Assembly (NCBI RefSeq): GCF_020515695.1
Contig: NZ_JAIWJA010000003.1
Span: 558,001-622,000, forward strand
Reading direction: 5' to 3'
From: Pseudomonas sp. MWU16-30317
Lineage (GTDB): Bacteria > Pseudomonadota > Gammaproteobacteria > Pseudomonadales > Pseudomonadaceae
Length of the DNA stretch: 64,000 nt
Of this stretch, positions 1 to 64,000 are shown in pieces. Within the stretch, counting starts at the first letter, position 1. The number at the start of each line of letters is the position of its first letter. Under the pieces are notes generated by a model. The model made no database searches. It was not told the DNA's origin and was given only the letters and a program-made list of their open reading frames with translations. A program made the position numbers and the translations under genes.

Positions 1-969
1 TCGACGGCGTTGCTGGCGGTCAATACCCTGATGGAACCGGCGTACTTCCTCGAGCCGCGGCAGCTGTATCCGCTGTGGCCGCAGTGGCATCCGGACAAAG
101 CCATTGCGTTGTTCTCGACCACTATCGTGCTGCTGTTCCTGCCCAAGCTGCTCAGCATCATTCTGATCTGGGCCAAGGGTGCCAAGGAGTACGGTGGGCG
201 CTTCAAGGTCACCCTGTCGATGCTGATGGAGATGCTGTTCTCCATGCTGCTGGCGCCGGTGCGGATGATTTTCCACACCCGTTTCGTGCTGGCGGCCTTC
301 CTGGGCTGGGCAGCGACCTGGAACTCGCCACAGCGCGATGACGACTCGACGCCATGGAGCGAGGCGGTCAAGCGCCATGGTCCGCAGACGCTGCTGGGCT
401 TCCTCTGGGCCGTTCTGGTGGTCTCGTTGAACCCGAGCTTCCTGTGGTGGCTGATTCCGATCGTCGGTTCGCTGATGCTGTCGATTCCGGTGTCGGTGAT
501 TTCCAGCCGTACCAACCTCGGCTTGCAGGCCCGTGACGAGAAACTGTTCCTGATCCCCGAGGAATACTCGGTACCCCAGGAATTGGCTTCCACCGATGCC
601 TACACTCACGAAAACCGCTGGCATGCACTCAAGGACGGTTTCGTCCGGGCAGTGGTCGATCCGCGGCAGAATGCCTTGGCCTGTTCACTGGCCACGGCAC
701 GTCACGGCCAAGCCGAACCGATCGAGTGGATGCGCGCCGACCGTGTGCGCACTGCGTTGACGGTAGGGCCAGAGAAGCTCGACAGCGCCACGCGCCTGTA
801 CTTGCTCAGTGATCCGGTGGCGCTGTCGCGTCTGCACTCACAAGTGTGGAGTGATCAGAACGAAGCCTGGTTGGGCGCCTGGCGCAAGTCGGTCGCCGCT
901 GACCCGCATGCGCCGTTGTTGCCGTTGCAGCCGGACGCAGTGGTGCCGCAGAACATGGTCAATGCCTGA
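1..969 (+). CDS. opgH: Glucans biosynthesis glucosyltransferase H, C-terminal part
   Basis: The reading frame is open from base 1, so the 5' part of the gene lies outside the window; 322 residues remain of a protein usually about 850 long. OpgH is the inner-membrane glucosyltransferase that makes the backbone of osmoregulated periplasmic glucans, working with OpgG. The part seen holds the last membrane region: hydrophobic stretches around residues 35-56, 70-105 and 125-165, then a soluble cytoplasmic tail of about 150 residues. The catalytic DxD region would be upstream. The assignment rests on recognising the C-terminal membrane block and tail. A strong terminator follows 16 bases after the stop. 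Confidence 0.85.
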
Positions 970-985
970 TCTGCAGCCGTAATGT

Positions 986-1019
986 AAAAGGCCCGGGATA
1001 TTCTCCCGGGCCTTTTTTA
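986..1019 (+). terminator. Rho-independent terminator after opgH
   Basis: A perfect GC-rich stem (GGCCCGGGA / TCCCGGGCC) with a 5-base loop is flanked by AAAA and TTTTTT. The A-tract on the other side means it could also stop minus-strand transcription from the chemoreceptor gene that ends at 1074. A short REP-like remnant (GCGGGCCTGCCCGCGAAGG) follows at 1044-1062. Confidence 0.9.
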
Positions 1020-1073
1020 TTGGGCGACGCTGATGGCCTCTAAGCGGGCCTGCCCGCGAAGGTGCCGCCCGGA

Positions 1074-2990
1074 TCAGACCCGGAACCGCCCCACTAGCGA
1101 CTGCAAATGCGTGCCCAGCCGCGCCAGCTCGACGCTCGACGCCGCAGTCTCCTCACTGGCTGCAGAGGTCTGCTCGGACACATCGCGCACATTGATCACG
1201 CTGCGATTGATCTCTTCCGCCACCGCGCTTTGCTGCTCAGCGGCCGTGGCGATCTGCTGGTTCATCGACTGAATCGCTGACACCGTCTGGGTGATGCTCT
1301 CCAGGGACACGCCGGCCTTGCGGGTCAGTTCGACACTGCTGCCGGTCAATTCCAGGCTACTGTCCATGGCGCGGGTGACTTCCTGGGTGCCATTCTGCAG
1401 GGCGGTGATCAGCGCTTCGATCTCCTGGGTCGAAGTGTGAGTGCGCTGCGCGAGGCTGCGCACTTCGTCCGCCACCACGGCGAAGCCGCGCCCGGCTTCG
1501 CCGGCTCGGGCTGCCTCGATGGCGGCGTTGAGCGCCAGCAGGTTGGTCTGCGCGGCCACCGACTTGATCACATCGAGGATGCCGCCGATCTTGTCGCTTT
1601 CAAGCTTGAGGTGGTTGACCGCTGTACTGGAGTGGCTGACCTCGGTGGCCAGGCGCTCGATCTGCGCGATCGCCTGGCTGACCACCTTGTCACCCTCACG
1701 GGCTTGTTGATCGGCCGCTACAGCGGCTTCAGAGGCCTGCTCGGCATTGCGGGCGACCTCTTGCACCGTGGCCGCCATTTCGTTCATCGCCGTGGCCAGT
1801 TGATCGGTCTCGACCTTCTGACTGGTGACCCCGGCGCTGGTCTGCTCGGTAACTGCCGACAGCTCTTCGGCAGCGCTGGCGATCTGCGTGACACCGTCGC
1901 TGATACCGCTGACGAGGCCGCGCAAGGCCAAGGTCATGCGCTGCATGCTCTGCTGCAACTGGCCCAGCTCGTCGCGGCGCTGCACATCAAGGTTGTGGGT
2001 CAGGTCGCCGTTGGCGACGCGGTCTACTGCCACGAGGGTCTGCTGCAGCGGCACGGTGATTTGCCGAGTGATGAGCCACGCCGCGAGTATCCCGAACAGC
2101 AGGGCCAGCACGGCGGCGGTGCTGAGCAGCACCTTGCCTTGCCGGGTGTCGGCATCGCGTTTTTCGGCCTGCGATTTCTCCAGTTCGGTGCTGTATTCCA
2201 GCAGTTGGTTGCCTGCCGTTTGCATGCGATTGAGGGCGGTCAGCTGACTGACTTGCGCGGTATGAAATTGGTCAACGGCGGCCCGATAGCCAAGGAACCC
2301 GGTGGTGGCTTCCTTGAAGTCTCCCGCGAACTGCTCCGGGAGTTGTTTGGAGAGGACGTCGATAGTGCCAAGCGCTTTGGTGATGGCATCTTGAGCGGGC
2401 TGCTCGGCCTCCGGCGCCGCGCTGTAGGTGTATCCGCGTACCTGGAAGCGCGCCTGCTGCAGCTGTTTGCTGAGGTCAACGATGGCGGTGTACAGCGCCA
2501 GATCCGCGGACTGCAGCAACGACTGCTCCACCGCATTGATGCTGGCAACGGCGCGATCGGCAGTCGCCCCCAGTTGCGCGCGCGCCGCCTCGCGGGCTTG
2601 CACGGCCTGATCCATGGCGGCGAACGCGCTGCGATATTCGTTGGTGGCAGTGGTCTGCTTTTCAAGCAAAACCTGATCGCTGCGCACGGCCATCAGCCCT
2701 TGGGCCTTGCGCACGGCGTCGTCCACCCGTGCCAGTGCAGCGGTCACCTCTGGGGCGCCTTTGAGGCCTTTGTTGAACTCGTAGCTGATGCGTGCGATAC
2801 GCAGATCGCGCGTGGCATTGCTGACCTCGCTGATGGAGGCGAGCTTGTCGCCGCGCGAGATCAGGCTGTCGAGCCCGGTCCAGCCGGTGGCAGCGATTAT
2901 CACGGTAAGCACCAGCACCAGGCCGAAGCCCAAGGCGAGTTTGGTTTTGACGGGGGTGTTGGCGAGAGAGCGGGCAGCCCAACTTGACAT
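1074..2990 (-). CDS. mcpQ: HBM-domain methyl-accepting chemotaxis protein, McpQ/McpS type
   Basis: A membrane chemoreceptor that senses a periplasmic ligand and signals to CheA. TM1 is at about residues 16-37. A roughly 250-residue helical periplasmic domain follows, then TM2 at about 287-307, a HAMP segment and a cytoplasmic signalling domain with the conserved hairpin tip ([20 protein letters not shown]). The long all-helical sensor matches the helical bimodular (HBM) class, whose Pseudomonas putida members McpS and McpQ bind TCA-cycle acids and citrate. The position next to rsmE-tatC fits my memory of the mcpQ locus; the ligand is inferred, not shown. I chose the ATG at 2990 because GGAG sits 8 bases upstream. 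A GTG at 2999 would lie almost on top of that ribosome site. A flagellar-type promoter lies upstream. Confidence 0.85.
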
Positions 2991-3041
2991 ATGAAGCACT
3001 CCATTGCGTGGCAGACGCGAGAGGGACGGATAACCCCAAGC

Positions 3042-3068
3042 GTATCGGCCTGGGGCAGCAATCCTTGA
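3042..3068 (-). promoter_or_regulatory. FliA (sigma-28) promoter of the chemoreceptor gene
   Basis: On the minus strand TCAAGGAT (3061-3068), 11 bases, then GCCGATAC (3042-3049). The family consensus is roughly TMAAGTTT-N11-GCCGATAA, so the -10 matches at 7 of 8 positions and the spacing is exact. It lies about 50 bases upstream of the chemoreceptor start codon and in the right direction, which fits co-expression with flagellar genes. Confidence 0.75.
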
Positions 3069-3097
3069 CCAACAGAGCTGCTGAGAATCGAATGAGC

Positions 3098-3805
3098 TTA
3101 GTACAAGCGGGCGAGAAGCGCCGTGACTGCAGTTTCGACCCGCAAGATGCGCTCACCCAACTGCACCGGCTGCAGGCCGGCCTTGGCCAGCAACTCGACC
3201 TCGTAGGGGATCCAGCCGCCTTCGGGGCCGATGGCCAGGGTCACTGCGGTGTCGACGGCGCGTGGGCAGGGAGGGTAGTCGCCCGGATGGCCGACCAGAC
3301 CCAAGGTGCCATCAGCAATGGCCGGCAACCTGTCCTCGACGAAGGGCTTGAAGCGCTTTTCGATCACCACCTCGGGCAGGACGGTGTCGCGGGATTGCTC
3401 GAGGCCGAGGATCAACTGCTCGCGGATGGCCTCGGGCTCTAGAAAAGGGGTTTGCCAGAAGCTCTTCTCGACCCGATAGCTGTTGACCAGTATCAAGCGC
3501 GGCACGCCCATGGCGGCGATGGTCTGGAACACCCGGCGCAGCATCTTCGGCCGGGGCAGGGCCAGTACCATGGTCAGCGGCAGCTTGGCCGGCGCGGGCT
3601 GGTCCAGGCTGATCTGCAGTTCGGCTTCGCCAGCCGATAACCTCAGCACCTCCGCGCGGCCCATCAGGCCGCCGATACGGCCGACGCGCAGGCTGTCACC
3701 GACCGCCACCCGCTGCACTTGCTGCATGTGGGTCAGCCGGCGATCGCGCAGCACGACTCGGTCAGCCGCGCTGAAGTCGGCCTCTTCGAGCAACAGCAGG
3801 TTCAT
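3098..3805 (-). CDS. rsmE: 16S rRNA (uracil-1498-N3)-methyltransferase
   Basis: A SPOUT-class RNA methyltransferase that methylates U1498 of 16S rRNA using S-adenosylmethionine. At 235 residues it has the normal family length. The C-terminal trefoil-knot signature is clear: AIGPEGGW at about residues 191-198, then [11 protein letters not shown] near the end. The N-terminal part is the small PUA-like RNA-binding domain. Its start codon overlaps the tatC stop by 4 bases (ATGA), so it is probably translated together with tatC as the last gene of the ubi-his-tat run. Confidence 0.93.
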
Positions 3806-4593
3806 GGGCGCGTCGCGGGCGGCTGGTCGTTGCTGTCGGCTTGTTCGGCGTCTTCATGATCGCTGCGCTTCTTGATCATGCCGGCAAACAGTACGCCGAC
3901 CTCGAAGAGCATCCACATCGGCACCGCCAACAGGGTCTGCGAGAAGATATCCGGTGGAGTCAGGAGCATGCCGACCACGAAGCAGCCAATGACCACGTAG
4001 GGGCGGGCCTTTTTCAGGTACTTGACGTCGACCACGCCGATCCACACCAGCAACACCACCGCCACGGGGATTTCGAACGCTACGCCAAAGGCGAAGAACA
4101 GCGTCATCACGAAGTCGAGGTAGTTGGTGATATCGGTGGCCATCATCACCCCGACCGGGGTAGCGCTGGCGAAGAACTTGAAGATCAGCGGAAACACCAG
4201 GAAGTACGCGAAGGCCATGCCGGCATAGAACAGGACGATGCTCGATACCAGCAAGGGCACGGCGATGCGCTTTTCGTGCTTGTACAAGCCGGGTGCGATA
4301 AAGCCCCAGATCTGATGCAGGATCACCGGAATCGACACGAACAGCGACACCATCATGGTCAGCTTGAACGGCGTCAGGAAGGGCGAAGCGACGTCGGTGG
4401 CGATCATCGTCGAGCCCACGGGCAAGAACTCGCGCAGCGGGGCCGAGACGATGGTGTAGATCTGTTGAGCGAAGGAGAACAGCCCGGCAAAGACCAGGAA
4501 GATCGCTGCAACGCAACGCAGCAGGCGCGTGCGCAGTTCGGTCAGGTGCGAGACCAGCGGCATGGGCTGGTCGTTTTCCGGGATTTCGCTCAT
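3802..4593 (-). CDS. tatC: Twin-arginine translocase subunit TatC
   Basis: The six-span inner-membrane core of the Tat system, which recognises twin-arginine signal peptides and exports folded proteins. The 263 residues include the family N-terminus with [14 protein letters not shown], a conserved cytoplasmic segment before TM1, and six hydrophobic segments. The polar C-terminal tail is acidic and basic mixed. It overlaps tatB by 4 bases at its start and rsmE by 4 bases at its end. With TatB it forms the substrate receptor; TatA is encoded two genes upstream. Confidence 0.97.
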
Positions 4594-5117
4594 GGGGCTC
4601 GTGGGGGCAATGAGGTTTCGGTGGCAGGCTTTTCAGTCTGAGGCTTGGGCGTCGGCACCGTTTCGCTGCTGGCGGCGTCGGCCGAGGTCAACGGCGGCAC
4701 GGGCAGGGGGTCGCTGACGGCGTGAACCGGCTCGACTGGCGCGGGTGCGGGTTGCTCGAGGGCCAGGTGCGGCTCGCTGGCAGCCACCGGTAGCGGCGCA
4801 GCGGCAGGCGGGTGAGCCTCGGTGGCTGGCGCTTCCGCTGCTGGCGGCTGCGCAGGCTTAGGCTGGGCCGCCTGCGGATTGAGGATTTTGCGCGCTTCTT
4901 GTTCTAGCGACAAAATATGCTCGTTGTGCAGCTGCCGGCGGATTTCGTCCGCGCCGATTTCGCGCTCTACTTCGTTCTTGATGGCATTGAAGCTGCGCTT
5001 GAGGCGACCGATCCACAGGCCCGCCGTGCGTGCTGCACCGGGCAGGCGCTCGGGGCCGAGCACCAGCAGGGCCACCAGACCGACGAGCAGTAGTTCCGTA
5101 AAGCTGATGCCAAACAT
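4590..5117 (-). CDS. tatB: Sec-independent translocase protein TatB
   Basis: Single-span TatC partner of the Tat receptor complex. The N-terminus [20 protein letters not shown], followed by the GPERLP hinge and an amphipathic helix, is diagnostic of TatB rather than TatA. At 175 residues it is long. From about residue 85 the protein is a low-complexity Ala/Pro/Glu tail with no recognisable domain, as is common for pseudomonad TatB. It lies 3 bases after tatA and overlaps tatC by 4 bases, so the three are one translational unit. Confidence 0.95.
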
Positions 5118-5120
5118 AGA

Positions 5121-5387
5121 TCAGTCTTTCCTGATGGGCTCTTCGACTTTTTGGTGTTGGCCGTCGATGGTGTGTGGCTGATTCAGTGGCGAGGTCGCCT
5201 GTGGATGCACTGGCTGTACCGGCTCTACCGTCGGCTCGTGTGGTTTTTCGTCATCGTTCATGGCCTTGCGGAAGCCCTTGATCGATTCGCCGACATCGGT
5301 GCCGAGGTTCTTCAGTTTCTTGGTACCGAATATCAGCACGACGACCACCAGAATGACGATCCAGTGTTTCCAGTCAAAAATACCCAT
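5121..5387 (-). CDS. tatA: Sec-independent translocase protein TatA
   Basis: The pore-forming or membrane-weakening subunit of the Tat exporter, 88 residues. It has a short N-terminal transmembrane helix (about residues 7-20), the conserved [10 protein letters not shown] hinge and start of the amphipathic helix, then GFRKAM and a charged disordered tail. The FGTKKL hinge and short length separate it from TatB. It lies 24 bases downstream of hisE on the same strand. Confidence 0.96.
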
Positions 5388-5411
5388 AGTGCAGCTCCTC
5401 GAGAAAATTCG

Positions 5412-5747
5412 TTAGGCAGATGGCGTGCGAGCGGCCTTCTCGTCATGGCCCGACAGGCCAAAACGGCGGTCCAGCTCGTCGAGTACCGCCTGCGGATGTT
5501 GACCGAGGGCGGCCAGCATCACCAGGCTATGAAACCACAGATCGGCGGTCTCGTAGATGACATCACTGCAGTCGCCACTGACAGCGGCATCCTTGGCGGC
5601 AATGATGGTCTCGACGGATTCTTCGCCGACTTTTTCCAGAATCTTGTTCAAGCCCTTGTGGTACAGGCTGGCGACATAGGATGAATCGGCAGCGGCGCCT
5701 TTGCGCGCTTCGAGCACCTGGGCCAGGCGCGTCAGGGTGTCAGTCAT
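5412..5747 (-). CDS. hisE: Phosphoribosyl-ATP pyrophosphatase
   Basis: Second step of histidine biosynthesis: hydrolysis of phosphoribosyl-ATP to phosphoribosyl-AMP and pyrophosphate. The 111-residue product carries the all-alpha NTP pyrophosphatase signature [16 protein letters not shown] and the later E(T)ADLWFH motif, whose acidic residues bind magnesium. I use the ATG at 5747, which overlaps the end of hisI by 8 bases. A longer frame upstream only reads through hisI in another phase. In many bacteria hisI and hisE are fused; here they are separate but coupled. Confidence 0.95.
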
Positions 5748-6141
5748 GGGCAGATCCTGCCTGGTAGATGGCGTGCGGGTCCTTGAGGACAGCGTCGACG
5801 GTGTTCCACTGGCCGTCGGCGTACACGCGATAGAAGCAGCTTTCACGGCCGGTGTGGCAAGCGATATGGCCGATCTGCTCGACCATCAGGACGATCACGT
5901 CAGCGTCGCAGTCCAGGCGCATTTCGTGAAGGATCTGCACGTGGCCCGACTCTTCGCCTTTGCGCCACAGCTTGCCCCGGGAACGGGACCAATAGATGGC
6001 ACGGTTTTCGGTGGCCGTCAGGCTCAGTGCTTCGCGGTTCATCCAGGCCATCATCAACACGCGCCCGGTTTTGTGATCCTGGGCGATGGCCGGTACCAGG
6101 CCATCTTCATTCCAGCGGATCTCGTCCAGCCAATCTTTCAT
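5740..6141 (-). CDS. hisI: Phosphoribosyl-AMP cyclohydrolase
   Basis: Third step of histidine biosynthesis: a zinc-dependent opening of the adenine ring of phosphoribosyl-AMP. The start [17 protein letters not shown] is the family N-terminus, so the ATG at 6141 is used (133 residues). The DCDADVI motif and the downstream [11 protein letters not shown] motif supply the metal-binding Asp and Cys residues. It overlaps hisE by 8 bases and lies 51 bases after ubiB. This his pair sits between ubiquinone and Tat genes, as is usual in pseudomonads. Confidence 0.95.
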
Positions 6142-6192
6142 CTTCGACTCCGGCAACAAGGCCTCTAGTGTGCCAGTGCTAGGCGCCACTGG

Positions 6193-7800
6193 CTATCGGC
6201 GAACGACCAGATACAAGCCGCTGCCCAGCATCAGCCAGCAGGGCCAGGCCTGTATCGAGTCGATGAGCGGCCCGGTCGCCGCCAGCGTAGCGCCGCCCAC
6301 CAGCAGCAAGGCCCCGGCGATGCGCAGCAGCCAGCCATCCGTATGGTGCCGCCAGTCAGGCTGTTTGTTCTTGCGGTGGGGCTGAGCGTTGCGTTCGAGC
6401 AGGTCGCGGGTCATGCCGATCAGGTGCGGGATCTGTTCGAGTTGCGTCTGCGCGCTGTTGAACAGCGATTTGGGGCTCACGCGTTCGCGCATCCAGCGCT
6501 CCAGGAAGGGCTGCGCGGTGCTCCACAGGTCGAGTTCCGGGTACAGCTGACGGCCCAGGCCCTCGATGTTGAGCAGGGTTTTTTGCAGCAGCACCAGTTG
6601 CGGCTGGATTTCCATGTTGAAGCGCCGCGCCGTCTGGAACAGGCGCATGAGCACCTGGCCGAAGGAAATATCCTTCAGCGGTTTTTCAAAGATCGGCTCG
6701 CACACGGTGCGGATGGCCGCTTCGAATTCATTGAGCTTGGTTTCGGCGGGCACCCAGCCGGAGTCGATGTGCAGCTGGGCCACGCGTCGGTAATCGCGCT
6801 TGAAGAACGCGAACAGATTGCGTGCCAGGTAATCCTGGTCTTCGGGGGTGAGGCTGCCGACGATCCCGCAGTCGATGGCGATGTACTTCGGGTCCCACGG
6901 GCTGACGGTGCTGATGAAAATGTTGCCGGGGTGCATGTCGGCGTGGAAGAAACTGTCGCGAAAGACCTGGGTGAAGAAGATCTCCACGCCGCGTTCGGCG
7001 AGCAGTTTCATGTCGGTGCGCTGGTCGGCCAGGGTCGCCATATCGGTGACCTGCACGCCGTAGATGCGCTCCATCACCAGCACTTTCGGCCGGCACCAGT
7101 CCCAATAGACCTGCGGCACGTAGAGCAGCGGCGAGCCTTCGAAATTGCGCTTGAGCTGGCTCGAGTTGGCGGCCTCGCGCAGCAGGTCGAGTTCGTCGTA
7201 GATGGTTTTTTCGTAATCGCTGACCACGTCCACCGGATGCAGCAGGCGCGCGTCGGCCGACAGACGTTCGGCCCAGCCGGCGAGGATGAACAGCCAGGCC
7301 AGGTCCTGGCCGATGATTGGCTTTAGGCCCGGACGCACTACCTTGACGACCACTTCGTCGCCGTTTTTCAGACGGGCGCTGTGAACCTGCGCCACCGAGG
7401 CCGACGCCAAAGGCTCGACGTCGAAGCGGCTGAATACCGAGGTGATCTTTTGCCCCAGTTGCGACTCGATCAGGGCCATGGCCTGTTGCGGATCGAAGGG
7501 TGGCACGCGGTCCTGCAGCAGCATCAATTCATCGGCGATGTCTTCGGGCAGCAGGTCGCGGCGGGTGGAGAGGATCTGCCCGAACTTGATGAAGATCGGC
7601 CCCAGGTCCTGTAGCGCCAGGCGCAGGCGGGCACCACGGGTCAGCTCGAGTGTTTTGCGCGGGAACCAGCGCCAGGGCATGGCGAAGCGGGTGATGCGCA
7701 GGAACCAGGGCAGGGGCAGGGCGAAAATCAGGTCATCGAGACGGTAGCGGATCACGACGCGCTGGATGCGCAACAAACGGCGGACGGCAAGCAGCTTCAT
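6193..7800 (-). CDS. ubiB: UbiB, atypical kinase-like protein of ubiquinone biosynthesis
   Basis: A member of the ABC1/ADCK/UbiB atypical kinase family needed for ubiquinone biosynthesis, thought to help extract lipid intermediates from the membrane. The 535-residue protein shows the family N-terminal KxGQ motif ([16 protein letters not shown]), the Ala-rich nucleotide loop ([13 protein letters not shown]), the catalytic DMHPGN-type motif (FHADMHPGN) and the metal Asp in AIDCGIVG. Two C-terminal hydrophobic helices are visible after residue 485. It overlaps ubiJ by 4 bases. Confidence 0.95.
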
Positions 7801-8420
7801 GCGTTATCGCTGGAGTCGAGGGATCGGGAGAGGCGCTCAATACGCGCCTCGAGGCGTTCGGTGTCGATCTTGAGCTGGTCGAGCTCGGCGAAGCGGGCTT
7901 CGGCTTCGCGCTTGCCCACCAGTGTCCGGGATTCTTCGGCCAGGTACTCGCCGAGGTTGTTGCTCAGGCTGTCGAAGCCCTGGCGTGCCCAGCGTGCGCG
8001 GCTGTTGAGATGCCCGCTGAGCAGCGGCGTGGCCACCGGGCCGAGCCATTGCGACAGCTCGTATTCCCAGTCGAGCTCCAGGTCCTGCAGCACCTTGACC
8101 AGATCGATGAGCACGGCGCTGTCGCCGCTCAGATCGACCTGCGGGCTGTGCAACACGGCGGTCTTGTCCTTGCTCAGGCCCAGCTGGATCAGGCTCGAGG
8201 CTGGCGCACGCAGCACGCAATCGGCAGGCGCCGCCCAGTGGCTGGCCAGCAGCAGGCCCTCGTCGCTGGGCAGGATGAACAGCTGCAGCGCCGGGTTGCG
8301 GCAATCGATCTCGATCACCTTGCCCTGCAATCGCGCCAACCGTGGCAGGGCGGTGCTGTCCATGCGCAGCACGCGGTTGAGGCCGTGCTCGACGCTGGCG
8401 ATCAGGCCGCGCAGCAACAT
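7797..8420 (-). CDS. ubiJ: UbiJ, SCP2-domain accessory factor of ubiquinone biosynthesis
   Basis: A lipid-binding SCP2-fold protein that serves the soluble Ubi complex in proteobacteria. Of the 207 residues, the first 120 or so form the SCP2-like domain, and the last 45 (from about residue 160) are a heptad-rich coiled coil ([15 protein letters not shown]). It sits between ubiE and ubiB as in most gammaproteobacteria. Its start shares one base with the ubiE stop (TGATG), and its end overlaps ubiB. Confidence 0.92.
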
Positions 8421-9190
8421 CAGGGTTTGATACCGCGGTGCAGCGCGACGATGCCCGAGGTCATGTTGTGGTAGGTGACGCGGTCGAAACCGGCCTGCAC
8501 CATCATGGCCTTGAGGGTTTCCTGGTCGGGGTGCATGCGGATCGACTCGGCCAGATAGCGATAGCTCTCGGAGTCGTTGGTGATCAGCTTGCCCGCCAGT
8601 GGCATGAAGGCGAACGAATAGGCATCGTAGACCTTGGACATCAGCTTGTTGGTCGGCTTGGAGAACTCCAGCACCAGCAGGCGGCCGCCCGGCTTGAGCA
8701 CGCGCAGCATCGAGGCGATGGCGTCTTCCTTGTGGGTGACGTTGCGCAGGCCGAAGGCGATGGTCACGCAGTCGAAGTGGTTGTCCGGGAAGGGCAGTTT
8801 TTCCGCGTCGGCCTGGACGAACTGGACGTTGCCAGCCACGCCGAGGTCGAGCAGGCGGTCGCGGCCGACCTTGAGCATGGAGGCGTTGATGTCGGCCAGT
8901 ACCACTTCACCGGTCGGGCCGACCAGGTGCGAGAACTTGCGAGCGAGGTCGCCGGTACCGCCCGCGATGTCGAGCACCTTGTTGCCAGTGCGCACGCCGG
9001 ACAGTTCGATCGCGAAGCGTTTCCACAGGCGATGCATGCCGCCCGACAGCACGTCGTTCATGATGTCGTACTTGGCCGCTACCGAGTGAAACACCTCGGC
9101 GACCTTTTCGGCCTTCTGGCTTTCGGGCACATTCTTGTAGCCGAAGTGCGTGGTGGGTTCGGCATCGCTGCCTTTGCGCTGATCATTCAT
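8420..9190 (-). CDS. ubiE: Ubiquinone/menaquinone C-methyltransferase
   Basis: SAM-dependent C-methyltransferase that converts 2-polyprenyl-6-methoxy-1,4-benzoquinol to its 3-methyl derivative in ubiquinone synthesis. The product of the ATG at 9190 is 256 residues, the normal Pseudomonas length, beginning MNDQRKG. Motif I ([15 protein letters not shown]), the ADINASML motif and the conserved [13 protein letters not shown] segment are all present. It is the first gene of the packed minus-strand run that ends with rsmE. The promoter must lie in 9191-9327, shared divergently with the PHA-associated gene; I could not place it. Confidence 0.96.
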
Positions 9191-9327
9191 ATCGCTGTCA
9201 CCGGAAAAAATTACTGCCATTCTAATCCTCGGTAGCCGCCTTTGTCTTGGCAAGCCTCAGGCTGATCGCGCATTGCTTGATCCGGGCTACTATAGGCACC
9301 GTTATTATTATCGTCCCAGGGGGTTGA

Positions 9328-9603
9328 ATGAGTCGGATCAGCGTGGAGCGCAAACACAGCCTTGGGCGCGAGGTGGCAAAGCAGAAGGCCGAGTTGCTGG
9401 TGGAAAAGCTGGTCAGCAAATACGACGTCAAGGCTCAGTGGCAGGGCGATACCGTGGAGGTCAAGCGCAGCGGCGCCAATGGTGTGATCAGCATCGACGA
9501 CGATGCCATTCGCGTGGATCTCAAGCTCGGCATGATGCTGTCGATGATGAGCGGCACCATCGAGTCGGAAATCGAACGTGTGCTCGACAAGGCGCTGGCT
9601 TGA
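9328..9603 (+). CDS. Polyhydroxyalkanoic acid system family protein
   Basis: A 91-residue protein of the PHA-granule-region family, always found beside pha or ubiE genes in pseudomonads. Its biochemical role is not established; it may be a small granule- or lipid-associated protein. Nothing catalytic is visible. It is amphipathic, with a beta-rich centre (VKAQWQGDTVEVKRSG) and a methionine-rich helix (GMMLSMMSGTIESEIERVL). AGGGGG lies upstream of the ATG. It is divergent from ubiE and 151 bases upstream of phaI on the same strand. Confidence 0.8.
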   Translation: MSRISVERKHSLGREVAKQKAELLVEKLVSKYDVKAQWQGDTVEVKRSGANGVISIDDDAIRVDLKLGMMLSMMSGTIESEIERVLDKALA

Positions 9604-9700
9604 GATCGACTGGCGTTTCGCGGGCAGACCCTGCGCCCACCTGAGCGCGAGTCTGGGCGTGCAGTTAGGGTGAGGATTCTAAATTGGCGGGCTATGGTGA

Positions 9701-9729
9701 TTGCACGCCCTGAAGTGTGTGGGTACGGA
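9701..9729 (+). promoter_or_regulatory. Possible promoter of phaI
   Basis: TTGCAC (9701-9706) and TACGGA (9724-9729) are 17 bases apart, about 25 bases upstream of the phaI start codon. The -10 is poor, so this is only a candidate. In P. putida the phaI promoter is a known PhaD target. Confidence 0.3.
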
Positions 9730-9754
9730 TATCCCTTCAAGCATGAGGTGCACC

Positions 9755-10234
9755 ATGGCAACCGCCCCACTGAAAAAAGCCGTAGCGCTGAAAAAGACGG
9801 CTCTGAAAAAAGACGTCACCCCCCTGGTGCGCAAAGCCCACGCGGTGAAGACCGATACGGTCGTCGAGGTTCGCTCCTATGCCCGCAAGATCTGGCTCGC
9901 CGGGCTCGGCGCTTATGCCAAGGCCGGCAAGGAGGGCCTGGATTACGTGAAGGAACTGATCAAGGCCGGCGAGGGCGTCGAGAAGGATGGCAAGAAGGTC
10001 ATCGACAAGGAGTTGAAGGCCGCCAATTCGCAGATCGATGCCGCCAAGGATGAGGTCGCCGAGGCCAAGGGCAAGGTCGAGGTGCAGCTCGACAAGCTGG
10101 AAAAACTCTTCGATGTGCGCGTCGCCAGCGCCCTGAATCGCATTGGCATCCCCTCCCGGCATGACGTCGATACACTCTCTGCTAAGCTCGATAAATTGAC
10201 GGCATTGGTCGAACGTGCCGCGCGTAAACCATAA
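9755..10234 (+). CDS. phaI: PHA granule-associated phasin PhaI
   Basis: A phasin that coats PHA granules and controls their number and segregation. I use the ATG at 9755, preceded by GAGGTG; the product is 159 residues. A Lys/Ala-rich head is followed by the phasin core (YARKIWLAGLGAYAKAGKEG), a long amphipathic helix with coiled-coil character, and the C-terminal signature RIGIPSRHDVDTLSAKLDKL. The same core and end motif recur in PhaF, showing common descent. It lies 11 bases upstream of phaF and is surely co-transcribed with it. Confidence 0.95.
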   Translation: MATAPLKKAVALKKTALKKDVTPLVRKAHAVKTDTVVEVRSYARKIWLAGLGAYAKAGKEGLDYVKELIKAGEGVEKDGKKVIDKELKAANSQIDAAKDEVAEAKGKVEVQLDKLEKLFDVRVASALNRIGIPSRHDVDTLSAKLDKLTALVERAARKP

Positions 10235-10245
10235 AGGAGAGCGGG

Positions 10246-11223
10246 ATGGCTGGTAAGAAGAAGGTCGAGAAAGAAGGCACCTCCTGGATCGGCGGTATTG
10301 AAAAATACTCCCGGCAGATCTGGCTCGCCGGTTTGGGCGCTTATTCGAAGATCAGCAACGACGGCACCAAGCTGTTCGACACCCTGGTGAAGGATGGCGA
10401 GCATGCAGAGGCGCAGGCCAAGACCGAAGTCGACAAACAGGTCGACACGGTGAAGAGTTCGGCCAAGTCGGCGCGTTCACGGGTCGGCGACGTCAAGGAT
10501 AAGGCACTGGGCAAGTGGAGCGAATTGGAAGAGGCGTTCGACACCCGCTTGAACAGCGCCATTTCGCGCCTGGGCGTGCCGAGCCGCAACGAGGTGAAAG
10601 CCCTGCACAGCAAGGTGGATACCCTGACTCGCCAGCTCGAGAAGCTCACGGGCGAATCGGTACGCGCGCCAGCGGCCAAGCCGGCGACAAAAGCTGCGGC
10701 GGCCAATGGTGCGGCCAAGCCAGCGACCAAGGCAACCAAGGGTGCGGCCAAGCCGTCAGCCACGGCGGCTAGCGCGAGCAAGCCGTCGACCAAGACGGCT
10801 GCCAACGGCGCCAAGCCCGCGGCAAAAGCCCCGGCCAAGGCGGCGAGCAAACCTGCGGCGAAAACCGCCGCGGCCAAGCCTGCGGCTAAAGCGGTAGCGG
10901 GAGCCAAGGCTAAAACTGCTGCCGCCAAGCCGGCCGCCAAGGCAGCAGCGGCCAAGCCCGTAGCCGCGGCCAAAACGGCAGCGGCGAAAACCACTGGGGC
11001 AGCCAAGGCCACTGCGGCCACAACCACGGCAAGTGCCAAAGCCGCAGCGCCGAAAACCGTAGCAGCCAAGCCCGCAGCCAAGGCCAGGTCAGCGGTCAAG
11101 CCCGCTGCCAAAAAGCCCGAGCCCGCCAAGGCTGAAACCACGGCCGCAGGGGCTTCCTCGACATCACCCTCTACCCCGCCAGCAACGGGCTCGGCGCCAG
11201 CGACGCCGGCGGCTCAGTCATAG
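10246..11223 (+). CDS. phaF: PHA granule-associated, DNA-binding phasin PhaF
   Basis: A two-domain phasin. Residues 1-140 form a granule-binding helix closely related to PhaI (YSRQIWLAGLGAYSKISNDG; RLGVPSRNEVKALHSKVDTL). Residues from about 145 to 310 are a histone H1-like tail of repeated Ala/Lys/Pro (AAKPAAK-type) units that in P. putida binds DNA nonspecifically and ties granules to the nucleoid. The 325-residue length is a little greater than typical because the tail varies in repeat number. AAGGAGAG precedes the ATG. The end is a Ser/Thr/Pro/Ala-rich segment. Confidence 0.95.
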   Translation: MAGKKKVEKEGTSWIGGIEKYSRQIWLAGLGAYSKISNDGTKLFDTLVKDGEHAEAQAKTEVDKQVDTVKSSAKSARSRVGDVKDKALGKWSELEEAFDTRLNSAISRLGVPSRNEVKALHSKVDTLTRQLEKLTGESVRAPAAKPATKAAAANGAAKPATKATKGAAKPSATAASASKPSTKTAANGAKPAAKAPAKAASKPAAKTAAAKPAAKAVAGAKAKTAAAKPAAKAAAAKPVAAAKTAAAKTTGAAKATAATTTASAKAAAPKTVAAKPAAKARSAVKPAAKKPEPAKAETTAAGASSTSPSTPPATGSAPATPAAQS

Positions 11224-11310
11224 TGTAGCGAGGGGGCTTTGTCCGATTACGGTGTATCAGCTGCGTTGACGCGGCTGACACCCTTTCGGGGGTAGCGCCC
11301 CGTCGCTACA
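11224..11310. repeat. Nested palindrome between phaF and phaD
   Basis: The outer arms are GTAGCGAGGGGGC (from 11225) and GCGCCCCGTCGCTAC (to 11309). Inside is a hairpin at 11251-11282 (GGTGTATCAGC / GCTGACACC) with a short loop. It sits between convergent genes and probably acts as a bidirectional terminator. The TAGCGAGGGGGCTT arm recurs after hemE at 45731. The rest, 11311-11413, shows nothing clear. Confidence 0.6.
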
Positions 11311-11413
11311 AGGTTTACGGCCAGTGCAGCAAACACCAATCGATAAGTGTTGTCCGGGCGGACCTCTTTGCGTCCATGACCTGCTAGCACAGCGGGAGGC
11401 GCCACTGGATTGG

Positions 11414-12025
11414 TCAATTCAGATACTGCAACGCCAGCCGCTCCGTGGCATGGCGCGATTGCGCATGCAGGTGGGGCGCCACCAGCATCATCACCTGATA
11501 CACCACCACCCCGGTCTCGCCTGACTGGCCGATGATGCGCTGGTAATCGAGCGAGAACACCAAGGTCAAGGTGATCTGTTCCACCAACTGCCCCAGTGCC
11601 TGGGTGTCGCTGGCCAATAATCCCTGGGCCTTCAGGTTGGCCAGCAAGGACGCCAGCGTGCGTTTGATCGCATCCAGCAGGCTGCGCACGCCGCGCGCCA
11701 GCTTTGGCAAGCGTCCGGCCAGGTTCGACAAGTCCTGGAACAGAAACCGATAGCGGGCCATGCGCTCGGCGATCAGGTGCAGGAACAGCCAATAGTCCTC
11801 GGGCGCCAACTGCACCTCATCGGGAGGGTTCAGCAGCGGCGTCAGTTCCTCTTCGAATCGCTCGAACAGCCCCAGGATCAAAGGCTCCTTGCCATGGAAG
11901 TGGTAGTACAGATTGCCCGGGCTGATTTCCAGTTCGTTGGCGATCTGCAGGGTCGTGACGTTGGGTTCGCCCAGTTGATTGAACAGCGCCAGGGTGCATT
12001 CCAGTATCCGTTCGCGGGTCTTCAT
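11414..12025 (-). CDS. phaD: TetR-family transcriptional regulator PhaD
   Basis: Regulator of the pha cluster. In P. putida PhaD activates the phaC1 and phaI promoters in response to a fatty-acid-derived signal. The 203-residue protein begins MKTRERILECTLALFNQLGE and has a TetR-type helix-turn-helix at about residues 22-45 (VTTLQIANELEISPGNLYYHF). A helical ligand-binding domain follows. It is the last gene of phaC1-phaZ-phaC2-phaD but is separated from phaC2 by 546 bases of repeats, an unusually wide gap for this locus. Confidence 0.94.
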   Translation of the reverse strand: MKTRERILECTLALFNQLGEPNVTTLQIANELEISPGNLYYHFHGKEPLILGLFERFEEELTPLLNPPDEVQLAPEDYWLFLHLIAERMARYRFLFQDLSNLAGRLPKLARGVRSLLDAIKRTLASLLANLKAQGLLASDTQALGQLVEQITLTLVFSLDYQRIIGQSGETGVVVYQVMMLVAPHLHAQSRHATERLALQYLN

Positions 12026-12074
12026 CGCGGGAAGGCGCCCCTGTCCAGTCGTCTAGTCTTGTGCCAGAGCGGCG

Positions 12075-12534
12075 GGCCTCTTCGCGGGCAAGCCTTGCTC
12101 CCACAGGTGTGCGACTCAAGCTTGGCGAGCTCTGTAAGAGGCTCAATGGTTCGAGGCAAGCAGCGCCGGCCTCTTCGCGGGCAAGCCTTGCTCCCACAGG
12201 TGTGCGACTCAAGTTTGGCGAGTTCTGTTGGAGGCTCTATGGTTCGAGGCAAGCAGTGCCGGCCTCTTCGCGGGCAAGCCTTGCTCCCACAGGTGTGCGA
12301 CTCAAGCTTGGCGAGTTCTGTAGGAGGCTCTATGGTTCGAGGCAAGCAGCGCCGGCTTCTTCGCGGGCAAGCCTTGCTCCCACAGGTGTGCGACTCAAGT
12401 TTGGCGAGTTCTGTTGGAGGCTCTATGGTTCGAGGCAAGCAGTGCCGGCCTCTTCGCGGGCAAGCCTTGGTCCTACAGGTGTGCGCCTGCGCAACTGAGC
12501 ACTCTGTGGGAGCGAGGCTTGCCCGCGAAGGGGC
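12075..12534. repeat. Tandem 93-bp REP-containing array between phaC2 and phaD
   Basis: Units start at 12075, 12168, 12261, 12354 and 12447, each 93 bp, beginning GGCCTCTTCGCGGGCAAGCC. The fifth is cut short, and an inverted REP (12503-12534) closes the array. Units 1 and 3 share AAGCTTGGCGAG while units 2 and 4 share AAGTTTGGCGAGTTCTGTTGG, so the array looks like a duplicated 186-bp dimer. Because 93 is a multiple of 3, long open frames run through it on both strands; I regard these as non-coding. It fills most of the 546-base gap and may affect the level of phaD mRNA. Confidence 0.9.
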
Positions 12535-12571
12535 CATCCGCAGCACTGAATGGCCCACAGGCAGCACCGGC

Positions 12572-14254
12572 TCAGTCAGCCAGCACATAAGTACCCGGCG
12601 CCGGATCCTTCGGCGGATGCAGTTCGCTCCCCAAGGCCATCTGGGTTTCACGCAATGCCCCGGAGCGCTCCTGCACCCAGGCCAGCCACTGCGGCCACCA
12701 GCTGCCATCCACAGGCTTGGCGTCGTAATACCAGGCGCGCGGATCGCTGCTCATCTTAGGGTTTTCGAGGTGGTTGGCCTTAGGATTGCCCGGCGGATTG
12801 AGGATGCTCTGGATGTGCCCGCTGTTGGCCAGCACGAAGCGTCGCTCACCCCCCAGCAACAGGCTGGAGCGATACACCGAGTCCCACGGGGTGATGTGAT
12901 CGTTGCTGCCCGCCACGCTGAAGCTGTTGACGTTGACCTTTTGCAGATCGATCGGCGTGCCGCACACCTCCAGCCCGCCCGGCCGAGTCAACGGGTTGTG
13001 CTTGAAAAAGTCCAGCAGATCACCATGCAGAGCCGCAGGCAGACGGGTGTTGTCGTTGTTCCAGAACAGCACGTCGAAGGCTGGCGGCTCCTTGCCCAGC
13101 AGGTAATTGTTGACCCAGTAATTCCAGATCAGATCGTTGGGCCGCATCCAGGCGAACACGCGCGCCAGCTCGCTGCCTTCGAGCACGCCCTGCTGGTAGG
13201 AGCGGCGCTTGGCCGCTTCGAGCGTTTGCTCGTTGACGAACAACGAGGCCGGGCTGTCGATCTGACTGTCAAGCAGGCTCACCAGGTAGGTCGCGCTGGA
13301 TACCCGTGCCAGCTGCCGCTTGGCCTGCAAGTGCCCCTGCAACGCCGCGATGCTCAAGCCCCCCGAGCAGGCGCCGACCAGATTCACTTCGCGGCTGCCA
13401 GTGATCGCGCGGCAAGCGTTGAGCGCTTCTTCCAGCGCCTGCACGTAGCTCGACAGCCCCCACTCGCGGTGGCGGCCGTCGGGGTTGCGCCAACTGACGA
13501 CGAACGTCTGCAGATTGTGCTTAAGGGCGTACTGCACGAAGCTGTTGGCGGGCGACAGGTCAAAGATATAGAACTTGTTGATCTGCGGCGGCACGATCAG
13601 CAGCGGGCGCCGGTACTGTTTTTCACTCATCGGGCGGTATTGGATCAGCTCCAGCATCTCGTTGCGAAACACCACGGCGCCGGGCGTGGTAGCCACTGTC
13701 TTGCCGACCTCGAAAGCCTGCTTGCCGATCTGGCTGGGCAGGCCGTGGTTATGCCGCAAGTCGTCGAGCAGGTGGTTGAGGCCCTTGACCAGGCTGGTGC
13801 CGCCGGAATTGAAAATCTCCTTGAGGGCCAGCGGATTGAGCAGCGAATTGGTCGGCGAGAGGGCGTCGTTGACCAAGGCAAAGACAAAATGCGCGCGAGC
13901 GCGGTCATCGTCGGACAACTGGCTGTTATCGATCCATTGTCGGGTTTCGGCCTGCCACGCGAGGTAGGCCTGCAGCCCGCGGCGGTAGAAGGGGTTGAGC
14001 GACCAGGTCGGATCGCTGAAGCGCTGGTCACCGGGGTTGGGGGCGTGCAGGGTTTCGCCCAGCAGCACGCGGCCCAGCTGGCTGCCCAGATTGAGCGCGT
14101 GGCGGGCGCTATGGATCGGATGCTTGATACTGTGGCGGGCGACGCTGCGCAAGGTCGAAACCAGGTCGCGCCCGCCCAGCCCGCTGATCACGCTCTGGGC
14201 GTTGATGAAGGCCGCGGTGGTGGACACCGTAGGCGGGGCAGTCTTGTTCTTCAT
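12572..14254 (-). CDS. phaC2: Class II poly(3-hydroxyalkanoate) synthase 2
   Basis: Polymerises medium-chain 3-hydroxyacyl-CoA into PHA on the granule surface. The 560-residue protein has the alpha/beta-hydrolase core with the lipase-like box GACSGG and nucleophile Cys296. Partners are the Asp in VAGSNDHITPW and the His in LANSGHIQSILNPPGNP. It is about half identical by eye to PhaC1, with the shared segments LLIVPPQINKFY and WRNP. It lies 59 bases after phaZ. The gap contains a GGGAGCGGGGTCCC run but no clear terminator. Confidence 0.97.
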   Translation of the reverse strand: MKNKTAPPTVSTTAAFINAQSVISGLGGRDLVSTLRSVARHSIKHPIHSARHALNLGSQLGRVLLGETLHAPNPGDQRFSDPTWSLNPFYRRGLQAYLAWQAETRQWIDNSQLSDDDRARAHFVFALVNDALSPTNSLLNPLALKEIFNSGGTSLVKGLNHLLDDLRHNHGLPSQIGKQAFEVGKTVATTPGAVVFRNEMLELIQYRPMSEKQYRRPLLIVPPQINKFYIFDLSPANSFVQYALKHNLQTFVVSWRNPDGRHREWGLSSYVQALEEALNACRAITGSREVNLVGACSGGLSIAALQGHLQAKRQLARVSSATYLVSLLDSQIDSPASLFVNEQTLEAAKRRSYQQGVLEGSELARVFAWMRPNDLIWNYWVNNYLLGKEPPAFDVLFWNNDNTRLPAALHGDLLDFFKHNPLTRPGGLEVCGTPIDLQKVNVNSFSVAGSNDHITPWDSVYRSSLLLGGERRFVLANSGHIQSILNPPGNPKANHLENPKMSSDPRAWYYDAKPVDGSWWPQWLAWVQERSGALRETQMALGSELHPPKDPAPGTYVLAD

Positions 14255-14313
14255 GGCGCTACACTCCTTCGTTCAGCCGTTTGATTGCCCTGGGTTTGGT
14301 GGGAGCGGGGTCC

Positions 14314-15159
14314 CTAACTCGTTGCTCGCGGATGAACCACGGCGCGCTGGCGCTCTTCCTCGAGGAATTTCATGATGATCGGCGCTACCGTGCCGGCGCG
14401 GGTCACCAAAAACAGATGGCCGTCATCGATGATATGTAACTGGGCGTTGGGGATGCGCCATGCCAGCAGACGCATGTTCACCAACGGGATCAGCGGATCG
14501 TCGTCACCGGCCAGCACCAGGGTCGGCTGATGGATCTTGTGCAGCCAGTGCACGCTGGTCCAACCGAGGCCTGCGAACAGTTGCCAGTAGTAACCCAGCT
14601 TGCCGGACGAGCGCACCTTGCTGGCATGGGACATCGCCAGGCCGGCGTCGCGTCGAAAACTGCCGCCGTAGATTTCCGGCGCGATGCGCACCACATGGGA
14701 CGGCTGCAGATAGCGCCGCGGGCTGGCCATCAACCACAGCACGCGCGGCTTGCCGGGCACCATCACCGCGCCGGCCGAGGTGGCGGCGAGCACCAGCTTC
14801 TTGCAGCGCTCGGGGTAAGAGTAGGCGAACTGCTGGGCCAGGGCGCCGCCCCACGACACACCGATGACGTTGACCTGGCCATAGTCGAGGTAGTCGAGCA
14901 TGCGTGCGGTCAACTGCGCCAGGCCCGGGAAGCGATAAGGGCGGCTGGGCGTGGACGAGCCGCCGACCCCGGGCACGTCGAAGGCGATCACCTCCAGGTC
15001 CGGGTCCAGCGCGGCGACGAACGGGAACACCAGCTCCAGGTTGGCGCCGATGCCATTGAAGATCAGCAGCGGCGTCATGTGCGGGCTGCCGGGACGTACC
15101 GCCGTGCGGATGGCCTGGCCATCGAGGTCCACGGTACGAAATATGTACGGTTGCGGCAT
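14314..15159 (-). CDS. phaZ: Intracellular mcl-PHA depolymerase
   Basis: Serine hydrolase that releases 3-hydroxyacids from stored PHA, allowing continuous turnover. The 281-residue product from the ATG at 15159 starts MPQPYIFRTVDLDGQ. The lipase box is GVSWGG with Ser102. Asp221 (in AGDDDPLIP) and His248 (in DDGHLF) complete the triad, at the same numbering as in the P. putida enzyme. It sits between the two synthase genes, 52 bases after phaC1. Confidence 0.96.
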   Translation of the reverse strand: MPQPYIFRTVDLDGQAIRTAVRPGSPHMTPLLIFNGIGANLELVFPFVAALDPDLEVIAFDVPGVGGSSTPSRPYRFPGLAQLTARMLDYLDYGQVNVIGVSWGGALAQQFAYSYPERCKKLVLAATSAGAVMVPGKPRVLWLMASPRRYLQPSHVVRIAPEIYGGSFRRDAGLAMSHASKVRSSGKLGYYWQLFAGLGWTSVHWLHKIHQPTLVLAGDDDPLIPLVNMRLLAWRIPNAQLHIIDDGHLFLVTRAGTVAPIIMKFLEEERQRAVVHPRATS

Positions 15160-15211
15160 GCACTCGATCCTTTGCAAGCAATGGTGGGGCGGCAGCGGCG
15201 ATCGCAATCAG

Positions 15212-16891
15212 TCAGCGTTCATGCACGTAGGTCCCGGGCGCTGCCTCGCCAGCGGCAAAAGCCTTGCTGCCGAGTTCCGAGGGCGCCTTCTTGAGCTTGC
15301 CGGAGTGTTTACCCAGCCAGTCTGCCCAGTGTAGCCACCATGAGTCAGTGTGCTTGACGGCGTTGTCCTGCCAGTCGCTTGGCGAGGTGGTGGTTTCATC
15401 GTTGGTCATGAAGCGGGCCTTGGGGTTGCCCGGTGGATTGAGGATGCTCTGGATATGGCCGCTGCTCGACAGCACGAACTCGATCTTGCCGCCAAACAGT
15501 TGCGCCGAGCGAAAGCACGAGTGCCAAGGGGTGATGTGGTCGGCGGTGCCGGCGACGCTGAAGATGTCGCATTTGACCTGCTTGAGATCGATCGGCGTGC
15601 CGCACACCTCCAGGGCGCCGGCGCGGGTCAGCGGGTTGTTCTTGAACATCTCGATCAGGTCGCCGTGGAAGGCTGCGGGCAGGCGCGTGGTGTCGTTATT
15701 CCAGAACAGGATGTCGAACACCGGCGGCTCGTTGCCCAGCAGGTAATTGTTGACCCAGTAATTCCAGATCAGGTCGTTGGGGCGCATCCAGGCAAATACC
15801 CTGGCCATGTCCCGGCCTTCGAGCACGCCTGACTGATAGGAATGACGCTTGGCGGCCTCCAGAGTCTGCTCGTCGACGAACAGCGCCACTTGGGTGTCGA
15901 GGGTAGTGTCGAGCACGCTGACCAGCAGGGTCAGGGAATGCACCTTTGGTTGTTTGAGCGCAGCGTAATGGCCCACCAGCGCGGTGCAGGTGATCCCCCC
16001 GGAGCAGGCGCCGAGGATATTGATGTCCTTGCTGCCGGAAATCGCCGTGACCACCTCGACTGCTTCCTTGAGGGCATCGATGTAGGTCGACAGCCCCCAT
16101 TCGCGCTGGGCCTTGGTGGGGTTGCGCCAACTGATGATGAAGGTCGGCACATTGTTGCGCAGGCAGAAGCGCACCAGGCTCTTGTCGGGGCTCAGGTCGA
16201 ACACGTAGAACTTGTTGATCTGCGGCGGCACGATGAGCATCGGCCGCTCGTGGTTCTGCTCGGTGATGGGGGCGTACTGGATCAGCTCCAGCACGTCGTT
16301 GCGAAACACCACCGCGCCTTCGCTGGTGGCGAGATTCTTGCCGACCTCGAAGGCGTCCATATTGACCTGGCTGGGCATGCCGCCATTCTTGACCAGGTCC
16401 TTGGCCAGATGCGAGAGGCCGTCGAGGAGGCTCTTGCCGCCGGTCTCGAAGAAGCGTTTGACCGCTGCCGGGTTGGCAGCGCCGTTGGTCGGGGCCATGG
16501 CTTCGGTCATCAGGTTGATGACGAAGTGGCCGCGGCTGATGTCCTGAGCCGAGAGCTCGCTGCCGTCGAGCCAGCTGTGCAGTTCCTTGCGCCAGGCCAG
16601 GTAGGTCTGCAGGTAACGGCGGTAGAGGGGGTTCTGACTCCAGGCCGGGTCGACGAAGCGGCGGTCGTCGCTTTCCGGTTGCAGGGTGGACGAGCCCAGC
16701 AGGACGTTTTTCAGTTCCAGGCCGAAGTGTGCCACGTGGCGAGCACTCAGCAGCGGTTGGCGCAAGGCCAGGCGCAGGACCATCCGTGCAGAGGTCAGCA
16801 GGTCCTTGCGGCGCAGGCCGATCACGGGGTTCAGGCCGAGGGTGTTATGTGAGGCTTGCTGCTTGATGTCATCGGTGTTCTTGCTGCTCAT
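15212..16891 (-). CDS. phaC1: Class II poly(3-hydroxyalkanoate) synthase 1
   Basis: Main medium-chain-length PHA synthase. The 559-residue product from the ATG at 16891 begins MSSKNTDDIKQQ, the standard start. The nucleophile is Cys296 in GACSGG; the catalytic Asp is in AGTADHITPW and the His in SSSGHIQSILNPPGNP. The frame runs on upstream to 16999, but that extension has no homology and would overlap the promoter region. First gene of the phaC1ZC2D operon. A candidate sigma-54 element lies about 100 bases upstream. Confidence 0.97.
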   Translation of the reverse strand: MSSKNTDDIKQQASHNTLGLNPVIGLRRKDLLTSARMVLRLALRQPLLSARHVAHFGLELKNVLLGSSTLQPESDDRRFVDPAWSQNPLYRRYLQTYLAWRKELHSWLDGSELSAQDISRGHFVINLMTEAMAPTNGAANPAAVKRFFETGGKSLLDGLSHLAKDLVKNGGMPSQVNMDAFEVGKNLATSEGAVVFRNDVLELIQYAPITEQNHERPMLIVPPQINKFYVFDLSPDKSLVRFCLRNNVPTFIISWRNPTKAQREWGLSTYIDALKEAVEVVTAISGSKDINILGACSGGITCTALVGHYAALKQPKVHSLTLLVSVLDTTLDTQVALFVDEQTLEAAKRHSYQSGVLEGRDMARVFAWMRPNDLIWNYWVNNYLLGNEPPVFDILFWNNDTTRLPAAFHGDLIEMFKNNPLTRAGALEVCGTPIDLKQVKCDIFSVAGTADHITPWHSCFRSAQLFGGKIEFVLSSSGHIQSILNPPGNPKARFMTNDETTTSPSDWQDNAVKHTDSWWLHWADWLGKHSGKLKKAPSELGSKAFAAGEAAPGTYVHER

Positions 16892-16960
16892 CCACGACGC
16901 TCCATTGTCCAGAGGCGTGCGGCGGCGGCTGCTCTGACGGGCCTGCCGCGCACCGCGCTC

Positions 16961-17025
16961 GGGTAACCAGTGATCGCTATTGCCCCCAAAGTGAAGCACG
17001 GAGCCTGCCAGTTACCAGTGGTTAC
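16961..17025 (-). promoter_or_regulatory. Candidate sigma-54 promoter and flanking dyads of phaC1
   Basis: On the minus strand TGGCAGGCTCCGTGCT (16995-17010) has the GG-N10-GC spacing of a -24/-12 element (consensus TGGCAC-N5-TTGCA). A sigma-54 promoter has been proposed for phaC1 of P. aeruginosa. It is flanked by the near-palindrome GTTACCAGTGGTTAC (17011-17025) and a related GGTAACCAGTGATC (16962-16975), possible operator sites for PhaD or another regulator. The rest of the 235-base gap, up to 17126, shows nothing else distinct. Confidence 0.45.
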
Positions 17026-17126
17026 GCGAGTTCGCGCCAATGCGCAAGAAAGCCTATCCCCGCCAGTTGGCAAGGTATTCAAGCAAATAGATTTGGAAAA
17101 CCGATGCTGGAAAGCCCTGCTGGGGC

Positions 17127-17504
17127 TCAGAGCATCAGCTTGACCACGGATTGCGCGGGGTCGCGGGTCTTGCCGGCGGCACGCAGTTCGTCCAGATAGT
17201 CATTCCACAGATCTTCCTGACGAACGGCGAGCTGGTAGAGGTATTCCCAGGTGAACAGACCGCTGTCGTGGCCATCGTCGAAGGTCAATTTGAGTGCGTA
17301 TTGCCCGGCAGGTTCGATCTTGGTCAGGCCGACTCCGAGTTTGCCGAACTGCAGGATCGGCTTGCCGTGGCCCTGCACTTCGGCCGAAGGCGAGTGCACT
17401 CGCAGGAATTCGGCGGGCAGGGTGTAGGACTCCCCCGTGCCGTATTGCAGGGTGAGGGTTTTCGAGGCTTTGTGCAGGTTGATGGCGGTGGGGAGGTTGG
17501 TCAT
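17127..17504 (-). CDS. DUF971 (gamma-butyrobetaine hydroxylase-like N-terminal domain) protein
   Basis: A 125-residue stand-alone version of the small domain found at the N-terminus of gamma-butyrobetaine hydroxylases. It carries the conserved features LPAEFLRVHSPSAEVQGHG and FDDGHDSGLFTWEYLY. Some relatives bind metal or are tied to iron-sulfur assembly, but no function is established here. The ATG at 17504 gives the family start (TAINLHKASKTL). It follows hslU on the same strand, separated by a stable hairpin, in the usual Pseudomonas order hslV-hslU-DUF971-phaC1. Confidence 0.85.
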   Translation of the reverse strand: MTNLPTAINLHKASKTLTLQYGTGESYTLPAEFLRVHSPSAEVQGHGKPILQFGKLGVGLTKIEPAGQYALKLTFDDGHDSGLFTWEYLYQLAVRQEDLWNDYLDELRAAGKTRDPAQSVVKLML

Positions 17505-17520
17505 GGCCAGGGGCTCTTGG

Positions 17521-17577
17521 GCAGCTGCAAGCTGCAAGCTACAAGTATTCAGCTTATAGCTTGCCGCTTGCCGCTGC
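17521..17577 (-). repeat. Long hairpin between hslU and the DUF971 gene
   Basis: 25-base arms (17521-17545 and 17553-17577) pair at 22 of 25 positions around a 7-base loop. It begins 1 base after the hslU stop. The repeated GCTTGC/GCTGC words are shared with the hairpin between gltB and gltD. No U-tract follows, so it is more likely an mRNA processing or stabilising element than a terminator. Confidence 0.7.
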
Positions 17578-17578
17578 T

Positions 17579-18913
17579 CTACAGTATGTAGCGCGACAGA
17601 TCTTCGTTTTCCGCCAGCTCGCCCAAGTGGCTGTTGACGTAGTCGGCATCAATGCGGATCGGCGTTTCGCTGTGGGCGCTGGCCAGGTCGCCGGCACTGA
17701 ACGAGACTTCCTCCAGCAAGCGCTCCAGCAGCGTGTGCAAGCGACGGGCACCGATATTCTCGGTCTTCTCGTTGACCTGCCAGGCGATCTGGGCAAGGCG
17801 CTTGATGCCTTCCGGGGCGAACTCGATATGCAGGCCTTCGGTCTTGAGCAGTGCCACATATTGCTCGGTCAGCGACGCGTGCGGTTCGCTGAGGATGCGC
17901 TCGAAATCTTCCGGGCTCAGGGCCTTGAGCTCGACGCGGATCGGCAGCCGGCCTTGCAGCTCGGGCACCAGGTCGCTCGGCTTGCTCAGGTGGAACGCGC
18001 CCGAGGCGATGAACAGGATGTGGTCGGTCTTGACCATGCCCAGCTTGGTATTCACCGTGCAGCCTTCGATCAACGGCAGCAAGTCGCGCTGCACGCCTTC
18101 GCGGGACACATCGGCGCCGCCGACATTGCCGCGCTTGGTGACTTTGTCGATCTCGTCGATGAACACGATGCCGTGCTGTTCCACCGCTTCGAGGGCTGCG
18201 GCCTTGAGCTCTTCTTCGTTGACCAGGCGCCCGGCTTCTTCTTCACGCACCAGCTTGAGCGCTTCCTTGACCTTGAGCTTGCGGCTCTTGCGTTTGCCCT
18301 TGCCCATGTTGGCGAACAGGCTCTGCAGCTGGTTGGTCATCTCTTCCATGCCTGGCGGCGCAGAAATATCGACGCCAGCCATCTCGGCCACTTCGATCTC
18401 GATTTCCTTGTCGTCCAGCTGGCCTTCGCGCAGGCGCTTGCGGAACAGCTGGCGCGTGTTTGAATCGCTCGCCGGGGCTTCTTCGCTGAAGCTGCCGCGG
18501 GCCTGTGGCAGCAGCGCGTCAAGGATGCGTTCCTCGGCGGCGTCTTCGGCGCGATGGCGGACCTTGACGATTTCCTGCTCGCGCAGCAGCTTGAGGGCGG
18601 CATCGGCCAGATCGCGGATGATCGACTCGACATCACGGCCGACGTAGCCGACTTCAGTGAACTTGGTCGCTTCGACCTTGATGAACGGGGCGTTGGCCAG
18701 CTTGGCCAGGCGCCGGGCGATTTCGGTCTTGCCGACGCCGGTCGGGCCGATCATCAGGATGTTCTTGGGCGTCACTTCGACGCGCAGCTCTTCAGGCAGC
18801 TGCATGCGGCGCCAGCGGTTGCGCAGGGCGATGGCGACGGCGCGCTTGGCATCGTCCTGGCCGATGATATGGCGGTTGAGTTCGTGGACGATTTCGCGGG
18901 GGGTCATGGACAT
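17579..18913 (-). CDS. hslU: ATP-dependent protease ATPase subunit HslU
   Basis: AAA+ unfoldase that feeds proteins into the HslV protease. The 444-residue protein starts [19 protein letters not shown] and has Walker [17 protein letters not shown] (about residues 57-72). The large intermediate I-domain runs from about 110 to 240, Walker B is [11 protein letters not shown], and the C-terminal sequence NEDLSRYIL is the tail that docks into HslV. It lies 62 bases after hslV and is expressed from the heat-shock promoter upstream of hslV. Confidence 0.97.
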
Positions 18914-18975
18914 GGCGTGTGTCGGTCTCGGCAAGGTTCAGTGTGGTTCGATCCTGAGGGAGCGTCCCTGACTGA

Positions 18976-19506
18976 TCACTCGGCGAGATCCTGCTCCTCG
19001 ATGGTCAGGTTGTGGTTGGTGAACACGCAGATGTCGCCGGCGATACCGAGGGCGGTTTCGGCGATTTCCCGTGCACCCAGGTCGGTTTTCATCAGCAGGG
19101 CGCGAGCAGCCGCCTGGGCGTAGGCGCCGCCGGAGCCCATGGCGATCAGGCCGTCTTCAGGTTCGACGACATCGCCGTTACCGGTAATGATCAGCGAGGC
19201 ATCCTTGTTGGCCACGGCGAGCATGGCTTCGAGGCGGCTCAGGGAGCGGTCGGTGCGCCATTCCTTGGCCAGTTCGACAGCGGCGCGCACGAGATGGCCC
19301 TGGTGTTTTTCGAGCTGGCTTTCGAAGCGCTCGAAGAGGGTGAAGGCGTCGGCGGTGGCGCCAGCGAAACCCGCGATGACTTGACCGTGGTACAGGCGAC
19401 GGACCTTTTTGGCGTTGCCTTTCATCACGGTATTACCGAGGGAAACCTGGCCGTCGCCGCCCATGACGACTTTGCCGTGACGGCGGACTGAAACGATGGT
19501 GGTCAA
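18976..19506 (-). CDS. hslV: ATP-dependent protease subunit HslV
   Basis: Peptidase subunit of HslUV, an N-terminal threonine protease of the proteasome family. Activity needs the first residue after the initiator Met to be Thr. The only start that gives this is the TTG at 19506, followed by [23 protein letters not shown] lies 8 bases upstream, and the product is 176 residues, the family length. The in-frame ATG at 19554 would bury the nucleophile behind 16 residues, and it overlaps the -10 box of the sigma-32 promoter. It is followed by hslU. Confidence 0.95.
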
Positions 19507-19552
19507 GGGAGAGTCTCCACGCAGCGGGGCGAAAATGCCCTGATGGAAACTC

Positions 19553-19580
19553 ATATGGGGGTGTGAGGGGGGATTTCAAG
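19553..19580 (-). promoter_or_regulatory. Sigma-32 heat-shock promoter of hslVU
   Basis: On the minus strand CTTGAAA (19574-19580), 13 bases, CCCCATAT (19553-19560). This equals the RpoH consensus CTTGAAA-N11-16-CCCCATNT at every position. Transcription would begin near 19546, giving a leader of about 40 bases before the TTG start of hslV. Confidence 0.9.
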
Positions 19581-19625
19581 CTTTGGCGGTGACGGGTTTC
19601 ATCCGGGATGTGTGGCGTTCTCACA

Positions 19626-19704
19626 GGCCTCTTCGCGGGCAAGCCTTGCTCCCACAGGTGTACCACTCGATTCTGTGGGAGCGAGGCTTGCCCGCGAAGG
19701 GGCC
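19626..19704. repeat. REP pair upstream of hslV
   Basis: GGCCTCTTCGCGGGCAAGCC... (19626-19659) and its inverted copy (19673-19704) form a near-perfect palindrome with a short loop, typical of Pseudomonas REP doublets. It lies between the SPOR gene and the hslV promoter and may end or stabilise the argS-SPOR transcript. Confidence 0.85.
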
Positions 19705-19718
19705 GTTCGAAGCGCTGA

Positions 19719-20405
19719 CTACTGCCGCGTCTGACGCTGCTGCAGCAACAGATTGTTGAAACCGCTGCCCGCCAGTTGCTTCTGCGCGGTGGTGAGCTGC
19801 TCGCGGTTGCTGAACGGCCCGACCAGCACGCGGTACCAGGTATCGTCCTTGACCGTGCCGGACTCGACGTTCACTCCCTGGCCTAGCAGCAGAATCTGCG
19901 CCCGCACTTTGTCGGCGTCGGTCTTGTTGCGGAACGAGCCAGCCTGCAGGAAGAACTGCGTGGTCGCAGCCGGCTTGACGATCGCAGGTGCTGGCGGCGG
20001 CGTTTGCCCGCTCAGCGCCGCCTGGGCGCGGGCGGTGTCGATCTTCGCCGCTTCAGCCGGAGTGACCGGCGGTTGTGCTGGCACCGGCGGAGTTTTCTCC
20101 GGCACGGCATCAGGCGGCACGATGACCTCCGATTCAGGCAGCAGCGTGTAGAAGTCGTACTTGGGCTTGACCGGCACCTGCGGGCTGGGAGGCGTCTTGT
20201 TGGCTTCGAGGATTTTCGCCGCCTTGGCTTCTTCGCGGCTGCGCTTGACGTCTTCCTTGCCTGGTTCGAGCTTCATCAGGAAGACGACGAACGCACCCAC
20301 CGTGAGGCCGATGGCCATCCACAGCCATCCGGGGATGGGCTTCTTCGCTGGAGCGGAATTGCGGCTGGCGCCACGCTTGGGAGCAGGTTTTTTCTTGGCG
20401 GCCAA
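19719..20405 (-). CDS. SPOR-domain protein, FtsN-like
   Basis: A bitopic inner-membrane protein with a C-terminal SPOR domain that binds denuded peptidoglycan at the septum. The 228 residues comprise a Lys-rich cytoplasmic head, one transmembrane helix (about 25-43, PGWLWMAIGLTVGAFVVFLM), a Pro/Ala-rich linker and the SPOR domain (about 150-225, FFLQAGSFRNKTDADKVRAQ). The frame begins at a TTG (20405) one base after the argS stop, with GGAG 10 bases before it. No in-frame ATG precedes the membrane helix. It resembles FtsN in architecture; whether it is the true divisome FtsN is not decided by sequence alone. Confidence 0.85.
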   Translation of the reverse strand: MAAKKKPAPKRGASRNSAPAKKPIPGWLWMAIGLTVGAFVVFLMKLEPGKEDVKRSREEAKAAKILEANKTPPSPQVPVKPKYDFYTLLPESEVIVPPDAVPEKTPPVPAQPPVTPAEAAKIDTARAQAALSGQTPPPAPAIVKPAATTQFFLQAGSFRNKTDADKVRAQILLLGQGVNVESGTVKDDTWYRVLVGPFSNREQLTTAQKQLAGSGFNNLLLQQRQTRQ

Positions 20406-20406
20406 C

Positions 20407-22143
20407 TTACATTCGCTCCAGTGTATCCAGGCCCAGCAGTTGCAGGCCTTGTTTCAGGGTACGACCGGCCAGAGCGGCCAGCAGCAGACGGCTGTTTTGT
20501 TGTTCCGGGCTGTCGGCGGTCAGGATCGGGCAGTTTTCGTAGAAGCTCGAGAACAGCTGGGCAATGTCATACAGGTAGGCGCACAGCACGTGTGGCGTGC
20601 CTTTTTCGCCGACGTTGTTCAGCACCTCGCCGAACTGTGCCAGCCGCGCGGCCAGTTCCTGCTCGTGCGGGGCATCGAGGTTTATCTGCCCGCCGACTTC
20701 GTCGAAACCCTTGCCCAGCTTGCGGAACACCCCGGCCACGCGTGTATAGGCATACAGCAGGTAGGGCGCGGTGTTGCCTTCGAAGTTGAGCATCTGGTCG
20801 AAGTTGAAGCTGTAGTCGCTGGTGCGGTGCTTGGACAGGTCGGCGTATTTGACGGCGCCGATGCCCACCACCTTGGCGATGGCGCGCAGGTCGGCTTCGG
20901 CGGCCTCGGGGTTCTTTTCCTTGACCAGGCTGTAGGCACGCTCCTGGGCTTCGGTCAGCAGGTCGACCAGCTTCACGGTGCCGCCGTCACGGGTCTTGAA
21001 CGGGCGGCCGTCGGCGCCGTTCATGGTGCCGAAGCCCATGTGTTCGGCCTGCATGCCGTTGCTGATGAAGTCAGCGCGGCGGGCGACTTCGAACACTTGC
21101 TGGAAGTGCAGGGCCTGGCGCTGGTCGACGAAATACAGAGCTCGATCGGCCTTGAGCACGTTGCTGCGATAGCGCACGGCTGCCAGGTCCGTGGTGGCAT
21201 AGAGATAACCACCGTCGGCCTTGACAATGATCACCGGCAGCGGCTCGTCGTCGGCGGTCTTGAATTCTTCGAGGAACACGCACTGGGCACCATTGCTCTC
21301 GACCAGCAGGCCCTTGGCCTTGAGGTCGTTGACCACGTTGATCAGGTCGTCGTTGTAGGCGCTTTCGCCCATTACGTCGGCCATGGTCAATTTGACATTG
21401 AGCTGTTCGTAGATCTCCTGACAGTGGGACAGGGATATCTGGCGAAAGCGCCCCCACAGTTCCAGGCATTCGGCATCGCCAGCCTGCAGCTTGACCACCA
21501 GGCTGCGGGCGCGATCGGCGAACTCTGGGGATTCGTCGAAGCGCTTCTTGGCGGCGCGGTAGAAGTTTTCAAGGTCCGACAGCTCATTGCTGGTGATCGG
21601 ATTTTCCTGCAGGTACGCCATCAACATGCCGAACTGAGTGCCCCAGTCGCCCACGTGGTTCTGGCGAATCACCGTGTCGCCGAGGAACTCCAGGACCCGT
21701 GCCACGCCGTCACCGATGATGGTGGAGCGCAGGTGGCCGACGTGCATCTCTTTGGCCAGGTTGGGGGCGGAGAGGTCGACCACTACACGTTGCGCAGCAC
21801 CTGGCTTGCTGACGCCCAGCTTGGGGTCGGCCAGCGCGGCGTCAAGGCGGCCAGCCAGCGCCTGGGTGTTCTGGAAGAAGTTGAGAAAGCCCGGGCCAGC
21901 GATTTCAGCCTTGCTGATCTGCGGATCGGCGGGCAACGCCTGGATGATCTTTTCTGCCAGGTCGCGGGGCTTCATGCCGGCGGGTTTGGCCAGCATCATG
22001 GCGATGTTGCTGGCGAAGTCGCCGTGGGTCTTGTCGCGCGCGTTCTCCACCTGGATCGCCGGCGTCAGCCCTTCAGGCAAGACACCTTCTTTGACGAGAT
22101 GGGTCAGGGCTTGTTGGATCAGCTGGCGGATGGTGTCTTTCAT
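20407..22143 (-). CDS. argS: Arginyl-tRNA synthetase
   Basis: Class I aminoacyl-tRNA synthetase that charges tRNA-Arg. The 578-residue product from the ATG at 22143 begins [16 protein letters not shown]. It has the N-terminal Add1 domain, the HIGH-type motif in [18 protein letters not shown] (about residues 125-142), and a helical anticodon-binding domain at the end (DALRM type). The frame continues upstream to 22287 without homology. The SPOR gene follows after 1 base. Confidence 0.97.
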
Positions 22144-22325
22144 GGTTCTCTCAATCGACCGCGGCACGGTCGCGCCCAAAGAGCGCAGGTGGAAAAATCG
22201 GCCATTATCCGTTGCCGGGGCGAGCTTGCCAACCTTGGGTTTTAGCGAGAGGTTAATCCCTGTGAGAGCTTGGGTGTTGGGCGGCAAGATTTATGGCAGG
22301 GCTTTATGCGGGCGGTGGCGCTGAT

Positions 22326-22409
22326 GGCCCCTCGCGGGCAAGCCTTGCTCCTACAGGACGACTGAGATCTGCCGACTCTGTGGGAGCAAAGCTTGCTCGT
22401 GTAGAGGCC
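22326..22409. repeat. REP pair between priA and argS
   Basis: GGCCCCTCGCGGGCAAGCCTTGCTCCTACAGG and the diverged inverted partner CTGTGGGAGCAAAGCTTGCTCGTGTAGAGGCC. It lies directly after the priA stop (22417) on the minus strand and upstream of argS. The remaining sequence, 22144-22325, should contain the argS promoter, which I could not assign. Confidence 0.75.
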
Positions 22410-22416
22410 GGCCGGA

Positions 22417-24636
22417 TCAATAGAGATCGACAGGGTCCACATCCAGCGACCAGCGCACCTGACGGCCGCTGGGCATCTGCTCCAGTTGCAGCATCCAGGC
22501 GTTGAGCAGGCGGTGCAGTTGCGCGCGGGCGCTGGCCTGGACCAGCAATTGCGCGCGATAGCGCCCGGCGCGGCGTTCCATGGGTGCCGGCACCGGGCCC
22601 AGCAGCTCGATGCTGTTCGGGCCCATCTGCGCCAGCAGTTGTTCGGCGGCGCTGCAAGCTTCATCGAGGAAGCCTTCGGCTTGGCCCGGCTTGTGTGCCT
22701 CGGCCCGCAACAGCGCCAGGTGCGAGAAGGGTGGCAGGCCGGCAGCGCGCCGCTCGCTGATGGCCTGTTCGGCAAAAGCGAAATAGCCTTGCTCGGTCAA
22801 TTGCACCAATAAAGGATGCTCGGCCAGGTGGGTCTGAATGATCACTTTGCCCGGCTCTTCGGCGCGCCCGGCACGCCCGGCGACCTGCACGATCAACTGG
22901 GCCATGCGCTCGCTGGCGCGAAAATCCCCGGAAAAAAGGCCGCCGTCGGCATCCAGGATCGACACCAGCGTTACCCGCGGAAAGTGATGCCCTTTGGCAA
23001 GCATCTGCGTGCCGACGAGGATGCACGGCTGGCCGCGCTGGATGGTCGCGAACAGCTGGTTCATTGCGTCCTTGCGCGAGGTGCTGTCACGGTCGACACG
23101 CAACACCGGGTAGTCGGGAAACAGCGTGGTCAGGCGCTCTTCGGCCCGCTCGGTACCGGCACCGACCGGGCGCAGGTCCTTGGTGCCGCATTTCGGGCAC
23201 TGGCGCGGCACGCGCTCGACATGGCCGCAGTGGTGGCAGCGCAGCTCGCCGGAGCGCTGGTGTACCGTGGTGCGGGCGTCGCAGCGCGGGCATTCGGACA
23301 GCCAGCCGCAATCGTGGCACAGCAGGGTGGGTGCGAAGCCGCGGCGGTTGAGGAACACCAGTACCTGCTGGCCTCGCTCCAGTGTCTGGCCAATGGCCTG
23401 CTGCATGGGGCCACTGATGCCGCTGTCCAGGGGGCGGCTCTTGACGTCCAGGCGCATGAATTTCGGTTGCTGGGCGCCGCCGGCGCGGTGTTCCAGGCGC
23501 AGCAGGCCATAGCGGCCGGTGTAGGCGTTGTGCAGGCTTTCGAGCGACGGCGTGGCCGATCCCAGGAGGATCGGGATGTTTTCCTGGCGGGCGCGCACCA
23601 GGGCCAGGTCGCGGGCGTGGTAGCGCAGGCCTTCCTGCTGTTTATAGGAGCCGTCGTGTTCTTCATCGATGATGATCAGGCCCGGATTCTTCATCGGCGT
23701 GAACAGCGCCGAGCGGGTGCCGATGATGATATCGGCCTCGCCATCGCGGGCGGCCAGCCAGGCGTCCAGACGCTCGCGATCGTTGACGGCCGAGTGCAGC
23801 AAGGCGATGCGGGCATTGAAGCGTTGTTCGAAACGCGCGAGGGTCTGTGGCCCGAGGTTGATTTCCGGGATCAGCACCAGCGCTTGCTTGCCGGCCTCCA
23901 GGGTCTCGCGGATCAGTTGCAGGTAGACCTCGGTCTTGCCGCTGCCGGTGACCCCGGCCAGGAGGAAGGCGTGGAAACTGTCGAAGCCGGCACGCACCGC
24001 TTCGAAGGCGGCGCGTTGTTCGCTGTTGAGGGGCAACTCCGGCTGCGCCAGCCAGCGGTCATGGCGCTCGCCCGGCGCGTGGCGGCGCACTTCGACGGTA
24101 ACCAGCGCCTTGGCCAGCAGCAGGTCAAGGCTGTCCTTGCTCAGTTGCAGCTTGCTCAATAGTTGATGGGCGACGCCGTGGGGATGCTGGGCCAGGGTGG
24201 TCAGGGCTTCACGCTGCCGGGGCGCACGGGCGATGCGCGGGTCATCGAGGCTCGCGCCGGGGGCGATCTGCCAGAAGCGCTCCTGGCGGGTTTCGGCGGG
24301 CTCGCCCTGGCGCAGTAGCACGGGCAGCGCCCAACTGAGGGTATCGCCCAGGCCGTGCTGATAGTACTGCGCGGTCCATAGGCACAGCTTGAACATGGAC
24401 TCGGGGATAGGGCTGACCGGGTCGAGCAGGGCGCTGGCGGGGCGCAATTTGTCCAGCGGCACGTCGGTGTGGTCGGTGACCTCGATCAGCACGCCGATCA
24501 TCTCCCGACGCCCGAACGGCACCCGCAGGCGCATGCCGGCTTGCAGCTGGGTCGCATCGACCCCGGCCGGCGCGCGATAGTCGAACAGGCGTCGCAGCGG
24601 CGAGGGCAGGGCGAGGCGCAGGATGACGTCGGGCAC
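22417..24636 (-). CDS. priA: Primosomal protein N', replication restart helicase PriA
   Basis: Superfamily 2 3'-5' DNA helicase that reloads the replisome at stalled forks. The 739-residue protein has an N-terminal DNA-binding domain, Walker A GVTGSGKTEVYL (about residue 230), Walker B/DEAH-type IIDEEHDGSYKQQ and motif III LLGSATPSLES. It has the zinc-binding cysteine cluster CHDCGWLSECPRCD ... CHHCGHVERVPRQCPKCG and a C-terminal helicase lobe (ILVGTQMLAKGHHFP, QVAGRAGRAE). Full length with no sign of damage. Confidence 0.96.
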   Translation of the reverse strand: MPDVILRLALPSPLRRLFDYRAPAGVDATQLQAGMRLRVPFGRREMIGVLIEVTDHTDVPLDKLRPASALLDPVSPIPESMFKLCLWTAQYYQHGLGDTLSWALPVLLRQGEPAETRQERFWQIAPGASLDDPRIARAPRQREALTTLAQHPHGVAHQLLSKLQLSKDSLDLLLAKALVTVEVRRHAPGERHDRWLAQPELPLNSEQRAAFEAVRAGFDSFHAFLLAGVTGSGKTEVYLQLIRETLEAGKQALVLIPEINLGPQTLARFEQRFNARIALLHSAVNDRERLDAWLAARDGEADIIIGTRSALFTPMKNPGLIIIDEEHDGSYKQQEGLRYHARDLALVRARQENIPILLGSATPSLESLHNAYTGRYGLLRLEHRAGGAQQPKFMRLDVKSRPLDSGISGPMQQAIGQTLERGQQVLVFLNRRGFAPTLLCHDCGWLSECPRCDARTTVHQRSGELRCHHCGHVERVPRQCPKCGTKDLRPVGAGTERAEERLTTLFPDYPVLRVDRDSTSRKDAMNQLFATIQRGQPCILVGTQMLAKGHHFPRVTLVSILDADGGLFSGDFRASERMAQLIVQVAGRAGRAEEPGKVIIQTHLAEHPLLVQLTEQGYFAFAEQAISERRAAGLPPFSHLALLRAEAHKPGQAEGFLDEACSAAEQLLAQMGPNSIELLGPVPAPMERRAGRYRAQLLVQASARAQLHRLLNAWMLQLEQMPSGRQVRWSLDVDPVDLY

Positions 24637-24669
24637 GCGGTAGGTTCTCGGTAAGCGATGCTGCAGGGC

Positions 24670-24768
24670 TTTTGTGGGAGCGGGCTTTGCCTGCGAAGCT
24701 GTGTACCCGGTGTTTGGCCGAATGCGCAGTGGCTGTCAGGCCTCTTCGCGGGCAGCGCCCGCTCCCCC
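24670..24768. repeat. REP pair between priA and rpmE
   Basis: TTTTGTGGGAGCGGGCTTTGCCTGCGAAGC (24670-24699) and GGCCTCTTCGCGGGCAGCGCCCGCTCCCC (24739-24768) are inverted relative to each other, with a 39-base loop. Both differ from the main REP type of this window (GGGCTTTGCC / GGCAGCGCCC instead of GGCAAGCCTTGC), suggesting a second subfamily. Confidence 0.7.
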
Positions 24769-24822
24769 ATTGAATGCGGTGGAGGCAGATGCTAGCAGAC
24801 GACCATCGGTAAGCGCGATAAC

Positions 24823-24850
24823 TTGCGTCCATCGCAATGTCTGGTAATAT
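24823..24850 (+). promoter_or_regulatory. Probable sigma-70 promoter of rpmE
   Basis: TTGCGT (24823-24828), 16 bases, TAATAT (24845-24850). It is in the right direction, about 72 bases upstream of the rpmE start codon. The leader between holds no evident zinc-repressor palindrome. Confidence 0.55.
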
Positions 24851-24921
24851 GCGCGGCCTAATTGCGTGCGGTATTCAACAATAGTGTTGAGTGGCGGCAT
24901 GCCTAGCCCGAGGAAGTAGCC

Positions 24922-25143
24922 ATGAAAGCTGATATTCATCCAGCGTACGAAGCCATTGACGCCACCTGCTCCTGCGGTAACGTCATCAAGACCCGATCCA
25001 CTCTGTGCAAGCCACTGAGCCTGGACGTCTGCTCCGAATGCCACCCGTTCTACACCGGTAAGCAGAAGACTCTGGACATCGGCGGCCGCGTCGATCGCTT
25101 CAAGCAGCGTTTTGCTGGTTTCGGCGCTCCAAAAGCCAAATAA
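24922..25143 (+). CDS. rpmE: 50S ribosomal protein L31, zinc-binding form
   Basis: Large-subunit ribosomal protein, 73 residues. Cys16, Cys18, Cys37 and Cys40 form the zinc site of the C+ paralogue (TCSCGN and CSECH), in contrast to the zinc-free YkgM type made under zinc starvation. GAGGAAG lies 6 bases before the ATG. Monocistronic, with its own promoter and a strong terminator 40 bases downstream. Confidence 0.97.
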
Positions 25144-25183
25144 GGCTTTTGGCACTGGCAAACCCTCGAGGTGTGCCAGGCTG

Positions 25184-25216
25184 AAAAAAAGGCGTCCTTC
25201 GGGGCGCCTTTTTTAT
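25184..25216 (+). terminator. Rho-independent terminator of rpmE
   Basis: AAAAAAAGGCGTCC-TTCG-GGGCGCCTTTTTT: an 8-base GC-rich stem capped by a TTCG tetraloop, with A- and T-tracts on either side. Confidence 0.9.
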
Positions 25217-25244
25217 GTCTGGGATTCAGGTGTTGGCAGGGTCG

Positions 25245-25310
25245 ACGCCTTCGCGGGCAAGCCTTGCTCCCGCAGCCGATTGGGGGCAAAGCTTGTCCGT
25301 AATGGGGCCA
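25245..25310. repeat. REP pair between rpmE and maeB
   Basis: CGCCTTCGCGGGCAAGCCTTGC and a decayed inverted partner GGGGGCAAAGCTTGTCCGTAATGGGG. The 314-base gap between rpmE and maeB holds the rpmE terminator, this REP pair and a TTGACA box at 25364-25369 that may be the -35 of maeB. I see no convincing -10 at the right distance. Confidence 0.6.
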
Positions 25311-25457
25311 GTGGCAGCACCACAAGCCTGGCCAATTAAGCCTAAGGTCTTAGCTCGCGGTCCTTGACACTAAGTGACCGGCCAGTCTTGTCGGGCCTTT
25401 CCTTCGCGCGTATCCTCGGCGGTCCGTCAAGATCAACAGCACAAGCGGAACGCCACC

Positions 25458-26726
25458 ATGTCAGATTTGAAAACTGCCGCTCTCGAATACCACGCCACTC
25501 CACGTCCAGGTAAGCTGAGCGTCGAAATCACCAAAGCCACTGCCACCGCTCGCGACCTGTCGCTGGCGTACAGCCCTGGTGTAGCCGAGCCTGTCCGTGA
25601 AATCGCGCGTGACCCAGAGCTGGCCTACAAATACACCGGCAAGGGCAACCTGGTCGCGGTGATTTCCGATGGCACCGCTATCCTCGGCCTGGGCAACCTC
25701 GGCCCGCTGGCGTCCAAGCCAGTCATGGAAGGCAAGGGTGTGCTGTTCAAGCGTTTCGCTGGCATCGACGTTTTCGACATTGAAGTGGATTCCGAAAGCC
25801 CGCAAGCCTTCATCGACACCGTCAAGCGTATCTCCATCACCTTCGGTGGCATCAACCTTGAAGACATCAAGGCACCAGAGTGCTTCGAGATCGAGCGCGC
25901 CCTGATCGAACAGTGCGACATCCCGGTTTTCCACGATGACCAGCACGGCACCGCGATCGTTACCGCGGCCGGCATGATCAATGCCCTGGAAATCGCCGGC
26001 AAGACCCTCGAAGACGCGAAAATCGTCTGCCTGGGTGCTGGTGCAGCTGCCATCTCCTGCATGAAGCTGCTGGTGAGCATGGGCGCGCGCATCGAAAACA
26101 TCTTCATGATCGATCGCAGCGGCGTGATCCACTCTGGCCGTGACGACCTGAACCAGTACAAGGCTGTGTTCGCTCACGCCACCGACAAGCGCACCCTGGC
26201 TGATGCTCTGCAAGGTGCTGACGTGTTCGTCGGCCTGTCCGGTCCGAACCTGTTGAGCGCTGAAGGCCTGAAGACCATGGCTGCCAACCCGATCGTGTTC
26301 GCCTGCTCGAACCCTGATCCGGAAATCTCGCCAGAGCTGGCGCATGCCACCCGTGATGACGTGATCATGGCCACTGGTCGTTCGGACTACCCGAACCAGG
26401 TCAACAACGTGCTGGGCTTCCCGTTCATCTTCCGTGGTGCGCTGGACGTGCGCGCCAAGCGCATCAACGAGGAAATGAAAGTCGCCGCCGCCAACGCCCT
26501 GCGCGAACTGGCCAAGCTGCCGGTGCCTCAGGAAGTGTGCGACGCCTACGGCGGCATCAAGCTGGAATTCGGTCGTGACTACATCATTCCGAAGCCAATG
26601 GATGCGCGCCTGATCACCCTGATCTCCGACGCTGTGGCCAAAGCCGCGATCGAGACCGGTGTGGCCACCTTGCCGTACCCGAAAAACTACCCGCTCAAAA
26701 GCGTGGATGACGTGTTCAACGGCTAA
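25458..26726 (+). CDS. maeB: NADP-dependent malic enzyme, short form
   Basis: Oxidative decarboxylation of malate to pyruvate with NADP+, supplying NADPH and pyruvate. The 422-residue product from the ATG at 25458 has the malic N-domain (LAYSPGVAEPVREIARD, with the GNLVAVISDGTAILGLGNLG segment) and the Rossmann NAD-binding domain (IVCLGAGAAAISCMKLL at about residues 190-206). It lacks the C-terminal phosphotransacetylase domain of enterobacterial MaeB, as is normal for pseudomonads. Codon use is strongly biased, consistent with high expression. A strong terminator follows. Confidence 0.95.
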   Translation: MSDLKTAALEYHATPRPGKLSVEITKATATARDLSLAYSPGVAEPVREIARDPELAYKYTGKGNLVAVISDGTAILGLGNLGPLASKPVMEGKGVLFKRFAGIDVFDIEVDSESPQAFIDTVKRISITFGGINLEDIKAPECFEIERALIEQCDIPVFHDDQHGTAIVTAAGMINALEIAGKTLEDAKIVCLGAGAAAISCMKLLVSMGARIENIFMIDRSGVIHSGRDDLNQYKAVFAHATDKRTLADALQGADVFVGLSGPNLLSAEGLKTMAANPIVFACSNPDPEISPELAHATRDDVIMATGRSDYPNQVNNVLGFPFIFRGALDVRAKRINEEMKVAAANALRELAKLPVPQEVCDAYGGIKLEFGRDYIIPKPMDARLITLISDAVAKAAIETGVATLPYPKNYPLKSVDDVFNG

Positions 26727-26740
26727 GCCGTTGTAGCGCT

Positions 26741-26784
26741 ACAACAAAAAGCCCCGGCTCGTGAGAGTCGGGGCTTTTTGTTGT
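26741..26784 (+). terminator. Bidirectional terminator after maeB
   Basis: ACAACAAAAAGCCCCGGCTC then GTGAGAGTCGGGGCTTTTTGTTGT: a stem of about 16 base pairs with both A- and T-tracts. It can stop maeB and also minus-strand transcripts leaving mrcA. Confidence 0.93.
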
Positions 26785-26800
26785 CTGGCGGTGTGCTTTC

Positions 26801-27190
26801 GGGCCTCTTCGCGAGCAAGCTCTGCTCCCACAGGTAGGAGCAAGGCTTGCCCGCGAAGAGGCCGGCATGCCTTGCACGGATCTTGAAACAGATCGGCCGG
26901 CAGCGGGCTGTCTCCCCCAGGTCCAGAGTCGTACAGCTGTGGGAGCAAGGCTTGCCCGCGAAGAGGCCGGCATGCCTTGCAAGGATCTTAAAACAGATTG
27001 GCCGGCAGCGGGCTGTCTGTCACAGGTCCAGAGTCGTACAGCTGTGGGAGCAAGGCTTGCCCGCGAAGAGGCCGGCATGCCTTGCACGGATCTTGAAACA
27101 GATCGGCCGGCAGCGGGCTGTCTCCCACAGTTCCAGAGTCGTACAGCTGTGGGAGCAAGGCTTGCCCGCGAAGAGGCCGGCATGCCTTGC
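26801..27190. repeat. Tandem 105-bp REP array that includes a copy of the mrcA 3' end
   Basis: A forward REP (from 26802) is followed by units starting at 26861, 26966, 27071 and 27176, period 105 bp. Each unit ends with the inverted REP (GTGGGAGCAAGGCTTGCCCG) and begins GCCGGCATGCCTTGCA. The following CGGATCTTRAAACAGATC and GGCCGGCAGYGGGCTGYCT match the last codons of mrcA (read on the minus strand as SPLPAD...LF-stop), with 18 bases missing relative to mrcA. The fourth unit start is joined to the true mrcA end. The array fills the 471-base gap between maeB and mrcA apart from the terminator. Confidence 0.9.
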
Positions 27191-27197
27191 ACGGATC

Positions 27198-29675
27198 TTA
27201 AAACAGATCGATCGGCGCGGACTCGTCGGCCGGCAGTGGGCTGCCTGGCGCCTGGCCGTTGCCCAACTCGCTGTTCGACGGCGGGCTGTCCTCGCTCTTG
27301 AACAGTTCGAAGTACGCATCCGGGGTGCCCGGGCTGGCGGCGCGACCGCTGACCGGGTCGACCCGCAGACTGACGATGCCTTCCGGTTCCGGTTGGGTGT
27401 GCGCCGGCTTGCCCTTGAGCGCCGCGCCCATGTAGTCCATCCAGATCGGCAGCGCCACGGTGCCGCCGAATTCCCGGCGGCCCAGGGTTTCCGGTTGGTC
27501 GAAGCCGGTCCACACGGTGGTCATGTAATCGCCGTTGTAGCCGGAGAACCAGGCGTCCTTGGAGTCGTTGGTGGTGCCCGTCTTGCCGGCGATGTCCGGA
27601 CGGTTCATCGACAAGGCGCGGCGACCGGTGCCACGCTTGATCACGTCTTCGAGCATGCTGGTGAGGATGTACGTGGTGCGTCCATCGACGATCCGCGGTG
27701 CGATGATCGGTGCGCTAGGCGCGGCAGGTACCGCAGGTGCTACGGTCGCCGGGCTGGTATCACTGGTGATCAGCTTGGTGGCGGCTGGGTCCGGAGCCGG
27801 GATAGCGTTGGCGTCGGCCAGTTCCGGGTCGGCCTGGCCTTCGTCTGGCGGTACGGTGGCCGGATTGGCGGTGAACAATACGTCGCCGGTGCGGCTTTCG
27901 ATCTGCTGGATCAGATACGGCGACACCTTGAAGCCACCGTTGGCGAAGCTGCTCCAGCCAGTGGCGATCTCCATCGGCGTCAAGGTGGCGGTGCCCAGAG
28001 CCAGCGACAGGTTGCGCGGCAGGTCCTGCTTGTTGAAGCCGAAGCGAGAAATGTAGTTGATCGCGTTCTCGACGCCGAGGCTCTGCAGCACGCGGATCGA
28101 CACCAGGTTGCGGGACTTGTACAGGGCTTCGCGCAGGCGGATCGGGCCGAGGAAAGTGTTGGTGTCGTTCTTCGGGCGCCAGACCTTGTCTACCGATTCA
28201 TCGACGAACACGATCGGCGCATCGTTGACCAGGGTCGCTGGTGTATAGCCGCTGTCGAGCGCCGCGCTATAGATGAACGGCTTGAAGCTCGAACCCGGCT
28301 GACGCTTGGCCTGCATCGCGCGGTTGTAGTTGCTTTGCTCGAAGGCGAAGCCGCCCACCAACGCGCGGATGGCGCCGTTGTGCGGATCCAGCGAGACCAG
28401 CGCGCTCTGGATGGTAGGGACTTGCGAGAAGGCAAGGCTGCCGTTTTCTTGACGCAGCACGCGGATCAGGTCGCCGACCTGTGCGACATCCGAAGGTTGG
28501 CTCGGCACGCGCCCGACACTGTTGGTATTAAGGAACGGTCGGGCCCATTTCATGGTGTCCCAGCTCACCTGTTCATCCTTGCCTTCGCGGGTCAGAACGG
28601 TGATGCCGGTCTTGTCGACCTGGGTGACGATCGCCGGGTCCAGCGAGTTGAGGGTGCGCTGCTTGCCCAGTTCGGTCAGCCAGGCGTCACGGGTCTTGCC
28701 GGGCAGACGCGATTCCGGGCCGCGGTAGCCGTGGCGCTTGTCGTACTCGATCAGGCCGTCGCGTACTGCGTTGTTGGCCGAGTCCTGGAGGTCGCTGGGC
28801 ACCGTGGTGGTGACCCTGAAACCCTCGGTGTAGGCGTCTGCGCCGTAGCGACCGACCATTTCGGCGCGGGCCATTTCGGCGATGTAGGGGGCGTTCACTT
28901 CTGGCGTCGGCACGTGATAGCTGGCGTTGATCGGCTCGGCCAGGGCGCTCTGGTAGCTGGCTTCGTCGATCTTGCCCAGCTTGTACATGCGTCCCAGGAT
29001 CCAGTCGCGGCGCTCCTTGGCGCGCACCGGGTTGGCCAGCGGATTGAAGCGCGATGGCGCCTTTGGCAAACCGGCGATCATTGCCATCTGCGCCAGACTT
29101 ACGTCGCGGATCGATTTGCCGTAATACACCTGTGCGGCGGCTTCGATGCCGTAGGCGCGGTTGCCGAGGTAGATTTTGTTGACGTAGAGCTCGAGAATTT
29201 CGTCTTTGCTCAGTTGGCGCTCAATTTGCAAGGCGAGAAGAATCTCGTTGCTTTTGCGCGAGAAGCTACGCTCGCTGCTGAGGAAGTAGTTTTTTGCCAC
29301 CTGCATGGTGATCGTACTGCCGCCGGTCTGAATGTGACCGGTGCGCACCAGTTGTCCCGCGGCACGAACCAGGCCGCTGGGATCGACCCCGTAGTGGTTT
29401 TCGAAGTTGTCGTCTTCGGCAGACAGCAGGGCCTGGATGAAGTGGGGCGGAATGTCCGAGAACTTGATGGGAGAACGGCGCATTTCGCCGAATTCAGCGA
29501 TCAGTTTGCCGTCGCTGCTATAGATACGCAGGGGTATTTGCAATTGGACACTTTTCAGCATCTCGACGGACGGCAGGCCCGGGCTAAGATAGAGGTAGGC
29601 GCCGCTCAGACCGAGCGCAAGCCCGCAGAACACACCGAGGAAAGACCAGCATAAAAACTTCAGCAGGCGTATCAA
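27198..29675 (-). CDS. mrcA: Penicillin-binding protein 1A, bifunctional
   Basis: Class A PBP that polymerises and cross-links peptidoglycan in the periplasm. The 825-residue protein has an N-terminal anchor (about residues 5-28), then a GT51 glycosyltransferase domain with EDDNFENHYGVD and GGSTITMQVAKN. An OB-type insert follows, then the transpeptidase domain with SxxK serine in GSSFKPFIYSAAL, SRN in YKSRNLVSI and KTGTT in IAGKTGTTNDSKDAW. The C-terminal tail is short and Pro/Ser-rich, ending SAPIDLF. Divergent from pilM, as in other pseudomonads. Copies of its last codons are found in the downstream array. Confidence 0.96.
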   Translation of the reverse strand: MIRLLKFLCWSFLGVFCGLALGLSGAYLYLSPGLPSVEMLKSVQLQIPLRIYSSDGKLIAEFGEMRRSPIKFSDIPPHFIQALLSAEDDNFENHYGVDPSGLVRAAGQLVRTGHIQTGGSTITMQVAKNYFLSSERSFSRKSNEILLALQIERQLSKDEILELYVNKIYLGNRAYGIEAAAQVYYGKSIRDVSLAQMAMIAGLPKAPSRFNPLANPVRAKERRDWILGRMYKLGKIDEASYQSALAEPINASYHVPTPEVNAPYIAEMARAEMVGRYGADAYTEGFRVTTTVPSDLQDSANNAVRDGLIEYDKRHGYRGPESRLPGKTRDAWLTELGKQRTLNSLDPAIVTQVDKTGITVLTREGKDEQVSWDTMKWARPFLNTNSVGRVPSQPSDVAQVGDLIRVLRQENGSLAFSQVPTIQSALVSLDPHNGAIRALVGGFAFEQSNYNRAMQAKRQPGSSFKPFIYSAALDSGYTPATLVNDAPIVFVDESVDKVWRPKNDTNTFLGPIRLREALYKSRNLVSIRVLQSLGVENAINYISRFGFNKQDLPRNLSLALGTATLTPMEIATGWSSFANGGFKVSPYLIQQIESRTGDVLFTANPATVPPDEGQADPELADANAIPAPDPAATKLITSDTSPATVAPAVPAAPSAPIIAPRIVDGRTTYILTSMLEDVIKRGTGRRALSMNRPDIAGKTGTTNDSKDAWFSGYNGDYMTTVWTGFDQPETLGRREFGGTVALPIWMDYMGAALKGKPAHTQPEPEGIVSLRVDPVSGRAASPGTPDAYFELFKSEDSPPSNSELGNGQAPGSPLPADESAPIDLF

Positions 29676-29745
29676 GGCTTTTGGATTTCCAGATAAAAGA
29701 ATGAGTTAAGCGCAAACGGGTAAAAACGGGCAAAAAGCGCTGCGC

Positions 29746-29775
29746 ATTATAAGCATTTTTCGACACCAAGCGTCA
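29746..29775 (-). promoter_or_regulatory. Probable promoter of mrcA
   Basis: On the minus strand TGACGC (29770-29775), 18 bases, TATAAT (29746-29751). The -10 box is perfect and the -35 weak. It lies about 70 bases upstream of the mrcA start. The pilM promoter should lie in the same 182-base gap on the other strand; TTGCGC (29777) and TATTAA (29798) are a weak candidate pair with 15-base spacing. Confidence 0.45.
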
Positions 29776-29830
29776 TTTGCGCTTCTGTCAAGACTGCTAT
29801 TAAATGCATCGAATCCACAATGGTCCGTAA

Positions 29831-30924
<1,094 letters not shown>

Positions 30925-30925
<1 letters not shown>

Positions 30926-31494
30926 TGGCGCAGATCAACCTCCTGCCGTGGCGCGAGCAACTTCGCGAAGAGCGTAAAAAGCGTTTCCTGACCATTCTGG
31001 CCGTGGTCGTGGTAGCCGGGATCGGCATCATCCTGCTCGCGGCCCAGTACTACAGCGGTGCCATCAGCGCCCAGACTGCCCGCGATGACTATCTGAAGAA
31101 AGAAATCGCCGTGCTCGACGCCCGCATCTCGCAGATCAGCGAGCTGCAGAATCGTCGCAAGCAGCTGATCGCGCGGATGAAGACCATCCAGGACCTGCAG
31201 GGCAATCGGCCGATCATCGGTCGGGTGTTCGATCAACTGGCCCGTACCTTGCCCGATGGCGTGTATTTCACCGAAGTGAAAATGGGTGGACAGACCATCG
31301 CCATTACCGGTTCTGCGGAATCGAACAACAAGGTTTCCGAGCTGATGCGCAATCTGGACGGTTCGCCGTGGCTCGGCAGCGCGGCGCTGACCGAGGTCAA
31401 GGCCAAGGCCGCTGGTGATCCTGATCAGAACAACGTCTTCCAGTTGACGGTGCAGCAGATCCATCCCGCTACCGAGGGGGACAACATCAAATGA
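30925..31494 (+). CDS. pilN: Type IV pilus assembly protein PilN
   Basis: Bitopic inner-membrane protein of the pilus alignment subcomplex. The short cytoplasmic N-terminus MAQINLLPWREQLREERKK is the conserved PilM-binding motif (INLLPWR). A transmembrane helix (about residues 22-43), a coiled coil and a small ferredoxin-like periplasmic domain follow; 189 residues. Overlaps pilM by one base and pilO by 4 bases. Confidence 0.95.
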
Positions 31495-32114
31495 ATACTC
31501 CTCAGTGGATCGTCAATCTGCGCAAGGTCGAGCTCAGCGAGCTCGATATCAACAACATCGGCTCCTGGCCGGTGGCGATCAAGACCATCATCGCCTCCGT
31601 GCTGATGATTCTGTTGCTGGGGCTGGGTTACAACTTCTATATCCTCGACATGGAAAACCAGCTCGAAGCCAAGGTGGCAGAGGAAGAAACCCTCAAGCAG
31701 CAGTACAGTGCCAAGGCATTCAAGGCGGCCAATCTCGAGGCCTACATCGAGCAGATGAAGGAAATGGAAACCTCCTTCGGCGCCATGCTGCGCCAATTGC
31801 CCAGCGACACCGAAGTGCCCGGCTTGCTCGAAGACATCACCCGAACCGGCCTGGGGGCGGGGTTGGAATTCGAAGAGATCAAATTGCTGCCGGAAGTCAC
31901 CCAGCAGTTTTACATCGAGTTGCCGATACAGATTACGGTCACCGGCAACTACCACGACCTGGCGACATTCGTCAGTGGCGTGGCCAGCCTGCCGCGGATC
32001 GTCACCCTGCATGACTTCGACGTCAAACCCGCTACCGAAGGCGATACCTCGCAATTGCGCATGAGTATCCTGGCCAAGACTTACCGCTACAACGACCGGG
32101 GGCTGGACAAATGA
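31491..32114 (+). CDS. pilO: Type IV pilus assembly protein PilO
   Basis: Partner of PilN with the same architecture: cytoplasmic head, one transmembrane helix (about residues 25-48, IKTIIASVLMILLLGLGYNF), a periplasmic coiled coil (MENQLEAKVAEEETLKQQY) and a ferredoxin-like domain. The 207-residue protein heterodimerises with PilN and contacts PilP. It overlaps both neighbours by 4 bases, so the operon is tightly coupled. Confidence 0.95.
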   Translation: MNTPQWIVNLRKVELSELDINNIGSWPVAIKTIIASVLMILLLGLGYNFYILDMENQLEAKVAEEETLKQQYSAKAFKAANLEAYIEQMKEMETSFGAMLRQLPSDTEVPGLLEDITRTGLGAGLEFEEIKLLPEVTQQFYIELPIQITVTGNYHDLATFVSGVASLPRIVTLHDFDVKPATEGDTSQLRMSILAKTYRYNDRGLDK

Positions 32115-32638
32115 GGGTGTTGTCCGGGCTGTGCCTGGTGCTCTTCACGTTGCTGTTGGCGGGATGCGGTGACTCTGGCGACTTTGCCGACCTGAAGGCC
32201 TTCATGGCCCAGGTCAAGGCAAAGCCTCAGGGCAATATCGAGCCGATCCCGCGGTTTGCCCCGTATCAGGCGTTTGCCTATGAGGCGTCGGCGTTGCGCA
32301 GTCCGTTCCAGCCACCGGTCAAGGTCGATCTGGTGCATCGAGAAAAGGGCTCCAAACTGCTCAAACCGGACCCTAACCGGGTCAAGCAGTTTCTCGAAGG
32401 CTTCAATATCGAACAGTTCGAGATGGTGGGTACGCTGTCCAATGACAGCGGGTCTTTCGCACTGATTTCCGGTGCCGGCGGGGTGCATCGGGTCAAGGTC
32501 GGCGACTACCTGGGCCGTAACGACGGAAAGATTGTTTCCATCAGCGATTCACAGATCGACGTGGTCGAGATCGTGCCTGATGGAGAGGGAGGGTGGCTCG
32601 AGCGGCCACGTAGCATTTCCCTTAAAGAACGCTCGTAA
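32111..32638 (+). CDS. pilP: Type IV pilus lipoprotein PilP
   Basis: Inner-membrane lipoprotein that bridges PilN/PilO and the PilQ secretin. The signal peptide ends in the lipobox LLAG-C (Cys18), followed by GDSGDF. After a disordered stretch the C-terminal beta-sandwich (about residues 95-175) carries FNIEQFEMVGTLSNDSGSFAL and VKVGDYLGRNDGKI, typical of the secretin-binding domain. 175 residues, full length. Confidence 0.95.
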   Translation: MRVLSGLCLVLFTLLLAGCGDSGDFADLKAFMAQVKAKPQGNIEPIPRFAPYQAFAYEASALRSPFQPPVKVDLVHREKGSKLLKPDPNRVKQFLEGFNIEQFEMVGTLSNDSGSFALISGAGGVHRVKVGDYLGRNDGKIVSISDSQIDVVEIVPDGEGGWLERPRSISLKERS

Positions 32639-32674
32639 ATGGGCCTGGTCAAGCAAGCACAGTGGAACTCGATA

Positions 32675-34774
32675 ATGAATAGGTTTTTTTCCGCGCTGGG
32701 CGTTTCGCTATGGATGGCAGTGTGCGCGCCCGCGCTGATGGCGGCGACCCTGAAGACTCTCGATGTCGCGGCGTTGCCAGGCGATCGCATCGAGCTCAAG
32801 CTAGGTTTCGATGCCCCTGTGCCTGCGCCCCGTGGCTACACCACCGACCAGCCGGCGCGCATCGCCCTGGATCTGCCTGGCGTGACCAACCAGGTGGCCA
32901 GCCGCAGCCGTGACCTGGGTGTGGGTAACGCTCGCAGCCTGGTGGTGGTCGAGACCAAGGACCGCACCCGTATCATTGTCAACCTCACCACGCTGGCCCC
33001 TTACAGTACGCGGGTCGAAGGCAACAACCTGTACGTGCTGGTCGGTCAGGGCGCCGCCGCACTGCAGGGCAAGCAGGGAGGCTCCGCGCCCCTCGCTCCA
33101 CCCCCGGTGAGCCGCAATGCCGCCGTCACTGCTGCAGCCCCGTCGCGGCCCTTCGTGCCGGCCGTTGCTGGCAGAGCGATTCGCAATGTCGATTTCCAGC
33201 GCGGCGAGCTGGGTGAAGGCAATGTGGTCATCGACCTCAGCGACCCGACCATCAGCCCTGACATCCAGGAGCAGGGCGGCAAGATCGTCGTCAGCTTCGC
33301 CAAGACCGCCCTGCCTGATCCGCTGCGTGTACGCCTGGACGTGAAGGACTTCGCCACGCCGGTGCAGTTCGTCAACTCCTCGGCGGCAGGCGACAAGGCG
33401 CAGATCGCCATCGAGCCGAGCGGTGCCTACGAATATTCCACCTACCAGACCGACAACCGTCTGACCGTCAGTGTGCGGCCGTTGACCAATGACGATCAGC
33501 AGCGCCGTAACGCCGAGCGTTTCGTCTACAGCGGCAAGAAGCTGTCGTTGAATTTCCAGGACATTGATGTGCGCTCGGTGCTGCAGCTGATCGCCGACTT
33601 CACCGATCTCAATCTGGTCGCCAGCGACACGGTGCAGGGTGGTATCACCCTGCGCCTGCAGAACGTGCCGTGGGATCAGGCGCTGGACTTGGTGCTCAAG
33701 ACCAAGGGCCTGGACAAGCGCAAGGTGGGCAACGTGCTGCTGGTCGCGCCGGCGGACGAGATCGCCGCTCGCGAGCGTCAGGAGCTTGAATCCCAGCGTC
33801 AATTGCAGGAACTGGCACCGCTGCGTCGCGACCTGATCCAGGTCAACTACGCCAAGGCCTCCGACATCGCCAAGCTGTTCCAGTCGGTGACCGGCAGCAA
33901 GGACAAGTCCGAGACGGCCCGTGGCTCGATCACCGTGGATGATCGGACCAACAGCATCATTGCCTATCAGACTCAGGAGAGCCTGGACGAGCTGCGCCGC
34001 ATCGTCGCCCAGCTGGATATTCCGGTGCGTCAGGTGATGATCGAGGCGCGGATCGTCGAGGCCACGGTCAACTATGACAAGTCCCTGGGCGTGACCTGGG
34101 GTGGTCAGACCACCAAGGGCAAATCGACTATCTATGGTGGTCAGTCGGCGACGTCGTCCACTACCACGGCCGGGACATCCACGCCGTTCGTCGACCTGGG
34201 CGCGAGCAATGCGACCTCGGGCATCGGCATCGGCTTCCTGACCAACAACACCTTGCTCGACCTGGAGTTGAGCGCGATGGAGGCCACCGGCAACGGTGAA
34301 ATCGTCTCCCAGCCCAAGGTAGTGACCTCCGATAAAGAGACCGCGAAAATCCTCAAAGGCACCGAGGTGCCTTATCAAGAGGCCAGTTCCAGCGGTGCCA
34401 CCACGGTGTCGTTCAAGGAGGCCTCGCTGTCGCTGGAGGTCACTCCACAGATCACGCCCGACAACCGCATCATCATGGACGTCAAGGTCACCAAGGACGA
34501 GCCCGACTACCTCAACGAGGTCCTGGGTGTACCGCCGATCAAGAAAAACGCCGTCAACGCCAAGGTGCTGGTCAACGATGGCGAGACCATCGTGATCGGT
34601 GGGGTGTTCTCCAATACGCAAAGTAAAACCACAGCGAAGGTGCCATTTTTAGGCGATGTGCCGTATCTTGGCCGTTTTTTCCGCTCGGATACCGTGTCGG
34701 AAGCTAAATCGGAGCTGCTGGTATTCTTGACTCCGCGTATCATGAATAACCAGGCGATTGCCGTGAGTCATTGA
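32675..34774 (+). CDS. pilQ: Type IV pilus secretin PilQ
   Basis: Outer-membrane secretin through which the pilus passes. The product has two N-terminal AMIN domains (about 25-130 and 165-255), which bind peptidoglycan. An STN/N0-N1 region follows ([20 protein letters not shown]) and then the secretin core with [17 protein letters not shown] near the end. I prefer the ATG at 32675 (699 residues), which gives a clean signal peptide ending in ALMA and has GGA 8 bases upstream. The ATG at 32639, directly after the pilP stop, would add 12 residues. Last gene of the pil operon. Confidence 0.94.
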
Positions 34775-34778
34775 TTCT

Positions 34779-35297
34779 GTGCGAAATTTGATACTTGTTG
34801 GGCCGATGGGGGCAGGTAAAAGCACCATCGGCCGTTTATTGGCCAAAGAACTCAGGCTGCCATTCAAGGATTCCGACAAGGAAATCGAGCTGCGGTGCGG
34901 CGCCAATATCCCGTGGATCTTCGACAAGGAAGGCGAGGCGGGGTTTCGCGACCGCGAGCAGGCGATGCTGGCCGAGCTTTGCGATTTTGACGGCGTGGTC
35001 CTTGCGACTGGCGGCGGCGCCGTGTTGCGTCCGGAAAACCGTCAATCGCTGCATAACGGCGGTCGTGTGGTCTACCTGCACGCCTCGGTAGAGCAGCAGG
35101 TCGGCCGCACTGCCCGTGATCGCAATCGGCCACTGCTGCGCACGGCTGATCCCGCCGGTACACTGCGTGCCTTGCTCGAGATTCGCGACCCGCTGTATCG
35201 CGAAATAGCCGACCTGGTAGTCGAAACCGACGAGCGGCCGCCACGCATGGTGGTCCTGGACATTCTTGAGCGGCTACAACGTTTGCCTCCCCGCTAG
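34779..35297 (+). CDS. aroK: Shikimate kinase
   Basis: Phosphorylates shikimate in the fifth step of the shikimate pathway. The 172-residue protein starts at a GTG (34779), 4 bases after the pilQ stop. It has the P-loop GPMGAGKST (residues 8-16), the shikimate-binding DSDKEIE, the ATGGGAVLR loop and the LID arginine in DRNRPLLR. The close spacing suggests it is transcribed with pilMNOPQ as well as with aroB. Confidence 0.95.
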
Positions 35298-35357
35298 CCT
35301 GTCAGCGGGGTCCAATAATTCGAGAGAGGGCGCGAGCGCCCGGCATCATGGGGTCAC

Positions 35358-36455
35358 ATGCAGACACTTAAGGTTGAACTCGGCGATCGCAGTTACCCGA
35401 TCCATATTGGCGAGGGGCTGCTCGACCAACCTGAGCTGTTGGCGCCCTATATCGCGGGCCGGTCGGTGGCCATTGTTTCCAATGCCACCGTCGCGCCCCT
35501 TTACATCGAGCGCCTGACCCGTTCGCTGGCTGCCTACAAGGTGTTGCCTATCGTCTTGCCGGATGGCGAGGCGTTCAAGAACTGGGAAACCCTGCAAACC
35601 ATCTTCGACGCACTGCTGACCGCGCGCCATGACCGCCGTACCACCATCATCGCCCTGGGCGGCGGTGTCGTCGGCGACATGGCTGGTTTCGCGGCGGCCT
35701 GCTATCAGCGTGGCGTGGATTTCATCCAGGTGCCCACCACATTGTTGTCCCAGGTCGACTCTTCGGTGGGTGGCAAGACCGGCATCAACCACCCGCTGGG
35801 CAAGAACATGGTCGGTGCTTTCTATCAGCCCCAGGCCGTGCTGATCGACACCGGTACGCTGCGCAGCCTGCCACCGCGCGAGCTGTCGGCCGGGCTGGCG
35901 GAAGTGATCAAGTACGGGCTGATCTGCGACGAGCCGTTCCTGACCTGGCTCGAAGCCAATGTTGATGCGCTGCGCGATATCGATGCCGAGGCGGTCACCG
36001 CCGCCATCAGGCGCTCCTGCGAGGCCAAGGCGCTGGTGGTCAACGCCGACGAGCGCGAATCCGGCGTGCGCGCCACGCTCAATCTTGGCCACACCTTTGG
36101 TCACGCCATCGAGACGCAGATGGGGTATGGTGTGTGGCTGCATGGCGAGGCCGTGGCGGCAGGTACGGTGATGGCTCTGGAAATGTCCATGCGCCTTGGC
36201 TGGATCAGCCAGCAGGATCGCGATCGCGGTATTCGCTTGATGCAGCGCGCCGGCTTGCCAGTGGTGCCGCCAGCTGAAATGACGCCCGAGCACTTCATCG
36301 AGCACATGGCAATCGACAAGAAAGTGATCGATGGCCGTTTACGTCTGGTGTTGTTGCGTCGCATCGGCGAAGCCGTAGTGACCGACGACTATCCAAAAGA
36401 AGTTCTTCAGGCAACCCTGGCTGCGGATTACCGCGCCATCGTCGCCCCGCTTTGA
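35358..36455 (+). CDS. aroB: 3-dehydroquinate synthase
   Basis: NAD- and metal-dependent cyclisation of DAHP to 3-dehydroquinate, the second shikimate step. The 365-residue enzyme shows the NAD-binding [19 protein letters not shown] and the substrate/metal region [17 protein letters not shown], with the zinc ligands Glu (AEVIKYG) and the two His of [10 protein letters not shown] and LHGEAVA. A small GGGCGC/GCGCCC hairpin lies in the 60-base gap after aroK. aroKB followed by a DamX-like gene is the standard gammaproteobacterial order. Confidence 0.96.
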
Positions 36456-36471
36456 GGTCAATGAGAGTTCG

Positions 36472-38097
36472 ATGACAAGTCTGCATGCCGATGAGGCCTT
36501 TCTCGGCCACTACCAATTGGACCACGATCCCTTTGCCGCCCGCGTCCCCGGCTTCAAATTCTTTCCGGCCCAGCGCAAACCGGTACTGGGGCAGTTGCAT
36601 CACCTGGCGCGCTACAGCCAGCTGCTGTTGGTCGTCACCGGGCCGCACGGCAGCGGCAAGACCTTGCTGCGCCAGGCGCTGGTGGCCAGCACCAACAAGC
36701 AGTCGGTGCAAAGCGTGGTGGTTTCCGCCCGCGGCGCCGGCGATGCAGCCAGTGTCCTCAGTCAAGTCGCCGAAGCGCTCAACGTGCAGCAGGCCGATGT
36801 CACCCTGCTCCTGAGTCAGATCGTGCAACTGGCGCTGACCGGGCAGGAAGTCTACCTGCTGGTGGACGACGCGGAACAACTCGACGAATCCGCACTCGAA
36901 GCCCTGCTGGCGCTGGCGGCGGGCAACCCCGAGGGGCGTCCGCACGTGTTCCTGTTCGGCGAGCCGTCACTGCTGGCGCGCCTTGATGGCCTGGGTCATG
37001 AGCAGGAACGCTTCCACGTCATCGAGCTGGAACCGTACACCGAAGAGGAAACGCGCGAGTATCTCGCCCTGCGCCTCGAAGGGGCCGGGCAGGGGATCGC
37101 GCTGTTCACCAATGATCAGATCGCCGATATTCACGAGCAGTCCGAAGGCTGGCCGGGGTTGATCAATCAGGTCGCCCGCGACTCGATGATCGAGGCGATG
37201 ATAGCCAGCCGCTCGGCGGTCAAGCGTCCATCCATGGGGTTCAAGATGTCGAAAAAACACGTACTGGCGTTCGCTGGGGTCGTTGTGGCCGCAGTCGCGG
37301 CGGCAGTCCTGCTTCCAGGTCACAAGGCGTCTACCGACGGCACCGCTCCGGCGCAGCAGGCGCAATTGCCGCTGGGTCAGGGTCAGCCAGGCACCGCCAA
37401 ATCCAACCAGGACGGCAGCCCGGCGGTCGAGTTTGCCGGTAATTCCCAGCCAATGCCGTTGCCGATGAATGGCCAGCCAGTTGTCCGTGGTCCGCTGTCC
37501 GAGGCGACCGGTTCGGGCGATGCCGATGGTGAAGATGGGGCTCCCGCACCCGCAACCGCACCGACTGGGCCGACCAGCAGCTTCACGCCACCGACCGTGA
37601 CCACCACCGCACCGCCTGTCGGCATTCCGGCTGGCCCGGCCGCTACCCAGGTGCCGGTACCTGCCCAGGCCAAGCCCGCCCCTGCCAAGCCAGCACCTGC
37701 GGCCAAGCCGCCCGTGCAGGTGGCCAGTGCCGCCAAGCCTGAGCCCAAGCTGGAACACAAGCCGGAGCCCAAGGCTGTCGAAAAACCGGCAGTTGCCAAG
37801 GCTGGCGCCGCCAGTGGCTGGTATGGCAGCCAGGCACCCGGTAATTATGTGGTGCAGATCCTCGGGACCAGCAACGAAGCCGCTGCTCAGAGCTACATTC
37901 GCGAGCAAGGCAGCGAGTATCGCTACTTCAAGAAAACCTTGCAGGGCAAGCCCCTCTACGTGATCACCTATGGCAGTTTCGCCAACCGCGCCGCCGCGCT
38001 GAGTGCGATCAAGAACTTGCCAGAGAAGGTCCAGGCTGGTAAACCTTGGCCTCGTACCGTTGCCAGTGTCCAACAGGACCTCGCAAGCACCCACTAA
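36472..38097 (+). CDS. DamX-like AAA ATPase with C-terminal SPOR domain
   Basis: The 541-residue protein has a cytoplasmic AAA ATPase module of the ExeA/GspA type (about residues 1-240), with Walker A GPHGSGKTLL near residue 59 and Walker B YLLVDDAEQLD. One transmembrane helix follows at about 262-282, then a Pro/Ala-rich periplasmic linker and a C-terminal SPOR domain (about 455-535, NYVVQILGTSNEAAAQSYI). It occupies the damX locus next to aroB. Enterobacterial DamX has the helix and SPOR domain but a degenerate N-terminus, while this one keeps the ATPase motifs. It probably localises to the division septum. Confidence 0.85.
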   Translation: MTSLHADEAFLGHYQLDHDPFAARVPGFKFFPAQRKPVLGQLHHLARYSQLLLVVTGPHGSGKTLLRQALVASTNKQSVQSVVVSARGAGDAASVLSQVAEALNVQQADVTLLLSQIVQLALTGQEVYLLVDDAEQLDESALEALLALAAGNPEGRPHVFLFGEPSLLARLDGLGHEQERFHVIELEPYTEEETREYLALRLEGAGQGIALFTNDQIADIHEQSEGWPGLINQVARDSMIEAMIASRSAVKRPSMGFKMSKKHVLAFAGVVVAAVAAAVLLPGHKASTDGTAPAQQAQLPLGQGQPGTAKSNQDGSPAVEFAGNSQPMPLPMNGQPVVRGPLSEATGSGDADGEDGAPAPATAPTGPTSSFTPPTVTTTAPPVGIPAGPAATQVPVPAQAKPAPAKPAPAAKPPVQVASAAKPEPKLEHKPEPKAVEKPAVAKAGAASGWYGSQAPGNYVVQILGTSNEAAAQSYIREQGSEYRYFKKTLQGKPLYVITYGSFANRAAALSAIKNLPEKVQAGKPWPRTVASVQQDLASTH

Positions 38098-38149
38098 AGG
38101 CTCGCGGTGGCGCCATCCCTGCCACCCGCCTGACGTATCCATAGCTTAC

Positions 38150-38186
38150 TGAAAAGCCTGCCGCGTTCGCGCGGTGGGCTTTTCTG
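38150..38186 (+). terminator. Terminator after the aroKB-damX operon
   Basis: GAAAAGCCTGCCGCG-TTCG-CGCGGTGGGCTTTTC: a 15-base stem with one mismatch and a TTCG loop. The following T-run is short and interrupted, so efficiency may be moderate. Confidence 0.75.
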
Positions 38187-38332
38187 TCCGCAGCGTTCCA
38201 AGGCTCTGGGTCGCCGCTGAGGGCATTGCGTCTGCCGGCAATTACCGGCAGACTCGCAAAAAGCTCGTAACACACAAATCTATAAAAAACGTTCAGAAAC
38301 ACGACATTGATATTCACGGTTTCGTCGCAAAT

Positions 38333-38361
38333 TTGTGAGAGACCGTATCGCTGTGTACAAT
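38333..38361 (+). promoter_or_regulatory. Sigma-70 promoter of gltBD
   Basis: TTGTGA (38333-38338), 17 bases, TACAAT (38356-38361). Transcription would start near 38368, leaving a leader of about 100 bases before gltB. The 373-base gap upstream of gltB contains the terminator at 38150, this promoter and an AT-rich stretch (38270-38330) that could take activator binding. No other gene was seen. Confidence 0.7.
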
Positions 38362-38470
38362 GACCTCCCTTTTGCCTCTGCAAAGCCCGCGAACGTCGGG
38401 CGTGGACGGTAACTGATTGAATTGAAAAGAAAATTGCCTCGGTGAGAGGCAGCCTGGTGAGAAAGTGTCT

Positions 38471-41400
38471 ATGAAAACAGGTCTGTACCGTCCCGATGAA
38501 TTCAAGGATAACTGTGGTTTTGGCCTGATCGCCCACATGACGGGCGAGCCCAGTCATCACCTGTTGCAGACAGCCATTGAAGCGCTGACCTGCATGACCC
38601 ACCGTGGCGGTATCAACGCCGACGGCAAGACCGGCGACGGTTGTGGTCTGTTGATCCAGAAGCCTGATCTGTTCCTGCGCACCAAGGCCCAGGAGCACTT
38701 TGGCGTCGACTTGCCCAAGCAATATGCCGTGGGCATGGTGTTCCTCAACCAGGATGACGCCAAGGCCAAGGCCGCTCGCGAGAACATGAACCGCGAGATC
38801 CTCAAGGCCGGCCTGCAACTGATCGGTTGGCGTCAGGTGCCGATCGACACCAGCGTGCTCGGCCGCCTGGCTCTGGAGCGCCTGCCGAAGATCGAGCAGG
38901 TGTTCATCGGTGGCGAAGGCCTGAGCGACCAGGAAATGGCCCTCAAGCTGTTCGGCGCCCGTCGTCGTTCCTCGGTGGCCAACGCCGCCGACAGCGACCA
39001 CTACATCTGCAGCTTTTCGCACAAGACCATCATCTATAAAGGCCTGATGATGCCCGCGGACCTGGAAGCCTTCTTCCCGGACCTGGGTGACGAGCGCCTG
39101 CGCACCGCAATCTGCGTGTTCCACCAGCGCTTCTCCACCAACACCCTGCCGAAATGGCCGCTGGCTCAGCCGTTCCGCTTCCTCGCCCACAACGGCGAGA
39201 TCAACACCATCACCGGCAACCGCAACTGGGCGCTGGCGCGTCGTACCAAGTTCGCCAACGAACTGATGCCCGACCTCGAAGAACTCGGCCCGCTGGTCAA
39301 CCGCGTGGGCTCGGATTCCTCGAGCATGGACAACATGCTCGAACTGATGGTCACCGGCGGCATCGACCTGTTCCGCGGCGTGCGGATGATCATTCCGCCT
39401 GCGTGGCAGAACGTCGAGACCATGGACTCGGACCTGCGCGCCTTCTACGAATACAACTCCATGCACATGGAGCCGTGGGACGGTCCGGCAGGCGTGGTGA
39501 TGACCGAAGGTCGTCACGCGGTCTGCCTGCTCGACCGTAACGGCCTGCGCCCGGCGCGCTGGGTCACCACCAAGAACGGCTACATCACCCTCGCGTCGGA
39601 AATCGGCGTGTGGAACTACAAGCCGGAAGACGTCATCGCCAAAGGCCGCGTCGGCCCTGGGCAGATCTTCGCCGTGGATACCGAAACCGGCCAGATCCTC
39701 GATACCGACGCCATCGACAACCGCCTCAAGTCGCGTCATCCGTACAAGCACTGGCTGCGCAAGAACGCCCTGCGCATCCAGTCGACCATGGAAGACAACG
39801 ACCACGGTTCGGCTTTCTATAACAGCGACCAGCTCAAGCAGTACATGAAGATGTACCAGGTCACCTTCGAGGAGCGCGATCAGATCTTGCGCCCGCTGGG
39901 TGAGCAGGGCTACGAGGCGGTGGGCTCGATGGGCGACGACACGCCAATGGCGGTGCTGTCCCAGCGCGTGCGCACGCCTTACGATTACTTCCGCCAGCAG
40001 TTCGCGCAGGTCACCAACCCGCCGATCGACCCGCTGCGTGAAGCCATCGTCATGTCGCTGGAGATCTGCCTCGGTGCCGAGCGCAATATCTTCCAGGAAT
40101 CGCCAGAGCACGCTTCGCGCGTGATCCTCAGCTCGCCGGTCATTTCCCCGGCCAAGTGGCGCTCGTTGATGAACCTCGATCGCCCAGGCTTCGCCCGGCA
40201 GATCATCGATCTCAACTACGACGAGTCCATGGGCCTCGAAGCGGCGATCCGCAACGTCGCCGATCAGGCTGAAGAAGCCGCGCGCTCCGGGATCACCCAA
40301 CTGGTGCTGACCGACCGCCATATCGGCCCGGGCAAGCTGCCGATCCACGCCGCGCTGGCCACTGGCGCCGTGCACCATCGCCTGACCGAAAAAGGCCTGC
40401 GCTGCGACAGTAACATCCTGGTCGAGACCGCCACCGCACGTGATCCGCACCACTTTGCCGTGCTGATCGGTTTCGGCGCCTCGGCGGTCTATCCGTTCCT
40501 GGCCTACGAGGTGCTGGGCGACCTGATCCGCACCGGCGAAGTGCTGGGCGATCTGTACGAAGTCTTCAAGAATTACCGCAAAGGCATCACCAAGGGCCTG
40601 CTCAAGATCCTCTCGAAAATGGGTATCTCGACCATCGCTTCGTACCGCGGTGCGCAGCTGTTCGAGGCCATCGGCCTGTCCGAGGAAGTCTGCGACCTGA
40701 GCTTCCGTGGCGTGCCGAGCCGCATCAAGGGCGCGCGTTTCGTCGATCTCGAAGCCGAGCAGAAAGCCTTGGCCGCCGAAGCCTGGAGCGTGCGCAAGCC
40801 GATCCAGCAAGGTGGCCTGTTGAAGTTCGTCTACGGCGGTGAATACCACGCCTACAACCCGGATGTGGTCAGCACCCTGCAAGCCGCCGTGCAGCAGGGC
40901 GACTACGCCAAGTTCAAGGAATACACCGCGCTGGTGGACAACCGCCCGGTGTCGATGATCCGTGACTTGCTCAAGGTGCGCGAACTCGACCAGCCGTTGG
41001 CCATGGATCAGATCGAACCGCTGGAGGCCATCCTCAAGCGCTTCGACTCGGCGGGTATCTCGCTGGGCGCGCTGTCGCCGGAGGCTCACGAAGCCCTGGC
41101 TGAAGCCATGAACCGCATGGGCGCGCGTTCCAACTCTGGCGAGGGCGGGGAAGACCCGGCCCGCTACGGGACTATCCGCAGCTCCAAGATCAAGCAGGTG
41201 GCCACCGGCCGCTTTGGCGTGACCCCGGAATACCTGGTCAACGCCGAAGTGCTGCAGATCAAGGTCGCCCAAGGCGCCAAGCCAGGCGAGGGCGGGCAAC
41301 TGCCAGGCGGCAAGGTCAACGGCCTGATCGCCAAGCTGCGCTATGCCGTGCCCGGCGTGACGCTGATTTCGCCGCCGCCACACCACGACATCTATTCGAT

Positions 41401-42919
41401 CGAAGACTTGTCGCAGCTGATTTTCGACCTCAAGCAGGTCAACCCGGCAGCGCTGGTCTCGGTCAAGCTGGTTGCGGAAGCGGGCGTCGGCACTATCGCC
41501 GCCGGTGTGGCCAAGGCCTATGCCGACCTGATCACCATCTCCGGCTACGACGGCGGTACCGGTGCATCGCCACTGAGCTCGATCAAGTACGCCGGTTCGC
41601 CTTGGGAGCTTGGTCTTGCCGAAACTCACCAGACCCTGCGCGGCAACGACCTGCGCGGCAAGGTCCGGGTGCAGACCGACGGTGGCCTGAAAACCGGCCT
41701 CGACGTGATCAAGGCGGCGATCCTCGGCGCCGAAAGCTTCGGCTTCGGTACCGCGCCGATGATCGCCCTGGGGTGCAAATACCTGCGTATCTGCCACCTG
41801 AACAACTGCGCCACGGGCGTTGCGACCCAAAACGAGAAGCTGCGCAAAGACCACTACATCGGCACTGTCGACATGGTCATCAACTTCTTCTCCTACGTCG
41901 CCGAAGAAACCCGTGAGTGGCTGGCTCGCCTGGGCGTGCGCTCGCTCGAAGAGTTGATCGGCCGTACCGATCTGCTCGACATCCTGCCGGGCGAATCGTC
42001 CAAGCAGCGGCATCTCGACCTGACGCCACTGCTGGGCAGCGATCTCATCCCTGCCGACAAACCGCAGTTCAGCCAGGTCGATCGCAACCCGCCGTTCGAC
42101 AAGGGCCTGCTGGCCGAGAAGATGGTCGGCATGGCGATCAGTGCGATCACCAACTCCACGGGTGGCGAGTACGAACTGGACATCTGCAACTGCGACCGTT
42201 CGATCGGCGCGCGGATTTCCGGCGAAATCGCCAAGCTGCACGGCAACCAGGGCATGAACAAGGCGCCGATCACCTTCCGCTTCAAGGGCACTGCCGGGCA
42301 GAGCTTCGGAGTGTGGAACGCCGGCGGCCTGAACATGTACCTCGAAGGCGACGCCAACGACTACGTCGGCAAGGGCATGACGGCCGGCAAGCTGGTGATC
42401 GTGCCGCCCAAGGGCAGCCCGTTCAAGACCCAGGACAGCGCCATCATCGGCAACACCTGCCTGTACGGCGCCACGGGCGGCAAGCTGTTCGCCGCTGGCA
42501 CCGCAGGTGAGCGCTTTGCGGTACGCAACTCCGGTGCGCACACCATCGTCGAAGGCACTGGCGACCACTGCTGCGAATACATGACCGGCGGCTTCGTCTG
42601 TGTGCTCGGCAAGACCGGGTACAACTTCGGTTCGGGCATGACCGGCGGTTTCGCCTACGTGCTCGACCTGGACAACACCTTCGTCGACAAGGTCAACCAC
42701 GAGCTGGTGGAAATCCAACGCATCAGCGGTGAAGCGATGGAAGCCTATCGCACTCACCTCGAGAAAGTGCTGGCCGAATACGTTGAAGAAACCGATAGCG
42801 AGTGGGGCCGCAACGTCTGGGAGAACCTCGACGATTACCTGCGCCGCTTCTGGCTGGTCAAGCCCAAGGCCGCCAATCTCAAATCCTTGCTGTCGAGTAC
42901 CCGCGCGAATCCGCAGTGA
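38471..42919 (+). CDS. gltB: Glutamate synthase (NADPH) large subunit
   Basis: Makes two glutamates from glutamine and 2-oxoglutarate; together with glutamine synthetase it assimilates ammonium. The 1482-residue chain is a propeptide of 14 residues before Cys15 ([10 protein letters not shown]), the class II amidotransferase nucleophile. A central domain, an FMN-binding synthase domain and the C-terminal beta-helix (GXXGXXXG repeats) follow. The 3Fe-4S ligands are in [12 protein letters not shown] (C-x5-C-x4-C). The ATG at 38471 is chosen because GGTGAG lies 9 bases upstream; the GTG at 38465 is too close to it. Followed by gltD after a hairpin-bearing gap of 134 bases. Confidence 0.97.
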
Positions 42920-42944
42920 TGCCTGGCGGCAGCTTCAAGCGTCG

Positions 42945-43020
42945 AGCTTCAAGCTGCAAGCCACGGCGGTACGCGGTGTCGGGGATAAATTTGATCGCTT
43001 CAAGCTTGCAGCTTGAAGCT
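42945..43020 (+). repeat. Inverted repeat between gltB and gltD
   Basis: AGCTTCAAGCTGCAAGC (42945-42961) and its exact complement GCTTGCAGCTTGAAGCT (43004-43020): a 17-base perfect stem with a 42-base loop, extended by imperfect AGCTT/GCAGC words on both sides. No U-tract follows. As it lies within an operon, it may set the gltB:gltD ratio or protect the mRNA. It is related to the hairpin after hslU. Confidence 0.75.
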
Positions 43021-43050
43021 TGCAGCTCGCAGCTGCTTCTAGAGGTTTGA

Positions 43051-44472
<1,422 letters not shown>

Positions 44473-44486
44473 AGCCCGCGTCGATC

Positions 44487-44555
44487 CTTTCGCGGGCAAG
44501 CCTTGCTCCCACAGGTGTACGCCTGTAGGAGCAAGGTTTGCCCGCGAAGAGGCCG
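44487..44555. repeat. REP pair after gltD
   Basis: CCTTTCGCGGGCAAGCCTTGCTCCCACAGG and the inverted GCCTGTAGGAGCAAGGTTTGCCCGCGAAGAGGCC, with a 6-base loop. It lies between the gltD stop and its terminator. Confidence 0.85.
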
Positions 44556-44584
44556 GTACTGATTGCACTTAATCGCCCCGATAG

Positions 44585-44616
44585 ATAAAAGGCACGGCTC
44601 TCGCCGTGCCTTTTGC
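44585..44616 (+). terminator. Terminator of gltBD
   Basis: AAAAGGCACGGC-TCTC-GCCGTGCCTTTT: a 12-base stem, perfect, with A- and T-tracts. The hemE start codon lies 46 bases downstream. Confidence 0.9.
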
Positions 44617-44661
44617 GTCCCGGTCTGAGAAAATGCCCGCACTTTTCTGCCGGATGTTGCC

Positions 44662-45726
44662 ATGACTGCCCTGAAGAATGACCGTTTCCTGCGCGCCCTG
44701 CTCAAGCAGCCGGTCGATGTCACCCCTGTGTGGATGATGCGCCAGGCGGGCCGTTATCTGCCCGAGTACCGTGCCAGCCGGGCCAAGGCCGGTGATTTCA
44801 TGAGCTTGTGCATGAATCCGGAATTCGCCTGCGAAGTCACGATGCAGCCGCTCGAGCGCTACCCGCTGGACGCCGCCATTCTGTTCTCGGATATCCTCAC
44901 CATCCCCGATGCCATGGGCCAAGGTCTGTATTTCGAGACTGGTGAAGGCCCGCGCTTCAAGAAAGTGGTCAGCACGATGGCCGACATCGAGGCACTGCCG
45001 ATCCCTGATCCGCACAAGGACCTTGGCTACGTGATGGACGCCGTGAGCACCATCCGCCGCGAACTCAACGGCCGCGTGCCGCTGATCGGCTTCTCCGGCA
45101 GCCCCTGGACGCTGGCCACCTACATGGTCGAAGGCGGTTCGTCCAGGGACTTTCGCAAGACCAAGGCCATGCTCTACGACAACCCCCAGGCCATGCACCT
45201 GCTGCTCGACAAGCTGGCGCAGTCGGTCACGGCCTATCTCAACGGCCAGATCCAGGCCGGTGCCCAGGCGGTGCAGATCTTCGACACCTGGGGCGGCAAC
45301 CTGTCGGCTGCGGCCTACCAGGAGTTTTCACTGGCCTACATGAAAAAGATCGTCGGCGGCCTTATCCGCGAGCACGATGGTCGCAAGGTGCCGGTGATTC
45401 TGTTCACCAAGAACGGCGGCCTGTGGCTCGAGAGCATTGCCGATGCCGGCGCGGACGCGCTGGGCCTGGACTGGACCTGCGATATCGGTGAAGCCCGCCG
45501 CCGCGTCGGCAGCAAGGTGGCCCTGCAAGGCAACATGGACCCGACCGTGTTGTACGCCAAGCCCGAAGCGATCCGTGCCGAGGTGGCCCGTATCCTGGGT
45601 AGCTACGGCCATGGCACCGGGCATGTGTTCAACCTGGGCCACGGCATCACGCCCGAGGTCGATCCCGAGCACGCCGGCGCGTTTATTCGCGCGGTGCACG
45701 AGTTCTCGGCGCAGTACCACCAGTAA
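44662..45726 (+). CDS. hemE: Uroporphyrinogen decarboxylase
   Basis: Decarboxylates the four acetate side chains of uroporphyrinogen III to give coproporphyrinogen III in haem synthesis. The 354-residue enzyme has the signature [13 protein letters not shown] at about residues 24-36 (substrate-binding Arg). It also has the invariant Asp-bearing [12 protein letters not shown] (about 75), [13 protein letters not shown] and the C-terminal NLGHGI motif. Monocistronic by context, with terminators on both sides. Confidence 0.97.
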
Positions 45727-45729
45727 AAT

Positions 45730-45821
45730 ATAGCGAGGGGGCTTGCCCCTGAAAACTTTCGACCTCCCCCCAGATGTGAGGGAGGCGGAAATTTTCGGGT
45801 GCAAGCCTCTTCGCTACAGGG
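45730..45821. repeat. Large nested palindrome between hemE and the MFS gene
   Basis: The outer arms, TAGCGAGGGGGCTTGCCCC (from 45731) and GGGTGCAAGCCTCTTCGCTA (to 45817), enclose an inner hairpin CCTCCC ... GGGAGG (45763-45786). It sits between convergent genes and can act as a bidirectional terminator. It is a different palindrome family from the REPs and resembles the structure after phaF. Confidence 0.7.
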
Positions 45822-45825
45822 TGAG

Positions 45826-47103
45826 CTAAGTCTTCACATTCCCCGCCAACGGCTGCAACTTCGCCAGTTTCGCCGCCACCGCCAACGCAATCACCAGCAA
45901 CGCCCCGATAAAAGCGCCTATGCCGTTCCAGCCCGCATAGTGCCAGGCCACGCCACCCAAGGTGCCGGCCACACTCGACCCCACGTAATAGCAGAACAGA
46001 TACAGCGACGACGCCTGGCCCTTGGCCTTGATCGCCCGGCGGCCGATCCAGCTGCTGGCGACCGAGTGGGCGCCGAAGAAGCCGAAGCAGAACATCAGCA
46101 TGCCGACAATGATCAGCGCGATCGGCGTGAACAAGGTCAGCAGCAGGCCCGCGAACATCAGCACCAGTGACATCCAGAACACTTTGCGCCGGCCGTGGCG
46201 GTCGGCCAGTGCGCCGATCTTCGCCGAGCTGTAGATGCCGGACAGGTACACCACCGAGAGCATGCCCACCAGCGCCTGGCTCATGAGGTAGGGCGCCGCC
46301 AGCAAGCGGTAGCCGATGTAGTTGAACAGGGTCACGAAGGCGCCCATCAACAGGAACCCCTCGATGAACAACAGGGGTAGCCCGGCATCGCGAAAATGCA
46401 TCGTGAAACCATCAAGCAGGCCGCGCGGTTTGAGCTTGCGCGAGCGAAAGTTGCGCGACGGGGGCAGGAACTTGACGAACAGTGTCGCGGCGCCCAGCGC
46501 CAGCACGCCCACCACCATCATCGCCGTGTGCCAGCTCACATAATCGATCAATACCCCGGTAATCAACCGCCCGCTCATGCCGCCGATAGCGTTGCCGCCG
46601 ATATAAAGGCCCATGGCCAGGCCGATGTGTTCTGGGTGGATCTCTTCACTCAGGTAGGTCATGCCCACCGCCGCCAGCCCGCTCAGGGACAAGCCGATCA
46701 GCGCGCGCATTACCAGCACGCCCTCCCAGCTAGGCATGAAGGCGCTGGCAATGGTGCACAGAGCGGCGCTGAACAGCGCCGCGACCATCACCGGTTTGCG
46801 GCCGATGCTGTCGGAAATCGGCCCCGTGACCAACAAGCCGATCGCTAGCATGCCGGTGGAAATGGACAGCACCAGGCTGCTTTGCGCGGCGTTGATCGAA
46901 TACTCGCGGGACAGGATCGGCATCATCGGCTGCACGCAATACAGCAGGGCAAAGGTCGCGAAGCCGCCCGCGAACAAAGCCAGTACGGTGCGCAGGAACA
47001 GCGGCGTGCCTTTTTCGATATAGGTCTCGGCCAGCTGTTCGGCAATATTTTCGAGGGGACTGGAGGGGATTTCGTGGAGGGATGCAGCGACAGCAGTTTT
47101 CAC
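45826..47103 (-). CDS. MFS transporter
   Basis: A 425-residue, 12-span major facilitator. The loop 2-3 signature is GPISDSIGRKPVMV (about residues 82-95), and a second DRHGRRKV repeat lies midway. It resembles the YnfM/inner-membrane arabinose-efflux-like group; the substrate is unknown. I use a GTG start (47103), preceded by AGAGG at 5 bases and giving MKTAVAASLHEIP. A frame extending to 47175 would run over the promoter. It is divergent from a LysR-type regulator, which probably controls it. Confidence 0.85.
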   Translation of the reverse strand: MKTAVAASLHEIPSSPLENIAEQLAETYIEKGTPLFLRTVLALFAGGFATFALLYCVQPMMPILSREYSINAAQSSLVLSISTGMLAIGLLVTGPISDSIGRKPVMVAALFSAALCTIASAFMPSWEGVLVMRALIGLSLSGLAAVGMTYLSEEIHPEHIGLAMGLYIGGNAIGGMSGRLITGVLIDYVSWHTAMMVVGVLALGAATLFVKFLPPSRNFRSRKLKPRGLLDGFTMHFRDAGLPLLFIEGFLLMGAFVTLFNYIGYRLLAAPYLMSQALVGMLSVVYLSGIYSSAKIGALADRHGRRKVFWMSLVLMFAGLLLTLFTPIALIIVGMLMFCFGFFGAHSVASSWIGRRAIKAKGQASSLYLFCYYVGSSVAGTLGGVAWHYAGWNGIGAFIGALLVIALAVAAKLAKLQPLAGNVKT

Positions 47104-47147
47104 GTGTACCTCTGGGAGGGGTAGCCTGGGCCGGCGTTTGAAAAAAT

Positions 47148-47175
47148 CATATAGGCTGCTAATGATTCTTTCCAA
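47148..47175 (-). promoter_or_regulatory. Candidate promoter of the MFS gene in the divergent region
   Basis: On the minus strand TTGGAA (47170-47175), 16 bases, TATATG (47148-47153). This AT-rich segment lies between the MFS and lysR genes and would be the expected LysR binding region. The lysR promoter may be TTGTTC (47180-47185) with TAACGA (47203-47208) at 17 bases. Confidence 0.45.
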
Positions 47176-47223
47176 TATATTGTTCGACCTGTTTGATAGG
47201 TTTAACGACTCAATAGGGCTGTC

Positions 47224-48111
47224 ATGGAATTACGTCATCTGCGGTACTTCATTGCTGTCGCCGAGGAGCTGCATTTTGGCCGCGCAGCCCTGGCCCTGGG
47301 GATCTCCCAACCGCCGCTCAGCCAGCAGATTCAGGCGCTGGAGCAAGAGTTGGGCGCGCGCCTGTTCGAACGCACCAACCGGCGGGTCGAGCTCAGTGAA
47401 GCGGGGCGGCTGTTTCTCGACGAAGCGCGGCAGGTACTGGCGCAGGTCGACAAGGCCGCGGATGTGGCCCGTCGCGCGCAGTTGGGGCAGCTGGGCGAAC
47501 TGAAAGTCGGCTTTACCACGTCGGCGCCGTTCAACTCCAGCATCCCCAAGGCAATCTATGCCTTTCGCCAGGCGTTCCCGGCGGTACATCTCAATCTGGA
47601 GGAAATGAGCAGCAAGGAGGTGGCCGATTCGCTGGTGGATGGTTCTATCGACATCGGCCTGATGCGGCCGCTGCCCTTGCCCGATTCGCTGGTCTCTGTG
47701 GAGCTGTTTCGCGAACCGCTGGTGGCGGTGCTCAACAGCGCCCATCCGCTGGTGCCGGACAGCAGCTCCGGCCTGCACCTGGCGGACATGGCCAACGAAC
47801 CGTTCGTGTTCTTCCCGAGGGGTTACGGCAGCGGGCTGTACTCGCAACTGCAAAACCTCGCCCGCGCCGCCGGATTCAGCCCGCACATCGCCCAGGAGGC
47901 GGGCGCGGCAATGACCATTATCGGCCTGGTCTCGGCGGGGCTGGGGGTTTCGGTACTCCCGGCGTCTTTCCAGTGGATGCGCATCGACGGCGTGGTCTAC
48001 CGCCCATTGCTGGACCCCGGCGCGGAGTCGGCGGTGTGGCTGGTACAACGACGGGAAACACCTTCGGCGATGGTCAGTGGTTTCGTGGAGTTGTTGCGTG
48101 CGGCGGGGTGA
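47224..48111 (+). CDS. LysR-family transcriptional regulator
   Basis: The 295-residue protein has a canonical N-terminal winged helix-turn-helix (MELRHLRYFIAVAEELHFGRAA; ISQPPLSQQIQALEQELG at about residues 28-45). A periplasmic-binding-protein-like effector domain follows. The start MELRHLRYF is the one typical of the BenM/CatM-like subgroup. It is divergent from the MFS gene with 120 bases between, a common arrangement in which the regulator controls the transporter. The inducer is unknown. Confidence 0.9.
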   Translation: MELRHLRYFIAVAEELHFGRAALALGISQPPLSQQIQALEQELGARLFERTNRRVELSEAGRLFLDEARQVLAQVDKAADVARRAQLGQLGELKVGFTTSAPFNSSIPKAIYAFRQAFPAVHLNLEEMSSKEVADSLVDGSIDIGLMRPLPLPDSLVSVELFREPLVAVLNSAHPLVPDSSSGLHLADMANEPFVFFPRGYGSGLYSQLQNLARAAGFSPHIAQEAGAAMTIIGLVSAGLGVSVLPASFQWMRIDGVVYRPLLDPGAESAVWLVQRRETPSAMVSGFVELLRAAG

Positions 48112-48231
48112 GAGGCGGTGTATTCGTGGCGGCCTCTGGGAGAGATACGGTGATCAAAAGCCCGCCAAGGTAGCGAACATCCCCTCCACGCCACTACACT
48201 CGGACATTCCCTGAAACAAGGAGGTCTTCCC

Positions 48232-49002
48232 ATGCGTCGCGTGGTGTTCAATCAGAAAGGTGGCGTCGGCAAATCCAGCATCGCCTGCAACCTGGCGGCG
48301 GTGAGTGCGAGCGAGGGTTACCGTACGCTGTTGATCGACCTCGATGCCCAGGCCAATTCCACCCAGTACCTCACGGGCCTGACCGGGGCCGACATCCCGA
48401 TGGGCATTGCCGAGTTCTTCAAGAACACCCTGTCCAGCGGCTTGCTGACCAAAAAGAATGCGGTCGACATCTACGAAACGCCCTACGACAACCTCCATGT
48501 CATCACCGCCACTGCGGAGCTTGCCGACCTGCAGCCCAAGCTGGAGGCAAAGCACAAGATCAACAAGCTGCGCAAACTGCTGGATGATCTGGACGAAGAC
48601 TACGATCGCATCTATATCGATACGCCACCGGCTCTGAACTTCTATGCGGTATCGGCGCTGATCGCTGCGGATCGAGTGCTGATCCCCTTTGACTGCGATA
48701 GTTTTTCCCGTCAGGCGCTGTACGGCCTGCTGGAAGAAATCCAGGAGCTCAAGGACGACCACAACGAGGACCTCAGCGTCGAGGGCATTGTGGTCAACCA
48801 GTACCAGGCCCGCGCCAGCCTGCCCCAGCAGATGCTCGACGCGCTGATCGCCGAGGGCCTGCCGGTGTTGCCGGTGTACCTCAGCAGCTCAGTCAAGATG
48901 CGTGAATCCCACGAAGCCAGTATGCCGCTGATCCATCTGGACCCGCGGCACAAGCTGACCCGGCAATTCGTCGAACTGCATCACTTGCTGGACACCGACT
49001 GA
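48232..49002 (+). CDS. ParA-family ATPase without a ParB partner
   Basis: A 256-residue deviant-Walker ATPase: N-terminal KGGVGKSSIACNLAA (residues 9-23), Walker A' LLIDLDAQANST (about 35-46) and IYIDTPPALN (about 124-133). No N-terminal helix-turn-helix is present, so it is a small, chromosomal-orphan type ParA/MinD relative. No ParB, parS-like repeat or chemotaxis gene is adjacent. A strong AAGGAGG precedes the ATG. Such orphans position protein complexes or cargo; the target is unknown here. It converges with the pigment operon, 12 bases from the end of that operon's last gene. Confidence 0.85.
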   Translation: MRRVVFNQKGGVGKSSIACNLAAVSASEGYRTLLIDLDAQANSTQYLTGLTGADIPMGIAEFFKNTLSSGLLTKKNAVDIYETPYDNLHVITATAELADLQPKLEAKHKINKLRKLLDDLDEDYDRIYIDTPPALNFYAVSALIAADRVLIPFDCDSFSRQALYGLLEEIQELKDDHNEDLSVEGIVVNQYQARASLPQQMLDALIAEGLPVLPVYLSSSVKMRESHEASMPLIHLDPRHKLTRQFVELHHLLDTD

Positions 49003-49014
49003 GCGGCGGTCCGC

Positions 49015-49461
49015 TTACTGCACCTTGGCCAGATCGCCGCGCAGCGCTACACCGGCAATGATCGCACCCGAATGGCACTCATAGGTGACCGGGTCCTTGC
49101 GCTCGTTGCTCTTGTAGAAGCTGGCGAGGTTGACCACCGCGTTGGCCCCGACTTTTTTGGCCGCTTCCTGCATGGTCAGCAACGCCGATTGCAGCACCCA
49201 TTCGCAGGCCTCTGTGTCGGTCTTGTTAAAGGCGTTGGTCTTCTTGTTGGTGACTGCGGCTGGCGAAACCACAGTGACCTTGCCCCGTGGCTGCACGCCG
49301 GCGAGGTAAAACTTGACGCTGCCGTCGAGCTTCTTGGCGGCGGTCATTTCGTCGACCACTTTCTGGAACGGCAGGTACAGCGCCGTGTCACGCGCCTGGC
49401 TGACGGCAGGCAACAGACCGAGCAGCAGGGCGGCCGAGAGAGTGAGAGCTTTCAATTGCAT
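49015..49461 (-). CDS. Small exported protein at the end of the aryl-polyene operon
   Basis: 148 residues with a Sec signal peptide (MQLKALTLSAALLLGLLPAVSQA, cleavage after about residue 23). I recognise no enzyme. The C-terminal part carries KKVGANAVVNLASFY and a Cys pair (ACEWVL ... TYECHSG) that could form a disulfide. The pattern GANAVVNL is reminiscent of small YbjQ/DUF4156-like domains. Similar proteins are sometimes labelled excinuclease subunits, which the sequence does not support. AAGGAG lies 6 bases before the ATG at 49461. It follows the ketosynthase by 32 bases and is probably co-transcribed, so it may act on the pigment in the periplasm. Confidence 0.7.
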   Translation of the reverse strand: MQLKALTLSAALLLGLLPAVSQARDTALYLPFQKVVDEMTAAKKLDGSVKFYLAGVQPRGKVTVVSPAAVTNKKTNAFNKTDTEACEWVLQSALLTMQEAAKKVGANAVVNLASFYKSNERKDPVTYECHSGAIIAGVALRGDLAKVQ

Positions 49462-49493
49462 GCATATCTCCTTGAGGGTGTCGGGGTGTTGAT

Positions 49494-50720
49494 TCAGTGC
49501 CAGCGCCGGAAGATCAGCGACGTGTTGACGCCGCCGAAGGCGAAGTTGTTGTTCATGACGTACTCGTTGCTCATGCTGCGAAAGCCATCGCGCAGGTAAT
49601 CCAGTTCCGCGCAGCGCGGGTCGATCTCGTCGAGGTTGAGCGTGTGCACGTACAGGTCGCGGTTGAGCATCTCGATGCTGAACCACGATTCCAGCGCGCC
49701 GCACGCACCCAGGGTGTGGCCCAGGAAGCTCTTCTGCGAACTGATCGTCATGGCGCTGCCGAACAGGCTGGCGGTGGCCAGGGTCTCGGCGATATCGCCC
49801 TGTTCAGTGGCAGTGCCGTGGCCATTGACGTAGCCGATGGCGGTGGGCGCGAGGCTGGCGTCTTCGAGGGCCAGCTCCATGGCGCGGCGCATGGTGGTCT
49901 GTTCTGGGCGGGTAGTGTGCTGGCCGTCGGCGTTGCTGCCAAAGCCGACGATCTCGGCATGGATAGGCGCGCCGCGGGCCAGCGCATGCTCCAACTCTTC
50001 GAGCACCAGCATGCCGCCACCTTCGCCGATCACCAGCCCATCGCGGCCGCTGTCATAGGGGCGCGGGCTGGTGTGCGGGGCGTCGTTCTTCAGGCTGGTG
50101 GCGTACAGCGCATCGAACACCATGGCCTCGGTCGGACACAGCTCTTCGGCGCCGCCGGCCAGCATCAACGGCAGGCGCCCGAACTTGATCGCTTCATAGG
50201 CATAGCCAATGCCCTGGCTGCCGCTGGTGCAGGCGCTCGAGGTGGGGATCAAACGCCCAGTCAGGCCGAAGAAAATGCTGATATTGGCTGCGGTGGTGTG
50301 CGGCATCATGCGCACGTAGGAGTTGGCGTTGAGGCCCTCCGCCACCGAGTTGAGCAGCATGTTGCCGAAGGCCTTGATCTCGTCGGTGCTGCCAGTGGAC
50401 GAGCCGCAGGCCACGCCCATGCGCCCGTCCTTGATGCACGGATCGCCCAGCAGCCCGGCGTCGCTCAGGGCCTGCTCGGCGGCGCCGACGGCCAGCTTCG
50501 AGACCCGGCCCATGCTGCGCAGTTGCTTGCGGGTCCAGTGGCCGGGCACGGCGAAATCATCGATGGGTCCGGCCAGGCGGGTATTGAGTTCCTCGAAGCG
50601 ATCCCACTCGTCCATGCGCCGAATACCGCTGCGGTTGGCCGCGAAGCGCTCGCTGATGGCCTGCCAGGTGTTGCCCAGCGAGGTGATGCCGGCCATGCCG
50701 GTGACGACGACACGTTTCAT
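49494..50720 (-). CDS. Beta-ketoacyl-ACP synthase of the aryl-polyene pathway (FabF-like)
   Basis: Condenses an ACP-bound polyene chain with malonyl-ACP. From the ATG at 50720 the product is 408 residues. The Cys-His-His triad is intact: Cys164 in SSACTSGSQ, His301 in NGHGTATEQGD and His335 in FLGHTLGACGALE. So it is a working condensing enzyme, not a chain-length factor. GGAGGG lies 8 bases upstream, and the start shares one base with the stop of the ketoreductase gene (TGATG). Equivalent to one of the two or three ketosynthases of E. coli/Xenorhabdus ape clusters; which one cannot be settled by eye. Confidence 0.88.
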   Translation of the reverse strand: MKRVVVTGMAGITSLGNTWQAISERFAANRSGIRRMDEWDRFEELNTRLAGPIDDFAVPGHWTRKQLRSMGRVSKLAVGAAEQALSDAGLLGDPCIKDGRMGVACGSSTGSTDEIKAFGNMLLNSVAEGLNANSYVRMMPHTTAANISIFFGLTGRLIPTSSACTSGSQGIGYAYEAIKFGRLPLMLAGGAEELCPTEAMVFDALYATSLKNDAPHTSPRPYDSGRDGLVIGEGGGMLVLEELEHALARGAPIHAEIVGFGSNADGQHTTRPEQTTMRRAMELALEDASLAPTAIGYVNGHGTATEQGDIAETLATASLFGSAMTISSQKSFLGHTLGACGALESWFSIEMLNRDLYVHTLNLDEIDPRCAELDYLRDGFRSMSNEYVMNNNFAFGGVNTSLIFRRWH

Positions 50721-51448
50721 CAGCACAGCCCTCCGTTGACGGCCAGGACCTGCCGGGTGATGTAGCTGGCTTCGGCGGACATCAAGAAGTTCACCGCCCC
50801 GGCGACCTCTTCAGGCGTGCCCATGCGCTGCGCCGGGATCATCTTCAAGAGGTCTTCGACCGGCACATGCTCGTCGAGCATGGCCGTGTCGATCAGCCCG
50901 GGGGCTACGCAGTTGACGGTGATCTTGCGCTTGCCCAGCTCGATGGCCAAAGCCTTGGCGGCGCCGATGATGCCGGCCTTGGACGCGCTGTAATTGACCT
51001 GCCCGCGATTGCCAATCATGCCCGAGACGGACGTGATGCAGACGATGCGGCCCGCGGCGCGTCGCCGGATCATCGGCATCATCACCGGGTGCAGCACGTT
51101 GTAGAAACCATCGAGGTTGGTGCGCATCACCAGGTCCCAGTCCTCTTCGGTCAGCGCCGGAAAAGCCCCGTCGCGGGTCAAGCCGGCGTTGCAGACCACG
51201 CCGTAATAGGCGCCATGGGCCTCGACATCGGCCTGCAGAATGGTCGCGCAGGCGGCGCGGTCGGCCACATCGAATTGCAGCACCCGCGCCTGGCGGCCCA
51301 TGGCCTGGATTTGCGCCTGCACGGCGTCGGCCTCAGTGCGACCGCTACGGCAATGCAGCACCAGATCGTAGCCGGCGCTGGCCAGGCGCAAGGCAATGGC
51401 GCGGCCGATGCCACGGCTGGAGCCGGTGACCAGAATGGATTCAGTCAT
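50720..51448 (-). CDS. 3-oxoacyl-ACP reductase of the aryl-polyene pathway (FabG-like)
   Basis: Short-chain dehydrogenase, 242 residues, predicted to reduce the 3-keto group of the growing chain with NADPH. Cofactor motif TGSSRGIGRAIAL (residues 8-20), NAG in CNAGLTRDG (about 87), catalytic Ser140, Tyr153 and Lys157 in the ITSVSGMIGNRGQVNYSASK segment. It overlaps the dehydratase gene by 4 bases and the ketosynthase gene by one base. Functions with the neighbouring dehydratase to introduce each conjugated double bond. Confidence 0.9.
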   Translation of the reverse strand: MTESILVTGSSRGIGRAIALRLASAGYDLVLHCRSGRTEADAVQAQIQAMGRQARVLQFDVADRAACATILQADVEAHGAYYGVVCNAGLTRDGAFPALTEEDWDLVMRTNLDGFYNVLHPVMMPMIRRRAAGRIVCITSVSGMIGNRGQVNYSASKAGIIGAAKALAIELGKRKITVNCVAPGLIDTAMLDEHVPVEDLLKMIPAQRMGTPEEVAGAVNFLMSAEASYITRQVLAVNGGLC

Positions 51449-51912
51449 TGGGAAGTTTCCTGTGTCGCCGTTTCAGCCAGATACTGTGCGGCATTGGGCG
51501 GACGATAAACATTGAGGCGGGCGCTGGCGTGCACCCCTGGACCGGTGAGATGGCATTCAAAGACACCCATGCCGTTGTCATCTTCCAGGGTGCGCAGCGC
51601 GCGAATGCTCAGCTCGGCGCCGAGCGCAAAGCGCTCGACGTTGCATTCGAACTTACGCGTGCCGAGCAAAAAGCCCATGGCCACCGGCAGGCCCTGGCGG
51701 CGTGCGTGGCAGCCGGCATAGGCGGCGATGCTCTGGGCCATGAGTTCGACGCCGAGCCAGGCGGGCAGGCTGCCGTCGCCTTGGTTGAAGAGCCCGCCAG
51801 CGCGCACGGTCAGGCAGGTGTCGATGCTGTCTTCATCGAAGGCCAGCACCTTGTCGATCAGAATCATGTCGCCGGCGTGGGGCACCAGTTCGGCAAGGGG
51901 CCAGGTGATCAT
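51445..51912 (-). CDS. Hotdog-fold 3-hydroxyacyl-ACP dehydratase of the aryl-polyene pathway
   Basis: 155 residues from the ATG at 51912, with the FabZ/FabA-like hotdog start LVPHAGDMILIDKVLAFDED and the central helix region LPAWLGVELMAQSIAAYAG. It corresponds to the ApeP-type dehydratase (annotated 3-hydroxydecanoyl-ACP dehydratase in many genomes). Predicted to remove water from the 3-hydroxyacyl-ACP made by the adjacent reductase. The frame extends upstream to 52059, but that part lies inside the next gene and has no homology. Overlaps both neighbours by 4 bases. Confidence 0.85.
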   Translation of the reverse strand: MITWPLAELVPHAGDMILIDKVLAFDEDSIDTCLTVRAGGLFNQGDGSLPAWLGVELMAQSIAAYAGCHARRQGLPVAMGFLLGTRKFECNVERFALGAELSIRALRTLEDDNGMGVFECHLTGPGVHASARLNVYRPPNAAQYLAETATQETSQ

Positions 51913-53093
51913 CGGGCGTCTCCCAGAATCAGGCTGATATTGCTGCCACCGAAGGCAAACGAGTTGCTCATCAGGCGGCGCGGACCGTGCGAGGGCAGGC
52001 GATCGTCGACACCCGCCCAGCGCAGCGCGGGCAATTGCGGATCGGCCTGGCCGTCCCACAGGTGCGGTGGCAGGTGCCCGTCACCGGCCAGGCTCAACCA
52101 GCAGAACGCGGCTTCCAGTGCGCCGGCGGCGCCCAGGGTGTGGCCGATCATGGGCTTGGTTGACGAGCAGTGCACGCCCTCGGGGAACACCCGGTGCACG
52201 GCGTGGCTCTCCATTGCATCGTTGTGCGGCGTGGCGGTGCCGTGCAGATTCAGGTAGTCGATATCGGTTGCCGCCAGCCCGGCCTGGCGCAGCGCCTTGT
52301 TCATCGCCAGCACGGCGCCGTCGCCCTCGGGGTGCGGTGCGGAGATATGGTGGGCATCGGAACTCGCCCCGCAACCCAGCAGCGCGATAGGTGCACCAAC
52401 GGGCTCGCGGGTCATCATGAACACGGCGGCGCCTTCGCCGATATTGATGCCATCGCGAAGGCGCGAAAACGGATTGCAACGTTGCGCGCTGACCGCTTCG
52501 AGCGCCGAGAAGCCATTGAGCGTCAGCCGGCACAGGCTGTCGACCCCGCCACACAGCACAGCATCGCAAACGCCCAGATTCAGCAGCCGCTGAGCGCTGA
52601 GCAAGGCCCGGGCGCTGGAGGTGCAGGCGGTGGAGATGACATAGGCCGGGCCGCGCAATTGCAGGAGCTCGACGAGGAACTGCGCTGGCGCCTCCAGCAT
52701 CTGCTGGCGATATTGGTAGTCGTCAGGGAAGTACTGGTGCTGCAGGTAGTGGCCGATACCCTGGCTGGCCTCGTCGATGCCGGAGGTGCTGGTGCCCAAT
52801 ACCACGCCGATGCGCGTGTGACCGTAGCGCTGGATCGCGGCCTGAATATCGCCCTCGATCTGTTGCACGGCCTGCAGCAGCAAACGGTTGTTGCGGCTGT
52901 TGTGACGCGCCAGAGCCGGGGGCACGGCGGGCAGTTGTCCGGTCACCGCCGCCACCCCGACCTGGCGCTCCGGCACCCAGCCGGCCTCGCTGCGCACACC
53001 GGAGCAATCGCCGGCGAACAGCCGCCGGGCGACCTCGGCCTGATCCATGCCCAGCGCGCAGTTGATCCCCAGGGCGGTCAGGTAGGCGGTCAT
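51909..53093 (-). CDS. Second beta-ketoacyl-ACP synthase of the aryl-polyene pathway
   Basis: 394 residues, thiolase fold. The triad is intact with Cys157 in STACTSSARAL, His284 in LNLHGTATPHND and His318 in MIGHTLGAAGALEA, so it too should condense. Quite divergent from the other ketosynthase of the operon, suggesting separate roles, for example priming with the aryl starter versus elongation. It overlaps the lipoprotein gene upstream and the dehydratase gene downstream by 4 bases each. Confidence 0.88.
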   Translation of the reverse strand: MTAYLTALGINCALGMDQAEVARRLFAGDCSGVRSEAGWVPERQVGVAAVTGQLPAVPPALARHNSRNNRLLLQAVQQIEGDIQAAIQRYGHTRIGVVLGTSTSGIDEASQGIGHYLQHQYFPDDYQYRQQMLEAPAQFLVELLQLRGPAYVISTACTSSARALLSAQRLLNLGVCDAVLCGGVDSLCRLTLNGFSALEAVSAQRCNPFSRLRDGINIGEGAAVFMMTREPVGAPIALLGCGASSDAHHISAPHPEGDGAVLAMNKALRQAGLAATDIDYLNLHGTATPHNDAMESHAVHRVFPEGVHCSSTKPMIGHTLGAAGALEAAFCWLSLAGDGHLPPHLWDGQADPQLPALRWAGVDDRLPSHGPRRLMSNSFAFGGSNISLILGDAR

Positions 53094-53575
53094 GGTGTGC
53101 TCTCGGCGGGCAAGGGGCTGACCTGATAACTCAGGCCCTGGGCCAGGGTCAAGGTGAAGTCGTCGGCGCCGCGATAGTGCACCACCCAGCGCTCGCCCAG
53201 CTGACGATCGCTACCCATGGCGCGGGCCTGCGGATAACGGCTGGCCAGTTGCTCGGGTGTGGTCAGGGCGAACAGCACTGCCGCGAACAGCTCCCGTGCC
53301 TGGGGATTGGGCGGCAACAGGCCGTCGGCGCGCCATTGATTGTCGACCAGCCGCTGGCGAGCCTGGGGGATGCCGAGGAAGTCCAGCAGCGACCAGCGCA
53401 GGGCGTTGTCTTCGCGCTGAATCACCAGCATCCAGTCCTGGCGCTGTTCGCCTTGCTGGCGCAATACGTGCAATTGCCGAGGTAGTTGCAGGTCGGGAGC
53501 GATGACAGGCAGCGGTGGCTGGCTGGCGCAGCCCCCGAGCAGGAGCAGGCAGCCAAGGAGCAGGGCGCGCAGCAT
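53090..53575 (-). CDS. DUF3261 lipoprotein
   Basis: 161 residues with a lipoprotein signal (MLRALLLGCLLLLGGC, lipobox LLGG-C at about residue 16), placing it in the envelope. The rest is a beta-rich domain resembling the outer-membrane lipoprotein-receptor fold family to which DUF3261 has been likened. Found in aryl-polyene clusters next to LolA-like and MMPL genes, so a role in receiving or inserting the lipid-linked pigment is plausible. The ATG at 53575 shares a base with the methyltransferase stop; a GTG at 53578 is also possible. Confidence 0.75.
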   Translation of the reverse strand: MLRALLLGCLLLLGGCASQPPLPVIAPDLQLPRQLHVLRQQGEQRQDWMLVIQREDNALRWSLLDFLGIPQARQRLVDNQWRADGLLPPNPQARELFAAVLFALTTPEQLASRYPQARAMGSDRQLGERWVVHYRGADDFTLTLAQGLSYQVSPLPAESTP

Positions 53576-54312
53576 CACGGTGCGGCCTGCAGTGGCTTGC
53601 GGGCGACCACGTTGACGAGGGTTTCTTCGCGCTCGCCGAACGGCTTGGGGCGGCGCAGACCGAGGCGTTCGAGCAGGCCGAAGTCAGTCGCCCGGCTCCA
53701 CCACAGGTACGGGTAGGAGACGTTGCGTTCAGCGAATGCGAAGCCCTGCTCGCGCAGCATCTGCAGATACCCGGCTGCACTCTTTTGCACGTGCATGGGG
53801 TGGCGGAACAGCCAGCGGATCACCCAGGTGTCGATATAGGCTTTGGTGGACTCGGCGAACAGCAGGTAACCGCCCGGCTTGAGCACGCGATAGAACTCGG
53901 CCAGAGCCTTTTGCTGCTCGACCAGATGGTGGAAGGTCTGGTGGCAGAAGACCATATCGACACTGGCATCGGCCAGCGGCAGCTCGGCGCAGTCGCTGCC
54001 CAGCAGCTTGACCTCCAGGCCAAGGCGCTCGGCCTCCTGGCCGCTGAGGGTGAGGCTGTGGGGATCGGCATCGGCGCCCAGCCACTGCGCGGGGGCGAAG
54101 GTATCGCGCAGGTAGCGAAACGATTTACCCTGCCCGCAACCTGCGTCCAGCAGCACCGCCTGGGCGGGCGGTTGCTCGCTGAACAGGCGGCGCAGATCGT
54201 TGATTGCCACGCGCAGCACGTGGTGCTGCCAGGTGTGACTGCGCAGGAACCAGAAGCCGAAGCGGGTCTCTTCGACATAGGTGTTACTGAAGAACGCGGC
54301 GGGCTTGTTCAT
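53575..54312 (-). CDS. SAM-dependent methyltransferase of the aryl-polyene operon
   Basis: 245 residues, class I fold: motif I VLLDAGCGQGKSFRYL (about residues 53-68), the acidic end of strand 2 in GADADPHSL, motif II-like LPLADASVDMVFCHQTFHHL and LKPGGYLLFAE. Starts at the ATG at 54312, which overlaps the end of the flavoprotein gene by 4 bases. Could methylate the aromatic head group (3-methyl or O-methyl) or a terminal carboxyl. The substrate is inferred from context only. Confidence 0.82.
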   Translation of the reverse strand: MNKPAAFFSNTYVEETRFGFWFLRSHTWQHHVLRVAINDLRRLFSEQPPAQAVLLDAGCGQGKSFRYLRDTFAPAQWLGADADPHSLTLSGQEAERLGLEVKLLGSDCAELPLADASVDMVFCHQTFHHLVEQQKALAEFYRVLKPGGYLLFAESTKAYIDTWVIRWLFRHPMHVQKSAAGYLQMLREQGFAFAERNVSYPYLWWSRATDFGLLERLGLRRPKPFGEREETLVNVVARKPLQAAP

Positions 54313-55553
54313 GCGCGCGGACCCGCACAGACTTCGGCGATCATGCGCAGGCGCCGCGCCGGTTCGGCCACGAAGGGGTTGCGGCTGTCCCAGGCATAGC
54401 CGGCAAGGATCGAGCTGATCATGCGGCGGATCTCCGGGGCGCTGCCGGGGTAGAAGATCACGTCTTGAAAACTGCCGTCGTACCAGCCCTCGACATAAGC
54501 GCGGAAGGTATCGACGCCACGCTTGAGCGGCGCGGCGAACTGGCTCTGCCAGTCGACAGCGGCGCCGTTCAGCTCGGCATCGAGCAGGCCCGCGGCCATG
54601 CTCGCCGAACGCATGGCGATGGTCACCCCGGAGGAGAACACCGGGTCGAGGAATTCGGCGGCGTTGCCGAGCAAGGCGAAGCCCTTGCCGTGCAGGCTTG
54701 TGACGTTGGCGGCATAACCGCCGATGGTCCGCGCCGGGGTATCCCAGACGGCGTTCACCAGCACCTTGTGCAGGCTTGGCGTCTGGGCGACGAACTCTTT
54801 CAGGCAGGCATCCAGATCGCCCTGGCGGCCAGCGAAATATTCCTTGGCGCCGACCACGCCCACCGAGCAGCGGCCATCGCTGAACGGGATACTCCAGAAC
54901 CACACGTCGCGATGCTCGGGATGCACGGTGATGAGGATCTTGTTGCGATCGAAACCCTGGTGATCGATGCGGTCTTCGACGTGGGTGAAGATCGCCTGGC
55001 GCAGCGGGAAGTCCGAGGGCTTCTCCAGGCCTAGCAGGCGTGGCAGCACGCGGCCGTAACCGCTGGCGTCGAGCACGAACCGCGCCTCGAGCGAATATTC
55101 ACTGCCGTCTTCGCGGCGCACTTGCAGGCGCGGCGTCGCGCTGAAGTCGGCGGCGATGATTGCTTGCCCATAGCGGATTTCCACGCCCTGCGCGCTGGCC
55201 TGGTCGGCGAGCAACTTGTCGAAACTCGCCCGCTGCACCTGGAAGGTGGTGGGCTTGCCGGCGCTGAAGGTGTCGCCGAAATCAAAGGCGCTGTACTGCT
55301 CGCCCCAGGCGAACGCGGCGCCGTTCTTCATCTGGAAGCCTGCGGCCTGGACGGCATCGAGCATGCCAGCCTCCTCGACGAAATCGAGGCAGTGAGACAG
55401 CAGGCTTTCGCCAATGGAAAACCGCGGGAACTGCTGGCGCTCGACGATCAGCACGTCGTGGCCCTTGCGTTTGAGCAGGGCGGCGGCAATGGCGCCTGCG
55501 GGACCGGCGCCGATCACGACGACCGTGCGCTGTTCGGATTCAAGGATTGGCAT
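54309..55553 (-). CDS. FAD-dependent oxidoreductase of the flavin-halogenase family
   Basis: 414 residues from the ATG at 55553, preceded by AGGAGG. FAD-binding GxGxxG is VVVIGAGPAGAIAAALL (residues 11-27), followed by IVER and RFSIGESLL. Two features typical of flavin-dependent halogenases are present: the Trp motif WFWSIP (residues 218-223) and a Lys at position 76 in GFQMKNGAAFAWG, near where the catalytic Lys lies. The third FAD motif reads LLGNAAEFLDPVFSSGV. Related proteins occur in xanthomonadin clusters, where the pigment is brominated. Halogenation is possible, but a plain desaturase or hydroxylase role cannot be excluded. It overlaps the antiporter-fragment gene by 14 bases. Confidence 0.8.
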   Translation of the reverse strand: MPILESEQRTVVVIGAGPAGAIAAALLKRKGHDVLIVERQQFPRFSIGESLLSHCLDFVEEAGMLDAVQAAGFQMKNGAAFAWGEQYSAFDFGDTFSAGKPTTFQVQRASFDKLLADQASAQGVEIRYGQAIIAADFSATPRLQVRREDGSEYSLEARFVLDASGYGRVLPRLLGLEKPSDFPLRQAIFTHVEDRIDHQGFDRNKILITVHPEHRDVWFWSIPFSDGRCSVGVVGAKEYFAGRQGDLDACLKEFVAQTPSLHKVLVNAVWDTPARTIGGYAANVTSLHGKGFALLGNAAEFLDPVFSSGVTIAMRSASMAAGLLDAELNGAAVDWQSQFAAPLKRGVDTFRAYVEGWYDGSFQDVIFYPGSAPEIRRMISSILAGYAWDSRNPFVAEPARRLRMIAEVCAGPRA

Positions 55554-55872
55554 AGGGCCTCCTGGCAAGGGCTTGCAGAGTAGTGGGCGCGCGATGCAGC
55601 CCGGCGACGGCCGGCAGCAGCGTGGCGGTGAGGCTCATGGCCATGAGCGCGAAATACAGCGCCGGGCTGACCAACTGCTGTTGCAACAGCAGGTTGAGAA
55701 AAACGATTTCGCTGAGCCCGCGAATATTCAGCAGCAGGCTCTCGCGCCAGCGACTGGCACCGGCGAAGGACGGCGTGGCCCAGTACAGCCCCAGCCAGTT
55801 ACCGGCGATTTTGCTGAGGATCGGTACGCCGATCAGCGCCAGCACCAGCAGCCAGAACAGGGCGATGATCAT
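55540..55872 (-). CDS. 110-residue fragment of a CPA2-type cation/proton antiporter
   Basis: A short membrane protein resembling only the last two or three helices of Kef/NhaS3-like antiporters: a first helix (MIIALFWLLVLALIGVPILS), then SLLLNIRGLSEIVFLNLLL and LVSPALYFALMAMSLTATLL. This corresponds to the conserved N-x-RGL-x-E-x-x-LN region of the family. The N-terminal 250-300 residues of such transporters are missing. Its ATG overlaps the exporter stop by 4 bases and its end overlaps the flavoprotein start by 14, so it is kept as a coupled gene rather than lying as debris. It might be a decayed gene, or a small partner of the exporter. Confidence 0.6.
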   Translation of the reverse strand: MIIALFWLLVLALIGVPILSKIAGNWLGLYWATPSFAGASRWRESLLLNIRGLSEIVFLNLLLQQQLVSPALYFALMAMSLTATLLPAVAGLHRAPTTLQALARRPYANP

Positions 55873-58217
55873 GGCAGTGCCTGCTCGTCGCTGCGGGCCT
55901 TGGCCGCCCATGGCGCGAGCATGAAGCTGAACGCCAGGCCGAGGCTGACGGACAGGCCGAAGTTGCTCACCGCCGGGGTGGCCGATATCGCCAGCAGGCC
56001 GAACGACAGCCAGGTGGTCGCGGCCGCCAGCAAGGTGCCCAGCAGGCTCACGGCGGCGCCGCCGATCTGCTCGCGCATGAGGATGGCGTAGTCGATGCTG
56101 ATGGCCGTGACCAGCAACAGGCCGAACAGGCTGAACAGCGTCAGCGGTTGCCCCATCCAGCCCAGGCTGGCGAGGCTGCACAGCGCCGCCAGCAATGGCA
56201 GGCAGATCATCCGCACGGCGCCGCCCAGGCCGAACGGCAACACCAGCAGCGCCGCGATCAGCACGCAGGACGCCAGCTTGAGTTCGGCGGCGCTGACCTG
56301 CGTCGCGGCGAACAGGCGGTTCAGTTCGCCCAGGCGATCGACCCACTGCACGCCCGGCAGGCCGTCGGCCGCCTGTTGCAGCAGCGCCGCATTGCCCAGG
56401 CCCTGGAGGCTGACGGTGGCACTCACGCCCAGGCTCGTGGGGCCCAGCCACAGGGTGCGCCACGGCTCACCCAGGGGGCCGGCGAGCACCTGGTCGATGT
56501 CTTCGGCCGGCGCGGCTTGCAACTGCGCGAGCTCCATCTGCAACCCTGTCTGCGGCAGGCCGGCGTCGATCAGCGGCTGCCAATGAGCGGGTAATCGGGC
56601 CAGTGCCGCGCGGGTCTGCTGTTGCTCACTGACCGGCGCCACCAGTTGGCTCAGAGCCAGGTAGCCTTGCAAATGGCCTTCACCGACCAGTGTGTCGAGG
56701 CGCTGGCTCAAGGTGCGCTGGCGTTCGAGCAGTTGCTGTTGATCCTTGCCGCTGACCAGAAAGAACTGGCTGGTGGGCTGGTAGCCAGTGATGCGCGCGA
56801 TGGCCTGAGCTTCCTGCATCAGCCCTGGCGGCACGCCGATCCACTGGCGGATATCGTTCTTGACCGTCAGTTGCCACAGGCCGGCGCCGCAGAACACCAG
56901 CAGCAACCCTAGCAACACCGGGCTGGGCACATGCCGCAGCAGCGCGGCGCGCAGGTCGACCAGGCGCTGGCTCAGGCGCAGTGGCCATTGCGGCGGTTGC
57001 AGTTGCAGGCCATTGAGCAGCGCCGGCAGCAGGCACACCGCGCACAGATACGCGCCGAGCAGGCCGGCGGCGGAAAACACCGCGATCTGGGTCAGGGCCG
57101 GGAAGGGCGTAAACGCCAGCGCCAGGTAACCGATGGCGCTGGTGGCCAGGCTCAGGCTCAGGCCGGCCAGGGTCACGCGCATCGCCGGCCAGGCTTGCCA
57201 GGGGCGCAGGCTCCAGCTTTTGGTCAGATAGTGCAGCGGGTAATCGACCGCCACGCCGATCAGGCTGGAGCCCAGCACCAGCGTCATCACGTGCATCTTG
57301 CCGAACAGCGCGACGCAGGCCACGGCACCGAACAGCATGCCCACCAGCACTGGCACGAACGCCAGCAGCGCCCGCCAGCGGCGCAAGGTCAGCAGCAACA
57401 GCACAATGATGCCCAAGGTGGCGCCACCGCCGACCCAGGTCATCTCCCGGGTGGCCTCGCGCTGACCGTTGGCGGCGTACAGCAGGCCGCTGGCGGCCAG
57501 CAACCGGGCGTCGGCCTGGGTCGCCTGCTGGCGCGCGGCGTCCACCAGGTCGGTGACCTCGAGCGGCAGTTGCATATCGAACGCATCGCCGCGGGTACGC
57601 GCCCGCAGCAGTACCCAGTTCAGGCCATCGGCCTCGCTGACCAGGGCGCCACTGGCCATGTCGAGTTGCACCAGGCCGTGCTTGGGTTGGGCGTTCTGGA
57701 TGCGCGCGGTGAGCCCCAGCCAATCGTCCTGAGCAGGCACCAGGCTGAAGCCGGCGAAGGGGTCGAACAAGCTATGCAGGCGTTGCTGGATAAACGCTGC
57801 CGGGTCTTGCTCGAGCAGCTGGCGGTCAGCGACGGGCAGCATCGCCAGGCGCCCTTGCAGCAATTGCCGACGCAGCGCCGGCAAGTCGGATTGCAGTGTC
57901 CACTGGACCTTTTCGAACAGCCCGCTGGCCTGCCATTGCTCGCCCAGGTGCTGGGCGAGGGCCACGGCCTTGGTGCGCTCAGCCTGGCCGACCAAAACCA
58001 GCAACTCACGGTTGAGCGGCGCTTGCATGCGTTCTTCGGCTTGCTGGCGCACGGCGCTGTCCTGGGCCGAGGCGTTCTGCGCGCCCGGCACCAGCTCCAT
58101 CAGGTTGGCCGACACCGGCGCGCCATGGCGCCACTGCCAGCCAGCCAGCAAGGCGACCGCCAGCAGCAAAGCCAAAAAGGCGCGAGTCAAAAGCCGCTCA
58201 CTGGGCAAAATCGGCAC
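55869..58217 (-). CDS. MMPL/RND-type exporter of the aryl-polyene operon
   Basis: 782 residues with two repeats, each of one transmembrane helix, a large periplasmic loop and five helices: TM1 near residue 12-27, the next helices at about 260-400, then a second periplasmic loop and helices at about 640-775. This is the architecture of the HpnN/MmpL family that moves lipids from the inner membrane. Aryl-polyene clusters carry this exporter together with a LolA-like carrier. The frame starts at a GTG (58217) inside the end of the lolA-like gene; the true start could be slightly downstream. Confidence 0.85.
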   Translation of the reverse strand: MPILPSERLLTRAFLALLLAVALLAGWQWRHGAPVSANLMELVPGAQNASAQDSAVRQQAEERMQAPLNRELLVLVGQAERTKAVALAQHLGEQWQASGLFEKVQWTLQSDLPALRRQLLQGRLAMLPVADRQLLEQDPAAFIQQRLHSLFDPFAGFSLVPAQDDWLGLTARIQNAQPKHGLVQLDMASGALVSEADGLNWVLLRARTRGDAFDMQLPLEVTDLVDAARQQATQADARLLAASGLLYAANGQREATREMTWVGGGATLGIIVLLLLTLRRWRALLAFVPVLVGMLFGAVACVALFGKMHVMTLVLGSSLIGVAVDYPLHYLTKSWSLRPWQAWPAMRVTLAGLSLSLATSAIGYLALAFTPFPALTQIAVFSAAGLLGAYLCAVCLLPALLNGLQLQPPQWPLRLSQRLVDLRAALLRHVPSPVLLGLLLVFCGAGLWQLTVKNDIRQWIGVPPGLMQEAQAIARITGYQPTSQFFLVSGKDQQQLLERQRTLSQRLDTLVGEGHLQGYLALSQLVAPVSEQQQTRAALARLPAHWQPLIDAGLPQTGLQMELAQLQAAPAEDIDQVLAGPLGEPWRTLWLGPTSLGVSATVSLQGLGNAALLQQAADGLPGVQWVDRLGELNRLFAATQVSAAELKLASCVLIAALLVLPFGLGGAVRMICLPLLAALCSLASLGWMGQPLTLFSLFGLLLVTAISIDYAILMREQIGGAAVSLLGTLLAAATTWLSFGLLAISATPAVSNFGLSVSLGLAFSFMLAPWAAKARSDEQALP

Positions 58218-58791
58218 GCTCCGCTGCGCTTAAATTGCTGCTGCTGGTGCTGTTGGTCATGCGCAGCACGGTGCTGTCGCCCTGAGTCTCGGCCAGTTGA
58301 ATGCGCTCGACGTACTCGCCACCGCTGATGTCGATGCGGGTAAAGATCTGCTTGAGCAGCAACGAGCGCGGGGTCAATTGCAGCGTCCAGTGCTGGGCAT
58401 CGCCTTGCAGGGCCAGCTCGAAGTCCTTCTGCAACTGGCGGCTGTCGCCTTGCAGCACGGCGAAGAACAGCTGGTTCTGCTCGGCACCGCCACCGCGGCT
58501 GGGCAGTACTTGCCAGCCGCCGGGGTCGCGACGGGCGATCCCGCGGGCGTCGATGCGGTAATCCTGCTGCACCGGGCTGCTCAGCAACCACAGCAGGCCG
58601 TTGGCCTTGGCGAGCACGAAGTTGCCCTTGCTGGTCAGCGGTACCGGCAGCGCACGCAGGTGTTTTTCCTGGATGAACGGGCCGCGCACTACGGTGGGCT
58701 TGCCCAGTTGCTGGCTCAGTTCGTCGATGCTGAATGCCTGGGCCAGGCCGGTCACGGCGAGCAGGGTGATGAGGGTCAACAGGCGGATCAT
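58198..58791 (-). CDS. LolA-like periplasmic carrier protein
   Basis: 197 residues from the ATG at 58791 with a signal peptide (MIRLLTLITLLAVTGLAQA). The mature part is a LolA/LolB-like half-barrel expected to shield a hydrophobic cargo: GPFIQEKHLRALPVPLTSKG near the start, FTRIDISGGEYVERIQLAETQGD near the end. Dedicated LolA paralogues accompany MMPL exporters in aryl-polyene clusters. It would carry the pigment, or its lipid-linked form, across the periplasm to the outer membrane. Overlaps the exporter by 20 bases and the thioesterase by 4. Confidence 0.83.
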   Translation of the reverse strand: MIRLLTLITLLAVTGLAQAFSIDELSQQLGKPTVVRGPFIQEKHLRALPVPLTSKGNFVLAKANGLLWLLSSPVQQDYRIDARGIARRDPGGWQVLPSRGGGAEQNQLFFAVLQGDSRQLQKDFELALQGDAQHWTLQLTPRSLLLKQIFTRIDISGGEYVERIQLAETQGDSTVLRMTNSTSSSNLSAAERADFAQ

Positions 58792-59213
58792 GGCAGGGCG
58801 CGCTCCACGGCATCGATAAAGACTTGCGGCGAGGCCAGCTGCATTTCGCGGCTGTCGATGGCCACGGCGACCTGTACGGTGGTGGCGCGGGTCATGCGCT
58901 CTGCGGTCTGGGCGTCGCTGATCAGATAATTGATTTTCAGGCGGTTCTCCCATTCGACCAGTTCGGCGCGCACGTTCAGGCGCTGACCGAACACCGCGCC
59001 GCGCACGTAGCGCAGTTGCATGTCGATGATCGGCCAGGCGTAGCCCGAAGCGCGCATGTCCACGTAGTTGTGGCCCAGGTGGTCGAGCAGCGCGCAGCGC
59101 GCCACTTCAAGGTATTTGACGTAGTGGCCGTGCCAGACCACGTCCATGCTGTCGACGTCGAAGAACGGCACGAGGATTTCGCTATCGACCTGCAACACGC
59201 CGCGGCTACGCAT
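58788..59213 (-). CDS. 4-hydroxybenzoyl-CoA thioesterase family protein
   Basis: 141 residues, hotdog fold with the family active-site segment VPFFDVDSMDVVWHGHYVKYLEVAR (Asp at about residue 19). Predicted to hydrolyse or edit an acyl-ACP or acyl-CoA thioester in the pathway, for example releasing the aromatic starter or the finished polyene. Its ATG lies inside the last codons of the lyase gene (8-base overlap). The substrate is inferred from context. Confidence 0.83.
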   Translation of the reverse strand: MRSRGVLQVDSEILVPFFDVDSMDVVWHGHYVKYLEVARCALLDHLGHNYVDMRASGYAWPIIDMQLRYVRGAVFGQRLNVRAELVEWENRLKINYLISDAQTAERMTRATTVQVAVAIDSREMQLASPQVFIDAVERALP

Positions 59214-60753
59214 CGAACAGGCTCCAGTGCTGATCGGCGATGCGCTGCAGGCACAGGCGCAGCTCGCCCTCCAGCGCGCGGTCTTCGATCACTGGCGCGA
59301 AGTCTTCGGCCAGTTGCCCGTGCATCTGCGCCAGGGCGGGTGGCAACGGGCGCGCTTGCGGGTCACGACCGCGCAGCCATACGCCTTGATGGGCGGCCAG
59401 CAGCGCGGCGGCGGCGACCTGTTCGGTGAGTTCGAGGCTGCGCAGGGCATCGCGGGCGGCGATAGTGCCCATGCTGACTTTGTCCTGGTTGTGGCATTCG
59501 GTGGAGCGCGAAAACACACTGGCCGGCATCGTGTTTTTCAGCGCTTCGGCGGTCCAGGCGCTGGCGCCGATCTGCACCGCCTTGAAGCCGTGGTTGAGCA
59601 TCGCGCGCTCCGTCGGGGCCCCGGACAGGTTGCTCGGCAGGCCATGGTTGTAACGCACGTCTACCAGCAGGGCCAGTTGCCGGTCGAGCAGGTCGGCGAC
59701 GTTGCCGACCAGGTTTTTCAGGCTGTCCATGGCAAAGGCGATATGGCCGCCATAGAAGTGCCCGCCATGCAGCACGCGCTCGGCTTCGGCGTCGATGATC
59801 GGGTTGTCGTTGGCACTGTTGAGTTCGGTCTCGATGAATCCGCGCAGCCAGCCCAGGCTGTCGGCCAGCACCCCGAGGACGTGAGGCGCGCAACGCAGCG
59901 AATAGCGATCCTGCAAACGGTGCAGGGGCGGCGTCGGCGCCTCGATGGCCAGGTCCTGGCGTAACCAGCGCGCCACCTGCATCTGCCCGGGGTGGGGCTT
60001 GGCGGCGAACAGACGCTCGTCGAAATGCTCGGGGTTGCCTTGCAGGGCGACCACGTTGAGGGCGGTGATGCGGGTGGCCAGCTTGAGCAGGTAGTCGGCG
60101 CGGGCGAACGCCAGGCAAGCGAGGCCAGTCATCACCGCAGTGCCGTTCATGATCGCCAGCGCCTCTTTGGGACGCAGCACCAATGGCTGCCAGCCTAGCT
60201 CGCGATGCACATCGGCGGCGCTGCGGCGCTCACCGTCGAACAGTACGTCGCGCTCGCCGGACAGGGTCGCGGCCACGTAGGAGAGTGGCGTCAGGTCGCC
60301 GCTGGCACCTACCGAGCCCTCTTCGGGAATGATCGGCAGCACGTCGTGTTCGAGAAAGGCGTGCAGACGTTCGAGCAACTCGATGCGCACGCCCGATACG
60401 CCGTGGCACAGCGACTGCAAACGCGCGGCGAGCACCGCGCGGGTGGCGCTGGCGTCGAGGGTTTTGCCCAGCCCGCAACCGTGGAAGGTATACAGATGCC
60501 GCGGCAGCGCCTCGACATGCTCCAGGGGCACCGCCACCACGCACGAGTCGCCATAGCCGGTGGTGACGCCGTAGATCACGCCTTCCTTGTCCAGCAACGA
60601 ATCGAGGAAGCGCGCGCCTTTGGCGATACGTTCACGGTACGGCGCATCGTTTTGCAAGGCGCTAGGGGCCTGCTGTTTGGCGACGGCGAGGATGGCTTCG
60701 ATCGCCAAAGGGGCCTGGCCGAACAGGATCGGCTCATGCTTGGGAGTGGTCAT
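59206..60753 (-). CDS. Aromatic amino acid ammonia-lyase (annotated family: HAL/PAL/TAL)
   Basis: 515 residues. The MIO cofactor triad is Ala150-Ser151-Gly152 in GSVGASGDLTPLSY, and the catalytic Tyr is Tyr61 in YGVTTGYGD, so it should be active. Substrate-selecting positions differ from histidine ammonia-lyase: the HAL Ser-His pair is Phe90-His91 (TFHGCGLG). The HAL Glu of NQEDHVSM is replaced by Gln423 in HNQDKVSM, which is the pattern of Tyr/Phe ammonia-lyases. I infer that it makes coumarate or cinnamate as precursor for the aryl head group. Overlaps the thioesterase by 8 bases and the acyltransferase by 20. Confidence 0.88.
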   Translation of the reverse strand: MTTPKHEPILFGQAPLAIEAILAVAKQQAPSALQNDAPYRERIAKGARFLDSLLDKEGVIYGVTTGYGDSCVVAVPLEHVEALPRHLYTFHGCGLGKTLDASATRAVLAARLQSLCHGVSGVRIELLERLHAFLEHDVLPIIPEEGSVGASGDLTPLSYVAATLSGERDVLFDGERRSAADVHRELGWQPLVLRPKEALAIMNGTAVMTGLACLAFARADYLLKLATRITALNVVALQGNPEHFDERLFAAKPHPGQMQVARWLRQDLAIEAPTPPLHRLQDRYSLRCAPHVLGVLADSLGWLRGFIETELNSANDNPIIDAEAERVLHGGHFYGGHIAFAMDSLKNLVGNVADLLDRQLALLVDVRYNHGLPSNLSGAPTERAMLNHGFKAVQIGASAWTAEALKNTMPASVFSRSTECHNQDKVSMGTIAARDALRSLELTEQVAAAALLAAHQGVWLRGRDPQARPLPPALAQMHGQLAEDFAPVIEDRALEGELRLCLQRIADQHWSLFDA

Positions 60754-61669
60754 CGGCTTTCCAGAAAGGGTAGAAGTTGAACCATTGCTGCGGTGCCTGC
60801 TGGCAATAGTGCTCCAGGCGCTTGGCGTACTGGCCGACCCACTGGGCGATCACCTGATCGCGGTCGTTACGTTTCCACTGCACCTGCTCGGCGAAGGGTT
60901 CGAGAATGACGTGGTAGCGGCCCTGCTGCTTGAGACAGAAAAACAGATTGAGCGGACACTTGAGCAGCCCGGCCAGCAGCCAGGGCCCCTGCGGGAAGGC
61001 GGCTGGCGCGCCAAGGAAGTCGACGCGCACGTGACGGCCGCCATGCAGCGGCACGCGATCGCCGGCGATGGCCAGCCATTCGCCGCGATCCAGGCGCTCG
61101 CTCAGTTGCAGCATCACTGCCGGGTTCAACTCGCTGACCTGGACGAGTCGCAGGTTGGTGGCGCCCGCTTCGCCCAGCAGGCGGTTGAAGCGCTCGGCGT
61201 GGCGGGTATGCACCAACACGTTCATGGTGACCTTTTCACCCAGCTCGGCCAGCGCTCGGCACACCTCCAGATTGCCCAGATGCGCGCCCACCAGCAGTTG
61301 CCCGCGGGCGCCGCGCATGGCCGGACGCAGGTTGGCCGGATCGACGATCTGGATCTGCTCCAGGCGCAGGCGACCGTTCCACACGTCGAGTTTGTCGAGC
61401 AGCGCGTCGGCGAAGGCCATGAATTGCCCGAACACCGAGCGCAGGCTTGGCTGCAGACTCGCCAGCCCGCTACTGACGGCGAGTCGGCGCTGATACTCCC
61501 AGATGCTCTGGCGCGCACGTTTACCGAAGACGAAGAAATACAGGACGATGCCGTACAGAATCGGGCTCAGCAGCCGTCGGCCCAGGAGCTTGACGGCCAG
61601 TGCAGTGAGTTTCATCAGCCAGAAACTGCCGCGCTCCTGATGATCGGCCCAGTGCTTTTGCTCGCTCAT
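60734..61669 (-). CDS. LpxL/HtrB-like acyltransferase of the aryl-polyene operon
   Basis: 311 residues from the ATG at 61669. A hydrophobic anchor lies at about residues 35-50 (LLSPILYGIVLYFFVFG). The lysophospholipid/lipid A acyltransferase core has the H-x4-E type motif GAHLGNLEV (about 130) and the later GDRVP and FPQGPWLLAGLL segments. It probably attaches the polyene acyl chain, or another acyl group, to a lipid or sugar carrier. Starts 4 bases inside the glycosyltransferase gene end. Confidence 0.83.
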   Translation of the reverse strand: MSEQKHWADHQERGSFWLMKLTALAVKLLGRRLLSPILYGIVLYFFVFGKRARQSIWEYQRRLAVSSGLASLQPSLRSVFGQFMAFADALLDKLDVWNGRLRLEQIQIVDPANLRPAMRGARGQLLVGAHLGNLEVCRALAELGEKVTMNVLVHTRHAERFNRLLGEAGATNLRLVQVSELNPAVMLQLSERLDRGEWLAIAGDRVPLHGGRHVRVDFLGAPAAFPQGPWLLAGLLKCPLNLFFCLKQQGRYHVILEPFAEQVQWKRNDRDQVIAQWVGQYAKRLEHYCQQAPQQWFNFYPFWKADDHSQA

Positions 61670-62400
61670 GCCCGTACTCGCCGCCAGAGGATAACCGGCA
61701 AGCGTACGAGCATGCCGAAGAACAGCTTGGCGTGCATCTTGGAGATCAGCGCGTTGTCGTGGAACAGCCGAAAGTGCGACAGGCCGTCGGTGGGGTAATG
61801 CACCTTGGTCGGCAGCCATTGCATCGGCTGGTTGCGCCAGGCCAGGCGCACGAGGATTTCGGGGTCGAAGTCCATGCGCTTGCCCAGCCGGGTGTTGCTG
61901 ATCAGCGGAATCATCACCGCCAGCGGGTACACACGAAAACCACACATCGAATCGAGAATGCGCAGCGACAGGCTGTTGATCCACACCCACACGTGGGTCA
62001 GGTAGCGCGCATACAGGCGGCCCTTGGGCACGCTGGCGTCGTACTGTGGATAACCGCACACCAGCGCGTGCGGATGCTGGCGCGAGGTGTCGAGGAAGCG
62101 TTGGATGTCCTGCAGGTCGTGTTGGCCGTCGGCGTCCACTTGCAGCGCATGGCTGAAGCCCAGGCGTTGCGCTTCATGCAGGCCGGCCATGACCGCGCCA
62201 CCCTTGCCTTGGTTGGCGGCAAGGCTCACCAGCCAGGTGTCGGGCTGCTCGGCCAACGCCTGCAGGACCTCGGCACAGCGCGGGCTGCTGGCGTCGTCGA
62301 CCAGCACGCAGGGCAGGCCGGCGCGCAGCAGTTCGGCGACCACCGCGCCGACAGCCTCTTCATGGTTGTACACCGGGATCACTGCGCAGGGCTTATGCAT
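61666..62400 (-). CDS. Family 2 glycosyltransferase of the aryl-polyene operon
   Basis: 244 residues from the ATG at 62400. GT-A fold: N-terminal CAVIPVYNHEEAVGAVV, the nucleotide-sugar Asp in LVDDASS, and the metal DxD in VDADGQHDLQD (about residue 92). It resembles dolichol-phosphate-mannose-synthase-type enzymes in length and motifs but has no C-terminal membrane domain. It probably adds a sugar to the lipid or aryl carrier of the pigment. Overlaps the ligase gene by 8 bases and the acyltransferase gene by 4. Confidence 0.85.
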   Translation of the reverse strand: MHKPCAVIPVYNHEEAVGAVVAELLRAGLPCVLVDDASSPRCAEVLQALAEQPDTWLVSLAANQGKGGAVMAGLHEAQRLGFSHALQVDADGQHDLQDIQRFLDTSRQHPHALVCGYPQYDASVPKGRLYARYLTHVWVWINSLSLRILDSMCGFRVYPLAVMIPLISNTRLGKRMDFDPEILVRLAWRNQPMQWLPTKVHYPTDGLSHFRLFHDNALISKMHAKLFFGMLVRLPVILWRRVRA

Positions 62401-64000
62401 GCTCGGCCTCGAGGAGGATGCGGCCGCTGGAGCAGGCCGCGCCACCGCTGCGGAAGGTGAAGTAGAGCTTGCCGCGCTCGGCGTCGAATTCCAGTGTCAG
62501 GTCCAGCAGGTCGCCGGGGCGTACCAGTTGCTGGAACTTCAGCACTTCCATGCCGGCAAAACGCGGCGGTATCTGCAGTGCCTGGGCCGCCAGCGCCTGG
62601 GCCCACTGCACTTGCACCACGCCAGGAAGGACAGGCGTACTGGGGAAGTGCCCGCTGAAGTACGCCAGATCCACGGGTACGCGCAGTTGCAGCAGCAGTT
62701 GCTGGCCTGCTTCAACCTGGCTCAGCACCAGCGGCAGTTTTCGCCGCTCCTGGCTGAGCAAGTCATCGATCAGCGCCTGAGGCAGCTTGCCTTGGCTGGT
62801 GAAGGGCAGTTGTTCGAGCAAACGCCAGCGCCGCGGCAGCGCCACGGCTTCGCAATGTTGCGCCAGATGTTCGCGCAGCGCCTGGGTGAGGGCGCGCCGG
62901 CCGTGATTACGCAGGGCTGCAAGACCTTGCGGGCTGAGGACCAGCAACGCGCCGAGCGCGGCGCGGTTGATGTGCACCACGCCCAGGCGCGCGTCCTCGA
63001 CCCAGGGATGGTCGATCAGCGCGTGTTCGAGCATCGGCAGGGAGAGGCGTTTTTCTTCCAGCTTGACGATGCGATCCAGGCGCCCGAGCAGCTGGAAACG
63101 CCCATCCGCCTGGAACTGCACGGCGTCGGCACTGTGCTCTACGTGGCCGACCGGCAGGTACGGGGAGGCGATGCACAGGGCGCCGTCGGCATCCTGGCTC
63201 AATTCGATATCGGCGAAGGCTTGCCACAAGGCATCACGCTGGCGCCAGGCAATACCGCCGGTTTCCGAGCTGCCGAGGATCTCCGTCGGCCGCTGGCCGA
63301 GGCGTTGTTCCAGCACGTCGGCGGTGTCTGCGGCCAAGGCTCCACCTGAAGAGAACACCTGCTTGACCGCGCTCAGGGCTGGCCAGTCGAGGTTGTCACC
63401 CATGCGTTTGAGCAAGGCCGGGCTGGTGACCCAGGCGAACTCGCGATGCTCGCGGCTGGCGCGTTGCAGGTCCTCGGGGAAGGGCAGTTGGGCGCGCCAG
63501 AAGGGCCGGCCGCTGCACAGCGGCCATAACACTCGGAACAGCAGGCCGTAGATGTGCTGAGTGGCGACGCTGCCGATCAGGCAGGCCTGGCCCAGGGTGG
63601 GCGCCCATAACTGTTCGAGGGCCTGCACTTCGTTGGCCAGTTGGCGCAGGGTTTTGTCGATGCGTTTGGGCTCGCCGCTGGAGCCGGAGGTGCACAGGCT
63701 CAGCAGGCACAGGTCGAGGTCCAGCGCGGCCGGCGCTAGCGTCTCATCGGCGTGCACGCTAAGCGCGGGGTCGCTGTCGGTCAGCCACAGGTCGACCGCA
63801 CTTGCCCAGCGGTGGCGGGTCTGCGGTTGCAGGTCGGCGGGCAGCAGCACGCTGACACCGGCACGCCAGGCGCCGAGCAGCGTTACGGCCAGCTCCCCCG
63901 CATCGGCCAGGTGCACGGCCAGGCGCTTGATGCCCCGGCGTTGCAAGGCCGCTGCCAGGCTCAGAGCGCGGCGCTGCAAGGTCGGTTGATCCAGTGCCGG
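62393..64000 (-). CDS. Acyl-CoA/ACP ligase fused to hotdog dehydratase, 5' end outside the window
   Basis: At least 535 residues; the frame stays open to base 64000, so the start is beyond the edge. The N-terminal part is an ANL-family adenylating enzyme with the phosphate loop [30 protein letters not shown] (motif for AMP binding) and [14 protein letters not shown] near the hinge. After about residue 410 comes a separate FabA/FabZ-like hotdog domain with [15 protein letters not shown], whose His is the predicted catalytic residue. In E. coli these are two genes (ApeH and ApeI types); here they form one chain. Activates the aryl acid and supplies a dehydratase for the first extension. Confidence 0.88.

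Follow-up and report, generated by a model that had tools for sequence, protein, structure and literature searches.

Aryl polyene (APE) pigments are described as the most widespread family of bacterial gene clusters in the available text of PMC8253772. It is already in print that such clusters hold an ammonia lyase gene: the accessible part of PMC5851621 names one among the cluster genes of P. donghuensis, whose cluster is similar to that of Vibrio fischeri. Here, we analysed a 64,000-nucleotide stretch of the genome of Pseudomonas sp. MWU16-30317 (contig NZ_JAIWJA010000003.1, positions 558,001 to 622,000; hereafter the window), in which a lyase gene lies amid an APE operon for a yellow pigment. 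Which amino acid does this lyase use, and does its product start the pigment? The enzyme itself is ordinary and the Phe-His pair at its selectivity positions is a known signature; among the titles and beginnings of abstracts listed in a literature search, none showed a test of a proteobacterial APE-cluster lyase. We suggest that it is probably a BagA-type, MIO-dependent tyrosine ammonia-lyase (TAL) of the Pseudomonas APE cluster, which would supply 4-coumarate as starter.

The lyase gene and its operon

The gene forms a single open frame on the minus strand, the plus strand of the same interval being interrupted by stops. With a PF00221 match of 525.9 bits (cut-off 27.3), the A-S-G tripeptide and the catalytic Tyr, its product is an aromatic amino acid lyase of the MIO type. 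Positions given for Y61, A150-S151-G152, F90-H91 and H421-NQDKVSM in the preliminary description were all correct in the translated frame; the strand, K391 and E419 were absent from it, and the latter two residues carry much of the argument below. The lyase gene and its key codons are:

59206..60753, minus strand: aromatic amino acid lyase, 515 aa, probable tyrosine ammonia-lyase (open reading frame, profile scores, alignment)
60571..60573, minus strand: codon of the catalytic Tyr61, invariant in 112/112 relatives
60481..60486, minus strand: codons of F90-H91, the selectivity pair (alignment)
60298..60306, minus strand: codons of A150-S151-G152 (MIO), invariant in 112/112 relatives
59581..59583, minus strand: codon of K391, PAL-like (alignment)
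59497..59499, minus strand: codon of E419, PAL-like (alignment)
59473..59493, minus strand: codons of H421-N-Q423-D-K-V-S427, with Gln at the Glu position of histidine ammonia-lyase (alignment)

The other genes of the operon, in the direction of reading, are:

62393..64000 and past the window end (L005:394-2229), minus strand: ApeH-type AMP ligase fused to an ApeI-type dehydratase (family matches)
61666..62445, minus strand: glycosyltransferase family 2 (family match)
60734..61669, minus strand: LpxL-like acyltransferase, likely start within the open frame 60734-62059, overlapping the lyase start by 20 nt
58788..59213, minus strand: 4HBT-type thioesterase (ApeK), overlapping the lyase end by 8 nt
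58198..58791, minus strand: LolA-like protein (ApeL), likely start (open frame to 58953)
55869..58217, minus strand: MMPL/RND-type transporter (ApeM)
54309..55568, minus strand: FAD oxidoreductase, halogenase-like (family match)
53575..54312, minus strand: SAM methyltransferase, likely start (open frame to 54903)
53090..53578, minus strand: probable ApeN (DUF3261/LolB-like cluster place), by position only and without a Pfam match
51909..53093, minus strand: ketosynthase ApeO
51445..51912, minus strand: ApeP dehydratase, likely start (open frame to 52059; family match)
50720..51448, minus strand: ketoreductase ApeQ, 57% identical to the cluster reductase of E. coli CFT073
49494..50726, minus strand: ketosynthase ApeR

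Matches to PF22818, PF22817, AMP-binding, ketoacyl-synt, Ketoacyl-synt_2 and PP-binding (ApeI/ApeP, ligase, ketosynthases, the chain-length-factor type among them, and carrier protein) mark the operon as an APE cluster. The minus strand also encodes a small hydrophobic protein of about 110 aa, MIIALFWLLVLALIG..., at 55540-55872 (inside the open frame 55540-56463), in the gap that separates the FAD oxidoreductase gene from that of the MMPL transporter.

The lyase has a fixed place. The thioesterase gene comes immediately after it in 21/21 lyase-bearing loci, and the acyltransferase gene immediately before it in 19 of these; at the two exceptions, L134 and L136, no such acyltransferase was found. 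The acyltransferase adjoins the thioesterase in six lyase-free regions, namely E. coli CFT073 and five (L178, L180, L184, L188, L189) from 20 regions, the remainder of which were fragments of contigs, had another gene arrangement or gave no APE matches. The E. coli CFT073 cluster (ApeA-R) largely has the core genes and gene order of the window, but lacks the lyase and passes directly from acyltransferase to thioesterase. Searched at the DNA level, 20,395 E. coli records gave no match to the lyase, although distant relatives would escape such a search; the extra open frames listed for the five other empty-slot regions include no standout substitute starter gene. As a partner of the lyase we also considered the FAD oxidoreductase; this idea was dropped, since its gene was found and not found in lyase-bearing and lyase-free clusters alike.

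The substrate pocket

The pair F90-H91 stands opposite the F-L of the cyanobacterial phenylalanine ammonia-lyase (PAL) AvPAL (2nyn) in a printed alignment, and opposite H89-L90 of RsTAL (2o6y) and the S-H of P. putida histidine ammonia-lyase (HAL; 1gkm) in our own, so that the selectivity positions named in the preliminary description fall on the expected columns. In the same alignment of ours, Q423 lies opposite Q436 of RsTAL and the Glu of the HAL motif NQEDH, confirming that Gln replaces the HAL Glu as in RsTAL; the HutH of this genome keeps NQEDH. K391, I395 and E419 are identical to AvPAL, the corresponding residues being M, V and N in RsTAL and M, V and S in HAL, and N422 is common to the window lyase, AvPAL and RsTAL, where HAL has Q. 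Over nine ring-side positions (F90, H91, L108, L154, K391, I395, E419, N422, Q423), which are of our own choosing and are not the 19 of PMC5651878, the window lyase is identical to AvPAL at seven, to a Pseudonocardia relative at six, to tyrosine aminomutase at four, to RsTAL at three and to P. putida HAL at two.

This pocket is strongly conserved. Our set of 112 relatives comprises the window lyase and distinct sequences from genus, class, named and five plasmid-collection loci (lowest identity 55%; APE-cluster location checked for 21 loci). All of them have an [FY]H pair (106 FH, 6 YH), followed by GCG, and the motif HNQDKVS; H91, K391, I395, E419, N422 and Q423 are invariant. To judge from these sequences, the pair appears conserved to more than chance. 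At least 80 named loci share 85-90% identity with the window lyase, 79 of them titled Pseudomonas and one Pantoea.

How is the Phe-His pair to be read? It is neither the Phe-Leu of PAL nor the His-Leu of Rhodobacter-type TAL, and it had been regarded at first as a mixed state outside the standard classes. We do not share this view. The available text of PMC5651878 presents a 19-residue active-site motif derived from AvPAL with cinnamate; sequences that depart from it at positions 6 and 7 alone and have His at the latter are linked there to a variation known with the strict TAL activity of BagA, and in two further searches most matches had YH or FH at positions 6/7, which was read as TAL-like. 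We take positions 6/7 to be the selectivity pair, because AvPAL has FL there. The window lyase, at our nine chosen positions, combines a PAL-like ring pocket with an F/Y-H pair as reported for BagA. With the account in PMC5651878, the Phe-His pair in a PAL-like pocket would therefore be a TAL-like state and no unplaced mixture, and it recurs throughout the relatives. The accompanying statement that TAL usually has His-Leu was right for RsTAL and for a lyase from a photoactive-yellow-protein operon (L131), and thus for one type of TAL only. BagA and FevV, of bagremycin and ferroverdin formation, share with the window lyase, so far as published descriptions go, a PAL-like pocket whose second selectivity residue is His; they serve another pathway, and the NCBIfam cut-off is missed.

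Profile scores and phylogeny

The best NCBIfam score of the window lyase was obtained with BagA_FevW (NF041222, a model of the kind 'exception'), yet its 393.7 bits are far below the cut-off of 1000. On the HAL models TIGR01225 and NF006871 it reached 370.3 (cut-off 539.15) and 385.3 bits (cut-off 524), missing both, whereas the HutH of this genome (L001) passed with 678 and 732.1 bits and scored 273.8 on the BagA model. Raw HAL scores alone are indecisive, because L131, which adjoins a 4-coumarate ligase, reached 470.9 with the HAL model, and for the A. baumannii lyase the HAL subfamily (395.7) and BagA models (394.0) gave about the same score. The name of NF041222 is itself worth a remark: it reads BagA/FevW, but in a table of PMC6692506 FevW is the bagremycin synthetase, the tyrosine ammonia-lyase being FevV. 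The family is easily mislabelled; according to the available text of PMC5651878, four true PALs bore wrong names in UniProtKB, HAL in three cases and TAL in one.

The 23 APE-type lyases in our 34-row tree form a single clade (100/99). Next to it stands the Pseudonocardia F-L enzyme (99/94), then AvPAL, NpPAL and 9eq5 (100/97), the last of which is called a histidine lyase in the PDB, yet reads F-L and NQN. HAL lies across a 100/99 branch from the APE-type lyases in this tree, which includes several long-branch rows. The comparison with characterised lyases that had been proposed at the outset thus places the APE-type clade outside HAL, on the AvPAL/NpPAL side. AvPAL shares this side of the tree as well as most of the ring pocket with the window lyase and differs in having Leu at the place of His91. 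Of the relatives outside the APE clade, the Pseudonocardia enzyme (L128, plasmid pLS2-2, 9926-11551) stands nearest (46% identity); it has F-L and STECHNQDKVSM, is encoded near ketosynthase genes and is perhaps a PAL of another pathway.

This genome holds further genes of the histidine-lyase type. A second HutH-like protein (G000:C22:497335-498876; L002, L199) lacks the MIO tripeptide, reading GSVGYLTHMAH where the HutH proper has GSVGASGDLAPLAHM. The protein was matched in 24/99 genomes of the family, and the loss is seen by pattern in 17/20 loci, its own included, the other three falling outside the pattern; by sequence, it is a conserved MIO-less HAL homologue. The genes hutU and hutI occur together, some 6-11 kb ahead of the window (G000:C24:540000-558500, L222), and a whole-genome search found no lyase gene beside them. 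The sole lyase gene in which both the MIO and the HAL motifs are intact belongs to contig C31 (L001, L220); about 2.6 kb from it lies a gene for the ATPase of an amino-acid-type ABC transporter.

Tyrosine, histidine or phenylalanine

Pocket, clade and operon together point to tyrosine as the probable substrate, and precedent argues in the same direction. FlxA of Chitinophaga pinensis has, in the available text of PMC3992019, a HAL-like motif 1 and Gln at motif 2; its kcat/KM was 7728 with Tyr as against 7.7 with Phe, and His gave no detected product. The structure of a tyrosine aminomutase (2ohy) combines S-H with NQDVVS. Taken together, FlxA and 2ohy therefore tell us that a second-position His with Gln present does not imply a histidine substrate. 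This bears on the proposal of a histidine ammonia-lyase, to which we give hardly any credence: the HAL-like His at the second selectivity position and the two HAL scores of several hundred bits speak for it, but Gln in place of Glu, cut-offs missed by the window lyase and exceeded by the HutH of the same genome, and a tree position outside HAL speak against it, in agreement with the initial judgement that the enzyme is unlikely to be one.

A phenylalanine ammonia-lyase, forming cinnamate that the FAD oxidoreductase of the cluster would hydroxylate later, appears improbable. It remains a rival because F90, K391 and E419 agree with PAL; in the tree, the window lyase stands nearest, outside its own clade, to the Pseudonocardia F-L enzyme and then to the cyanobacterial PALs, and the oxidoreductase gene is indeed present in the operon. 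However, PAL has Leu where 112/112 relatives have H91, YH and FH are called TAL-like in the accessible part of PMC5651878, and the FAD gene occurs in lyase-free clusters and was not found in several lyase-bearing loci. Even less probable is, in our estimation, a lyase or aminomutase whose substrate is a modified tyrosine (methyl-tyrosine, DOPA) or whose product is beta-tyrosine. It would make sense of the methyltransferase in the operon, mutase models match the family too, and the timing of head-group methylation is left undetermined for the E. coli APE in the available text of PMC8253772; against it, the methyltransferase of the window operon found no match in the loci of Acinetobacter (L126, L127) and Pseudoalteromonas (L124) that carry the lyase. 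We infer from precedent that tyrosine is the substrate of the window lyase.

Co-occurrence, gain and loss

Among 119 genomes of the genus, 91 carry both ApeP and the lyase, two ApeP only, none the lyase only and 26 neither; four genomes with a sole lyase match at 32-36% identity had been set aside beforehand. Within 369 genomes of the class, ApeP is present in 44, among them 16/16 of the lyase-bearing ones. Fisher p-values for these co-occurrences are no true probabilities, as the genomes are related. One of the two genus members with ApeP and no lyase (G091) has the last three cluster genes only, within the 20 kb read. The second (G094) retains the rest of the cluster genes that were looked for, and the stretch between its acyltransferase and thioesterase genes ends in 17 residues matching the lyase C-terminus (score 37, reached in 0/300 shuffles); on its N-terminal side the match to the lyase is weak, with 6/300 shuffles scoring as high. 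Given the C-terminal remnant, G094 has therefore probably lost its lyase. In a ketosynthase tree, presence of the lyase requires at least six gains or losses (21 plus and 9 minus rows, with row L195 counted as plus since its genome, G367, carries the lyase in another piece).

Two further genomes deserve mention. Pseudomonas costantinii LMG 22119 has three contigs, each with a lyase locus (L113, L114, L116; 88% identity to the window), which are either real copies or an assembly artefact. In G080, which has ApeP, the lyase match (C1:4905672-4906987) is split into two overlapping pieces in the manner of a frame shift; this may be a sequencing error in a genome that is 86% complete.

The starter of the pigment

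The window lyase would convert L-tyrosine to trans-4-coumarate, the ApeH-type AMP ligase encoded three genes upstream would presumably load 4-coumarate on the starter carrier protein of the cluster, and the ketosynthase-reductase-dehydratase cycle would extend the loaded starter. That the lyase makes the aryl starter had been suggested from the operon, and we find this suggestion backed by both context and the flexirubin precedent: in the available text of PMC3992019, flexirubin formation sets out from Tyr and passes through 4-coumarate, by the action of FlxA and of FlxY, a 4-coumarate ligase. FlxA, with Gln at motif 2 like the window lyase, thus reportedly starts an aryl polyene pigment from tyrosine, the role that we infer for the window lyase; it differs in its HAL-like motif 1, and the window lyase reaches only 303.6 bits on the FlxA model NF053541 (cut-off 700).

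But why should a cluster that is published with another starter carry a probable tyrosine lyase? According to the accessible part of PMC8253772, the E. coli APE is predicted to start from 4-hydroxybenzoate and ApeH of X. doucetiae loads it, and in the available text of PMC8041823 and PMC8358021 4-hydroxybenzoate was used or modelled with A. baumannii enzymes. The word 'lyase' is absent from the main texts of the latter two; the A. baumannii cluster L126, which may come from a strain other than theirs, carries a relative of the lyase. It is conceivable, though unlikely in our view, that the enzyme is a tyrosine lyase whose 4-coumarate is shortened to 4-hydroxybenzoate or just supplements its supply, with the ligase loading 4-hydroxybenzoate. 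The published loading and A. baumannii data fit such a route, as does G094, which probably lost the lyase and retains a stop-free ligase stretch of 425 aa. Against this, a UbiC-type chorismate lyase is present in 11/16 lyase-bearing genomes of the class, this genome included, so that most of them need no lyase for 4-hydroxybenzoate, and a side-chain-shortening gene was not seen among the family-matched cluster genes. For 4-coumarate as direct starter, the context provides the argument.

Two other lines were pursued and dropped. Absence of UbiC is not a convincing cause for the lyase, as the frequency of UbiC in lyase-bearing genomes compares with 225/369 overall. The ligase is no useful witness of the starter either: its tree was weak, and scores of eleven ligases on TIGR02372 (4-coumarate ligase) overlapped, with 92.5 for the window, 94.7 for L126, 102.3 for L124, 129.3 for L123 and 87.1 for L139 among the lyase-bearing clusters, and 75.1 for E. 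coli, 81.8 for L178, 101.8 for L188, 91.8 for L184, 75.0 for L189 and 77.9 for G094 among the lyase-free ones.

Implications

We lean towards the view that, wherever an APE cluster carries the lyase (as do those read here from Pseudomonas, Acinetobacter, Pseudoalteromonas, Caballeronia and Burkholderia), 4-coumarate and not the published 4-hydroxybenzoate is the pigment starter in the living cell, and that the lyase would be a starter cassette, removable and confined to one fixed slot. The structure of the product alone is uninformative on the starter, because a 4-coumarate starter extended n-1 times and a 4-hydroxybenzoate starter extended n times end in one and the same skeleton. If our view holds, the extension count in published APE schemes would be off by one for lyase-bearing bacteria. 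And if tyrosine is indeed the substrate, APE pigments would have two starter routes, one of which goes unmentioned in the available accounts of the reconstituted A. baumannii pathway, and the choice of starter would be readable from one gene in one slot.
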